A stretch of DNA of 48,856 nt from Candidatus Poribacteria bacterium (GTDB lineage: Bacteria; Poribacteria; WGA-4E; WGA-3G): the NCBI GenBank assembly GCA_026706025.1, contig JAPOZO010000073.1:1-48856 (forward strand), read 5' to 3'. Position numbers and translations under genes: made by a program. Every line of letters starts with the position of its first letter. Position 1 is the first letter of the stretch. The notes below the pieces were generated by a model. The model did not search any database, was not told where the DNA came from, and saw only the letters and a program-made list of their open reading frames with translations. This document shows, piece by piece, positions 1 to 48,856 of this stretch.

Positions 1-1552
1 CGCTTTGTGTATGATACGACGAAGCAGCACACAAACGCCCGAGATGCTCACCACATGGCAACATCTTTCGATGATGTCGGCGTGTCTCAGATGTGGAAGG
101 TTCGGAACAGACATAATACAGATGACTCCGACATGGAAACGCAACCTCACGATGCGAAAGCGATTCGTTTGATGGATAGGTATGTCCACAGGCCCCCGCG
201 ATAGAACGGTATGTGTGGGTCTCGTGCTGACACTGATAGAAGTTGGTTGAAATGCAACCCGAAGTCGAACAACTCGCTTGGAGGGAATGATCTCCACTCG
301 TGGAGATGGTATGAACATTACACGCATGCAGTGTCTCACTATTACCAGAGTTGCCGTTACCGGAGTTACCATTGCCTGAATCGCCTGAATTGCCAGAGTT
401 GGTACTCGAAGTTGTTGTGTCATCTGGCATTTCGCACGGTGGAGAATAGACTGTACCCTTAGGTGGAGGCCACGAACTTCGCGATGTCCAATCCGCATGC
501 GTATGCGTAGGATAGTATTCCCAAGACGCGGTCCACTTCGCTCCAGCATCTACGGCACGCAGCTCCATAAGCACACCATCATCACTTTTTGCCTTGTTTC
601 CTACGACCTGCTCCACCGTGCTATCGCTATCGACATCAATCGTACGGACATCTAACGCATCGCCATAGCAGTGTCGGCTATGAAAGGAGGCAACATTCGG
701 CGCAGCGACATGAAATCGCTGATGATACGGATTCCGATACGCACTGTTAACTTTAAATTGCCTATCCGCAAATACGGGTAGATTATTCGCCGTGCGGTAG
801 TTGTTGACTTGCGTCAGCCAAGATGACTTTTTGGCTTTCAAGCCGACATCTATCATATAACTGTAGTGCCCTGTATTCCAGTCATCAACGCCATTGCTCG
901 AAATCTCCGACTTAAATTGACCTCGCCCAGGAACCGGCAGCTCGGCGCGACCATCAGGCGGGGTCATGTCCACATATTCCTGACGCAGCATGTCAACCGT
1001 ATCTTGGGTCCATGTTTTGGTGAGCGTCACGGTTTTCAGGTTCTCGGCATCCGAACCGTAGTAGCCCTTAAATGTGATGGTAACCGCCATCGCGGTGTTG
1101 TTTCTACCATTCAGGTTATTACAACTTCTGACACTTGCTGTATCCGCAGGTCCCTCCAACATCGCTTCCACAGAAAAAGTGGTATTTGAGGAAAACTGTG
1201 AAGCAGCGGGGCCGCGGGTCGCCTCTACCTGCTTACGCACCGTAAAACCGTTATTCATCGTGATCTGAAAATCAAAACTCTCAATCGGGTAGACATACGC
1301 AGAAGGCTGGCTCGCGCAATACTTAACATTGATTTTCACACAAGCCGTCTTCTCCGAGTTGGTAATAAACGTCGTGACGACCGTGTTACCTGAACCCGAA
1401 CTTTGACCGACCGTCCAATCCCCCCAACGGATACACGGTTGTGTTTGGTAAACAGGAGTAGAACTCTCCGCCACCCAACGAGACACAGGTTCAAATGGAA
1501 TCAAAAGGCAAATGATCAGCAAAAGTAGAGAAAAAATGTGTTTTGCTTTCAT
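1..1552 (-). CDS. M15-like peptidase with Cys/His-rich C-terminal tail (partial, runs off the window)
   Basis: An open frame of 517 codons starts at ATG 1552 and continues without a stop to base 1. A GAGGAG ribosome site about 9 bases upstream overlaps the previous gene's stop. The N-terminus is a signal peptide (MKAKHIFSLLLLIICLLIPF). Around residues 270-352 there is a zinc D,D-peptidase-like core of the M15 family: VNSAYRNPYH, then SRHCYGDALD (S292, H294, D301, matching the family's SxHxxGxAxD), then THTHADW (H350, H352). A Gly/Asn/Ser linker (about 380-405) follows, then a tail rich in Cys and His (pieces such as CGHTY, CGEHL, CQHETHTY). The M15 core suggests a secreted peptidoglycan or peptide hydrolase. 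The tail's role is unknown; metal binding or disulfide cross-links are possible. The residues 30-250 region is unrecognised and may be an adhesion-like or beta domain. The end of the protein lies outside the window. Confidence 0.75.
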   Translation of the reverse strand, partial: MKAKHIFSLLLLIICLLIPFEPVSRWVAESSTPVYQTQPCIRWGDWTVGQSSGSGNTVVTTFITNSEKTACVKINVKYCASQPSAYVYPIESFDFQITMNNGFTVRKQVEATRGPAASQFSSNTTFSVEAMLEGPADTASVRSCNNLNGRNNTAMAVTITFKGYYGSDAENLKTVTLTKTWTQDTVDMLRQEYVDMTPPDGRAELPVPGRGQFKSEISSNGVDDWNTGHYSYMIDVGLKAKKSSWLTQVNNYRTANNLPVFADRQFKVNSAYRNPYHQRFHVAAPNVASFHSRHCYGDALDVRTIDVDSDSTVEQVVGNKAKSDDGVLMELRAVDAGAKWTASWEYYPTHTHADWTSRSSWPPPKGTVYSPPCEMPDDTTTSSTNSGNSGDSGNGNSGNGNSGNSETLHACNVHTISTSGDHSLQASCSTSGCISTNFYQCQHETHTYRSIAGACGHTYPSNESLSHREVAFPCRSHLYYVCSEPSTSETRRHHRKMLPCGEHLGRLCAASSYHTQS

Positions 1553-1565
1553 GATAAAAACTCCT

Positions 1566-2402
1566 CTATTTCAGACGCGAAAGTGCCTCGCGCGCGCCTT
1601 TTCCTTCATCGTAATCCGGTTTTTCTTGCGACAAGATCGTTTCCAATCTCGGTATAATGATGTGTTCCACAATGCCATCTAACTCGGCGCGATGCCGTTC
1701 TCCGATACGACCTAACACCTCAATAGGGTAACGACGTAATGCTGGCATCGCCTCCATATCAAGCATATATGGGATGAGATATGGCACGGCAGGCACCCCC
1801 ATCTCTGTCAACATATCTATCGGGTCATTCCCACCGACAAGACCTTCACAGAGATAAACTGCCATAACTTCTGCAGAACGTGGGTCATTCGTATCAAGGC
1901 TCCCGAGTAGGTTGATTGTTTCTTCTATATCGCTGTGTCCTGTGGGACCTGAAAAACCATCCGGCGGTGGCATGAGTTTCGCAATGAGTTCCGGCGTTTC
2001 AGCGTTTGCCACACCACCCCATTCCCATAGATTATTAGCGATGTAGTCAACGCGTTTCCACGCAGCAAGCACATCGGGGTTGGTGATACCTTCGGGGATT
2101 TGCACCACTGTGGGTTTATAGTCGCGCGAGGCTGCTACGGGCGGCTGTGCCGGAATAGCACCGTTAGGCACTTCGTGCGTCTCATGCGTTCCTTCGTGCC
2201 AAGTGCCATCTTCATGGATGTGTCCGCCTTGCGAGGCATCGCTTTTCTCTACTTCCGTTGTCGGTTTCTCGATCTCTACAGGGGTTGTTTTGTAAATCAC
2301 AATCGGTTCTTTCGGGGGTCGGGTCTGGAGATAGTAAACACTGACACCGACAATCAGCACAAGAAACACTGTCAGCGGGACCCAGTATTTTCGTAAAAAC
2401 AT
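1566..2402 (-). CDS. Membrane-anchored hypothetical protein with HEAT-like C-terminal region
   Basis: 278 aa. ATG 2402 is preceded by AAAGGAG at a good distance. Residues 7-27 form a single hydrophobic segment (YWVPLTVFLVLIVGVSVYYL), so the rest is probably periplasmic. A Pro/Glu/His-rich stretch (about 30-95) contains GHIHEDGTWHEGTHETHE, which could bind metal. The C-terminal half is alpha-helical with short HEAT-like pieces (SAEVMAVYLCEGL, GVPAVPYLIPYML, RRYPIEVLGRIGERH). It lies 13 bases upstream of the M15-like peptidase gene on the same strand, so the two are very likely co-transcribed. No enzyme motif is visible and no function is assigned. Confidence 0.75.
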   Translation of the reverse strand: MFLRKYWVPLTVFLVLIVGVSVYYLQTRPPKEPIVIYKTTPVEIEKPTTEVEKSDASQGGHIHEDGTWHEGTHETHEVPNGAIPAQPPVAASRDYKPTVVQIPEGITNPDVLAAWKRVDYIANNLWEWGGVANAETPELIAKLMPPPDGFSGPTGHSDIEETINLLGSLDTNDPRSAEVMAVYLCEGLVGGNDPIDMLTEMGVPAVPYLIPYMLDMEAMPALRRYPIEVLGRIGERHRAELDGIVEHIIIPRLETILSQEKPDYDEGKGAREALSRLK

Positions 2403-2435
2403 GGTTTACTCCTTTCGGTTGTTAGCCGCCCGTGT

Positions 2436-2627
2436 TTATCGTCTGTCCGCATCGGGACAAGAGATTGGTTGACACGGCGGGGGTTGTATATGGGGTTGAC
2501 AGATTCCCGAACTTCGGCGACACGGTGGCTGCGTCGCGTTTTTCGCGCCCACAGCATAACCAAGCATCGCTAAGAGAAAAAATAGAACGATGGACAACCA
2601 TCTCAGGAGGTATTTGTATTTTCGCAT
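2436..2627 (-). CDS. Small exported Cys/Pro-rich protein (hypothetical)
   Basis: 63 aa, with a basic start followed by a hydrophobic segment (LLRWLSIVLFFLLAMLGYAV), and then a short mature part rich in Pro and Cys (CRRSSGICQPHIQPPPC, then PISCPDADRR). It ends 33 bases before the next minus-strand gene and may be the first gene of that operon. The ribosome site is weak (AGAAG). The signal-peptide-like N-terminus and the operon position support it; the short length and weak start argue caution. Confidence 0.45.
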   Translation of the reverse strand: MRKYKYLLRWLSIVLFFLLAMLGYAVGAKNATQPPCRRSSGICQPHIQPPPCQPISCPDADRR

Positions 2628-2741
2628 CGGTGAAAACTTCTTAGAGAACCTTTTGAGCCTAACGCAATCCTTAACTTTCCACTCAAAGGCGTGCGTTGCT
2701 ACATGTTACAGATTGATTTATAGCCCCTCCTACACTATATT

Positions 2742-2747
2742 ATTATA
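2742..2747 (-). promoter_or_regulatory. Possible -10 element for the 2627-1 operon
   Basis: The minus strand reads TATAAT here, about 115 bases before the start of the first minus-strand gene. The -35 region 17 bases further upstream is poor, so this is only a candidate. Confidence 0.25.
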
Positions 2748-3004
2748 GAAACGAAATCGGAAAAGTTAAGGGTAAAAGTCATATTTTTTTCCGAATTTCA
2801 CGAAAAATATGTGCTGTGATCTTCCAATGAGCGGTTCTGGTGAATTAACGAACGATTGCCATCTTTATACCGCCCTCATGTTTAATACGGGATGGAATTT
2901 CTCAAGGGTCAACTTTTTAATTTCTCGCCTTGTACTGCCACCGAAAATTCGGGCCACTCTCTAAAACAAGATTGTGATATAATACCGATCTGCTTGAAAG
3001 GAGT

Positions 3005-3112
3005 ATCCGATGGAGGACCAAACGAAGAAGATTCACCCCCGAGTTTAAAGCCGAAGTTGTTCTTGAGGCACTTAGGGGTGAAAGTTCACAGGCGGAGCTG
3101 TATCCGATATAA
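3005..3112 (+). pseudogene. IS3-family transposase orfA, 5' fragment
   Basis: The frame through 3026-3112 reads RRFTPEFKAEVVLEALRGES followed by SQAELYPI and a stop. This matches the start of IS3-family OrfA proteins, whose helix-turn-helix region begins RRFSPEFKAEVVLEALRGE in many copies. The conserved stretch is cut by a stop, and the bases beyond it (CGATATAAAGAG) look like the continuation in another frame. No orfB and no clear terminal inverted repeats are visible, so this is a remnant. Confidence 0.7.
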
Positions 3113-3430
3113 AGAGAAAGAAGTTCACCTCGCTAACTTTAACCAAGAACCGTGCCAATTGGTGAAACCGTGATATCCATCCGTGTTATAACTGTGTCGG
3201 TCAAGGTGGTACACGGGATACAGGCGGTACGCGGGGTGATCGGATTGCTTAAAGTCGTTTTTCGTCGAGTGTCGCAAAATGCAACAAGTTTGGAAGTAGT
3301 GTGGGTTGCGGAGCCTTTGATAAACAGGTTCTGGCGTATTGTGTCGCAAAATACAACAGTATTTTTAGGGTAGCAGATTATATTGCTTCAATTTCCGAAT
3401 CTCTTTAGAAAACCGTAACCCCCACAAACC

Positions 3431-3540
3431 AAACCCCGTAGGGGGTTTTTGCTTGGGTGTTTCTTCAGCATCTATGAAGTGCTGTGACAAAAATATCATG
3501 AAGTATCCCTAAATTGACACCTATGGTGCACAGATTAACC
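3431..3540 (+). repeat. Dispersed repeat (GCTTGGGTGTTTCT family), copy A
   Basis: It starts with a small hairpin (AAACCCC-gta-GGGGGTTTTT), followed by GCTTGGGTGTTTCTTCAGCA and, further on, TATCCCTAAATTGACACCTA. The same blocks recur at about 36361-36450, and the first block also near 36075 and 36309. The hairpin with its T-run could act as a terminator. Confidence 0.75.
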
Positions 3541-3584
3541 CGTAGTGAATCGCTTGAAAAGGGGGCTGGAGTGTCCTTTTTCAG

Positions 3585-3614
3585 TTGACATAAATTGTTC
3601 AGACGTGGTATCAT
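3585..3614 (+). promoter_or_regulatory. Sigma70-like promoter upstream of the YCF48-like gene
   Basis: TTGACA at 3585-3590, an 18-base spacer, then TATCAT at 3609-3614. It faces the gene starting at 3774. The match is by eye to the bacterial consensus; promoter usage in this lineage is assumed. Confidence 0.45.
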
Positions 3615-3773
3615 ATAAAACAGCATGAAGCCTGTAGACTTCAGTTCACGGTTATACAAAAATACGATGCACTACTTAAAACGAAGGGCGTTACTCGCAA
3701 GCCCGTCTCAAGAAGTAAGGAGGTTGGCGTTTATTCCATACCTGAAGGGTAGGTCTTGACGCTGTGAAGTTTG

Positions 3774-5636
3774 ATGAAACAGAGAAAGCGAATACTATCT
3801 ATTTTCGGAGTCTTGCTGCTGCTTGCTATCGCCCCTTTCGCGCTCGCACAAAAAGCGTGGGTGACAGTGAGCGAATCCAAGTGGCAGGCTTCCTTTTCCG
3901 ATGTCTTTTTTGTTGATGCACAACATGGATGGATTGTCGGTAGCAGTGCGACAATTCTGCATACCAATGATGGCGGCGCAACATGGAACCAGCAACCGCT
4001 ACCCCTTGATGCTGAGTTAAAGAAGGTCCGTTTCATAAACCCACAAATTGGTTGGGCAGTCGGCGAAAACGGAACCGTGCTAAAGACGACAGATGGTGGA
4101 CAAACGTGGATGAAAAAGAACTCTGGCACTGGGACCGCGCTCTTAGCTGTCTCCTTCGTCGATGAGAAACACGGTTGGGCAAGTGGAGATGGCGGACTCA
4201 TCATTGGCACTATGAACGGTGGCACAACATGGCAAAAACAGACCATTGATACCAACAATACCATTGAAGGTATCGATTTTGTGAGTCCTGAAGTCGGTTG
4301 GGCAGCTGGCGGTGGCGGAACCCTCCTTCACACCACTGATGGTGGACAGAATTGGCAGTTTCAGACGAGTGCAACCGTCAACACACTTGATGCCCTTTTC
4401 ATGCTAAACAATAAAGCAGGATGGGCTGTCGGGGCAGGGGGCGCTGTTGTCGGAACAGTTAACGGTAACAAGTGGGTTGTCCAAACAAGTAATGTCCCGA
4501 ACTCCAACGGAATGCCTGAACCGATTTGGGATGTACACTTCGCTGATGAGAATATCGGGATTGCCGCCGCTGAATTCGGTGTGATTCTGCGCACAAAAGA
4601 TGGCGGCACAACCTGGGCACCCCTCGAAACGCGACCTGTTGCCGCACGACTCCAAGGCATTCACATGCTCAGCGCAACCGAAGCATGGATCGTCGGAGAT
4701 AAGGCAACAATCCTGCACACCACAGATGGCGGTGAAACGTGGGATGTTATCTCGAACGCAAGTGAGCTTCGCGCTGTCCATTTCCACAACGATATGCTCG
4801 GGTGGGCGGTCGGTTTGGCAGGTAGCGTTCTGCACACCAACGATGGCGGCAAAACATGGCAACCCCAAGATAGTGGAAACGTCTTTGAACTCTTTGGCGT
4901 TGGGTTTGTTGATGAAAGCAGAGGTTATATCGTTGGAAGCAATGCAGCGTTGGCTGAAACAAAAGATGGTGGACAAACTTGGGGAGATCTCAGCGACCCA
5001 GGGGATGAAGGCCACGGCACCGCTGAGCGGATTAAGTTTGAGGGAGACATGAGTTGGCTCAGCGCGATGGGTTCCTACGCCATGAGCTTCGGGACTCCTA
5101 CACACGGATGGGCGGTCGGTGAAATGGCCAGAGTTATGCACACAGCTGATGGCGGAGAAACTTGGAGGAATCAAGATGGTGCCGCTATGTTCGTCAATCT
5201 GTACGGGGCTCATTTCATTAATGGAAATGTCGGCTGGGTCGTCGGAGATGCCGGCACTATCTCGAAAACGGTGGATGGCGGACTCACTTGGATACCTACC
5301 TCGCAAGGACCCACCTGGAACGATGTCCATGCCATAGACGAACAAAACGCATGGGTCGCTGGTGAACAGGGTGCTATTATGGTAACCACGGACGGTGGTA
5401 CGACATGGATTGATCAGACAGTCCCGACGGATGAGAACCTTAAAGCTATTCTGTTCCGTGATGCCAAGGAAGGCTGGGCGGTCGGAGACAATGGCACGAT
5501 CCTCTACACCAACGATGGCGGTGTCACTTGGCTACTGCAGGAATCGCCAACAAGAAACAATCTTCGCGATCTCGTTCAAACGCCAAGCGGTCAACTCTGG
5601 GCAATTGGCGACGCTACAACCATTATCCGTTATTAA
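3774..5636 (+). CDS. Secreted YCF48/BNR-repeat beta-propeller protein
   Basis: 620 aa from ATG 3774 (TTG 3771 just upstream is in frame; a stop at 3765 rules out a longer protein). A clear signal peptide ends in FALAQ. The mature part is built almost wholly of about 13 repeats of roughly 40 residues with the pattern GWxVGxxGxILxTxDGGxTW, for example GWAVGENGTVLKTTDGGQTW, and a last partial unit (LWAIGDATTIIRY). This is the signature of YCF48-like (photosystem II assembly factor HCF136-type) and BNR/Asp-box propellers. In non-photosynthetic bacteria such proteins are secreted or cell-surface beta-propellers of unknown ligand. Thirteen units would make two propellers, since YCF48 has seven blades. 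There is no C-terminal sorting domain, unlike the three cargo proteins at 14836-22560. Confidence 0.88.
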   Translation: MKQRKRILSIFGVLLLLAIAPFALAQKAWVTVSESKWQASFSDVFFVDAQHGWIVGSSATILHTNDGGATWNQQPLPLDAELKKVRFINPQIGWAVGENGTVLKTTDGGQTWMKKNSGTGTALLAVSFVDEKHGWASGDGGLIIGTMNGGTTWQKQTIDTNNTIEGIDFVSPEVGWAAGGGGTLLHTTDGGQNWQFQTSATVNTLDALFMLNNKAGWAVGAGGAVVGTVNGNKWVVQTSNVPNSNGMPEPIWDVHFADENIGIAAAEFGVILRTKDGGTTWAPLETRPVAARLQGIHMLSATEAWIVGDKATILHTTDGGETWDVISNASELRAVHFHNDMLGWAVGLAGSVLHTNDGGKTWQPQDSGNVFELFGVGFVDESRGYIVGSNAALAETKDGGQTWGDLSDPGDEGHGTAERIKFEGDMSWLSAMGSYAMSFGTPTHGWAVGEMARVMHTADGGETWRNQDGAAMFVNLYGAHFINGNVGWVVGDAGTISKTVDGGLTWIPTSQGPTWNDVHAIDEQNAWVAGEQGAIMVTTDGGTTWIDQTVPTDENLKAILFRDAKEGWAVGDNGTILYTNDGGVTWLLQESPTRNNLRDLVQTPSGQLWAIGDATTIIRY

Positions 5637-5650
5637 GTTTGCTTACATTA

Positions 5651-5683
5651 GGATGGGTGGGGCCCTGTTACCCACCCACATCC
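5651..5683 (+). terminator. Hairpin after the YCF48-like gene
   Basis: GGGTGGG at 5655-5661 pairs with CCCACCC at 5671-5677, and GGAT/ATCC extends it past a two-base bulge. No T-run follows, so termination is possible but not assured. Confidence 0.45.
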
Positions 5684-5753
5684 ATAACGTCATTCGTAGA
5701 GATGCGCCTTCCTGAAAGTCCGTCTTTACCGAACACGGGAGGACACGACCGCT

Positions 5754-7154
5754 ATGAATCCATTACGGTTCTGCCATTTCGTATGTGTCGGAACCTTTTT
5801 ACTACTTCTCATAAATCTCACATCTGTAGCACAAGAACCACGGGTTTTGACCTTAGAGAACAGTATTAAAATCGCCAAAGAGAGCAATCTTACTGTCCAA
5901 ACTGCTGAGCAGAACTTAAAAATTGCTGAAGCACAAGTTCGCTCTGCACGCGCAGGACTCTTGCCAAGGATCACAGCCAACGGTAATTATACTTATTTTA
6001 AAGATGTACAAAAGTCAGTCATCCAAGCCGACGGTGGGTTTGGGTTCCCGATGCCGGGCGGAGAAATGGACGAAATGTCACCACCGAGCGCGGATAATGA
6101 GTCCGATCTGATTGAACTGGAATTTGGAGCACATCACAACCTTCAAGCGACTGTCAGTCTAACACAGCCCGTCTTTGCATGGGGACGTTACTATTACGGT
6201 TATCAAGCCGCAAAACTCAACTATCAAGCCGTACAACGCGATGTTGAGACCGCCTATAATCAACTCCGTTTAGATGTATCTGAGGTGTTCTATGGCGTCT
6301 TAATCGCCCAGGAGTTTGTGAGAGTAGCACAGCAAAGCGTCACCCTTGTCGAAAAGCAGCTCGGGATCGCAGAGGCTGCGCTTAGGGCTGGTGCCGCAAC
6401 TGACTTTGATGTCCTTCGCGCAAAGGTCCAACTCGCAAATGCCAGGTCCCAACTTGTTCGTGCCGAGAACGCCATCATTACCGCTAAAAATGCCTATAAA
6501 ACAGTTCTAAACATACCACTCGCCGAGGACGTGTCGGTTGAAGGCACACTCGAAATCCCAGAAAAACATCAGATACCAGCATTAGATCTTAACGCACTGA
6601 TACAGCAGGCTCTTAAAAATCGTCCTGAGGTGCTCCGAACGCAATTGAGTGAGCATGCTGCCCACAAACAGGTTGACATTGCTAAAACGCGGAGGCTGCC
6701 TGACCTCGGACTCTTCACAAATTATCAAATATCACAGAATGAAAGATTAACACAAATGAATAGGATTTGGAGCGTCGGTCTTCAAATCAATATCCCTATT
6801 TTTGATGGGTTTGCAACGCGCGCAGCCGTTCAGCAATCCGAATCTACTTTAAAGCAGGTCCAGTTGGGTGGAACCCAAGTCAAAGTCGGCGTTGAGTTTG
6901 AAGTACGAAATGCCTATCTTAACCTCCTCGGAGCACAAACGCTCATTGATGTACAACGTGAGGCGGTCGTCCAAGCACAAGAGAGTGTACGTATCGCAAA
7001 TCTCCAGTTTCAAAACGGAATCATTACGACCGTCGCGTTGACCGACACCCAACTCGCATTAGCACAAGCGGAAGTCAATCGGCTTCAGTCATACCACGAT
7101 TACGTCGTCGGTTTGGCGAGATTGGAAAAAGCAATAGGACAGACGCTACAATAA
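5754..7154 (+). CDS. TolC-family outer-membrane efflux protein
   Basis: 466 aa with a signal peptide (LLLLINLTSVAQ). The body has the duplicated outer-membrane efflux protein fold: the first half begins LTLENSIKIAKESNLTVQTA and has long helices (AEAQVRSARAGLLPRITANG); the second half repeats the pattern (LIQQALKNRPEVLRTQL, then RRLPDLGLFTNYQIS, and NLQFQNGIITTVALTDTQ). TolC trimers form the channel across the outer membrane for type I secretion or drug efflux. GGGAGG lies about 10 bases before the ATG. The next gene, 110 bases downstream, is the matching periplasmic adaptor. An acidic, Met/Pro/Gly-rich insertion (about 92-118) sits in the first beta-barrel loop. Confidence 0.92.
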   Translation: MNPLRFCHFVCVGTFLLLLINLTSVAQEPRVLTLENSIKIAKESNLTVQTAEQNLKIAEAQVRSARAGLLPRITANGNYTYFKDVQKSVIQADGGFGFPMPGGEMDEMSPPSADNESDLIELEFGAHHNLQATVSLTQPVFAWGRYYYGYQAAKLNYQAVQRDVETAYNQLRLDVSEVFYGVLIAQEFVRVAQQSVTLVEKQLGIAEAALRAGAATDFDVLRAKVQLANARSQLVRAENAIITAKNAYKTVLNIPLAEDVSVEGTLEIPEKHQIPALDLNALIQQALKNRPEVLRTQLSEHAAHKQVDIAKTRRLPDLGLFTNYQISQNERLTQMNRIWSVGLQINIPIFDGFATRAAVQQSESTLKQVQLGGTQVKVGVEFEVRNAYLNLLGAQTLIDVQREAVVQAQESVRIANLQFQNGIITTVALTDTQLALAQAEVNRLQSYHDYVVGLARLEKAIGQTLQ

Positions 7155-7264
7155 ACGGAAAGCACTTGTAGTGCTAAAAGAAGTAAAATACAGACAAGTG
7201 GATCTAAAATAACATAAATTTCAATCTGTTCTTAGGTCAATCTGTGCCTAAAAGGAGAAATAAA

Positions 7265-8875
7265 TTGAAGAAAGTACTGATTGTTATTCTTATATTAGTA
7301 GTAGTAACGGCGATTCTTGCCGTGCCACGGTTTCTGAAATCGGAGAAACCCGCGGCTGAGCAAGTTGAAGCCGCAGCGATGCTTAAACCGGTCGAAGTTA
7401 AAAAAGCAAAACGGGGCGAAATTCGTTCGGAACTCGAATTGTCTGGGACAATTCAGGCAGCATCACAGGTCAGTGTCTTCCCTAAAATAGCCGGTCGTCT
7501 CATTGTGTTAAATGTGGATGAAGGCGATACTATAAAAAAAGGAACACCCCTTGCCACTGTCGAGCATGAAGAGTTAGAACTCGCTGTTCAACAAGCAGAA
7601 GCGACATTGGAAGCCGCTGAAACCGCTTATTCTCAAACAAAACAGCTCGCCAAAGTACGAGTGCAATCGCAGATTGCACAGGCAAGGGCACAACTTCGAG
7701 CAGCTGAGATCGGACTACAACAAGTTATTGATCTCTCTGAAATTCGGACGGTCACGCAGATAGAGCAGGCACGAGCCGCACTGAAATCACTCGTCGCAAA
7801 TCTTGAGAAAATTAAAAGTGGTGCCCGTGTTGAGGACCGACGGCAGGCACAAGCTGGCTTGAATCAGGCAGATGCGAACCTCGCTAATGCCAAAAGTAAT
7901 CATACACGGATGCGCCAACTCTTCCAAAACGGAGCTATTAGCCTGCAATCCCTTGAAGGCGCGAAGACGCAATTGGATATTGCTATCGCGCAGCAAAAAA
8001 TTGCTGCTGAACAGCTTCAACTTATTGATAATGGTGCACGTGCCGAGGATATCCAAGCAATGGAGGCACAAGTTCAACAGGCGGAAGCTGCCTTGCGCTT
8101 GGCAGAGAGACAAGCCGCTACTGAAACGTGGCAGAAAGATATTGAACTCGCCCATTCTCAGGTTGAAACCGCGCAAGCAGCACTTACCTCCGCTGAAGCT
8201 TTAAAGACTGCGAAGAGTTGGGAAGCAGAGATTACCTCAGCGAAAACCGTACACACGCAGGCAGACGTTGCACTCAGACTCGCCCAGAAACGCCTGAAGG
8301 ATGCCACGGTTTATGCACCGATTGCTGGTATTATCTCCAAATGCTACTTGGATTTAGGCGGCATGGCACTTCCGGCAGCACCGCTTTTTGAAATCGTCAA
8401 CATTGATACCGTCAAAGCCACCGTTGACGTAATTGAAGCCCAGTTGAGCCAATTAGCACTCAACCAGCAGGCACTCATAGAAATTGACGGGATAGATACC
8501 CCACTCTCCGGCAGTGTCACTTTCATTAGCCCAACGTTAGAAGCCATGCGCCGGACAGCCACCGCTGAGGTCCGTATTGATAACCCTGAGCAGACCATCA
8601 AACCGGGGATGTTCGCGAAAGTCACCGTACCTGTTAAGGTACATACGGAGGCAATTCTCATTTCACGGATATCGCTCATTGGCGATGTTGACACAAAGAC
8701 ACAAAACGTCTTTATTGTTGAAGACGGCGTGACCCGCCGCCAAACCGTGGAGATAGGGCTTTTGCGTGGCGGTGAGGCTGAAGTTCTCAGTGGCATTATG
8801 GAAGGAGACGCTGTTGTTACTGCCGGGCAACATTCTCTGAAAGATGGAGAGAGCGTTAGGGTTGTCAACCCATAA
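7265..8875 (+). CDS. HlyD/RND-type periplasmic adaptor protein
   Basis: 536 aa. The start is set at TTG 7265 because AAAAGGAG (7250-7257) lies 7 bases before it; GTG 7244 is in frame but overlaps that site. An N-terminal membrane anchor (VLIVILILVVVTAILAVP) is followed by the first half of a lipoyl-like domain (VFPKIAGRLIVLNVDEGD), a very long Ala/Gln-rich helical hairpin (roughly 100-345) with two GARxED turns, the second lipoyl half (YAPIAGIISKCYLDLGGMA) and beta-barrel domains ending at SLKDGESVRVVNP. Adaptors of this kind link an inner-membrane pump to TolC. No pump gene follows; an inverted-repeat element and a sugar kinase come next, so the inner-membrane partner must lie elsewhere. Confidence 0.9.
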   Translation: MKKVLIVILILVVVTAILAVPRFLKSEKPAAEQVEAAAMLKPVEVKKAKRGEIRSELELSGTIQAASQVSVFPKIAGRLIVLNVDEGDTIKKGTPLATVEHEELELAVQQAEATLEAAETAYSQTKQLAKVRVQSQIAQARAQLRAAEIGLQQVIDLSEIRTVTQIEQARAALKSLVANLEKIKSGARVEDRRQAQAGLNQADANLANAKSNHTRMRQLFQNGAISLQSLEGAKTQLDIAIAQQKIAAEQLQLIDNGARAEDIQAMEAQVQQAEAALRLAERQAATETWQKDIELAHSQVETAQAALTSAEALKTAKSWEAEITSAKTVHTQADVALRLAQKRLKDATVYAPIAGIISKCYLDLGGMALPAAPLFEIVNIDTVKATVDVIEAQLSQLALNQQALIEIDGIDTPLSGSVTFISPTLEAMRRTATAEVRIDNPEQTIKPGMFAKVTVPVKVHTEAILISRISLIGDVDTKTQNVFIVEDGVTRRQTVEIGLLRGGEAEVLSGIMEGDAVVTAGQHSLKDGESVRVVNP

Positions 8876-9303
8876 ACATTTCTATTCCAGAATTTATACG
8901 ACTTACGCACTCCTTCTTTTTTTAAAGTCCCTGATAAGACGGATTTAGCGGGAAAATGACCTTAAAGTCCCCCTGATAAGGGGGATTTAGGGGGTTAAAT
9001 AACTGAAATACTCTCACTGCGAGACATTTTTTGGTGAAATATATTGCTTTTGGAACCAATTCGCGTAAGTCCTAATTTATTTAAAACTAAATGCCCTTGG
9101 CCCCACACTAAAAAAGGCTTGATAAATTAACTGAATTGGTATAACATTGTGTAGTAAATGCTAACGATACGCACGCGTCCGAAGTTTGGAGCGACATTGT
9201 AAGAAGTCAGAATTGGAGGCGGAGCCTGTTTACCAGATACGTCCGAGTTTGAGAAAGGGGTTACCGGCAACATCACTACAAAGAAGTCTTAGTTGGAAGA
9301 CAA
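8876..9303. other. Gene-free stretch containing a MITE-like element
   Basis: The first half is the inverted-repeat element at 8898-9073. The remainder (9081-9303) shows no gene and no clear promoter; GGAAG just before 9304 serves as the ribosome site of the kinase gene. Confidence 0.6.
8898..9073 (+). mobile_element. MITE-like inverted-repeat element, copy 1
   Basis: The left end ACGACTTACGC (8898-8908) and the right end GCGTAAGTCCT (9063-9073) are inverted copies with one mismatch. The element is bracketed by AATTTAT at 8891-8897 and 9074-9080, a perfect 7-bp direct repeat that looks like a target duplication. Inside are two related blocks, AAAGTCCCTGATAAGACGGA and AAAGTCCCCCTGATAAGGGG; the second forms a perfect 7-bp hairpin with a GATA loop (8968-8985). 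It has no coding capacity. Copy 2 is at 19867-19985 in the opposite orientation. Confidence 0.8.
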
Positions 9304-10812
9304 ATGAAAGTTGAACAACTCTACGGTCCTAAAGTAAAATCCTTTCAGGTCCTTGAATTGGAGTACCTTTTACAAGAGGATTCGCCGGAGCTCTTCTTTT
9401 CGTTCGGCTTAAAAAAAGGCGGGCAGGTAATTGTTACGCACGCGCCAGCAAGACTTGATATTATGGGCGGTGTCGCTGATTATTGCGGTGCCAATGTTTT
9501 TGAGATGACACTTGATCGTACCGCAATTGCCGCGTGCCAAGCCAGAGAAGACAGAAACCTCTGTGCAGTCACACTCCGAGCCGGGAGTCAATTCAAGCCC
9601 AACTTTCATTTCTCGCTTGATAGTTTCTATACTGGCGGTTCCCTCAAAACCTATCCAGAGGTTCACGAATATTTCAACCAAGAACCGAGTACCGCCTGGA
9701 CAAGTTACATACTCGGGGCGTTTTATGTACTCCTCAAAGAAGGAAAAATTGACCAGTTGCCACACGGTGCTACAATAGTTATCAGGAGCGATATTCCGAT
9801 AGGCGGTGGTGTTGCTTCATCTGCTGCTGTTGAAGTCGCCACGTTGATGGCACTGGATCAACTCTATAATTTAGAATTGGACGCAATGGAAATAGCGCAC
9901 CTCGCACAAATCGTTGAGAATCGAGTTGCGGGAGCACCTTGTGGTATCATGGATCAGGTGACTGCTGTCGCAGGCACCTCAACAAAAATTCTCTCTATTC
10001 TTTGTCAACCGGACAAAATCCTCGAATTCGTTTCAGCGCCCTTGAACGTCAGTTTTGTCGGGGTCTATACGAAAGTACAGAGGAGCACGGCGAGCACCGC
10101 TTATATTGATACACGTATCGGTGCTTTTATGGGATTGACTATTCTTAAAGCCGCTTTTGCCTCAGAAACCGCTTCTGAAGAAGGCAGTTATGCCCAAAAA
10201 ATCTCGGATGCATTGGCTGAGAACTATCTCTGCAATGTTTCTGTCCAGGAATTTCACGAGCGATGTGAACCCCTGTTACCTGAACAGATGCATGGCGAAG
10301 AATTCCTTGAAAGATACGGTGAAATTGTTGATACCGCGACGCAGGTAGAACCAGAAAAAATATACCCTGTCAAAAGCCGGGTAGAACACATGATTTATGA
10401 AAACGCGCGGACGCAGCAATTTATTGCCGCTATAAAAAATGCAGGGAAAGGTCCAGAGCGCATCCAAGACTATCTCAGGGAAGCGGGGAACCTTATGTAT
10501 GAATCCAACGCGAGTTATCGTGATCTCGCAGGGCTCGGTTCGCCTGAAGTTGATGGACTTGTCAATATCGCCCGGAAAATTGGGGAGCAAGGTGGTATCT
10601 ACGGCGCAAAAATTACAGGTGGTGGTGGCGGGGGCACGGTTGCCCTGCTCTGTCACGGAAATGTAGAGAACTCACTAACACAAGTCCTCGCTGCCTACAA
10701 ACTTGCTTGGGGGATTGACGGTGAACTCATCAGAGGGAACGCAGTAGGAGCCTATGAATTCGGGCACATTTTGTGGGAATTAAAGGAGAGCCAACCGCCA
10801 ACACATTTTTAA
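9304..10812 (+). CDS. GHMP-family sugar kinase (arabinokinase/galactokinase-like)
   Basis: 502 aa. GHMP motifs are clear: the N-terminal sugar-binding stretch APARLDIMGGVADYCG (about 47-62), the phosphate-binding loop PIGGGVASSAAVEVA (Gly167-Ala174 core), and the C-terminal GGGGGGT (439-445). ENRVAGAPCGIMDQ and the stretch LLPEQMHGEEFLERYGEI followed by YPVKSR and IYEN resemble plant L-arabinokinase (ARA1) more than classical galactokinase, as recalled from those families. It is therefore likely an ATP-dependent C1 kinase of arabinose, galactose or a related sugar acid. GGAAG precedes the ATG. It has its own leader after the repeat element, and the downstream neighbour is a membrane protein of unknown substrate. 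Confidence 0.82.
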   Translation: MKVEQLYGPKVKSFQVLELEYLLQEDSPELFFSFGLKKGGQVIVTHAPARLDIMGGVADYCGANVFEMTLDRTAIAACQAREDRNLCAVTLRAGSQFKPNFHFSLDSFYTGGSLKTYPEVHEYFNQEPSTAWTSYILGAFYVLLKEGKIDQLPHGATIVIRSDIPIGGGVASSAAVEVATLMALDQLYNLELDAMEIAHLAQIVENRVAGAPCGIMDQVTAVAGTSTKILSILCQPDKILEFVSAPLNVSFVGVYTKVQRSTASTAYIDTRIGAFMGLTILKAAFASETASEEGSYAQKISDALAENYLCNVSVQEFHERCEPLLPEQMHGEEFLERYGEIVDTATQVEPEKIYPVKSRVEHMIYENARTQQFIAAIKNAGKGPERIQDYLREAGNLMYESNASYRDLAGLGSPEVDGLVNIARKIGEQGGIYGAKITGGGGGGTVALLCHGNVENSLTQVLAAYKLAWGIDGELIRGNAVGAYEFGHILWELKESQPPTHF

Positions 10813-10963
10813 CAAATGGCAATCAGCAATCAGCAGTCAGTCTTCAGTAACTGGGTTAAAGAAAACTTACTTATGAGTATACAGGTTTACTGTGCTAAAG
10901 TCCTGATAGCCAAGTGCTACTAGCTGACCGCTAAAAAGAAAGCGAAAATAAACTGTGCAAAAC

Positions 10964-12916
10964 ATGGACGGGAAAAACCGCCACCGTGAGTCCGGTGTCA
11001 CATGGCGTGCCATACTCATTGCTATCTTCTTAATCCCTTTGAATGTCTTTTGGGTCATTGAAGTTGAGTGTGTCTGGCACTCTGGACATCCAACGACCAT
11101 CTCCCTCTTCTGGAATGTCGTTCTCAATATTTTTTTCCTAATCTTGATAAACCTTTTCCTGAAGCGGGCTGTGCCACGGGCTGCGTTGACACAGGGCGAG
11201 ATGATTACTATTTACGCCATGCTCTCTATCGCATCAGGCTTGGCGGGGCACGATACATTAGCCTTGACAATCCCAGCACTCCCCCACGCATTCTGGTTCG
11301 CAACAATTGAGAACGATTGGGCGGACATGTTCCACAGTTATATACCACAACACCTTGTCGTCGCAGATAAGGAGATTATCCGCGGGTTTTATGAAGGCAA
11401 CACCCCCTTTTACAACGCTAAAATTGGGGGCGCGTGGATAAAGCCGACATTGTGGTGGACATCGTTTATTCTCGCACTCGGCACTATCATGATCTGCCTG
11501 AATGTACTTATTCGGAAGCAGTGGACCGAACACGAGAAATTAGCATACCCGATCATCCAACTTCCGATGGCGATTACAGAGGGCGGCGGGGCTGCGAAAC
11601 TTTTCCGAAATCGTATCCTATGGTACGGATTCATCGCAGCAGCGCTACTAAATGTTTGGCACGGCTTGGCACACTTCTTCCCCGTCCTCCCAGACTTCAG
11701 TGTCCGGCATAACGCCCGTAATTGGGGGACATTTTTCACCGAAAAACCCTGGAACGCCGTCGGCAACATTCCTGTACCGCTTTATCCGTTTGTGATCGGT
11801 TTAGGTTTCCTCTTACCCTTGGATCTCTCTTTTTCCCTGTGGTTCTTCTATCTCTTTGAGAAGGCACAGCGCGTTTTCGGCAGCGCAGTCGGAATTCCCG
11901 CACCCTTCCCCTATGGGAGTGAGCAGTCGATTGGCGGTTGGATGGCGATTTTTGTTATCGCACTTCTCGTAACCCGCAGGCACATTGCAAATGTGGTACG
12001 CACCGTTTTCGGCATGCCTGGCGGTATTGACGACTCACAGGAGCCGATCCGCTACCGGACAGCACTGCTGCTGATTATCGTCGCCAGTCTCTTTATCATC
12101 TGGTTTTGCCTCAAGGCTGGGATGACGCTCCCTATTATTCTACCCTTCTTCGCGTTCTTCTATGCTATCTCCATAGCCATTACACGCGTACGCGCAGAGA
12201 TCGGTCCACCCGCACATGAAATGGCGGGGATGTGTAACGCACAACAGTTCTTAGTCAATATCCTCGGCACGCGACGCATCGGTCCGAATAACCTAACGGT
12301 TTTTCCATACTTCTGGTTCTTTAGTGGACGTGGCTACCGAGAACACATCATGCCGCATCAACTCGAAGCCTTCAAGATGGCGGAACGCGCAAATATGAAT
12401 ACGAAACGGTTAGTTCTGGCGATGGTTATTGCTGTTATACTCGGTTCTCTCGCCTCGTTCTGGGCAACGCTCAGCGAACTCTACCGTCTCGGTGGTGCAG
12501 TTACGGGGGCAGGCGGCGGCATTGGACCCTCAGTCGGGCATATCGGCCAGTTCGGATGGCTTGCCGGGCTGTTCGCTTTTCCGCGCGACCCAGATATTTC
12601 TGCAATAAGTTTCATGGCTGGCGGTATGGGCTTCACCTTCTTCCTGATGCTCATGCGAATGCGCTTTATTTGGTGGCCCCTCCATCCGGCAGGCTATCCG
12701 ATCTCTATGACGTTCGGTGTCGGCTACTTTTGGAGTTGTCTCATTATCAGCAGCTTCCTCAAGTGGCTGGCACTCCGATTTGGCGGACCGAGCACTTATC
12801 GAACAATGGTTTTCTTCTTCTTCGGGGTCATTCTTGGTGAATACTGCGTGGGCGCGTTCTGGAGCGTCTTGAGTGTCATTATCCGTGAACCTATCTACGA
12901 CTTTGCCCCCGGTTAA
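10964..12916 (+). CDS. DUF6785/DUF6784-type polytopic membrane protein
   Basis: 650 aa from ATG 10964; GTG 10955 is an in-frame alternative, and neither has a strong ribosome site. About a dozen hydrophobic segments run through the protein (for example AILIAIFLIPLNVFWVIEV and LLLIIVASLFIIWFCLKAGM). The stretch RVRAEIGPPAHEM is shared almost exactly with the paralogue at 31873-33819 (RVRAEVGPPTHEM), as is the N-terminal block GVTWRAILIAI. These proteins are placed in the DUF6785/DUF6784 families common in Poribacteria and Planctomycetes and distantly like oligopeptide transporters. The substrate is unknown. It follows the sugar kinase after 150 bases that contain a CAATCAGCAATCAGCAGTCAG-like simple repeat, so co-transcription is uncertain. 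Confidence 0.82.
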   Translation: MDGKNRHRESGVTWRAILIAIFLIPLNVFWVIEVECVWHSGHPTTISLFWNVVLNIFFLILINLFLKRAVPRAALTQGEMITIYAMLSIASGLAGHDTLALTIPALPHAFWFATIENDWADMFHSYIPQHLVVADKEIIRGFYEGNTPFYNAKIGGAWIKPTLWWTSFILALGTIMICLNVLIRKQWTEHEKLAYPIIQLPMAITEGGGAAKLFRNRILWYGFIAAALLNVWHGLAHFFPVLPDFSVRHNARNWGTFFTEKPWNAVGNIPVPLYPFVIGLGFLLPLDLSFSLWFFYLFEKAQRVFGSAVGIPAPFPYGSEQSIGGWMAIFVIALLVTRRHIANVVRTVFGMPGGIDDSQEPIRYRTALLLIIVASLFIIWFCLKAGMTLPIILPFFAFFYAISIAITRVRAEIGPPAHEMAGMCNAQQFLVNILGTRRIGPNNLTVFPYFWFFSGRGYREHIMPHQLEAFKMAERANMNTKRLVLAMVIAVILGSLASFWATLSELYRLGGAVTGAGGGIGPSVGHIGQFGWLAGLFAFPRDPDISAISFMAGGMGFTFFLMLMRMRFIWWPLHPAGYPISMTFGVGYFWSCLIISSFLKWLALRFGGPSTYRTMVFFFFGVILGEYCVGAFWSVLSVIIREPIYDFAPG

Positions 12917-13258
12917 GGATCACTTCAGTATATCTTTTTTACCGCTGAGCATGGCGTTTAAAACTTTCTAACTAACCTAAATTCGATAATGAAAGCTTAA
13001 ATGTGGTCCGTAGGTTGGGTTGAACGACACGCTATGAAAATCTGGAAAAAAATAATTTTGAAGATATATGTTTGACACCTTCACAAAACAATCGAAACCC
13101 AACGCTGTATAGTTCTACTTTAAACCGTCAACTATGGTAGGTTATACAATTAACTTTACACTTCAAGCGGCGCGCTTACAAAGCACGTCTACCAGTAAGT
13201 GTCAACATATTTTGATAATTCACCATAAGTAGGTTGGCACAAACACGACGTTCAAACT
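12917..13258. other. Gene-free stretch with a GTTGGGTT inverted repeat
   Basis: GTTGGGTT at 13014-13021 and AACCCAAC at 13096-13103 form an 8-bp inverted pair about 75 bases apart, a possible small non-coding repeat. TTGACA at 13072-13077 has no good -10 partner. No gene is seen. Confidence 0.4.
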
Positions 13259-14317
13259 ATGGTAAAAATTCGATTCTTTTGCTTTACTGTTCTAATAGCA
13301 AATCTCATACCTATTACAACTTGCATCGCTGCTGATGAAGGCGCGCACGCCGCTGAATTCCTCAGCCACGGCGTAGGGGCGCGAGCTCTCGGAATGGGCA
13401 GCGCGTTTGTCGCTATCGCTGACGATGCAACCGCTACCTATTGGAACCCCGCAGGACTTACCAAAGTCAAGAAACATAGTTTCTCAGCAATGTATTCCGA
13501 TACCTTTAGCACGGGAGATGGCAGTTGGCTGAGTAGAGGCTTGGTTGCCTACAATTTCCTCAATTACGTCTATCAGATCGAGGACATCGGCAGCCTCGGT
13601 CTCAGTTGGATCCGGCTCGGCGTTGACGATATACCACGTACCACCTTCATTGACAGCAATAAAAACGGCGTACTCGGTGATTTCCACGACATTAACAACA
13701 ATAAGGTCAAAGATGAAGGCGAACTCTTTATTGATAAACCCGAAGTCGCAGAGTATTTCAGCAATACCGATAATGCACTGCTTATTTCTTATGCCCGTCA
13801 GGTCCATTCTATGGTATCAGTCGGTGGCAATCTCAAACTCCTCAACCAGTCCATCTTTGAGTACGGGGGAAACGGCTTCGGGATTGACATCGGTCTCATT
13901 GCGGAACCCTACAAAGGTTTGCGCCTCGGAGCAATGTTGTTGGACGCAACAGGGACACAAATCCGATGGAACACGCCAGACAAACCGACGTTCACCCGAA
14001 CGCGGCGGCTCCGATTCGGCACTGCCTACCATTTCACCGTTCCACGCCTTGGTAGAGGATCTATCAGTGTCGATTTTGAAACTGATCGGGCTGATCTGGA
14101 AGATGGGAGCGATGGTGGTGGACTTATCCTACGGGCTGGTGCCGAGTACTGGCTCTTTGATACCGTTGCCCTCCGTGCTGGGCGGAACGGAGATGGACTT
14201 TCTGCAGGAGCCGGATTCCGTGTGAAGGTAAATACCATGTCCTTTTTGATTAACTACGCTTTCAACACCCACACCCTCGGCGGTTCACAACGCATCTCTG
14301 TTTCCGGAGAATTCTAA
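13259..14317 (+). CDS. PorV/PorQ-family outer-membrane beta-barrel protein with calcium-loop-like insert
   Basis: 352 aa with a signal peptide (residues 1-25, ITTCIAADEG). The mature start has the PorV/PorQ and OmpP1/FadL-like signature GVGARALGMGSAFVAIADDA followed by TATYWNPAGL, then alternating beta strands to the end (SLGLSWIRLGV, LRAGAEYWLF, ISVSGEF with a terminal Phe). PorV is the outer-membrane shuttle that receives cargo of the type IX secretion system. Three downstream genes carry sorting-like C-termini, which fits that role. Residues 132-155 hold two Asp/Asn-rich loops (DSNKNGVLGD and DINNNKVKDEGE) resembling EF-hand or dockerin calcium loops, unusual for the family. There is no strong ribosome site before ATG 13259. 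Confidence 0.82.
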   Translation: MVKIRFFCFTVLIANLIPITTCIAADEGAHAAEFLSHGVGARALGMGSAFVAIADDATATYWNPAGLTKVKKHSFSAMYSDTFSTGDGSWLSRGLVAYNFLNYVYQIEDIGSLGLSWIRLGVDDIPRTTFIDSNKNGVLGDFHDINNNKVKDEGELFIDKPEVAEYFSNTDNALLISYARQVHSMVSVGGNLKLLNQSIFEYGGNGFGIDIGLIAEPYKGLRLGAMLLDATGTQIRWNTPDKPTFTRTRRLRFGTAYHFTVPRLGRGSISVDFETDRADLEDGSDGGGLILRAGAEYWLFDTVALRAGRNGDGLSAGAGFRVKVNTMSFLINYAFNTHTLGGSQRISVSGEF

Positions 14318-14403
14318 CAATGTCCAGCAGGCGAGGTTAAATGAAGTCTAAGTATTTAAATCGGTAAGCCCAAGGTCCGGAAAATACACTCCACAAATTT
14401 TGT

Positions 14404-14433
14404 TTGACTTTTAAATGGCAAATAATGTATAAT
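14404..14433 (+). promoter_or_regulatory. Sigma70-like promoter, likely for the LamG-cohesin gene
   Basis: TTGACT at 14404-14409, an 18-base spacer and a perfect TATAAT at 14428-14433, in an AT-rich stretch. The next gene downstream on this strand starts at 14836. Confidence 0.5.
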
Positions 14434-14640
14434 TAATCATATTAGCGTGTGAATAAAAACATATTATATTAAAATAAATATAGGTTAAAATGTCTTTTTA
14501 GCATTAGATATTGTATGTTTTTAAGTAGGACGTAGTTTCTTCCTGTTATTCGAGGACGTTCTTGTCCTAAAAAGGCAGTAGAAGACAGGGAAACTATCAA
14601 ATTTATAGTGAAACCTAAAAGTAAAGAGACACTTTCATAC

Positions 14641-14730
14641 CCCGGTAGGTTCGGTTTTGCGGTGTACTCACCCCGGGGAATGCCTATAGGGAACCTTCAT
14701 ACCGTTGATTCATGCGACCTGCATTCCTAA
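14641..14730 (+). repeat. Dispersed repeat (GGTAGGTTCGGTTTTGCGG family), copy 1
   Basis: The segment from CGGTAGGTTCGGTTTTGCGG through GACCTGCATTC is almost identical to 36517-36603, including CATAGGGAACCTTCATACCG. It closes with CTAACCGAACTGG, which can pair with AGGTTCGGTT at the start. It has no coding potential. Confidence 0.8.
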
Positions 14731-14835
14731 CCGAACTGGTGTGGCGTGTCCTATTAATTTTAAACTTTACTATAAACGAAAAATAACATGTCAAAAATAA
14801 ATTGCCCCATTCACTTTTGGTGTAAGGAGTAGAAA

Positions 14836-16578
14836 ATGGAACACAGATTTCAAAGTGTTATAATATCTGTCGTTGCTATCAGTTTTTGGGCTATTAGTAC
14901 ATTTGCGTATGGAGATCCATCGCTCATCCTTTCCCTTTCCTTTGATGAAGTAGCAGATGACGGCACAGTGATGGATACTTCGCAATATGGAAATCATGGC
15001 ACAATAGCTGGTTCACCTGCGTTGGTTGATGGTAAATTCGGTAAAGCATTAGAATTTAACGGCGAAGATACTTGGGTTGAGGTTCCTCACCATGACAGTC
15101 TTAACGTGAGAACGGGTGTCACTGTGATGGCGTGGATTTATACGCCGCGATATAACGGGCCGGATGGTGCAGACTGGCAGGGCATCATTGCAAAGGACAA
15201 CAAGAATAGATCTTATAGTCTCTACACCGAGGTTGGTGGAGGCATACAGTTGAGTACGACTGGCCCGCAAATCAACGACAGGAGTGAAAAACAATTCTCA
15301 CTCAACGAGTGGCAACATGTGGTCGCACAAGTCGGTGATGGCGTAAAACGCTATTGGATAAATGGTAAAGATGCTGGCAGCATTCCCTTTGAGGTCCTGC
15401 TCCCCGGTAAAGTGGACCAAGCGTCAGTCCTAATAGGAAACACACATGATACGGAACCGCCTGAAAATCCTGACCGGCATTTCCTTGGGCTAATTGACGA
15501 GATTCGGCTCTGGAATCGTGTCCTCAGTGAACCTGAAATCATTTCACAGATGCAATCGGGGACTACCAGTTCAATTGTAAGTATCTCACCCGCTTCAGTA
15601 AAATCTCCGGCTGTCGGCGAACAATTGGTACTGTCTTTCAATATCACAGGTGGTGAAAACGTGGCAGGCTATCAGGTAACTGTGAAGTTTGATCCCACTG
15701 CACTCAAGTATGCTTCAAGTGAAAACGCCGATTATCTACCGGCAAATGCTTTAGCTGTACCAGCGATTGTTATAGATGATACCGTGACCTTGGCCGCAAC
15801 GTCTCTCACAGATGGGAGCAGTGGGGATGGCACGCTCGCCACACTGACGTTTGAAGTGGTGGAGGTCAAACCTTCCATGGTGGACTTGTTGGATACGCTG
15901 TTGACCAATGAGTTAAGTATAAGCTTGCGTCCACGTGTGCAGGGGGCGGAAATAACAAGATTAGAAGGGGATGTCAATGGTGATGGAATCGTCAACATTC
16001 AGGATTTGGTGGCGGTTACGACAAGTTTCGGGCAGTTTGGAGAGAATATCGCTGCCGATGTCACGGGTGATGGTATTGTCAATATTACGGATCTCGTATT
16101 TGTTGCAGGGCACTTGGGAGAAAGTGCTGGTGCCCCCGCCGTGTGGGACGGCGAATTAGAGCAACCACTGACAAAGGCGAACTTACAACAGTGGCTGCGT
16201 GAAGCACGGCAGATTAACTTGACAGATCCCACTTTCCAGCGCGGGATTCTGGTACTTGAACAACTCCTCGCGGTATCAACCCCAACACAGACAATGCTAT
16301 TGCCGAACTATCCAAATCCGTTCAACCCGGAAACGTGGATGCCTTACCAACTTAGCGAAGCTGCTGTTGTTCGTATCACTCTCTACGATGTAATGGGTAG
16401 TGTTGTGCGTTCCCTCGACTTGGGGCATCAGGCAGCAGGCTACTATCGTAGCCGTTCCGAGGCTGCATATTGGGATGGCAGAAATAATCTCAATGAGCGT
16501 GTCGCTTCTGGCGTCTATTTCTATCATCTCCAAGCAGGTGAGTTCTCAGCAACCCGCCGCATGCTGATTCTGAAGTAA
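14836..16578 (+). CDS. Secreted LamG-cohesin-dockerin protein with sorting C-terminus
   Basis: 580 aa; AAGGAG lies 8 bases before the ATG. A signal peptide (VVAISFWAISTFAYG) is followed by a LamG/concanavalin-like domain (about 30-235; AWIYTPRY, LNEWQHVVAQV, LGLIDEIRLWNRVLSEPE), a cohesin-like domain (about 245-375; GEQLVLSFNITGGENVAGYQ, TLATLTFEVVE), a two-loop dockerin (about 378-432; DVNGDGIVNIQDLV and DVTGDGIVNITDLV), and a C-terminal cassette (about 450-580) with NLTDPTFQRGILVLEQLL, PNYPNPFNPETWMPYQL and a terminal beta domain ending RRMLILK. LamG domains bind glycans. A cohesin and a dockerin in one chain suggest assembly with itself or with the neighbouring dockerin proteins. The C-terminus resembles type IX sorting domains. 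A strong hairpin follows the stop. Confidence 0.88.
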   Translation: MEHRFQSVIISVVAISFWAISTFAYGDPSLILSLSFDEVADDGTVMDTSQYGNHGTIAGSPALVDGKFGKALEFNGEDTWVEVPHHDSLNVRTGVTVMAWIYTPRYNGPDGADWQGIIAKDNKNRSYSLYTEVGGGIQLSTTGPQINDRSEKQFSLNEWQHVVAQVGDGVKRYWINGKDAGSIPFEVLLPGKVDQASVLIGNTHDTEPPENPDRHFLGLIDEIRLWNRVLSEPEIISQMQSGTTSSIVSISPASVKSPAVGEQLVLSFNITGGENVAGYQVTVKFDPTALKYASSENADYLPANALAVPAIVIDDTVTLAATSLTDGSSGDGTLATLTFEVVEVKPSMVDLLDTLLTNELSISLRPRVQGAEITRLEGDVNGDGIVNIQDLVAVTTSFGQFGENIAADVTGDGIVNITDLVFVAGHLGESAGAPAVWDGELEQPLTKANLQQWLREARQINLTDPTFQRGILVLEQLLAVSTPTQTMLLPNYPNPFNPETWMPYQLSEAAVVRITLYDVMGSVVRSLDLGHQAAGYYRSRSEAAYWDGRNNLNERVASGVYFYHLQAGEFSATRRMLILK

Positions 16579-16599
16579 TCCTGAAACCAACAAAATAGA

Positions 16600-16635
16600 T
16601 GCAAAGACACAGCGGAGATCCGTTGCGTCTTTGCA
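16600..16635 (+). terminator. Strong hairpin after the LamG-cohesin gene
   Basis: TGCAAAGACACAGCGG pairs with CCGTTGCGTCTTTGCA around an AGAT loop, with one mismatch and one G-T pair. No long T-run follows. Confidence 0.65.
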
Positions 16636-16776
16636 TTAAGCCTTATCCTTCACTTCAAAAGCAAACTTCCCATAGCTATTCAATTTTCAGAAAGCTTCCT
16701 CAATTCCAGATAGAGGTTGATTATAACATAACACTTTAGGGCACAAATCGAAACTCATCAAAGGAGGAATTTTAAA

Positions 16777-19311
16777 ATGCCATTCATACGTTTATTTGTT
16801 ACAATGATCGCTTTATTGCCTTTTGCCTCCTTCACTTTTGCAGAAGATGTCGCTATTCTTCAGCATCTCAGTCCTATCCAATCGGTAGAATTCTCACCAG
16901 TGGATAGTTCTCTTGTTGTCAGTGCCAGTGATGACAACACGATTAAACTCTGGGATTTAGATACTCACACCGCCACAACGTTCACCGGACATACGGATAA
17001 AGTCATTGTTGTGGCATTTTCACCAGACGGAACAACCCTCGCCAGTGGCAGTGATGATAAGACCTGTAAGTTGTGGCGTGTTTCAGATCAGGAAAACACC
17101 GCCACGCTTGAACATATTCCCATTGCCAACCAACCGCCATCGACAGTTACTTCTGTAGCCTTTTCGCCCGACGGAACAACCCTCGCAACTGCCGGATATC
17201 AGACTGTAAAATTATGGGATCTCTCGGACAACACTGTCAGCCACACGTTCCAACATGAGGACTGGGTATACGCAGTGATTTTTTCTCCGAATGGAGGTTA
17301 CCTCGCCACCATATATGGAGAGGGAAAGAAAATCAAGATTTGGGATGTTGCGACGAAGCAATCTGTTACCGACCTCACTGGAGATGTCAAGTGGATCGGG
17401 GACATAGCGTTTTCACCCGACAGCAGAATCTTTGTGGATGCTGGACACGACGGGAACGTCACTCTATGGTCTGTGTCGGATTGGTCAGTTTTCGGTAGAA
17501 TTAGCGTATATGCTTCGATTCATGACCTCGCTTTTTCGCCAGATGGTAAAACACTGGCGAGTGCAGCGTTAGGCATAGATCTTTGGTCGGTTGAAACTGG
17601 TGAAAAGCTTATCTCTTTAATAGATCACAATCGTTGGGTGAGGGAAGTTGCATTTTCAGCCGACGGAAACACACTCGCAAGTAGCGCAAGCTATGACGGA
17701 ACGCTTTACGTTCAGGATATCGAAACCCTTTTAAATTCACGACCACCATCAGACATAGTGCGTCTCATTTACTTTCTGCCAAGCGACCGGAACCCTCAGT
17801 CGGATATAGATTTCAAAATAGAGATGTGGATCAAAGGTGTCCAGAAATTTTATGCTGACATGATGGAAGTACGCGGGTACGGTAGAAAAACCTTTAAGTA
17901 TGAAACTGATGAAAACGGTAAGGCAGTGGTCCATCATATAACAGGTGGGTTCACGGACACGTATTACAATAACAACGACAAGTGGAAAGTTTGGGACGAA
18001 ATTAGAGACGCAGGATTCGACCCGACAAAAAATATCTATGCCGCTTTTATGGATTTCAGCGAAATTCTTGATGGTCTTCACTGTGGTACGGGTGGGAGTT
18101 GGGATCATGGCGGCGTCGTAAATCTCATCGCCTCTGAAGAATGTTTGGACAGCGATTACGGACATTGGCTGGCAGTCCATGAATTTGGACACGCTTTTGG
18201 ATTGCAACACGATTACCGCGACCATTCAGACCTCGCGATAGATTTAGGGGGAGAAGAGTATAGGCAGGCTTCCTCTGATCTGATGGTTTCCTCTGCCTGT
18301 ACTGCTAAGTGGTTAGATGTGCATCGCTACTTCAACAGCGGAACGGTCTTCTACAACGCACCGACAACGATTCAAATGTGGCCCCCTCGCGCAGCTGACC
18401 CAGAGGGCATCCGTCTCCGGTTTACAGTAACGGATCCCGATGGTCTTCAGCAAGCCCGACTACTTGCTACAAATTTAAAGGAAGACTACTTTGCAGGTAG
18501 AGACTACTTTGAGAACCATGACCACTTAGATGAATACATACTTGAGTGTGAATCCTTAAATGACACCAGCACGGCTGCCGAATTTATCACAACGGAATTC
18601 ACATCGGACAATGACACTGTAGTGCTTCGGGTTATAGATATGAATGGCAATTTTATAGACGAAAGATTTCCAATCGACACGACCGCTCTACCGGAACACG
18701 TCGAAGACGTGAACGGGGATCATGTCGTGAACATCCAAGATTTGGTGATAATTGGCTCTAACTTGGGACAAACGGGGAAAAACATTGCGGATGTCAATGA
18801 GGACGGTGTCGTGAACATCCAAGACCTTGTTTTAGTTGCCGGCGCATTAGGTAAAGGTGCAGCTGCACCTTCTATATCGTATAACGATCTGACTCCCTTG
18901 CTGACACGCGTAGAGGTGCAACAGTGGCTGCATGAAGCACGGCAGATGAATCTCACAGATCCGACTTTTCAGCGCGGTATCTTCGTGTTGGAGCAACTTC
19001 TTGCTGCATTGACACCACAAGAAACAACACTCTTACCCAACTACCCAAATCCGTTTAACCCAGAGACATGGATCCCGTATCGGTTAGCGGAACCCACAGC
19101 CGTCAGCATTTCTATCTATTCCATTGATGGGCATTTGGTTCGGACGCTCACATTAGGGCATCAACCTATGGGTATCTATGAATCTCGTAGCCGTGCAGCG
19201 TATTGGGATGGCAAAAACACACTCGGTGAATCTGCCGCAAGTGGTGTCTATTTCTATACGCTTACAGCAGGCGATTTTACTGCCACACGGAAGATGCTGA
19301 TACGAAAATAA
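16777..19311 (+). CDS. Secreted WD40 propeller fused to a metzincin-type metalloprotease, dockerin and sorting C-terminus
   Basis: 844 aa; AAAGGAGG before the ATG. A signal peptide (LLPFASFTFAED) is followed by seven WD40-like repeats (about 25-315; TIKLWDL, TCKLWRV, TVKLWDL, KIKIWDV, VTLWSV, IDLWSV, TLYVQDI), enough for one seven-bladed propeller. Residues about 325-560 form a zinc peptidase domain: HEFGHAFGLQH at 468-478 is a full HExxHxxGxxH site, and DLMVSS at about 501-506 gives a Met (503) 25 residues later, as expected for a metzincin Met-turn. A dockerin (about 645-700; two VVNIQDLV loops) and the shared C-terminal cassette (about 715-844; PNYPNPFNPETWIPYRL, RKMLIRK) follow. It is probably a secreted, surface-attached protease. 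The peptidase part matches no family I can name with confidence. Confidence 0.85.
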   Translation: MPFIRLFVTMIALLPFASFTFAEDVAILQHLSPIQSVEFSPVDSSLVVSASDDNTIKLWDLDTHTATTFTGHTDKVIVVAFSPDGTTLASGSDDKTCKLWRVSDQENTATLEHIPIANQPPSTVTSVAFSPDGTTLATAGYQTVKLWDLSDNTVSHTFQHEDWVYAVIFSPNGGYLATIYGEGKKIKIWDVATKQSVTDLTGDVKWIGDIAFSPDSRIFVDAGHDGNVTLWSVSDWSVFGRISVYASIHDLAFSPDGKTLASAALGIDLWSVETGEKLISLIDHNRWVREVAFSADGNTLASSASYDGTLYVQDIETLLNSRPPSDIVRLIYFLPSDRNPQSDIDFKIEMWIKGVQKFYADMMEVRGYGRKTFKYETDENGKAVVHHITGGFTDTYYNNNDKWKVWDEIRDAGFDPTKNIYAAFMDFSEILDGLHCGTGGSWDHGGVVNLIASEECLDSDYGHWLAVHEFGHAFGLQHDYRDHSDLAIDLGGEEYRQASSDLMVSSACTAKWLDVHRYFNSGTVFYNAPTTIQMWPPRAADPEGIRLRFTVTDPDGLQQARLLATNLKEDYFAGRDYFENHDHLDEYILECESLNDTSTAAEFITTEFTSDNDTVVLRVIDMNGNFIDERFPIDTTALPEHVEDVNGDHVVNIQDLVIIGSNLGQTGKNIADVNEDGVVNIQDLVLVAGALGKGAAAPSISYNDLTPLLTRVEVQQWLHEARQMNLTDPTFQRGIFVLEQLLAALTPQETTLLPNYPNPFNPETWIPYRLAEPTAVSISIYSIDGHLVRTLTLGHQPMGIYESRSRAAYWDGKNTLGESAASGVYFYTLTAGDFTATRKMLIRK

Positions 19312-19368
19312 TTTTCTCCTTCCATTTTACGAATGATCTTGTGGGTATCCGTTTCTTGATTTTTGAGT

Positions 19369-19395
19369 GTAGGGTGGGTCTTGTACCCGCCCTAC
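19369..19395 (+). terminator. Rho-independent terminator after the WD40-protease gene
   Basis: GTAGGGTGGGT pairs with ACCCGCCCTAC around CTTGT, with one G-T pair, and TTTTGTTT follows at once. This is the best terminator in the window. Confidence 0.8.
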
Positions 19396-19866
19396 TTTTG
19401 TTTCCCCATTGATACTATGCTGATTGTGACTTCCAAAACTTGATTTCTACAGTATTTACAACCCCCTCATGGATAAGGTTGTATCGGACGAGTTCCATAT
19501 TTCAGTGCCCATTTACGGATAAATCTTCAAGAAATCGTATCAAACCGGTCATGTATATATTTTAACAATTTCAACAGAAATGTGCTGGTATGACTGACTC
19601 TATAAATCCTTGCTGCAGACAGGTTTTTCTACCCTTAAAGACTTGATTAAAAAAAAGGATTTATGATATTATGGACCCACTGCAACCGATCTCATAGATG
19701 TTGAATAGCGTTATCGCAAGTCTTTAAAAAAGAAACATCTCTGGTAAACTGTGAGATATCCAGAAAAGGAAACTTGGATGGAACTGACCGGTGATGTATA
19801 GAAAATCATTATTAAATATTTATGAGATACCCCTAAATTCCGGTTGCCTAAGTCAGCAACTAATAC

Positions 19867-19985
19867 AGGACTTACGCAAACTGAGCAAATATCGGACATT
19901 TGGACCCCAAAAAACGGTATTTTCTATACTTTTAACCTCTAAATCCCCTCATCAGGAGGACTTTAAGAAGCAGCGCGTAAGTTCT
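19867..19985 (-). mobile_element. MITE-like inverted-repeat element, copy 2
   Basis: The left end AGGACTTACGC (19867-19877) and the right end GCGTAAGTTCT (19975-19985) are inverted copies with one mismatch. Read on the minus strand, the inner part (CTTCTTAAAGTCCTCCTGAT, then GGGGATTTAGAGG) matches copy 1 at 8898-9073, but the internal block occurs only once. Flanks share only TAATA, so the target duplication is unclear. The right end is 20 bases before the ATG of the next gene. Confidence 0.75.
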
Positions 19986-20004
19986 ATTAATAGAAAGGAA
20001 ATAC

Positions 20005-22560
20005 ATGAAAACTACATTTTTTTCCATATTAACCATTTTCTGTTTGACAGCTCTATTTTTCGCTTACAATAGTTTTGCCCAAGATTCACCGCAATGGCAT
20101 CTGCCCGAAGGTGCCACAGCGCGACTCGGCAAAGGCTGGTTATATGAAATTCAGTATTCCCCAGATAGCACACGGCTCGCCGCTGCAGGGACCCTCGGCG
20201 TTTGGATTTATGACACTGCAACTGATGAAGAAATTACCCTCTTTCCCGGACACGGATATGGCATTTCAGCACTGGCGTATTCCCCTGATGGAAACATAGT
20301 CGCCGGTGGAAGTGCGAATGGCAGCATCCACTTGTGGAATTCTGAAACCGGTGAAGTTTTGCACACCCTTGCTGAACACAGAAGGAGTGTCCGCAGTCTT
20401 GTTTTCAGCCCTGATGGATCCATCCTCGCCAGTGGCAGCAGAGATAATACGATCCGCCTATGGAATCCTGAAACCGGCGAACTCCTGCAAACGCTTGAGG
20501 GCCATACCGGAGGTGTCAATAGCCTTGTTTTCAGTGGTGATGGTAGCACGCTCATCAGCGCGAGTCGCGACGATACCATCGGTATATGGGATGTTGCTAC
20601 CGGGACACTGCAGCAAACGCTTGAAGAACATCGTGATAACGTCGCCAGTGTTGTACTCAGTCCTGATGGTGCCACCCTCGCAAGCGGTGATTTGAATGCC
20701 GTTATCCATTTATGGGATACCGCTACATGGACGGTTAAGCAGACGCTCACTCGACATACATCGCATATCTACGATATGAAGTATAGTCCTGACGGCAGTC
20801 TGCTCGCGAGTGCCGGTGAAGACGATACCGTCCGATTGTGGGATGCTAACACAGGCGATCTCCTACACACAATCACTGCACACACCGCTGATGTCTATAG
20901 TATTGCTTTCACACCCGATGGAAATACCCTCGCGACGGGTGCCTGGGATGCCTCTATCCGTTTCTGGGAACCTGTCACGGGCAGACATTTGAAAACCATC
21001 ACGGGACACACGGATGCTGTCCTGAGTGTTACATTTAATGCTGATGGCAGTATCCTTGCCACTCGGAGTTGGGACAAAACCATCCGCCTTTGGGACGCTG
21101 ACACCGGCAAACTTCGGCATACCCTCATTGGACACCAAGATGATGTTGACGTTGTTGTCTTCGCACCTGACGGCAGAACGCTCGCAAGTGGAAGTCAAGA
21201 CAATACCGTCCGTTTATGGGATGCTATTACGGGCGAACACATAAAGACACTCAGAGGACATTATTCCTATCTGATAAGTCTTGCGTTCAGTCCAGATGGG
21301 AGCATCTTGGCGAGCGGTAGTGAGGACGATAGCATCCGTTTATGGGATGTTGCCGCAGGTCAGTACATCGGTGGGTTGTGGGAGCATGAGGCAGGGGTTG
21401 AGACGCTCGCATTTAGCCCCGATGGCACCATGCTTGCCAGTGGAAGTCGTGACGATAAGATTATCTTGTGGGATCTCGAAACACGCGATGCCATACACAC
21501 CATCAGCGAACACGAAGATGATGTCTGGGCAGTTGCATTCAGTCCTGATGGCACCATGCTTGCCAGTGGTGGCGGCGACACCGTCTCCTTATGGGATGTT
21601 GCTACCGCTGAACTTCTACAGACATTTCGTAGACCTATTGATCGCGAGATACCGGTAGATGCATCAGAAGAATTGACAGGCGACGTGCCTACAGACCTCC
21701 CCGCAAATGCTACAAGTATTGTTTTTAGTCCTGATGCTAAAGTTCTTGTCAGTGGAAGTTACGACAGAACCATCCGTTTGTGGAACATTGCCACGGGCGA
21801 ACAGCTGAGAACACTTGACGGACATACGTATTCCATCACAGGTGTCGCAGTCAGCCCTGATGGCAGTACAATCGCAAGTGGAAGTTTTGATGGCACAGTC
21901 CTCTTATGGGCATTTCCCGACGTAATGGTTGCCACCGGAATCGTGGGCGACCTTAACGGCGATGGGATGGTTAATATCCAAGATATAGTGCTGATTGCAG
22001 CGAGTGTCGGGGAAGCTGGTGAGAATGGTGCTGACCTGAACGGAGACGGTGAGGTCAACATTCAGGATCTCGTCATGGCTGCGAATGCCCTCGGAAATGC
22101 TGCAGGCGCGCCTTCTGTCCAATCGCTGTCAGCGGTGCAAGTCGAGCAGTGGCTAAGTCTCGCGAAACGAGAAGGGGTACAAAGTATCCAAACCTCAGCA
22201 TCGGATCTGGTTTCATATCAACGCGGCATTCAGGTGTTGGAACAGATACTGGAGACTTTGATACCGCAAACAACGGTGCTGCTTGCCAACTACCCCAACC
22301 CGTTCAATCCTGAGACATGGATACCGTATCAGTTAGCGGCTCCTGCAGAAGTGTCATTGACCATCTATGCAGCTAATGGAGCAGTCGTCCGAACCTTGAC
22401 GTTAGGGCATCAACCGGCGGGGACATATCAGAGCCGCAGCCGCGCCGCATACTGGGACGGCAGAAACGAACTCGGTGAACCCGTCGCAAGTGGAATCTAC
22501 TTCTACGCACTCACCGCAGGCGATTTCACCGCCACCCGAAAGATGCTGATCCGGAAGTAA
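20005..22560 (+). CDS. Secreted double WD40 propeller protein with dockerin and sorting C-terminus
   Basis: 851 aa; AAAGGA precedes the ATG. A signal peptide (FCLTALFFAYNSFAQD) is followed by 14 WD40 repeats (about 40-635) of the form FSPDGxxLASGSxDxTIRLWD, enough for two seven-bladed propellers. The last two are separated from the first twelve by an insert of about 35 residues (around IDREIPVDASEELTGDVP). Next come a dockerin (about 650-705; DLNGDGMVNIQDIV and DLNGDGEVNIQDLV) and the shared cassette (about 720-851; ANYPNPFNPETWIPYQL, RAAYWDGRNELGE, RKMLIRK). It is a likely surface or extracellular scaffold. The high repeat identity (RLWDA, SPDGSILASGS) points to recent internal duplication. 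The leader abuts a MITE-like element. Confidence 0.9.
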   Translation: MKTTFFSILTIFCLTALFFAYNSFAQDSPQWHLPEGATARLGKGWLYEIQYSPDSTRLAAAGTLGVWIYDTATDEEITLFPGHGYGISALAYSPDGNIVAGGSANGSIHLWNSETGEVLHTLAEHRRSVRSLVFSPDGSILASGSRDNTIRLWNPETGELLQTLEGHTGGVNSLVFSGDGSTLISASRDDTIGIWDVATGTLQQTLEEHRDNVASVVLSPDGATLASGDLNAVIHLWDTATWTVKQTLTRHTSHIYDMKYSPDGSLLASAGEDDTVRLWDANTGDLLHTITAHTADVYSIAFTPDGNTLATGAWDASIRFWEPVTGRHLKTITGHTDAVLSVTFNADGSILATRSWDKTIRLWDADTGKLRHTLIGHQDDVDVVVFAPDGRTLASGSQDNTVRLWDAITGEHIKTLRGHYSYLISLAFSPDGSILASGSEDDSIRLWDVAAGQYIGGLWEHEAGVETLAFSPDGTMLASGSRDDKIILWDLETRDAIHTISEHEDDVWAVAFSPDGTMLASGGGDTVSLWDVATAELLQTFRRPIDREIPVDASEELTGDVPTDLPANATSIVFSPDAKVLVSGSYDRTIRLWNIATGEQLRTLDGHTYSITGVAVSPDGSTIASGSFDGTVLLWAFPDVMVATGIVGDLNGDGMVNIQDIVLIAASVGEAGENGADLNGDGEVNIQDLVMAANALGNAAGAPSVQSLSAVQVEQWLSLAKREGVQSIQTSASDLVSYQRGIQVLEQILETLIPQTTVLLANYPNPFNPETWIPYQLAAPAEVSLTIYAANGAVVRTLTLGHQPAGTYQSRSRAAYWDGRNELGEPVASGIYFYALTAGDFTATRKMLIRK

Positions 22561-22580
22561 CCTTTTTACCTGACCATGAA

Positions 22581-22619
22581 TTAGGGGTTGGCATGCTCAC
22601 GAAGTATGCCAACCCCTAA
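22581..22619. terminator. Bidirectional terminator between convergent genes
   Basis: TTAGGGGTTGGCAT pairs perfectly with ATGCCAACCCCTAA around an 11-base loop. It sits between the stop of the WD40 gene (22560) and the stop of the convergent enzyme gene (22655) and would serve both strands. Confidence 0.8.
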
Positions 22620-22654
22620 ACATTTTTCCAGACCAAATAAATCCGCAAAATCGT

Positions 22655-23848
22655 CTACAGATTTCCCTGTTCAAAAACCGTATCTGTCCCCACCTCAATC
22701 CGTACTGGAGCCACATAGGGGCGGATGGCTTCCGTATCCACTTTCACGCCGAGTCCGGGAAGTGCTCTCACCCGAACCATGCCATCAGATTCAACAGGAA
22801 ATGGCTCCGTTACCAAACACTGCGACAATTCCGAACCCGCTGCCGGATATTCTAATAAATCGAAATCAGGATTTGTTGCAAAAACATGAAGTGCTGCAGC
22901 GAGGCTCAAGTGACTCTTAAACGTGTGATTGACGTACTGTATCCCGCGCCGCTCCGCAAGTTGACGCACCTCAAAAGAAGGCATAATTCCACCGATACGT
23001 CCGGCATCGATCTGCACAAACTGGATACCACCATGCGTGATTAAGTCTTCCGCCATTCGGTAGGTATTGGATCCTTCACCGGCGGCAATCGGGACGCTCG
23101 GATGTTTTTGGGTGAGCGCGCCATAAGCATCAATCGCATCAGGCGCAAGAGGTTCCTCCAACCATGTCGGCGAAAATTGCGCAAACGCCTCGGCGCGTTG
23201 ATAGGCGGTTTCATGGTCAGTCCCCCAGACAACGCCAGCATCAATCATAATCTGTGCCCCTGCTCCCATCCCTTCACGTGCCGCTTGCACAAGAGCAATG
23301 TCGTTTGCCTCGCCGAATTTACCCATCGGACCCCAACCAAACTTTGCAGCACGATACCCCTGTTTGCGCAACTCTACCGCAATACGGTAAGTCGCCTCTG
23401 GTGTATCACCAAAAAGAACAGACGCGTAAGGTAGTTTGGGGTGTGCGATGTCAGAAGTGTCAGACATCTCCGCAAGCAGGCGGTAAACGGGTTTCTCTAA
23501 CTGCTGTCCAATAGCATCCCACAACGCAATTTCTGCACCGCTGTAAGCGTGTTCTATCTGTTGGATGTCCAACCCGTTCCGCAGCACCTTTTCACTGAGT
23601 CGAGGGACATCATCAGGACCATCAAGTGTCTCGCCAATTAGAGAAGTACGAATGTTAATAATATTACCGTGCGACATCGGGCAACAATAGACAGCGAGGC
23701 TAACCAACGGTGAGGCATCGCATTCACCCCAACCTTCAAGCCCTGTATCCGTGCGGATTCGCACCAGGAGTGTATCCTGCGTTCCGTCCGCTGCTGTCGT
23801 GATGTTAGGCATCCGTAGATAGAACGGATCAACTGCCGTGATCTTCAT
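22655..23848 (-). CDS. Mandelate racemase/muconate lactonizing enzyme family protein
   Basis: 397 aa from ATG 23848, chosen because the sequence then begins MKITAVDPFYLRMP, the usual start of the family, with GGAAG just upstream; an upstream ATG at 23899 would add 17 unlikely residues. Enolase-superfamily features: capping domain (TLLVRIRTDTGLEGWGE), then barrel ligands in order IMIDAG (Asp), WLEEPL (Glu), AAGEGSNT (Glu) and QIDAGRIGG, plus a late NHTFKSHLSLAAALH. The second-strand Lys motif reads AAKFGWGP. Such enzymes bind Mg and abstract a proton alpha to a carboxylate, usually as sugar-acid dehydratases or epimerases. The exact substrate cannot be set. It overlaps the upstream gene by 20 bases. 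Confidence 0.88.
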   Translation of the reverse strand: MKITAVDPFYLRMPNITTAADGTQDTLLVRIRTDTGLEGWGECDASPLVSLAVYCCPMSHGNIINIRTSLIGETLDGPDDVPRLSEKVLRNGLDIQQIEHAYSGAEIALWDAIGQQLEKPVYRLLAEMSDTSDIAHPKLPYASVLFGDTPEATYRIAVELRKQGYRAAKFGWGPMGKFGEANDIALVQAAREGMGAGAQIMIDAGVVWGTDHETAYQRAEAFAQFSPTWLEEPLAPDAIDAYGALTQKHPSVPIAAGEGSNTYRMAEDLITHGGIQFVQIDAGRIGGIMPSFEVRQLAERRGIQYVNHTFKSHLSLAAALHVFATNPDFDLLEYPAAGSELSQCLVTEPFPVESDGMVRVRALPGLGVKVDTEAIRPYVAPVRIEVGTDTVFEQGNL

Positions 23849-24386
23849 TTGCTTCCGGTGTATCCTCTTCCGATTGCGCGTTGTCTCCTCTATAAACAAT
23901 CGGGGCGATTGTAGCGTCTATTTGTTGAACGCGTTGAACGGAGAGGGCGCGCGCCGTTGAGATAAGAAACCATCCAAACAAACCGGCGCCCGCGCCGATG
24001 CACATCGCGATTGCCGCACCTCTTGGGGTCGCTATCCGATCCACAGTTTCTTGACTGAGCTCGCATGAAAGGTTCTTAATATGTTTGACAGCCACTGTCC
24101 GTCTCTCGCCATCTTGAGCATACTCAATCGTCGGTGCTGTATCAGCATCTATTGTAATATCAGCACTTCCTGACGGCGTGTTAATCTCGATCGCGTTTTC
24201 CCCGGGGTCGCCTATCCAACGCGCTTTTAGACCCTTTATACCGTCTTCATCACGAATGGGTTCTACCCGTGTCCGGTAGAGTATGTTTCCCAAAAGGTTG
24301 ATGGCGATGTCTTTAGATTTTGCTAAAGCGTTTCCCAACTTTTCTGAATTCACGGTCTTCTCCAATCGTTGTGATATTCGTGACAT
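23829..24386 (-). CDS. Hypothetical protein with one C-terminal membrane segment
   Basis: 185 aa. The first 130 residues are soluble and beta-rich in the middle (NAIEINTPSGSADITIDAD). One hydrophobic segment follows (AAIAMCIGAGAGLFGWFLIS, about 133-153), then an acidic tail (SEEDTPEANEDHGS). No known domain is recognised. Its 3' end overlaps the enolase-superfamily gene by 20 bases, so the two are probably translated together. The ribosome site is poor. Confidence 0.65.
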   Translation of the reverse strand: MSRISQRLEKTVNSEKLGNALAKSKDIAINLLGNILYRTRVEPIRDEDGIKGLKARWIGDPGENAIEINTPSGSADITIDADTAPTIEYAQDGERRTVAVKHIKNLSCELSQETVDRIATPRGAAIAMCIGAGAGLFGWFLISTARALSVQRVQQIDATIAPIVYRGDNAQSEEDTPEANEDHGS

Positions 24387-24760
24387 GCGGAAAACATACG
24401 CGAATACCCGTTTCAGTTAAATGCCCTCATTTCCCATTTAAACGAGTTTCTCTGATGAATTATAACGGAAACCCGCCTGAATGTCAAGACATTCGGTTGC
24501 GAAACTCAAACTGCTGACGGCTAACCGCCGCCAGCTGATTGCTGACTGCTGGTTACTGATAACCGAAAACTGACAACTGATAACTATTCCTCATAAAAAC
24601 CCTTGACGAATCGCGCATTTTGTGCAAGAATATATACAAGGTTGTGACTGGGAATAGGTATCTATTAAATCTGCTAAAAACGTGGGCGCGCTTTAATTAT
24701 ATCCAGCACAAAAATAAGTCCATCTTGTACATTCGACATCAGGACAAAGGGGAGTTTCAC
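24387..24760. other. Divergent intergenic region with an ACTGATAACT-type simple repeat
   Basis: Bases 24540-24588 are runs such as GACAACTGATAACTATT that recur near 34720, 37040 and 46745. TTGACG (24603-24608) follows directly and may be a -35 box, though the -10 is unclear (AAGAAT at 17 bases, TATATA at 22). No gene is seen. Confidence 0.5.
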
Positions 24761-25429
24761 ATGCGGAACGCCGAAGTTTTATCAAACAATCAAACCTCTT
24801 ATGAACGACAGATTCCGCTTTTTCCGTTACAGGCAGTCTTGTTCCCCGGCGGGTTTTTGCCGCTACGGATTTTTGAACCGCGTTACCGCACGATGATCAA
24901 ATTCTGCTTAGAGCATGAGTCTGAGTTCGGCGTTGTTCTTATAAAAGAAGGAGAAGAGGTAGGCGAAGCCGCTACTCCCTACGAAGTCGGTACAGCTGCC
25001 CGTATTCTTCACGTTGAGAATTTAGACGACGGCCGCATGAACATTATCACTGCTGGTGAGTACAGGTTTCAAATTCTTGAAATTCAGGAGCATCTCTCCT
25101 ATCTCACCGGTCGAGTCCGAATGTTAGATGACCCCGACGCAGAGATTGAGGCGGTGTCAGAATCACTTACCACGCGGACTGAAGAATTGTATGAGGCTTA
25201 CGAAGCGTTATCCAGTCGCTTGATTTTTGCATGGCATCCGCCGGAAGAACAACCAGACGATCCGCGGGAACTCGCCTACCAGATCGGCATACGCCTGCGT
25301 ATTTCGCTTGAAGAAAAACAAAATTTGTTAGAAACAATTCCGTTAGAGCAGCTCCTCACACGCGAAATCGAAATTCTGACAGATCAAAATCGACGGATCG
25401 CCTTTCAATTAACAGCGCGCAACAATTAA
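24761..25429 (+). CDS. LON substrate-binding-domain protein
   Basis: 222 aa from ATG 24761, chosen because AAAGGGGAG lies 6 bases before it; the frame extends upstream but without a ribosome site. It is a stand-alone LON N-terminal domain (PF02190-like): RQIPLFPLQAVLFPGGFLPL, then RIFEPRYRTMI, then FGVVLIKEGEEVG and GTAARILHVENLDDGRMNI. The AAA and protease parts of Lon are absent. Such short proteins are widespread, and their role, possibly in substrate binding or quality control, is not settled. The next gene, PgsA-like, is 94 bases downstream. Confidence 0.88.
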   Translation: MRNAEVLSNNQTSYERQIPLFPLQAVLFPGGFLPLRIFEPRYRTMIKFCLEHESEFGVVLIKEGEEVGEAATPYEVGTAARILHVENLDDGRMNIITAGEYRFQILEIQEHLSYLTGRVRMLDDPDAEIEAVSESLTTRTEELYEAYEALSSRLIFAWHPPEEQPDDPRELAYQIGIRLRISLEEKQNLLETIPLEQLLTREIEILTDQNRRIAFQLTARNN

Positions 25430-25523
25430 AATCGTTGTGATCGTGTCGCAGGAAGTTGACAGACTTCCAGTATTGACGCGCTTGCTCCTACATTAAAAAA
25501 CATATCTATAACGTAATAACATA

Positions 25524-26132
25524 ATGACACTAAAGGCTCCCGTTCATCAATTTACCGAAACCCGGTCAATCCAGATTACACGTCAGCATTTTTTATATGT
25601 TAGCAATATCCTATCGATTTTTCGACTCGGTACGGTGCCTTTCATCTTTTACTTCATTTACCGGGCACAATGGGTATTCGCTATCATTTGTGGCGGTATC
25701 GCTGTTATAACCGACCTGTTAGACGGGTTTTTCGCGCGACGTTTAAAGCAACACAGTGAACTCGGCTATATATTAGATCCTGTCGCAGACAAACTCGCTA
25801 TCTCCGCCGGAATTTTCGCCCTTGTACTATCGGAGTCGGAGTTCCCGCATTGGGCGTTTGCTACCGTTGTTACCCGGGATGTCTTGATCGTCCTCGGCAA
25901 TGCTGTGTTGGCATATAAGGCGAAGATGATTACCCGATCTAATTTGTGGGGTAAATGCACCAGTTTCTTTTTATCTGTTGCTGTGATGTTTTATCTACTA
26001 CGACCGATAATGCTCCACTTACCCAACAATATAGAATTTTATAGTCTCTGTTTGGCACTCGTATTTGTCGGTATTTCAACCGTGAGTTATGCGCACCACA
26101 TGTTTCGCGTATTAGAAGAAACCCAGAATTAA
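25524..26132 (+). CDS. pgsA: CDP-alcohol phosphatidyltransferase (PgsA-like)
   Basis: 202 aa with about five membrane segments. The full CDP-alcohol phosphatidyltransferase motif Dx2DGx2ARx8Gx3Dx3D is present: D64, D67-G68, A71-R72, G81, D85, D89 (DLLDGFFARRL and GYILDPVAD). The family joins CDP-diacylglycerol to an alcohol in the inner membrane. The length and N-terminal form fit CDP-diacylglycerol-glycerol-3-phosphate phosphatidyltransferase (phosphatidylglycerol synthesis), but cardiolipin-synthase-type or inositol-type relatives share the motif. There is no strong ribosome site before ATG 25524. Confidence 0.82.
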   Translation: MTLKAPVHQFTETRSIQITRQHFLYVSNILSIFRLGTVPFIFYFIYRAQWVFAIICGGIAVITDLLDGFFARRLKQHSELGYILDPVADKLAISAGIFALVLSESEFPHWAFATVVTRDVLIVLGNAVLAYKAKMITRSNLWGKCTSFFLSVAVMFYLLRPIMLHLPNNIEFYSLCLALVFVGISTVSYAHHMFRVLEETQN

Positions 26133-26178
26133 TGAACCCTGCCACATCCACGTAATATTTAACGGAGAAAACCCTCTC

Positions 26179-27099
26179 ATGGCTTACAAAGAACTCGCAA
26201 CGAGAAAACCCTTTGTTGTTAACAAAAACTTGGGGAGTGCCGTTGAGGTTGAGCCTGATGAATTGACAACCACCAACGCTGATGGTGTTCCTGTTACTAT
26301 TCCGACGCAGAAACAGAAATATGATTTTGATCGCAACGGTTGGCTCCTAATTCCGAGCGTCTTGTCGGATGCTGACATCGCCGAGATGCGCGAATTCTGT
26401 CAACGCCTGCACGAGATGCCAGAGCATATTCCAGAACCCGAACGGGGCGCACTCGGCGGACCACTCCAGAAACTCGCTGACCATCCCGTTGTTGTCGGGC
26501 TACTTAACGAGTTTTTGGCGTATCCGCCTGCTGCAAGTGAGGATTGCTACGGATTTCGACTCGAAGAAGCAACTTTATCTTTCAGGAACGCAGCACCCGA
26601 ATCTCAAAACCAATCCATCCGCCACAAAGGAAACGGTTTGTTTCGTTTACCCGGGGACTCTCATCTCTACCGGTGTGTACCTGGACGCGGTTGGAGCGGG
26701 TTGACACGCGCTATATGGGAATTGACCGGTGTTACTTCAGAAACCAACGGTATCCGATTTATCACCGGAAGCCACAAAGCTGCATATCCGATACCAGAGG
26801 CAGTGCAGCGTCTTGATTCACCGCTCTGGGAAACGTACCAATGCCCACCGGGTTCTCTCTTTCTGCTCACAGAATCTATGACGCAGACACAGATACAACC
26901 GCGTGGCACGGATCAGGTTAGCATCTCAAATCTATACAATACCGTGGCGAGCCGCTGGTCGAATTGGCTGCCCCATCCGCAGTTGCTTGAGGCAATGCCG
27001 CCCAAACGACAGACGCTCTTTCGAGAAACTTATGCAGGGGGCAACGTTATCAATGGAGATTTTGGGCAGCGCACATCCGCCTATCCCGCAGAAGTCTAA
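26179..27099 (+). CDS. Phytanoyl-CoA dioxygenase-like protein with eroded active site
   Basis: 306 aa. It is collinear with the next gene and with the PhyH family of Fe(II)/2-oxoglutarate dioxygenases: YDFDRNGWLLIPSVLSDADI (N-terminal), RHKGNGLFRLPGD (149-161), WELTGVTSETNGIRFITGSH, PPGSLFLLTESMTQ and SNLYNTV. The distal iron-binding His seen in the neighbour (H228, THSANPW) is Gln here (Q236 in MTQTQIQ), and the 2-oxoglutarate Arg (R240 in the neighbour) is Gln (Q246, TDQVSIS). It therefore probably lacks normal dioxygenase activity. GGAG stands before ATG 26179, and it lies 18 bases upstream of its paralogue in one operon. Confidence 0.8.
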   Translation: MAYKELATRKPFVVNKNLGSAVEVEPDELTTTNADGVPVTIPTQKQKYDFDRNGWLLIPSVLSDADIAEMREFCQRLHEMPEHIPEPERGALGGPLQKLADHPVVVGLLNEFLAYPPAASEDCYGFRLEEATLSFRNAAPESQNQSIRHKGNGLFRLPGDSHLYRCVPGRGWSGLTRAIWELTGVTSETNGIRFITGSHKAAYPIPEAVQRLDSPLWETYQCPPGSLFLLTESMTQTQIQPRGTDQVSISNLYNTVASRWSNWLPHPQLLEAMPPKRQTLFRETYAGGNVINGDFGQRTSAYPAEV

Positions 27100-27117
27100 C
27101 GGCACGAGGAGAATCAA

Positions 27118-27987
27118 ATGGAAAAACAGACGGACAAAAATCAGCAGCCATGGCTCGGGGCACTGTTGCCACCCGATGTCTGCGAATTCCCTACCGAAAA
27201 TGCTGACGGTTTGCCAATCCCAGCGTTAACCCCAGAACAGCGATACGCTTTTGATACCCACGGTTGGTTTCTGGTGCCAGAGGTCTTTACCGGATCCGAA
27301 CTCAAAGAAATGCGCGATTTCGGATACCGTCTGCACCACGATCCTGAGTCTATTCCAGAGTATGAACGGAGTCCTGTCGGAGGCCCCCTTCAGAAACTGA
27401 TTGATCATCCACTTGTTGTTTCCCTGCTCAATGAGTTCACCGCACATCCAGCTGTAACGAGTCCGGAATGCTACGGCTTTTCTGTTGAGAGCACGAGCCT
27501 TTTTTATCGTTCACTCGGTATGGGCGGATTCGGACCGCATAACGGCAACGGGCTGCTCCGCTTCCCCGGTGATGTCCACTACTACAACGCTTTCCCTGGC
27601 AAAGGCTACAGTCCACACACCCGGATTGTATGGGAACTCAACGAAGTCAAAAAAGGACAAGGCGGCACACTTTTAGTGACCGGCAGCCATAAATCCGTCT
27701 ATACAGCACCTCCTGATATTCAAAACCCTAAGTCTGATATTTGGACGACTTATGGGTGTCCCCCAGGTTCACTGCTCTTCTTCACGGAGGCACTCACCCA
27801 CAGCGCAAACCCGTGGACAAATACAGAAAATGACAGAATCGCTGTTTTCAATCTCTATAGTCCTATTGACAGTGGGTTCGCCAAGGTTTACAAACCGCAT
27901 CCAAAACTCCTTGCTGAAATGCCACCGCTTCGCCAGACGCTCTTCCGTGACCGATATGTCGTGGACAACGTTAACGGCACATCATAG
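27118..27987 (+). CDS. Phytanoyl-CoA dioxygenase family protein
   Basis: 289 aa; GAGGAG precedes the ATG. A PhyH/Fe(II)-2-oxoglutarate fold: YAFDTHGWFLVPEVFTGSEL at the start, PHNGNG (H141, G143), GTLLVTGSHKSVY, FFTEALTHSANPW (H228) and DRIAVFNLYS (R240). The H141-H228 gap of 87 and the H228-R240 gap of 12 closely match the His-His and His-Arg gaps recalled for human PHYH (89 and 11), so these are likely the iron and co-substrate ligands. The usual HxD Asp would then be Gly143. The substrate is unknown. It forms a tandem pair with the degenerate paralogue at 26179. Confidence 0.83.
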   Translation: MEKQTDKNQQPWLGALLPPDVCEFPTENADGLPIPALTPEQRYAFDTHGWFLVPEVFTGSELKEMRDFGYRLHHDPESIPEYERSPVGGPLQKLIDHPLVVSLLNEFTAHPAVTSPECYGFSVESTSLFYRSLGMGGFGPHNGNGLLRFPGDVHYYNAFPGKGYSPHTRIVWELNEVKKGQGGTLLVTGSHKSVYTAPPDIQNPKSDIWTTYGCPPGSLLFFTEALTHSANPWTNTENDRIAVFNLYSPIDSGFAKVYKPHPKLLAEMPPLRQTLFRDRYVVDNVNGTS

Positions 27988-28005
27988 CAACGCAGAGGAA
28001 AACCA

Positions 28006-28320
28006 ATGTCTGATAACAACAACTTTAACGAACTCCTCATTCATACGTTAAAACAGATCCATGTCCGGTTGGATCGCTTGGAAGCCAAAATTGATGAGAA
28101 AACTGATAAGGCTGATCTCAAGGCTGTTGAACAACGCTTTGACAGCGTCGAAAATCGTCTTGATAGCGTCGAAAATCGTCTTGGTAGCGTCGAAAATCGT
28201 CTTGGTAGCGTCGAAAGCCGCCTTGACCGAATTGAAAGCGGGGTTGGAGCGATCAAGTGGGCAATTGGCGTTGGATTAGCCGCCATAGGCGTTCTCATGG
28301 CAGTTTTAAAGGTATTCTAA
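28006..28320 (+). CDS. Small coiled-coil membrane-anchored protein
   Basis: 104 aa, 19 bases after the dioxygenase gene; AGAGGA precedes the ATG. The N-terminal half is a coiled coil (LKQIHVRLDRLEAKIDEK), then five heptads of type RLxSVEN, and a C-terminal membrane helix (WAIGVGLAAIGVLMAVLKVF). The heptads are coded by a 21-bp tandem repeat. It resembles small phage XhlA/DUF1640-like coiled-coil membrane proteins in shape only. Its role is unknown; anchoring or oligomerising partner proteins is possible. Confidence 0.75.
   Translation: MSDNNNFNELLIHTLKQIHVRLDRLEAKIDEKTDKADLKAVEQRFDSVENRLDSVENRLGSVENRLGSVESRLDRIESGVGAIKWAIGVGLAAIGVLMAVLKVF
28135..28239 (+). repeat. 21-bp tandem repeat, five units, inside the coiled-coil gene
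   Basis: Units of the form CGTCTTGGTAGCGTCGAAAA plus T, five in a row (28135-28239); units 2-4 are nearly identical and the outer two diverge. Each unit codes one heptad (R-L-x-S-V-E-N), so gain or loss of a unit keeps the frame and changes coiled-coil length. Confidence 0.9.
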
Positions 28321-28359
28321 TGTCGGGCCTTGGGTAGAAATTTCTGAAATGGAGTAATT

Positions 28360-29739
28360 ATGGCCACAAAACAACCAAATGTCCTCTGGATTTATGGCGA
28401 AGATCTCTCCCCGGACCTCGGCTGTTACGGCACACCTGCCGTGAAAACACCGAACATTGACCGACTCGCAGCGGAGGGTACGCGTTTTACCAACGCTTTC
28501 GTCACATGCCCCGTCTGTTCACCGAGTCGCTCCGCGCTCATTACGGGTACTTATCAGACACACTTTGATGCACACAACCATCGCAGCAATCGTGATAAGC
28601 CCTTGCAAGCGGATATGAAACTCATCACCGATTGCTTCCGCGAAGCCGGATATTTCACCTGCAATAGCCCAGGACCGCCCTACAACCGACCCGGAAAAAC
28701 CGATTTCAACTTTCAACGTGAACAGCCTTTTGACGGCATTGATTGGACCGAACGTCCTGAGGGTCAACCGTTTTACGCGCAAATCAACATCCCAGACACA
28801 CACCGCGTCTTTAAACCCGACCCTGAGCGTCCTATCCCACCAGAGGACGTTGAATTACCACCTTACTATCCTGATCATCCGCTCATCCGAAAAGATTGGG
28901 CACTTTATCTCGAAAGTATCCAGATTTTAGATAGGAAAGTCGGGCAAATCCTCCAGAGACTTGAGGATGAAGGACTCGCAGAGAATACGATTATCTTCTT
29001 CATGAGCGACCACGGACGTGCGCATATTCGTTGTAAGCAATTCCTCTATGATGGAGGCATCCATATCCCACTCATTGTCCGATGGCCCGGACAGGTTAAT
29101 GCTGGTATTGTCAGTGACGAACTCATCAGCGGTGTAGATTTCGCACCAACAACGCTTTCGCTTACTGGCGTTGAAATTCCCGATTTCATGCAGGGACAAA
29201 TCTTCCTCGGTGGAGGCGCAGCATCGCGCGACGCTATTTTTGCAGCACGCGACCGGTGTGATGGAACAGATGACAGAATCCGATGCATCCGGACACATCG
29301 CTATAAGTTAATCCGAAATTACCATCCCGAACGTCCCTACATGCAGTTCAACGGTTACAAGAAACAGCAGTATCCGCTCTGGAGCTTGATACCGCTTTTG
29401 GCTGCCAACGATGCATTGTCGCCTGCACAACAACATTTCACGAAACAGACGCGTCCGCCCGAAGAATTATATGATCTGGAGGCGGACCCGTATGAAATAA
29501 ATAATCTCGCGACCGATCCGCATTATGAAACCGTCCGAAGCGAACTCGCCGCGCAGCTTGATGCATGGATGACTGAAACGGGTGATAGGGGTGAAATCCC
29601 TGAATCCTCAGAGATTACGACGTATTGGGACGAAAACATGGCAGAGAGTTTCAAGCAGGGCATGGAAAAACGTGGACTCTCAGACGATATAAGCGATGCG
29701 GATTACGTCGCATGGTGGGAGAACCACCTGTTAAAGTGA
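28360..29739 (+). CDS. Sulfatase (S1 family)
   Basis: 459 aa; TGGAG precedes the ATG. The formylglycine motif C-S-P-S-R is at 53-57 (CPVCSPSRSALITGTY), so it needs a maturase to convert Cys53. The metal site begins at LWIYGEDLSPDLGCYG (Glu-Asp where many have Asp-Asp) and closes with MSDHGRAHIRCK. No signal peptide is visible, so it appears cytoplasmic. It acts on sulfate esters (or N-sulfates) of organic molecules; the likely substrate class, from context, is a sulfated saccharide. Sequence alone cannot separate arylsulfatase-A-like from heparan-N-sulfatase-like members. The downstream barrel protein is 24 bases away. Confidence 0.92.
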   Translation: MATKQPNVLWIYGEDLSPDLGCYGTPAVKTPNIDRLAAEGTRFTNAFVTCPVCSPSRSALITGTYQTHFDAHNHRSNRDKPLQADMKLITDCFREAGYFTCNSPGPPYNRPGKTDFNFQREQPFDGIDWTERPEGQPFYAQINIPDTHRVFKPDPERPIPPEDVELPPYYPDHPLIRKDWALYLESIQILDRKVGQILQRLEDEGLAENTIIFFMSDHGRAHIRCKQFLYDGGIHIPLIVRWPGQVNAGIVSDELISGVDFAPTTLSLTGVEIPDFMQGQIFLGGGAASRDAIFAARDRCDGTDDRIRCIRTHRYKLIRNYHPERPYMQFNGYKKQQYPLWSLIPLLAANDALSPAQQHFTKQTRPPEELYDLEADPYEINNLATDPHYETVRSELAAQLDAWMTETGDRGEIPESSEITTYWDENMAESFKQGMEKRGLSDDISDADYVAWWENHLLK

Positions 29740-29763
29740 GGACGTACGAAACGGAGGTTCGCT

Positions 29764-31002
29764 ATGAACGATACGCTCTACGGACATGGTGATGGATTTC
29801 TCACGCGGGATAATGGGCAGCGGCTATTTCCAATCGGGTTTTATGAACACCCTGCCGAGGATGCCGCGTTCAGAGATATGGCAGAATCGGGCGTTAACCT
29901 TGTTATGTGTGGTAGTGTAGAGGCATTTGATCGTGCACACGCACACGGAATGATGGGGTGGGTTCCATTGGGACTTCAGTCGGGTGCGACTCCCGAATTT
30001 CAGGAGCGTATCCGAACCCTTGCAGCGCATCCCGCGCTCGCTGTGTGGGAGGGACCAGATGAGGTTGTGTGGGGGTTCACCGCCTACAGTGGGCTCTGGA
30101 AGCAAGACCAGATGGCTGTGTTCCCGAATAAAGGAGAGTGGTGGATGCAGACACCCCTCGCTATCGAATACTCTGAGGGGCGTGCTGCAGAGATTATGCC
30201 CAAGATGCGAGAGGCTATCGAATTCATCCGCAGTGTTGATCCTTACAATCGACAGATTTGGATCAACGAGGCGCGCGATAGCGATCTGAAATTTGTCCGA
30301 CAATACATTGACGTTGTGGACATCACTGGGTGCGACGATTATCCAATTCGGGCAAGTGGTCGTCCCGCCATACGGGTTGCTGACGCAACCGACAGATGGC
30401 GACAGGTCGGCAAAGGCAGACCTGTGTGGATGGTGCTTCAGGGATTTACATGGAGCGATTTGGATGATGGCGACACCGACATCACAGCGTTTCCGACCTT
30501 TCCTGAATCGCGCCTGATGGCGTATGCTTGCATCACACACGGTGCGAGAGGCATCTTGTATTGGGGATCCAGTTATATGAAGTCTGAGGGGAAGGAGGGG
30601 TTTCGGAAATCGCTTTACGCCTTAACAAGCGAACTCGCTGCACTTCAACCCTTTCTCACGGCACCCGTCGAACGGTATGTCACAGCGCGCCTCATTGATG
30701 ATGGGCGCACCGATATATCCCCACCTGTATCGATGCGTGGGGTGAGTATTACCGCGCGTAGAACCGGACGCGACTGGCTCATTGTTCTCGTCAATGAAGA
30801 TGAACATGCTCACATGGGGGTAGATGTTGCCGGATTGGATGCCCTCAACGGCACCGAATTTATGGAACTCTACGGTGAAGAGAAAACCACTGTGTCTGAT
30901 GGGTCGTTTTCTACAAGGATACGCCCCTTTGAGGTCAAACTCTTCGCAACGCACCGAAAGTGGGAAACCGACCGGCGGGAGGGCAGAGAGTTTGCAGAAT
31001 GA
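29764..31002 (+). CDS. Glycoside-hydrolase-like TIM-barrel protein
   Basis: 412 aa; GGAGG precedes ATG 29764. The sequence has the feel of a (beta/alpha)8 glycoside hydrolase with a small C-terminal beta domain: LFPIGFYEHPAEDAAFRDMA, VNLVMCG, HPALAVWEGPDEVVW (likely acid/base Glu), RQIWINEARDSD, DVVDITGCDDYPI, WMVLQGFTWSD, GARGILYWGSSYMKSEG. No signal peptide is seen. I cannot assign a GH family number. Its place between the sulfatase and an isomerase-like gene suggests a saccharide substrate. The gene overlaps the next one by 11 bases. Confidence 0.7.
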   Translation: MNDTLYGHGDGFLTRDNGQRLFPIGFYEHPAEDAAFRDMAESGVNLVMCGSVEAFDRAHAHGMMGWVPLGLQSGATPEFQERIRTLAAHPALAVWEGPDEVVWGFTAYSGLWKQDQMAVFPNKGEWWMQTPLAIEYSEGRAAEIMPKMREAIEFIRSVDPYNRQIWINEARDSDLKFVRQYIDVVDITGCDDYPIRASGRPAIRVADATDRWRQVGKGRPVWMVLQGFTWSDLDDGDTDITAFPTFPESRLMAYACITHGARGILYWGSSYMKSEGKEGFRKSLYALTSELAALQPFLTAPVERYVTARLIDDGRTDISPPVSMRGVSITARRTGRDWLIVLVNEDEHAHMGVDVAGLDALNGTEFMELYGEEKTTVSDGSFSTRIRPFEVKLFATHRKWETDRREGREFAE

Positions 31003-31801
31003 TACGAGAAAACGCTTCGGATTTGATGCACCAAAACATAAACCGATTGAGGCATCGATCCAATGGGCGGCAGAAAACGGATTCAGATATATCGATTTCC
31101 AAGCCGATGTCCCCCCGAATGACATTGCTGCGTTTGACACAGCGCGTGTCAGTACAGTGCGCGACCTGTGCGAAAGGCATGAAATAGCTATCGGCATCCA
31201 TCCATCTTCCGCAATTAATAACGCCGAATATGTACCCCTCATGTCTGAAGCCGTTGACAGTTATCTCTATGCGAATTTGGAACTCGCGCAGCGGCTCGGT
31301 TGCGGTTGGCTCATCGGGCATGGCGGTTATCATTTCGGTGATGTCGCCCAACGCCGAGACGCTGCGATTGAGCGCATCCAACGATTGGTCGCGCGGGCAG
31401 AGCAATCGGAAATAATCATCTTCTTTGAGAACCACAACCGAGAACCGGAACACGCCGAAATCCACTACATTCCCCATAACGTCGCCGAAACGCACTGGTT
31501 TTTCGACGAAATCCGTTCCCCATATTTCAAGTGGGCATTCAATGTCGCACACGGACATCTCGTGCCTGAAGGCTGGCAAGGCTTCTTAGACGCTTTCGGC
31601 GTAGAGAACATCGGTCAGGTCCGCCTCAACGACAATACAGGCGAGTATGAAATCCATCTCGTTCCCGGCGAAGGCACGATCGATTTTGCGGATCTGTTTA
31701 CCCAATTAAATAATCGTGGTTATGACGGTTGGTTCAGTCTCGGCTTCGGCAACGATGCAGATAAAATCCGCGTCCGAGATGAGTTCGCTGGATATTTATA
31801 G
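30992..31801 (+). CDS. Sugar phosphate isomerase/epimerase-like TIM barrel
   Basis: 269 aa from TTG 30992, the first in-frame start inside the end of the previous gene and preceded by a purine-rich GAGGGCAGAGAG; the frame is open further upstream but antiparallel to that gene's body. Xylose-isomerase-like barrel features: GFRYIDFQADVPP, GIHPSS, GWLIGHGGYHFGDV, IFFENHNREP (Glu), FNVAHGHLVP (His), VRLNDNTG, VPGEGTIDFADLF. The family isomerises or epimerises sugars with divalent metal, and also includes endonuclease-IV-like relatives. It is likely cytoplasmic and works with the adjacent enzymes. Confidence 0.82.
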   Translation: MQNDTRKRFGFDAPKHKPIEASIQWAAENGFRYIDFQADVPPNDIAAFDTARVSTVRDLCERHEIAIGIHPSSAINNAEYVPLMSEAVDSYLYANLELAQRLGCGWLIGHGGYHFGDVAQRRDAAIERIQRLVARAEQSEIIIFFENHNREPEHAEIHYIPHNVAETHWFFDEIRSPYFKWAFNVAHGHLVPEGWQGFLDAFGVENIGQVRLNDNTGEYEIHLVPGEGTIDFADLFTQLNNRGYDGWFSLGFGNDADKIRVRDEFAGYL

Positions 31802-31872
31802 ATATACTGATGATCGGATGCCCTCTTTTGTAGGATATGCTGTTAGCTTGTCCCTCTTTGTATAAATATAAA

Positions 31873-33819
31873 TTAACGATAAAACGAATAAACCGACACA
31901 CCCCAGATAAGCCGGATTAGCACCCACGTGCCGCCTACGACGAATTGCCCAAGAATTAGTCCCAAAAAGAGCGGTAACACTCGATGGTAGAGACGGATGC
32001 CACCGAACCGTAAGATGAGGTGTTTGATTCCCCAACTAATAAAAACCGAAAACCAGAGCCAACCGAAGGTCCACATACTACTCGCTACTGCATAACCAGT
32101 GGGATGGAACGGAAACATCGGAAAACGCGTGCGCAGCCACCATAACAACCCTGTAAACAGAAACCCTACACCCATAAATGTTACCGCAGGGATGTTCGTC
32201 TCTGTCGGATAATAGAGCCAGGATCGGAGTCTGTTATAGCCGCCGTTGCCCAACCCAGGATTCGCACCGATATTGTAGGAAACCACAAGGTACGCCCAAA
32301 ATGAAGCGAGAATACCGAAAACAACACCGCACATTAGAGCGACTACCATTCGCCTCGCACGCATATCTGCGACTTCCACGAGTTTAAATGCTTCCAACGT
32401 GTGTGGCATCGGATGGGCGCGATAACCACGATTGAACGCGTAATACAGCGACATCATCGTTAAACTCTGTGGTGGAATCATACGTGAACCGAGCGCGTCT
32501 AAAATAAACTGCCGTGGGTTTGCCACAAACATCTCGTGTGTCGGCGGTCCAACCTCCGCGCGCACTCGTGTAATGCCTAACGCCAGAAGATAATAGATAG
32601 CAAAATACAACGCGATCATCCAAATTGCCATCCCCCCGCGGTTTGAAAAAATAAACAGAAAAAGAACGCCACCTATTAATCCTGCCAGCGGCCACCGGTA
32701 ATCTGTTGTATCTTGCATTTCAGGTGGAAGATTCGCACCCCTCTTTCCAGTCAAATTTCTAAACATCGCATAGAAATGTTTACGTCCACCGTAGAGCCCA
32801 AAACAGGCAATCGCCAGATACGCCCCGACCCCTTGCGGTCCATCGTAGGGGAATCCCGGCAAAACCTGTAACCCCATCGCACTCCCCAAAACGCGCTCGC
32901 CTTTCCAGAACAGGTAAAAGAACCAAAGCGAAAAGGACATCTCTAACGGCATTAAAAACGCAAGTCCCACGCCGAATGATAGTATATAAACAGGTGTCCA
33001 GCCTATCGCACTCCACGGCTTTTCAGTGAAATAGATGCTAAGGTCTGCCTTTCGGACAGGGATCTCCGGGAAGGTTGGAAAAAACGCGTGGATGCCGTTA
33101 ATCAGATCAATGCTTGCTGCAATCGCGAAGCCTGCCCACAGCATCTTGTTTTTAAAGAGCCGTCCGTCTGAGTACGTCATCTCTATCGGCAAACGGACGA
33201 TTGGGTAGGTCAGCCGTTCGCGTTCGATCCACTGCTTCCGAAGCAATAGATCAATGCATATCATCACCCAAATAACCACGGACAGAAAGATCGTCCACCA
33301 TAAAATCGGTTCCCACCAAGCCGCCAGATACCGCGTGGCATAAAAAGTGGTATCGCCATCGTAAAAATCTTGTAAGACCGACAAATCGCTGAGCGTCATC
33401 CAACTCGGTAGATACCGCCAAAAAAGTTGTTGCCATTCGTTTTCGGCAGTAGCAAACCAGAAACCGTTTGGGATGACAGGCACAACGGTCTGCATCATGT
33501 CGTGTCCCGCGATCGCCGAAGAGATTGAGAGAATGACGTAGATTGTGAGCAATTCTCCCTGTCGGAGCGCGAAGCGAGGCAGAAGCCATTTGACCAGAAA
33601 ATTCAGGCTCGTTAGCACTACCAGTGTCACCACTACGTTGTAAATCAGCGACATCGTTGTCGGCAGCGTACTCCAGTAACGCAGATGGTTCGCCATAATA
33701 AAATAAGTATTCGGCGGAATGAGGATGATGCCGATCAGAATCGCGCGAAAGGTGACACCGGGATGTCCAGTCTGCGGTGTTTCTTGGAGATTTGGGGAAT
33801 ATTTTGATGTGTTCGCCAT
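31873..33819 (-). CDS. DUF6785/DUF6784-type polytopic membrane protein (paralogue)
   Basis: 648 aa. It is a close structural match to the protein at 10964-12916: GVTFRAILIGIILIPPNTYF, the loop AGHDMMQTVVP (AGHDTLALTIP there), FTEKPWSAIGW (FTEKPWNAVGN there), RVRAEVGPPTHEM, and the final IWGVSVYSFYR. About a dozen membrane segments are present. It may be a transporter for the products of the adjacent sulfatase and glycosidase-like enzymes, which is inference from context. It runs convergent with the isomerase-like gene, 71 bases away. Confidence 0.82.
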   Translation of the reverse strand: MANTSKYSPNLQETPQTGHPGVTFRAILIGIILIPPNTYFIMANHLRYWSTLPTTMSLIYNVVVTLVVLTSLNFLVKWLLPRFALRQGELLTIYVILSISSAIAGHDMMQTVVPVIPNGFWFATAENEWQQLFWRYLPSWMTLSDLSVLQDFYDGDTTFYATRYLAAWWEPILWWTIFLSVVIWVMICIDLLLRKQWIERERLTYPIVRLPIEMTYSDGRLFKNKMLWAGFAIAASIDLINGIHAFFPTFPEIPVRKADLSIYFTEKPWSAIGWTPVYILSFGVGLAFLMPLEMSFSLWFFYLFWKGERVLGSAMGLQVLPGFPYDGPQGVGAYLAIACFGLYGGRKHFYAMFRNLTGKRGANLPPEMQDTTDYRWPLAGLIGGVLFLFIFSNRGGMAIWMIALYFAIYYLLALGITRVRAEVGPPTHEMFVANPRQFILDALGSRMIPPQSLTMMSLYYAFNRGYRAHPMPHTLEAFKLVEVADMRARRMVVALMCGVVFGILASFWAYLVVSYNIGANPGLGNGGYNRLRSWLYYPTETNIPAVTFMGVGFLFTGLLWWLRTRFPMFPFHPTGYAVASSMWTFGWLWFSVFISWGIKHLILRFGGIRLYHRVLPLFLGLILGQFVVGGTWVLIRLIWGVSVYSFYR

Positions 33820-33913
33820 ATCTTTTTTCAGGATATATTGGAATTTCTACAACCGTTATCTTATAAACGCGGTTTGTAATCACACTTACAAAAATACTAC
33901 TTTACCTACAATT

Positions 33914-34627
33914 TCAGATACGGCAAAACCTAATCAAGATCGGAAAAATCAGCACGGACAACGCACAAAACAGTCCAATATTCCACAGCCACAGATGCGT
34001 TGGATCCGCACTCAAGATGGACAATGCCACACACAGCGGACTTAGCACATCTAACACCGGAATTGCGTCAAATAACGGAATCGGAACTAACGGCAGAAAG
34101 GTTAATAACAAGACCAGCCCGTAACTTAAACCTTTTGCCCGCGTCGGAGGATTACATAATGCAAAACTGATGCCGATAAGGGCAAAAAAGATGCAGCTCA
34201 CCAGTAATACCACACCACATTTCGCCAATTGCGAAACCGCCAAACCACCTGTATAACTTGAAAGGGCAAACAGCGGGATCGTTAACCAGATACCCCATAT
34301 TGCCCAAAGTACAATAGCACTCAATTTACCTGCCAAGATTTTCCAACTTGCCAATGGTGACAACGTAAGTAAGGCTCTGTTCGTTCCGTTTTTATCTATA
34401 TGCCAAGCCTCGACCGCATGCCTTGGCACCCAAAATTGGGCAATGAACACGAGGATCATACAAAGTTTATAAGCCTGTTGTCCGACATCAAGCGTCTGAT
34501 TCGCATCGAATTCAACTATTCCAACGAACAGCAGCAGTGCGAATCCACATAAAATCACTAACTGCATACGTCGGTATTTGCTGATATTAGTATAGCAACG
34601 GAGTTCTTTAACGATGACGGCTAACAT
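33914..34627 (-). CDS. ABC-2-type permease-like membrane protein
   Basis: 237 aa with about six hydrophobic segments (LVILCGFALLLFVGIVEF, YKLCMILVFIAQFWVP, LVSCIFFALIGISFALCN, LLTFLPLVPIPLF, LFCALSVLIFPILIRF). An N-terminal cytoplasmic stretch MLAVIVKELRCYTNI and the central WHIDKNGTNRALLTLSPLAS are typical of ABC-2 permeases of drug or polysaccharide exporters. No ATP-binding gene is adjacent, so it would have to pair with a subunit elsewhere. It lies 94 bases upstream of the DUF6785-type gene on the same strand. Confidence 0.7.
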   Translation of the reverse strand: MLAVIVKELRCYTNISKYRRMQLVILCGFALLLFVGIVEFDANQTLDVGQQAYKLCMILVFIAQFWVPRHAVEAWHIDKNGTNRALLTLSPLASWKILAGKLSAIVLWAIWGIWLTIPLFALSSYTGGLAVSQLAKCGVVLLVSCIFFALIGISFALCNPPTRAKGLSYGLVLLLTFLPLVPIPLFDAIPVLDVLSPLCVALSILSADPTHLWLWNIGLFCALSVLIFPILIRFCRI

Positions 34628-34751
34628 GTTTCTTTAACGGGATTTCACAAATGCCTTTCCTTTAATCCGGCCGGCAAATTCTGGTTCAGACAATAGACGC
34701 TTCACGTTTATCTACTGATAACTGACAACTGAAAACCGATAACTATTTTCG

Positions 34752-34780
34752 TTGACACAATTTTCCAAAAATGATATTTT
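34752..34780 (+). promoter_or_regulatory. Sigma70-like promoter for the Gfo/Idh/MocA gene
   Basis: TTGACA (34752-34757), a 17-base spacer and TATTTT (34775-34780), 48 bases before the gene start. The bases just upstream are an ACTGATAACT-type simple repeat. Confidence 0.55.
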
Positions 34781-34827
34781 CAGTACAAACTGACAACTGA
34801 GTACTTCTGATAATTAAGGAGACTTCC

Positions 34828-36018
34828 ATGTCCAAACTCAATATCGCTTTAGTTGGCGCAGGACGACGCGGCGGCGGAGCGCATCTACCCGTTATTGCGA
34901 AACTCAAAGAGGTCTACAACCTCGTCGCGATTTGCGATATAGACGAAGAGACCGCAACCCGCTATGCCAAAGAATACGGCGCGACCCCTTACACCAATGT
35001 CCGTGATCTCGTCGCCCGTGAAGCACTTGATGTCGTTGATATTACCGTACCGGGTGTCGCCCACCACGCAATCGCATGCTTTATGGCGGATGCTGGCGTT
35101 CACATTCTCTGTGAAACCCCTATTGCTGTCACACTCCCTACAGCGGATCTGATGATTGAAAGTGCCAAGGCGAATAATGTCAAACTTGAGATAGCCGAAA
35201 ACTATTATCGGGCACCACGCGAACGGTTTTTATCCGAGGTGATCCGAGCAGATGTGATCGGCGAGGTCGCTCGTATCTACCGGATCTTTTATGAAGGCGG
35301 TTATCACGGCATGAGTATGCTCCGTCTCCGTGCCGGTGGCGAACCGAAGTCAGCACTCGGTATCACCCAGACAACGCCTGTAATTCCGATCATTGACAGG
35401 ATGAAACGTCATCATACCAGCGAAAGGTGGAGCCTCGGGTTTATTGAGTTTGACAACAACGCAACAGCCCTTATGGTGTACTCCAATGTCATCCATGCGC
35501 GTTCCTTGGGACGCGGGCAAACCGGGATTTCGCAGATTGACGGTAGCAAAGGCACTATCGTCGGTGAAGATATCTATGTGACACCCGCCGATGAACTACA
35601 ATCTGGTGCAAAAGGTATCGCTTACAAGCCGAAGCGCACCACAATTGATGTGGATGGGACTAACGTCATTGAGAATATCTCATTGGAACTACCAGACAAG
35701 ACTGTCACTTGGGAAAACCCACTTAAGAACTACCCTCTTTCTGAGGGGCAGATCGCAGTCGCAGATGAACTGCTCAGTATCGCCACGGCTGTACTTAACG
35801 ATTCGGAACCCGAATATGGCGCAGTGCTCGGTAGACAGGACCAAGAGATGAACATCGCAATGGGCGAATCTGGCAAGCGCAGTAAGGAAACGATCGTCTT
35901 TCCGCTCACCGAGTTAACTGAAACAGAGCATGGCACCCACGAAAGTTATCAGCAACAATACGGACATCCCATAGAAGACATTGAAGCCGGAATTGATACC
36001 TTCTTTCCACGTCGCTAA
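34828..36018 (+). CDS. Gfo/Idh/MocA-family oxidoreductase with altered EKP motif
   Basis: 396 aa; TTAAGGAG precedes the ATG. The Rossmann motif LNIALVGAGRRGGGAHLPVI is at the start, and DVVDITVPGVAHHAIACFMA and GVHILCETPIAVTL follow. The family's usual EKP motif, whose Lys takes part in catalysis in many members, reads E96-T97-P98. The C-terminal part includes YEGGYHGMSMLRLRAGGEPK and EFDNNATALMVYSN. The family uses NAD(P) to oxidise or reduce sugars and derivatives. With Thr for Lys, catalysis may differ or be lost, although some family members do lack it. It ends before the repeat cluster at 36040. Confidence 0.85.
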   Translation: MSKLNIALVGAGRRGGGAHLPVIAKLKEVYNLVAICDIDEETATRYAKEYGATPYTNVRDLVAREALDVVDITVPGVAHHAIACFMADAGVHILCETPIAVTLPTADLMIESAKANNVKLEIAENYYRAPRERFLSEVIRADVIGEVARIYRIFYEGGYHGMSMLRLRAGGEPKSALGITQTTPVIPIIDRMKRHHTSERWSLGFIEFDNNATALMVYSNVIHARSLGRGQTGISQIDGSKGTIVGEDIYVTPADELQSGAKGIAYKPKRTTIDVDGTNVIENISLELPDKTVTWENPLKNYPLSEGQIAVADELLSIATAVLNDSEPEYGAVLGRQDQEMNIAMGESGKRSKETIVFPLTELTETEHGTHESYQQQYGHPIEDIEAGIDTFFPRR

Positions 36019-37157
36019 TATCATAGCATGTTGAGTGAAAGAATTCAAACGTTTTCCGTATAATCATTGCAGGGTTTTTGCTTGGGTGTTTCTTCAGGGT
36101 TTCATGAAGTTTAAGTGTTTAAATCGGTAATCCCGATTTCCCTCAGGTCCAGTAGGGGCGGTTTGGAACCGCACCATAAGGGTCAATTTTAGAACAACAA
36201 CCGTCTCGTTTCCCCAGGTCCGGTAGGTTCGGTTTCCCAACCGAACCGGATCCTACGCAGAAACCTTGAATGCTTCAAAACCTCTTCAGTCCCGTAGGGT
36301 TTATTTGCTTGGGTGTTTCTGCAGCATTTGTGTAGAAATGTGCATCGCCCAAAGACCTAAGCCCCAGAGGGGGTTTTTGCTTGGGTGTTTCTGCAGCATT
36401 TGTAGCGATGCTACTACGAAATAACGAGAAATATCCCTAAATTGACACCTATGGGGCGGTTTGGAACCGCACCATTAGTGTCAATTTTAGAAAAAATAAC
36501 TGGCGCGGCCCCAGGCCGGTAGGTTCGGTTTTGCGGCGTACACGCCCCGGGGAATGCCCATAGGGAACCTTCATACCGTTGATTCATGCGACCTGCATTC
36601 AGACCAATTCGTACACAGTTAGCAGTCAAGAGACACGCCACTTAACCAAACCCCTCTTTAGTTATTGTGGAGTGGACCACATCCGACCCAGATAACAACA
36701 GGCGAGACAACCACATTCCGATAACCTTAGACCAATCAACAAAAATTTCATAGTAACACATTTTAAGTGCCAAAAACAGAAACGCCCGTAAACCCACACC
36801 AACACTGCGTTCGTAAGCAAAACGACCAGCACCTTAAAATCATAATTTCATAGGTATGAAAAAAATCGATACGCTTAGCAACACCGTAAAAACCTACACC
36901 ACACCTTGCTTCGTAGCGGTCCTTACACAAACTTTTCGGATCCTTACTGTGAAATACTATGAAATTTCATACACCGTCATTTTCCCATTAAGCCCAAAAA
37001 TCTTGATTCAACAACCGAGAACCGGTAACCATTCTTACTGACAACTGAAAACTGATAACCGACAACTTATAAAAAATTAATTGCCAATACGTCTATTTTA
37101 TGCTATACTTTAGATAGCAGCAAATTGCCAAATTTTGTTGAAGGAGGCATCAAGCAC
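36019..37157. repeat. Dense cluster of dispersed repeats
   Basis: About 1.1 kb without a credible gene. It contains three GCTTGGGTGTTTCT units (about 36075, 36309, 36380), a TTTAAATCGGTAA block (about 36118, also at 14355), a GGCGGTTTGGAACCGC hairpin twice (about 36157 and 36454), GGTTCGGTTTCCCAACCGAACC-like palindrome (about 36229-36250), and the copy 2 of the 14641 repeat at 36517-36603. A pair of looser related blocks lies at about 36786 and 36888 (CACACC...TGCTTCGTAG). The tail (37010-37070) is an ACTGATAAC-type simple repeat. Confidence 0.75.
37081..37109 (+). promoter_or_regulatory. Sigma70-like promoter for tatA
   Basis: TTGCCA (37081-37086), a 17-base spacer and TATACT (37104-37109). 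The tatA start is 49 bases downstream, a typical leader. Confidence 0.65.
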
Positions 37158-37373
37158 ATGGGCGGAATAGGCGGAATAGAAATATTTATAATCCTTGTGG
37201 TCGCGCTCGTCATTTTCGGACCCCAAAAATTACCGGAAATGGGGCGTTCACTCGGGAAAGCGATTCGGGAATTTAAGAGTGCCGGTACCGAGATCCAAGA
37301 TGAACTCACAAAGGCAGCCGATGAAATTGATAAGGACCCGGAACCGAACATCAAACCCCCGAAAGCCTCATAA
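37158..37373 (+). CDS. tatA: Twin-arginine translocase subunit TatA/E
   Basis: 71 aa from ATG 37158; AAGGAGG (37141-37147) is 10 bases upstream. One N-terminal membrane segment (GIEIFIILVVALVIFGPQKL) is followed by the family hinge FGPQKLPEMGRSLGKAIREF and an amphipathic helix with a short acidic tail. It forms the pore-like part of the Tat pathway, which exports folded proteins across the inner membrane. The next gene, 17 bases on, is tatC; no tatB-like gene is seen, as in two-component TatAC systems. Confidence 0.95.
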   Translation: MGGIGGIEIFIILVVALVIFGPQKLPEMGRSLGKAIREFKSAGTEIQDELTKAADEIDKDPEPNIKPPKAS

Positions 37374-37390
37374 CGCGAGCGGAATACACT

Positions 37391-38227
37391 ATGGAAGCTA
37401 AGGAATCTAACGATGTCGCAATGACCTTCTGGGAACATCTGGAGGAACTCCGGCGGCGAATCATCATCGCTGCAATCGCAATCGGTGCTTTTACAGTGTT
37501 GTGTCTATCCTTTAGTAAACCCATTGAGAAGGTTATTATGTTCCCGTTGCGGACATCTATGAACACACTGATTGCCAATGCTATTGATACCACAGTCGGC
37601 GGTGATGGCTCAATATTCGGGTTTCTTGCCGTCACTTTGCGTGCTGGATCTTCCAGTATCGATGCCGTACTCATGAAAGTCGGACCCTTAGAAGGTATCA
37701 TGGCGTTCCTGAAATTGGGGGTTACTGCCGGTATTTTGCTCGCATTGCCAATAATCATTTATCAGGTCTGGGCATTCATTTTTCCCGCGTTGAATCGTGA
37801 GGAAAAGCGATTCGCTGTGCCGCTTTTTCTTATCATCGTCGCATTTTTCACTATCGGTGCTGTTTTCGCCTACTTTATTGTCGTCCCGGTAGTCCTACAG
37901 TTCTCCGCACAGCTGTTTCCAGAGATGCCGAATATGTGGGACTTGGAAAATTATCTAAGCCTTGTAACGAAGTTAATCTTAGGCTTCGGGATCGCTTTTG
38001 AGTTACCGATAGTGATGGCATTCCTGTCCCGTATCGGTGTGATTAACGCACGCGGCTTTCGTGAAAAGCAAAACTATGCTTTATTGGGTATTTGTGTGAT
38101 TTCGGCACTGCTGACACCGGCAGATCCATGGTCGATGCTGTTGATGGCAATACCGCTCTTCATTTTGTATCAACTCGGCATTTTTTTCGCCTACCTCGTT
38201 GAAAAGGAGCAAGAAGTGTATGGCTAA
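37391..38227 (+). CDS. tatC: Twin-arginine translocase subunit TatC
   Basis: 278 aa. The N-terminal MTFWEHLEELRRRIIIAAIA is the TatC signature, followed by six membrane segments, YQVWAFIFPALNREEKR, FAYFIVVPVV and a C-terminal FELPIVMAFLSRIG, LTPADPWSML. It recognises twin-arginine signal peptides. The first periplasmic loop (about 45-105) is roughly 30 residues longer than in E. coli TatC and rich in Gly/Ser. It is transcribed with tatA and overlaps the next gene by 8 bases. Confidence 0.96.
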   Translation: MEAKESNDVAMTFWEHLEELRRRIIIAAIAIGAFTVLCLSFSKPIEKVIMFPLRTSMNTLIANAIDTTVGGDGSIFGFLAVTLRAGSSSIDAVLMKVGPLEGIMAFLKLGVTAGILLALPIIIYQVWAFIFPALNREEKRFAVPLFLIIVAFFTIGAVFAYFIVVPVVLQFSAQLFPEMPNMWDLENYLSLVTKLILGFGIAFELPIVMAFLSRIGVINARGFREKQNYALLGICVISALLTPADPWSMLLMAIPLFILYQLGIFFAYLVEKEQEVYG

Positions 38228-38993
38228 CGAGTCTTTGCGGCAACAACTCGCGCTACTTTACCAATTACAAGAACGCGACTCGGAACTATTGTCAATCCAA
38301 CAAAAACTTCAAACCATCCCACGCCAGATTGAGCAATTAGAGGCAGGGGTCGCTAAATATGAAGCGGACATCGCAGCAAAATCGGAAGAACTCGCGGAAG
38401 CAGAAAAAGCGCAGCGCGCCAGAACCGCTGAAATTGAAATGAACGCTGTACAACGCGAAAAATATCAAACCGAACAGCGGACTGTCACATCTAATGAAGC
38501 CTATACTGCCCTCGATCGACAGATCGAATTCCTTGACGAACAAGACGATGAGGCAGAAGACGCTATCCTCGTTCTCATGGAAGAGAGTGATCGGTTAAAA
38601 AAAGAATTGGCAGAACTGGATGCTGAGATAAATCAGGAAAAGGAAAAAACCGCCACCGAAACCGAGCAATTCCGACAGGAACTGCGTACCTTAGAAACAG
38701 AACGCGGTGAAAAGTTAAAGCAGCGAAAGGCGTTTCTTCCCAAAATCGATAAAGTGCGCAGAGACGAATATCACCGGTGGATAAAAGCACAACTGGCAAG
38801 CGAATCTGGCAGAGCACGCGTGAAAAGTGGTTTTATCGCCTTAGGTAAAGACGGCACTTGCGGCACCTGCCGCATCGCTATTCAACCGCAGACGCTGAAG
38901 GAAGCACAAAAATATGAGAAACCGGTTTACTGCTCAAGTTGTAAGCGGTTACTTTACGTTGAGCCTGTCACACCCGATGTGCCGTTTCCATAA
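38220..38993 (+). CDS. Coiled-coil protein with C-terminal C4 zinc ribbon
   Basis: 257 aa from ATG 38220, which overlaps the end of tatC (38220-38227); AAGGAG lies within tatC. The first 190 residues are a charged coiled coil (LLYQLQERDSELLSIQQKL, QIEFLDEQDDEAEDAI), and the end is a zinc ribbon (GTCGTCRIAIQP, YCSSCKRLLYV, four Cys). This matches the bacterial C4-type zinc-ribbon family (PF02591; chlamydial CT398-like). Such proteins have been linked to envelope or sigma-factor interactions, but their function is not settled. The overlap suggests translational coupling. Confidence 0.88.
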   Translation: MANESLRQQLALLYQLQERDSELLSIQQKLQTIPRQIEQLEAGVAKYEADIAAKSEELAEAEKAQRARTAEIEMNAVQREKYQTEQRTVTSNEAYTALDRQIEFLDEQDDEAEDAILVLMEESDRLKKELAELDAEINQEKEKTATETEQFRQELRTLETERGEKLKQRKAFLPKIDKVRRDEYHRWIKAQLASESGRARVKSGFIALGKDGTCGTCRIAIQPQTLKEAQKYEKPVYCSSCKRLLYVEPVTPDVPFP

Positions 38994-39065
38994 TGGACGA
39001 GTATCCAGTCGACAGCGAGATAGCAAGCCGCGCAAGCAGTAAAAAAGAGGAGGCACCCGCACTTA

Positions 39066-39392
39066 ATGCCTTTTTTTGTGATTGACGAACAACCCGAAAA
39101 AAAAGTTTTTGACGGAGCCAGCATCCGCACCCTTCACGGCGAAAAACTGATGATGTCTTTCGTTAATTTGAAACCGCATAGTGTTGTCGCTGAACATAGC
39201 CATCCCCATGAACAGATGGGAATGGTCCTTGAAGGAACATTTGAATTAACCATTGATGGAGAGTCCCAGATCCTAAAAAAAGGGGATGCCTACCTCATTC
39301 CGTCCAATGTGAAACACAGCGCAAAGGCTTTTGATGAACCCGCCGTTGCACTTGACATCTTTAGCCCACCAAGAGAAGATTACAAACCGTGA
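39066..39392 (+). CDS. Cupin-domain protein
   Basis: 108 aa, a single cupin beta-barrel. The first motif EHSHPHEQMGMVLEG holds the metal ligands (His, His, Glu), and the second GDAYLIPSNVKHSAKAF carries the third His. It may be a small metal-binding regulator or isomerase; the substrate is unknown. GAGGAGG is 11 bases before the ATG. Its stop overlaps the GTG start of the next gene by 4 bases. Confidence 0.85.
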   Translation: MPFFVIDEQPEKKVFDGASIRTLHGEKLMMSFVNLKPHSVVAEHSHPHEQMGMVLEGTFELTIDGESQILKKGDAYLIPSNVKHSAKAFDEPAVALDIFSPPREDYKP

Positions 39393-40144
39393 AGATTTAT
39401 CACGCAATTCAGGAACTTGAGGCAACAGGTATCGTCACCGCTGGCGTGAGTCTACGCCACGGTGGGATCAGTCGCAGCCCTTACGCCTCCTTGAATCTTG
39501 CCGAACACGTCGGTGATGATCCCAACGCAGTTGCAGCCAACAGGAAGATGCTCTTCCAGAAAACCGGTTTAACGGCGCTGCGTTACTGTCGTCAGGTTCA
39601 CGGCACCGATATTATTGATGGAGCTAACCTACCACCGGCAACCGGGACGCAACCTCCAGAAGCGGATGCACTCGTCACTGCTCAGTGCGAAGTAGCCTTA
39701 GGCATTTTCACCGCTGATTGTGTCCCCATTTTCGTATTAGATGTCGAAACGCCCGCGATCGGTATTGCCCATGCAGGGTGGCGGGGCACGCTCGCACGGA
39801 TAGCAGTAAACACCCTCGCCCGGATGAAGACGCTATTTGGAACAGTTGCTGCAAACTGCCAAATCCATTTAGGTCCATCCATCCAGCAGTGTTGTTATAC
39901 CGTCAGCACGGAGCTGCTTACCCAATTTACCGACCACTTCGGCGGCACCGTCCGCAGCGGCACAAACCTGAACCTACAATCGGCTAATGTTAATCAATTG
40001 GTTGAAATAGGTGTCCCCACCGCCGCCATTTCAGTATCGCCATTTTGTACCGCCTGTCGCACAGATCTTTTTTATTCGCATCGCGCTGAGCACGGACAAA
40101 CAGGCAGAATGCTTTCATTTATTAGGCTCAACAGCAAAAACTAA
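39389..40144 (+). CDS. yfiH: YfiH-family purine nucleoside phosphorylase/polyphenol oxidase
   Basis: 251 aa from GTG 39389, which overlaps the cupin stop. Family signatures: GVSLRHGGISRSPYASLNL, YCRQVHGTDI, LGIFTADCVPIFVLD, IGIAHAGWRGTL and the late PFCTACRTDLFYSHR; these carry the zinc-binding His and Cys residues. Members are related to human LACC1/FAMIN and act on purine nucleosides; the copper oxidase label is older. In many bacteria the gene sits beside yggS and proC, as here. Confidence 0.93.
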   Translation: MKIYHAIQELEATGIVTAGVSLRHGGISRSPYASLNLAEHVGDDPNAVAANRKMLFQKTGLTALRYCRQVHGTDIIDGANLPPATGTQPPEADALVTAQCEVALGIFTADCVPIFVLDVETPAIGIAHAGWRGTLARIAVNTLARMKTLFGTVAANCQIHLGPSIQQCCYTVSTELLTQFTDHFGGTVRSGTNLNLQSANVNQLVEIGVPTAAISVSPFCTACRTDLFYSHRAEHGQTGRMLSFIRLNSKN

Positions 40145-40442
40145 ATTCCTCACTTCTAAAACACAGCCGTTCACTTTCTTCCCAGAACTATTTTTACCGA
40201 CAGTTGATGGTTTCCGACTACTCGCAATCGACAACCGAAAAATTTGCATTCCTTGTAAAAATATGGTATTATTAAATGTATAAATATCGCGAATTGGATG
40301 ATTGTAGTTCCAGCACTGCCCGCAGCCGTAACCTCACGACAATTTGTAGCGTTATTTCCCTATATGTTCCAGCTTGTTAGGTCCAATAATTTCTTAAGTT
40401 TGTTGTTAGACGACAATTGGGTAGATACCCAAGGAATCGTAA

Positions 40443-40724
40443 ATGCGCGCGCTTTTTGTAACGTTGTCTATTGTTATAGGTTTTATTGGGTTGATTTTTA
40501 TCGTACGCGGTGGAACCCATCCTAACAAGTATCAGGGGGTTTTGGCGGAAAGCAAGACCGCGGTCCAGGTCACACAGATTTATACAGAGGCAACATATAC
40601 AATAACGGTCGGGATCGGTATTATGAGTGTTGCTGTCTTAGTCGCTGTTATTGGTATTCTCTTTCATACAACAAACAAGTCCTTAAATCCAGATACGCAA
40701 TCAGTAGACGATCCTGAAGTCTGA
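40443..40724 (+). CDS. Small two-helix membrane protein
   Basis: 93 aa; AAGGAA lies 6 bases before the ATG. It has two membrane segments (LFVTLSIVIGFIGLIFIV and TVGIGIMSVAVLVAVIGILF) separated by a 30-residue loop, and a short soluble tail. No known family is recognised. It lies between yfiH and yggS within the housekeeping block, but a 298-base gap before it, without a clear terminator, leaves its transcription unclear. Confidence 0.72.
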   Translation: MRALFVTLSIVIGFIGLIFIVRGGTHPNKYQGVLAESKTAVQVTQIYTEATYTITVGIGIMSVAVLVAVIGILFHTTNKSLNPDTQSVDDPEV

Positions 40725-40766
40725 AGAGCCTTTTTAATTCATTGAACCAATTTTGGAATCGAAAAA

Positions 40767-41495
40767 TTGAATTCCGTTGCCAGTAATCTCTTCAGCATCA
40801 ACGAACGTATCGCCCGCGCAGCAGAACGGAGTCACCGCACACCGGATGCAGTAGAACTTGTTGCTGTTACAAAAGGACGTTCAGTACCGGAGATGCAGGC
40901 GGTTCTCACTGCAGGTGTTACAAACATCGGTGAAAACCGAGTTCAAGAAGCGCAACAAAAGTACGCAGCAGTCAATTCTATTGTGGATGCTGCCAGTTCC
41001 GGTCCCGCTGATAAAACATGCCGATGGCATCTCGTTGGGCATCTACAAAGGAATAAGGTTAAAGCAGCGCTTGATATGTTTTCCTTGATTCATTCGGTTG
41101 ACAGTTTGCGGCTTTTAGCAGAGATAGCGCGCCGATCCGAAGCGCAAGCACGACGAATGAAGGTTCTCATTCAGGTAAACACGACTCGCGAGACAAGTAA
41201 ATACGGCTTAAACTCGGAGGATTTGCTGGCGTTCATGGCGGACGCGCAGGCATATCCGACAGCAAATATTATCGGTTTAATGACAATGGGACAGTTGAGT
41301 CCTTCACCGGACGCAAACCGTCCTGCTTTTGCTTTACTAAGGTCCCTTGCTGCGAAGGTAGAAGCCGAAGGATTCCCCGGGGTTACTATGCAATACCTCT
41401 CTATGGGAATGACAAACGACTTTGAGGTCGCTATAGAAGAGGGGGCAAATCTCGTTCGGATTGGTAGGGCGATCTTTGAGCCTACAGTGGAATAG
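40767..41495 (+). CDS. yggS: YggS-family PLP homeostasis protein
   Basis: 242 aa from TTG 40767, with GGAAT nearby. It binds pyridoxal 5'-phosphate through the Lys in ELVAVTKGRS (Lys36 region) and has the family stretches IGENRVQEAQQKY, WHLVGHLQRNKV, VLIQVNTTRETSKYGL and LSMGMTNDFEVAIEEGANLV followed by RIGRAIF. The family keeps vitamin B6 and amino acid pools in balance and has no known catalytic reaction. It is followed by proC, its usual neighbour. Confidence 0.94.
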   Translation: MNSVASNLFSINERIARAAERSHRTPDAVELVAVTKGRSVPEMQAVLTAGVTNIGENRVQEAQQKYAAVNSIVDAASSGPADKTCRWHLVGHLQRNKVKAALDMFSLIHSVDSLRLLAEIARRSEAQARRMKVLIQVNTTRETSKYGLNSEDLLAFMADAQAYPTANIIGLMTMGQLSPSPDANRPAFALLRSLAAKVEAEGFPGVTMQYLSMGMTNDFEVAIEEGANLVRIGRAIFEPTVE

Positions 41496-41548
41496 CCGTC
41501 AGTTGTCAGTCGTTAGTAAAATACCAGCGAAACCGTAGCCCGAAATGA

Positions 41549-41610
41549 AATGGAGGGGTGTTTTTGCTTGGGGATTTCTGTGTATTGCTTGGGCGTTTTT
41601 TCAGTTCTAC
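41549..41610 (+). repeat. Partial GCTTGGGTGTTTCT-family repeat, copy E
   Basis: GTTTTTGCTTGGGGATTTCT and a second TTGCTTGGGCGTTTTTTCAG lie just upstream of the proC ribosome site. They match the repeat at 3431 and 36361 only in their first part. Confidence 0.55.
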
Positions 41611-41623
41611 GGAAGGGCATATC

Positions 41624-42469
41624 ATGAGCGAAACCTATCTGAGCGAACCGCAAGGAATAATTAAAAACCTTCGATTAGGTGTCATAGGCGTTGGAAAGAT
41701 GGGCGGTATTGTCGCTCGCAGTATTGCTGATGTCGTATTCCCCGCAAAACACATTTGGGTTACCGACCTTGATAGTACCCTCGTCGAGCAGCTTTGCAAG
41801 GAAAAAGGCACCAGCGATGCCGGTGATATTGCTAACTTAGTAAAAAAAACAGATGTTATCTTCTGTGCAGTACCACCAGCAGCTGTCCCAAGTATTCTAC
41901 CACAGATTGCGCACAGTTTATCGGCACCACAGTGGCTCATAAGCATCGCAGCGGGTGTTACCACCACAACACTTGAGGCTTATTTTCAGACTGCACCACC
42001 GATTGTTCGGGTGATGCCAAACATCTCGGCAGCGGTCGGGGCTGCAATATCGGTACTAACCGCTGGCACTGCAGTGAATGAGACACATCTTGAAATCTCA
42101 CAGGAAATTTTCAACGCTTGTGGCACCTCGCTAATTATGGATGAACGTCATCTTGATGCTGTTACAGGGGTGAGTGGCAGCGGACCCGCTTATGTTGCCC
42201 TCTTCATTGAAGCACTCGCTGATGCAGCGGTACATGTCGGTATAGCTCGGGCGGATGCCCAAAAACTCGCAATCCATACTGTGTTAGGTGCGGCTACTAT
42301 GTTAGCCGAAACGCAAGAACATCCAGCGGTACTCAAGAATCGTGTTACGACACCTGGCGGAACAACCGCCGCCGGACTTCACGCGTTAGAATGCGGCGGC
42401 TTACGGGCAACACTCACAGAAGCTATTCTTGCTGCGACAGAACGAGCGAAAGAACTCGGTAACGCATAA
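41624..42469 (+). CDS. proC: Pyrroline-5-carboxylate reductase
   Basis: 281 aa from ATG 41624, chosen for GGAAGGG at 41611-41617 and family length; the open frame upstream is repeat sequence. The Rossmann motif RLGVIGVGKMGG is near the start, followed by VIFCAVPPAAV and the C-terminal signature SGSGPAYVALFIEALADAAV and TPGGTTAAGLHALE. It reduces pyrroline-5-carboxylate to proline with NAD(P)H in the cytoplasm. It is followed after a few bases by yggT, a common gene order. Confidence 0.96.
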   Translation: MSETYLSEPQGIIKNLRLGVIGVGKMGGIVARSIADVVFPAKHIWVTDLDSTLVEQLCKEKGTSDAGDIANLVKKTDVIFCAVPPAAVPSILPQIAHSLSAPQWLISIAAGVTTTTLEAYFQTAPPIVRVMPNISAAVGAAISVLTAGTAVNETHLEISQEIFNACGTSLIMDERHLDAVTGVSGSGPAYVALFIEALADAAVHVGIARADAQKLAIHTVLGAATMLAETQEHPAVLKNRVTTPGGTTAAGLHALECGGLRATLTEAILAATERAKELGNA

Positions 42470-42496
42470 TAATTGGAGCCTACAATAATAGAAACT

Positions 42497-42766
42497 ATGC
42501 CTATACACAACCTCGCTCGGTTCATCGCTCGATTGCTTGAATTTTACACATTAGTAGTTTTCGCAAACGCTTTGCTTTCTTGGTTTGTTTTCGGCACACA
42601 AAATGCAGTCATCAGGCAAATCTATTGGTTTACAAGTCGCATCGTCGATCCAGTTTTAAGCCCGATTCGGAACCTACTTGAACCCGTGTCTCGGAGCTTT
42701 GGTATTGACATTTCGCCTTTTATACTGATTATTCTTTTACAGATTCTGGCGCGGATGCTCTGGTGA
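42497..42766 (+). CDS. yggT: YggT-family membrane protein
   Basis: 89 aa from ATG 42497; an in-frame TTG at 42473 would add eight residues, and the true start is unclear. Two membrane segments: FYTLVVFANALLSWFVFG and ISPFILIILLQILARMLW, with the family loop IVDPVLSPIRNLLEPV between them. Relatives (YlmG, YGGT) act in division-site or membrane organisation. It sits between proC and the ileS-like gene, as in the conserved division/tRNA-synthetase neighbourhood of many bacteria. Confidence 0.9.
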   Translation: MPIHNLARFIARLLEFYTLVVFANALLSWFVFGTQNAVIRQIYWFTSRIVDPVLSPIRNLLEPVSRSFGIDISPFILIILLQILARMLW

Positions 42767-42853
42767 TAGATGAGAGGATATACCGACTCACTTGATCCGG
42801 TAAAAAACTGAGAGGTAACTCGCACGAAAAACATAACCCTGTCAAACTGACAA

Positions 42854-45610
42854 ATGGTTCAGAGACAAAAATACGAAGATATGAAAAAGCGAAACTCCCC
42901 TGCAAAAAACACGACGCGTAAACGGGGTAAAACCACGAAGCGAGAAGAGGAACTCCAGTTGGCGGATAGGAACCGCGAAAAAAACGTCTTGGATGTTTGG
43001 GCAAACGTTGATGTTTTCCCCCTCGCAAACAAAAAATCGAATACTGCACAGCGCACCGCGCCAGTAAGTTCGACACAACCGCAACACGCCCCTCAAACCG
43101 AAACCTACGTCCTTCGCGAAACGCCCACTTCCATTCATGCACTCACATTTGACACGCTTTGTAGAAAAATTTGCCAAGATGTCTTCCTCAAAGCGTCGTT
43201 AATGCAAGGACATCAGGTTACCTACGTACCCGTATGGGAAACCTATCCGCTTTGGATTGAGGAACGCATTATCGCGGAGGCAAAATCCAAATCTCCGATC
43301 AAACTCTCTGTTCTACGCAAGCGATGCCGCGCACGCCACAAACAGGAATTAGAAGTTCAAAAACAGAAGTTTTATCAACTCGGTATCTTTGCGGATTGGG
43401 ATGCTTCTCAGAAAACCCTTGAATCACGACAGGAAGCACGACTCATCGCTCTCATCAGCCGACTACGGGATTCCGATTATCTCCACGATTTACCACAACT
43501 CAGTCCATGGTGTCCGAAGTGCACAGCACCGCTCAATGAAGCGAATCTCCTACAAAAATCTGCACATGCTTTGAACGGGTACGTGAAGTTCCCTTTCAAT
43601 TTTGGGTTGGAGGAATTTGGCATTAATGTCTCCTTTTGCATCCGGATGCCACATCTCTGGGAGGTAGCCGGTACCGTCGAAATCGGGATTACTCAGGATG
43701 CTACCTATCTCCTCACTAAGCATGGAGAGGAATATCTCCTTTTTGCAGAACCGCAGCTTGAATATTTTTGTAAACATCTCACAAACGGGCAGCCTGAGCC
43801 GAAACCTATTAAGGAAATTAAAGCCACTGAACTCGCGCAATACACTGTGGCGCACCCGCTCTTTCCATCGAAGGAGTTGAAGATTACACCCATCCCTGAA
43901 ACGTTAATTACAGAAACTCCTGACGAGTCAACGTCTCTCTTAAAATCCGGTGTTATCCCGCTAAACCCAGCACATCATCAACCCAGTTACAATATCGCAC
44001 GGGTGTTAGAAGACATAAATGCTACCCCTATTTTCGATGAAACCGGAAGGTTCACTGAAGAAGCCGGGCAATTGTGTGGTTTATATCTCTTTGAGGCAGA
44101 AAAATTTATTATCCCGCAATTGGAGAAATATGGGGTCCTCCTAAAAACACATAACGACGAGATACACGCACCCCACTGTCCCCGATGCAAGGAATTAGCC
44201 GTTTTCCGACCCTGTTCAAAATGGGTGTTCTCTATTTCCAAAAATGATGCCACCAATCAACTTCTCAATGCTCAAGAATATTGGGATAATTATGGCGATA
44301 TACAAGATAAACGTATTGGCAAGGTCCGAGATATCGTCCTTAATTTCGGAGAATTACAAGTTTCAACACAGCGTCAATGGGGAATGCCTCTGCCAATCCT
44401 GCTCTGTGACCAGTGTGATGAACCTCTCACTGATAAAAATACACTCAATGCAATCCGCAATTCTATCCAGCGCAGCTTTGAATTCTGGTTCGGACTCAGC
44501 ATTGAAGAACTCTTGCCCACTGATACCCGCTGTTTAAACTGTAACTCAAGCGATTTTCGCAAAGAGGCGACCCTCATTGATAGTCATTTTGCTAATCTGC
44601 TTCAAATCATTGACAACTCTGACTTCAAGAAACCGCTCGGGGGCCACACCAGCGTCATGTTTGTACCACAAACAGGTATTGGTGATTCTCAGTGGACAAA
44701 ATGGTTAGCCGAAATTAGCGTCATCTCCGCTGCGCTTAGTAGAAGTCGCCCAATTAAAGAAAGTCAACCCTTTAAGCAACTAACGCTTAAAACGCTACCA
44801 AAAATTAGCGGCAAAATTCAGATTGAAGACGCATTTCTTAATAAATATCCAGCCGATGTGGTCCGACTTGTCGCGATAGCACCGAATATTGAAGCCAAAC
44901 AGGTGAGTTCCAAACAACTTGAGAAACTTGCCGAGGGATACCTCGGGCAATATCAGCAGCTCCAAGCACTATTCGATGATATAAGTGAGTACCTCTACCC
45001 GTTTCTACGTGATTCCGGAAAAGCGAGCGATAAGAAACAAAAGGATGCACCTGCGAAAGCCTCTAAAGATGAACAACGTTTCACCACCGCTAACGGACGC
45101 GAAGTTCAGGTCGATTTCCCCCGCACACCTACGCATACAGATATTGAAGCTCTGGGGGAGACCGCTGCTACTGGTAAAATACTTCCAATTGATTCGCTGG
45201 CAATAACTGTTACCGCGCAACTTTTGCAAGAGGTGCAACTGGCTTATCAAGCCGAGAATTTCTACGAAATGTGGACGCTGTTAACTGATTTTTGTCAAGA
45301 CGACCTTCGCTTTTATAGCCGCACGATGGAATCTCGTCCTACTACAACCCTACATGCGGCGCAAAGTATACTTTCAGAGATAACGACTGGACTGCTACAA
45401 CGATTCGCTCCCTTGACTCCTTTTTTAGCCGAACATTTTTATCGACGCATTTCTATAGAAGGCATGACCAGCGACCAGAGTATCTTTCAAGAAAACTGGC
45501 ACTCGCACTCGTCTCTGATTGGACAAACTCTGCAACCTTCCGATGGGAAAAAAGACGAGGCAAAAGCGGAATGGGAGGAGGTCAAGAGGGCATACGATGC
45601 AAAATCCTAA
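42854..45610 (+). CDS. Isoleucyl-tRNA-synthetase-like protein lacking catalytic motifs
   Basis: 918 aa, collinear with IleRS throughout: an N-terminal VLDVWANVDVF (as in the KFWEEIDIY start of IleRS); MQGHQVTYVPVWETYPLWIE (117-136, where IleRS has the WDxHGLPIE site); SPWCPKCTAPL (C220, C223); an editing-like region; APHCPRCKEL (C442, C445); QVSTQRQWGMPLP (502-514, where IleRS has ISRQRYWGxPIP); and an anticodon-binding-like end (LLQRFAPLTPFLAEHFYRRI). HIGH should fall at RETPTSIHAL (88-97) and is lost. KMSKS should fall at LPKISGKI (648-655) and is lost. The C-terminal zinc domain is short or absent. The start may be ATG 42881. It probably cannot make aminoacyl-tRNA, although tRNA binding may remain. 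lspA overlaps its end. Confidence 0.85.
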   Translation: MVQRQKYEDMKKRNSPAKNTTRKRGKTTKREEELQLADRNREKNVLDVWANVDVFPLANKKSNTAQRTAPVSSTQPQHAPQTETYVLRETPTSIHALTFDTLCRKICQDVFLKASLMQGHQVTYVPVWETYPLWIEERIIAEAKSKSPIKLSVLRKRCRARHKQELEVQKQKFYQLGIFADWDASQKTLESRQEARLIALISRLRDSDYLHDLPQLSPWCPKCTAPLNEANLLQKSAHALNGYVKFPFNFGLEEFGINVSFCIRMPHLWEVAGTVEIGITQDATYLLTKHGEEYLLFAEPQLEYFCKHLTNGQPEPKPIKEIKATELAQYTVAHPLFPSKELKITPIPETLITETPDESTSLLKSGVIPLNPAHHQPSYNIARVLEDINATPIFDETGRFTEEAGQLCGLYLFEAEKFIIPQLEKYGVLLKTHNDEIHAPHCPRCKELAVFRPCSKWVFSISKNDATNQLLNAQEYWDNYGDIQDKRIGKVRDIVLNFGELQVSTQRQWGMPLPILLCDQCDEPLTDKNTLNAIRNSIQRSFEFWFGLSIEELLPTDTRCLNCNSSDFRKEATLIDSHFANLLQIIDNSDFKKPLGGHTSVMFVPQTGIGDSQWTKWLAEISVISAALSRSRPIKESQPFKQLTLKTLPKISGKIQIEDAFLNKYPADVVRLVAIAPNIEAKQVSSKQLEKLAEGYLGQYQQLQALFDDISEYLYPFLRDSGKASDKKQKDAPAKASKDEQRFTTANGREVQVDFPRTPTHTDIEALGETAATGKILPIDSLAITVTAQLLQEVQLAYQAENFYEMWTLLTDFCQDDLRFYSRTMESRPTTTLHAAQSILSEITTGLLQRFAPLTPFLAEHFYRRISIEGMTSDQSIFQENWHSHSSLIGQTLQPSDGKKDEAKAEWEEVKRAYDAKS

Positions 45611-46100
45611 AAAAAACGCATGGCAAAATGTTATGCTTTTGATTTATGTGGCTGTGCCCGTGTTGATACTTGATTGGGGCACTAAGTGGTTGGTCCAGAA
45701 ACACATTACTCAGGTAACAGAGATAATCCCGATTATCCCCGGGTTCTTCAACCTTCGGCACGATAGAAATACTGGAGCGGCTTTCGGGGTACTCGCCGGG
45801 CATAGGGTCTTGCTGATTCTCATTACCATTGTCGCTTTGGTTTTCATTTTTTCCTATTACCTCCGATTCCGGGAGAGTCGTTGGATGCAGGTCTCGTTAG
45901 GTTTTCTACTCGGCGGTGCTGTTGGAAATTTCATTGATCGCCTCTATTTGGGGGAAGTTATTGATTTTCTTCAATTCGGTATAGTCAGCCAAGGTCTCTT
46001 TTGGCCCACCTTTAACGTCGCTGATATTTCTGTCTGCATCGGTGCAGGCATGCTGATTGTTTACCTGTTCCGACACCGTAATCAAGACCAGCAGGCTTGA
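45597..46100 (+). CDS. lspA: Lipoprotein signal peptidase (signal peptidase II)
   Basis: 167 aa from ATG 45597, 14 bases inside the end of the ileS-like gene, with GAGGTCAAGAGGG just before it. Four membrane segments and both catalytic Asp motifs are present: VGNFIDRLYLGEVIDF and FNVADISVCIGAG. The motif ILDWGTKWLVQKHI and the loop FFNLRHDRNTGAAFGVL are typical. It cleaves the signal peptide of lipoproteins at the inner membrane. The overlap implies translational coupling with the ileS-like gene, as with genuine ileS in other bacteria. Confidence 0.95.
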   Translation: MQNPKKNAWQNVMLLIYVAVPVLILDWGTKWLVQKHITQVTEIIPIIPGFFNLRHDRNTGAAFGVLAGHRVLLILITIVALVFIFSYYLRFRESRWMQVSLGFLLGGAVGNFIDRLYLGEVIDFLQFGIVSQGLFWPTFNVADISVCIGAGMLIVYLFRHRNQDQQA

Positions 46101-46182
46101 CTTGGGACCCGGTTTTCTAAATCCATAGATTAATAGTATCATTGTGAGAACTCAACGTTGTCTTTGACCCAAGGAGGGATCC

Positions 46183-46737
46183 ATGTACAAGTTTCGCACC
46201 CAATTATTTCTAATGAGCATAGCTTTTCTCTATTTCGCACAACCGCACGCAAAAGCACAGTTTCAGCCAGAACCTCCAGCACAACACGAAGACCACGCCG
46301 ACTACAGCGAAAGTGCATTGCGTCGGTTTGAAATTATCACGTTGAGTTCCCTACCATTCACTGCTATTCACAGTTATCTCGCCGTTAGAGGGATAAAAAT
46401 GTATCGTGAGAATATATTCGCACCCGAATTGACACCGAGCGACTATCGCGTGGTTGGGATTGGGGCTGTCTCATTGTCGCTCTTCATCGGCGTGTGGGAT
46501 TGGTTACACACCCGCAATGTTGATCGATCTGCACCACGTGTGCCAGAACCGAAAGCACCACCGGTCGAAGAGGAAGATCCTGTTGAAGGAACTATCGCTC
46601 GTCTGTCCAAAACGGATCCACATACAGCAAGATATAAAGAGATATTACGACAAAACTCACTAAACAACAGACTGAATAGATGGGCGAACGATCCTGCCAT
46701 CGGTTTTGCGGTACCCCTCTTACAGGTCCGTTTCTGA
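46183..46737 (+). CDS. Hypothetical exported protein with membrane segments
   Basis: 184 aa; AAGGAGGGATCC immediately precedes the ATG, a strong ribosome site. A signal peptide ends at AKAQFQ. There are two possible hydrophobic segments (IITLSSLPFTAIHSYLAV and VVGIGAVSLSLFIGVWDW), then a Pro/Glu-rich stretch (PRVPEPKAPPVEEEDPVEG) and a mixed tail. It resembles short periplasmic or outer-membrane-associated proteins of spirochaete and Bacteroidetes type only in layout. No function is assigned. Confidence 0.75.
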   Translation: MYKFRTQLFLMSIAFLYFAQPHAKAQFQPEPPAQHEDHADYSESALRRFEIITLSSLPFTAIHSYLAVRGIKMYRENIFAPELTPSDYRVVGIGAVSLSLFIGVWDWLHTRNVDRSAPRVPEPKAPPVEEEDPVEGTIARLSKTDPHTARYKEILRQNSLNNRLNRWANDPAIGFAVPLLQVRF

Positions 46738-46776
46738 ATTCAAACTGATAACCGAAAACTGAAAACTACACTCAAA

Positions 46777-47727
46777 ATGCGTATTCTTTTTATGGGGACC
46801 AGTGAGTTTGCTCTGCCAGCACTCAGAGAACTGATCACCCACAAGTTTGAAATCATTGGTGTTGTCACACAACCCGACCGGCCAAGTGGACGCGGAAAAC
46901 GCCTCAACCCACCGCCTGTTAAAATCGTCGCAACAGAGCACAGTCTACCGGTTTACCAACCTGAGAAGGTGAGAAAACCGGATTTCATGTCTGGCCTTGA
47001 ACGTCTCGCACCAGACGTGATTGTCGTCGCCGCATTCGGTCAACTACTACCACAGACCGTTTTGGATATTCCACCCTGTGGGACGATCAATTTGCACCCA
47101 TCACTGCTCCCGAAGTACAGAGGTGCAGCACCTATTCAATGGGCATTAATTAACGGTGAAACCGAGATAGGCGTGACGCTTATGTTATTGGATGCCGGTG
47201 AGGATACAGGCGATATTATTTCTACAAGTTGTATCCGCATCCGAAATGAAGATAATGCTTTTACATTAACAGAACAGTTAGCGCAGCTTGGGGCAAATCA
47301 ACTTGTCCGACTCTTATCCGAGATGCCAGAAGGCGCACCGCCCCCGGCAACGCCTCAGAACAACGCCGAGGCGACGCACGCACCACGCCTGACAAAGGAG
47401 ATCGGACACATTGACTGGAATCAACCCGCGACAACGATTCACAATCTCGTCAGAGGCACCGCGATCTGGCCCGGCGCGTATACCTTTTTTCGGAACAATC
47501 TCCGATTGAAGATTGTCGATTGTCTGCCGCTTTCGCAGACGCTCGACGCGCCTTCAGGGGTGCTTGAAATAGTTGAAAAACGAAAACTGCTTGTTGCAAC
47601 AGCAGACGGGATGCTCCAATTACTGAAAATTCAGCCCGCAACCAAGAAAGTTATGGAAGCGTCCGATTTTATCAACGGTTACCAATTACAAACAGGCGAA
47701 CAACTTTTGGCTGCAACATCATTATGA
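46777..47727 (+). CDS. fmt: Methionyl-tRNA formyltransferase
   Basis: 316 aa. The formyl transferase core includes MRILFMGTSEFALPALRELI, the Asn-His site in INLHPSLLPKYRGAAPIQW and the Asp in LMLLDAGEDTGDI. The C-terminal domain (ATTIHNLVRGTAIWPGAY) is present. It formylates initiator Met-tRNA for translation start. The bases before the gene are an ACTGATAACC-type simple repeat. It is coupled to the next gene by an ATGA overlap (47724-47727). Confidence 0.96.
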   Translation: MRILFMGTSEFALPALRELITHKFEIIGVVTQPDRPSGRGKRLNPPPVKIVATEHSLPVYQPEKVRKPDFMSGLERLAPDVIVVAAFGQLLPQTVLDIPPCGTINLHPSLLPKYRGAAPIQWALINGETEIGVTLMLLDAGEDTGDIISTSCIRIRNEDNAFTLTEQLAQLGANQLVRLLSEMPEGAPPPATPQNNAEATHAPRLTKEIGHIDWNQPATTIHNLVRGTAIWPGAYTFFRNNLRLKIVDCLPLSQTLDAPSGVLEIVEKRKLLVATADGMLQLLKIQPATKKVMEASDFINGYQLQTGEQLLAATSL

Positions 47728-48698
47728 ATAGCCTGAATAATACCCTATTTGCCGCCGTCAAAGTTTCACTCTACTTCCTAATTCTGTTCGGTATAGGCGG
47801 TGTACTCATCATTTTCGTGATTATTCCGAAATGGGTTCGGACAGAAGAAGTCTTGGTGCCAAACCTTATTGGCAAAACCTACTATGAAGCTGTCCGTATT
47901 CTTGATAAAGAAGGGCTTCGGCCCGCGAAGGATATTCAGGAGGCGAGTAGCAATGCACCAAAAGGCGAAATCGTTGCGCAAGATCCTGTGGCGAACTTTA
48001 GAGTCAAATCTTACCAACCTGTTACAATCACGGTCAGTATAGGGGCGAAGTTAGCACCTGTCCCCTCTGTTATCGGTAAATCACAGGATGCTGCTTTTGA
48101 TACGCTTAGGGCTGCGGGTTTTCGTCGAAATCGGGTCGCGACCGTCTACTCTGAAACCTATCTACAAGATACAGTCATCGCGCAAACCCCGCCAGAGGGC
48201 GGAGGTCAACAACGCGGCAGTGCCGTTAACCTCTTAGTGAGCCTCGGGCCGACACCACAACTCATGCAACTCCCGGATTTTGAAGGTCAACCCGCTGCTG
48301 ATGTGCTTGTTGCCTTAGAAGCAGCAGGACTAAATGTTGAAACCCAATATAGTTCGCACCCCAAAATCCCTGAAGGCGCAATTATTGCCCACAAACCTCC
48401 ACGCAACGTGATGGTAAGAACCGGAGACCTGATCCTCCTCGAAATTAGTGGACAGGAATTGCCTGAAAACGTCGGTAGATTGCTAACTTTCAAGCACTAC
48501 GTCAGCGAAGAAGGGGCATTGTCACATCACGTCAGAATTGTTATCATTGATGATTCCGGTGAACGTATTGAGGTCGATCAACCCTACGCTCGTGGCATGG
48601 TGATTGACTTGGAACGAGAAGGGGTTCGAGTCTTTGGAGAAACGCGGGTCGTGGTCTACGAAAATGGCGAGAAACTATCTGAAACGCTTTACAAATAA
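47724..48698 (+). CDS. Membrane-anchored PASTA-domain protein
   Basis: 324 aa; its ATG overlaps the fmt stop. One N-terminal membrane segment (FLILFGIGGVLIIFVIIPKW) is followed by three PASTA-like repeats (about 43-105, 110-175, 180-245: VPNLIGKTYYEAVRILDKEG, VPSVIGKSQDAAFDTLRAAG, LPDFEGQPAADVLVALEAAG) and a C-terminal beta-rich domain (LTFKHYVSEEGALSHHV, ALSHHVRIVIIDDSGERI). PASTA repeats bind peptidoglycan fragments in Ser/Thr kinases and penicillin-binding proteins; here no kinase domain is attached, so it may be a cell-wall sensor or linker. The gene order fmt-PASTA is common. Confidence 0.9.
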   Translation: MNSLNNTLFAAVKVSLYFLILFGIGGVLIIFVIIPKWVRTEEVLVPNLIGKTYYEAVRILDKEGLRPAKDIQEASSNAPKGEIVAQDPVANFRVKSYQPVTITVSIGAKLAPVPSVIGKSQDAAFDTLRAAGFRRNRVATVYSETYLQDTVIAQTPPEGGGQQRGSAVNLLVSLGPTPQLMQLPDFEGQPAADVLVALEAAGLNVETQYSSHPKIPEGAIIAHKPPRNVMVRTGDLILLEISGQELPENVGRLLTFKHYVSEEGALSHHVRIVIIDDSGERIEVDQPYARGMVIDLEREGVRVFGETRVVVYENGEKLSETLYK

Positions 48699-48856
48699 CG
48701 CAAGTTGCCATCTCTGTAGCATAATCTTCCAGATTGTGGTTGCGGAGACGCAAACTATAGTGAAACCCAAAAATAAATAGACATCTTTGTAGCATAAACT
48801 GTTAGTTTCCTTGTTTTCGTCCAATGAAGGCGTAATGTCATTCTTGTTTGAAAGGT
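48699..48856. other. End of window, no gene seen
   Basis: A short stretch with GTGAAACCCAAAAATAAATAGA near 48762, which resembles GTGAAACCTAAAAGTAAAGAGA at about 14608. It may be another dispersed repeat. No gene or terminator is clear. Confidence 0.35.

Follow-up and report, generated by a model that had tools for sequence, protein, structure and literature searches.

Synthetase paralogues without catalytic activity have been described before, but to our knowledge they occur in narrower lineages than the one described below or as fragments. LeuRS-I of the Sulfolobaceae is a divergent, non-aminoacylating second class Ia copy present beside a working one, which still makes leucyl-adenylate and binds tRNA-Leu (PMC9437257). 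SbzA, the Ile transferase of Streptomyces, is an IleRS homolog found beside the housekeeping IleRS and mainly non-charging. It keeps the motifs HYGH and AMSKA and sits in a biosynthetic cluster (PMC12945691; PMC6331615), and it was modelled on the IleRS2-type enzyme of T. thermophilus (PMC6331615). SLIMP of eukaryotic mitochondria no longer aminoacylates but still has a role in the cell (PMC9437257), its parent being SerRS, a class II enzyme with an unrelated fold. For IleRS1 itself, a swapped HIGH motif abolishes catalysis, and Brkic et al. (2023) state that a natural IleRS1 with a non-canonical signature motif had not been found (PMC10485003).

In the 48,856 nucleotides of Candidatus Poribacteria DNA analyzed here (the window), the ileS site next to lspA is occupied by a gene, termed pIle, which encodes a complete IleRS1 body with all catalytic signatures missing and which is fixed at the ancestral locus nearly phylum-wide. 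Like LeuRS-I, pIle is a divergent and, as predicted from its motifs, non-aminoacylating class Ia copy beside a working one, but its ATP motifs are gone and it is found phylum-wide at the ancestral locus. Its likeness to SbzA lies in being an IleRS homolog next to a housekeeping IleRS, and to SLIMP in its descent from a synthetase. Set against the statement of Brkic et al. (2023), the pIle family, a descendant of IleRS1, lacks such a motif altogether. Labelling the pIle ORF as ileS would be a wrong annotation, and in pIle nature itself provides a test of the uses of an aminoacyl-tRNA synthetase body other than charging. In the open-access literature, no paper on an inactive IleRS in Poribacteria or on the pIle family was found.

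Position, descent and predicted fold of pIle

The 918-codon frame reported in the original prediction is indeed intact and contains zero internal stops, and the overlap with lspA noted there amounts to 14 nt, the lspA ATG being located at 45597 and the pIle stop codon at 45608-45610 (Table 1). Since a Met equivalent to the ATG at 42881 opens most congener proteins, this ATG (MKKRN; 909 aa) is probably the true conserved start. A Shine-Dalgarno-like GGAGG for lspA sits within the 3′ end of pIle. Upstream, pIle is preceded by pgeF, yggS, proC and yggT; behind it come lspA, the gene of a conserved protein that matches no Pfam family, fmt and the gene of a PASTA protein. The order yggS-proC-yggT-pIle-lspA corresponds to the canonical place of ileS, which adjoins lspA in E. 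coli as well. A riboswitch or T-box leader for pIle was considered and rejected, as no Rfam family reached the threshold in the window and yggT fills the gap behind proC.

Table 1. Features of the pIle locus (positions in the window; residue numbers refer to pIle).
Feature	Position	Strand	Evidence or remark
proC, 5′ neighbor of pIle across families	41558..42469	+	Pfam P5CR_dimer 7e-40
yggT, between proC and pIle	42473..42766	+	Pfam YGGT 6.1e-16
pIle, catalytically erased IleRS1-type pseudosynthetase	42854..45610	+	ORF, profile, structure, motif comparison
Lys/Arg-rich N-terminal tail, largely predicted disordered	42881..43093	+	pLDDT, family net charges
HIGH position, reads TFDT (98-101)	43145..43156	+	Alignment
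GWDxHGLPIE position, reads VWETYPLWIE (127-136)	43232..43261	+	Alignment; Trp alone invariant
WCxxC of CP core (C220, C223)	43508..43522	+	C220 in 75/75
Family-specific motif P....GLE..G (247-256)	43592..43621	+	P247, G251, E253, G256 invariant
Editing T-rich motif TTTPWT position, reads MPHLWE	43646..43663	+	Alignment
Editing His (P369) and Asp (S378) positions	43958..43987	+	Alignment
CxxC on CP return strand (C442, C445)	44177..44188	+	Alignment
RQRxWG and CP2 four-cysteine putative zinc ribbon	44354..44578	+	Lowest dN/dS of pIle
KMSKS region, deleted	44786..44818	+	Alignment
Helix bundle of anticodon-binding type, with retained fold and relaxed constraint	45185..45511	+	Pfam Anticodon_1 7e-11
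lspA	45597..46100	+	Pfam Peptidase_A8 2.1e-40

That pIle derives from IleRS had been proposed from the sequence and is borne out by profile search, PDB match, tree and predicted structure. The protein matches the NCBIfam model TIGR00392 with an E-value of 3.6e-62, and its score of 210.7 bits is far under the cut-off of 621.4, a point in which it differs from IleRS1; a member of another pIle family reached 267.3 bits in a scan of 28 members, which is also below the cut-off. The best PDB match is IleRS1 of S. aureus (7.7e-40). A profile built from 75 copies gave 389 bits with the IleRS1 of Priestia and 364 bits with that of S. aureus, whereas IleRS2 sequences scored at most 233 bits. In a maximum-likelihood tree, the pIle copies group in a single clade (99/97), which falls on the IleRS1 side (98/99), and this placement did not change when four long or faulty rows were left out, among them Sinorhizobium (faulty) and Variovorax (long branch). 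Six IleRS1 references were usable for the tree, and long branches weaken the exact place of pIle among them; an AU test on the repeated tree, in which pIle was constrained with IleRS2 and the third IleRS type described below was left out, is weak evidence by itself. pIle descends from the IleRS1 rather than from the IleRS2 lineage.

AlphaFold2 models of the window protein (pLDDT 79.5, pTM 0.78) and of a distant member from family f5 (pLDDT 85.1, pTM 0.82) both present the multidomain fold of IleRS, including that of the CP1 domain. Compared with S. aureus IleRS1 (1qu3), the former gave a Z-score of 25.7 over 744 residues at an rmsd of 10.7, which perhaps reflects shifted domains in the model, and the latter a Z-score of 31.1 over 809 residues at an rmsd of 5.2. 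With IleRS1 (E. coli ileS; S. aureus 1qu2/1qu3; Priestia 8c9e) pIle thus shares the domain order and, over these 744-809 residues, the fold, as well as a WCxxC in the CP core as in E. coli, a partial RQRxWG, the helix bundle and the ileS-lspA locus. A loss not mentioned in the original prediction is that of the C-terminal zinc domain of IleRS1, which is absent from the window pIle, the IleRS match stopping near target residue 809. At the other end, pLDDT falls below 50 at residues 1-28 and 59-79. The N-terminal tail is basic in most copies of f1, the family of the window pIle, and not basic in f3 and f4; in the window protein its pI is 10.3 and that of the two Rossmann halves 9.2 and 9.4. The f4 proteins are acidic, with a median pI of 4.97, and have no basic tail.

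Catalytic motifs and distribution in Poribacteria

In an alignment of 75 pIle copies with five IleRS1 references, the IleRS1 signatures HIGH, GWDxHG, KMSKS and TTTPWT are missing throughout. No copy (0/75) shows the H, G or H of HIGH at the respective columns, or the signature in either of its forms (HxGH or G/AxHH), the commonest tetrads being TLDT and TLNT. All 75 copies lack GWDxHG and, at its aligned columns, TTTPWT, and KMSKS has been either deleted or substituted in 75/75. The original reading of these sites was correct for VWETYPLWIE and for TQRQWG (505-510); the loss of HIGH and KMSKS was recognized as well, although the residues aligned with HIGH adjoin rather than coincide with the proposed PTSIHAL (91-97), and KMSKS is mostly deleted, PKISGKI marking the edge of the gap instead of replacing the motif. 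Still present are the Trp of GWD and part of RQRxWG, with WG in 69/75 copies, while 138 of the 260 columns invariant in the five references have disappeared from almost all deep members of the family. Motif absence predicts and does not prove inactivity; on this basis, pIle would make neither Ile-AMP nor Ile-tRNA.

Editing, one of the retained functions suggested earlier, does not agree with the alignment. The CP1 fold retained in the models would be in keeping with a trans-editing role, in which the former CP1 domain would clear mischarged tRNA by hydrolysis. However, no copy has the T-rich motif, a loss that the original prediction had not noted, and the catalytic residues are mostly gone as well, with the equivalents of E. 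coli H333 and D342 kept in 7/75 and 14/75 copies, respectively. With its active-site residues lost, editing by pIle appears unlikely, and the trans-editing explanation was rejected as highly improbable.

The CP2 cysteines C518, C521, C560 and C563 are invariant in 75/75 copies and missing from the five IleRS1 references, which also lack P247 and G256 of the new GLE..G motif. These two residues as well as R535, R540 and C408 are new and specific to the pIle family. The CP2 cysteines are carried by some ordinary IleRS1 enzymes elsewhere. Their pattern suggests that they bind zinc or another metal.

A direct search revealed pIle in 77 of 85 Poribacteria genomes, with the fragments of G053 and G055 counted. 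In G061, a genome of a second class, a copy cut by the contig end lies at lspA and raises this to 78/85; presence was left undecided for four others (G068, G050, G059, and G060). The partial G061 copy has no KMSKS, which suggests that the catalytic loss most likely predates the split of the Poribacteria classes. As this copy keeps the C-terminal CxxC/CxxC finger of IleRS1, the C-terminal zinc domain was, on this reading, lost later from the family of the window pIle. Three genomes (G036, G039, and G038) are different in that pIle is cleanly missing between proC and a retained lspA, which indicates that its function is dispensable. The synteny yggS-proC-pIle-lspA is kept wherever contigs permit, and the same locus is found across families f1 and f3-f8. 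The reading frame is open in 75 copies from six families.

No Poribacteria relative with HIGH or KMSKS was found at this locus, so that the copy in the window is not a decaying allele of an otherwise functional gene, the outcome named in advance as speaking against a retained function. A contig scan detected close relatives of pIle in Poribacteria only; the Psychrobacter and Acinetobacter loci it also returned show about 22% identity, and those inspected encode ordinary IleRS. Relatives on plasmids are distant, all below 60% identity, and the matches listed are annotated ileS, with mupA dominating. One Variovorax plasmid (L194, 592-3135) encodes, beside a regulator gene, an 847-aa protein of the class I tRNA ligase family with about 35% identity to E. 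coli IleRS, which has HLGH but KYSKS.

Other IleRS enzymes in the same genomes

The original prediction had postulated a second, functional and possibly eukaryote-like IleRS, and such an enzyme is found elsewhere in the genome. It is a full-length IleRS2 of 1048 aa (contig C39 of G000, 968 bits) with GVHH and KMSKS. An IleRS above the cut-off, either IleRS2 or a third type, is present in 75/85 genomes, and all six single-contig genomes (G005, G010, G021, G028, G044, and G082) contain pIle together with another IleRS. None was found in G046, G048, G034, G062, and G065, and G049 has only a contig-end piece of a third-type IleRS; as all six are draft genomes, these cases are read as assembly gaps. 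Presumably, the charging of tRNA-Ile is done by the other IleRS. In the 20 IleRS2 of the genus that were examined (L141 and 19 further loci), GVHH, KMSKS and TTTPWT are intact in every case. IleRS2 belongs to the superfamily of pIle and occurs in the same cells, but differs in its intact motifs, its position elsewhere in the genome and its separate clade. In one genome (G078), a full-scoring IleRS2 gene occurs twice, on separate contigs (L182 and L183), due to either duplication or contamination. GVHH is the form of HIGH tied to mupirocin hyper-resistance (PMC10485003), and its presence in all 20 IleRS2 predicts that Poribacteria of the genus are mupirocin resistant.

In families f2, f4 and f7, the sole IleRS found is a third, divergent type that forms its own clade beside IleRS2. 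The sequences read from f4 and f7 (L143, L150, L148, L215, and L216) have GVHH and GFDCQG, and KMSKS is replaced in them by AMHKS, PMHKS or EMHKS. pIle persists in f4 and f7 despite the switch to this type. Because the gene is thus kept with IleRS2 as well as with the third type, a tie to one particular IleRS partner was rejected, and an IleRS-specific partnership is unlikely.

Selection on pIle and its putative function

Within the genus, the median dN/dS of pIle is 0.158 (459 pairs, maximum 0.34), compared to 0.094 for proC, 0.100 for lspA and 0.057 for IleRS2. Purifying selection therefore acts on a gene whose catalytic motifs are conserved in none of its relatives, in agreement with the earlier claim of a retained function. 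Since the erased protein is still under strong selection, it has very likely acquired a role different from tRNA charging. A passive remnant, either holding the ribosome-binding site of lspA or simply decaying, would account for the lspA overlap and for the Shine-Dalgarno sequence inside pIle. Such a remnant is difficult to reconcile with frames open in 75 copies and six families, with dN/dS values of 0.03-0.23 in the folded domains except the SC segment, and with the three genomes that dropped pIle cleanly yet keep lspA. Decay was rejected in view of the 75 open copies and the dN/dS of 0.158, and the passive reading as a whole is largely refuted by the selection data and very improbable.

Constraint is distributed unevenly along the protein, with dN/dS values of 0.033 for CP2 together with RQRxWG, 0.071 for Rossmann-1, 0.112 for Rossmann-2, 0.151 for CP1, 0.227 for the helix bundle and 0.379 for the SC segment. 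For comparison with IleRS2, the same 20 genomes were used in 100 random pairings; NG86 values are approximate at the high dS involved, while the ranking of the regions was stable in all pairings. CP2 showed 0.034 in pIle (5-95%: 0.030-0.041) vs. 0.070 in IleRS2, Rossmann-1 0.068 vs. 0.023, and the anticodon helix bundle 0.217 vs. 0.053. Of the five regions tested, CP2 is the only one under tighter constraint in pIle than in IleRS2, an indication that CP2 is a functional module.

The explanation we favour, as a probable though by no means certain one, is that pIle is an ancient pseudosynthetase, an ancestral IleRS1 that turned non-catalytic and works through a binding surface centred on CP2. 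The ancestral IleRS1 would have stayed at its original ileS-lspA site after charging had passed to other IleRS enzymes, and would have become non-catalytic most likely before the Poribacteria classes split, keeping the whole IleRS body and losing the formation of Ile-AMP and Ile-tRNA as well as editing. We infer binding rather than chemistry as the mode of action, because pIle has lost the parts that serve activation, transfer and editing and selection is seen on the body and on one module. The binding surface would comprise the putative zinc ribbon of CP2, the strand that carries RQRxWG and, adjoining them, Rossmann-1, and the partner may be a translation-related RNA, most obviously tRNA, or a protein. 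Its clean absence from three genomes counts against this explanation to the extent that it makes pIle dispensable. Stated more broadly, it seems somewhat more probable than otherwise that in this phylum-wide dead IleRS1 the focus of selection shifted away from the ATP site and the anticodon domain towards CP2, and that a new function, be it binding or catalysis, was fixed before the class split and kept through the change of the housekeeping IleRS.

Two narrower forms of this explanation differ in the partner. In the first, pIle would bind tRNA-Ile or another tRNA, for instance as a sensor of uncharged tRNA or as a tRNA chaperone. The predicted folding of the complete IleRS body, helix bundle included, the basic tail and Rossmann halves of the window protein, and the precedent of LeuRS-I, which binds tRNA-Leu and cannot aminoacylate (PMC9437257), are consistent with such a role. 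The relaxed bundle, the C-terminal zinc domain lost in the family of the window pIle and the acidic f4 proteins without basic tail disfavour a tRNA ligand, though it is the obvious one by descent, and the f4 proteins and the bundle likewise make RNA binding a less favoured role for the family as a whole. A tRNA binder is rather unlikely, though conceivable.

As a third option, the Rossmann pocket may have acquired a new ligand. Rossmann-1 is fairly constrained and shows the new consensus TLDT/TLNT in place of HIGH, and an IleRS-like transferase exists in SbzA (PMC6331615). Transfer of the SbzA type was rejected since HYGH and AMSKA (PMC12945691) are missing in pIle. No biosynthetic gene cluster is found at the pIle locus either, where the neighbors are yggS, proC, yggT, lspA and fmt. 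Together with the many lost IleRS1-invariant columns, this makes a new Rossmann ligand less likely. Poribacteria are largely uncultured, and heterologous work is therefore the way into pIle.

The second narrower form of the favoured explanation, in which pIle would be a protein scaffold or partner subunit that binds another protein, such as a translation or envelope-biogenesis factor, via CP2, is about as doubtful as the tRNA binder. It would fit CP2 being the most constrained segment, with its four invariant Cys, as well as the family-specific R535, R540 and GLE..G; no candidate partner was found. A functional tie to the gene at 46183-46737 was rejected, as this gene is retained in the genomes that lost pIle. 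It is conserved 3′ of lspA in nearly all families examined, has no Pfam match and shows a dN/dS of 0.166 within the genus. Between pgeF and yggS, positions 40443-40724 contain a further ORF without Pfam match, encoding a membrane-like protein of 93 aa.
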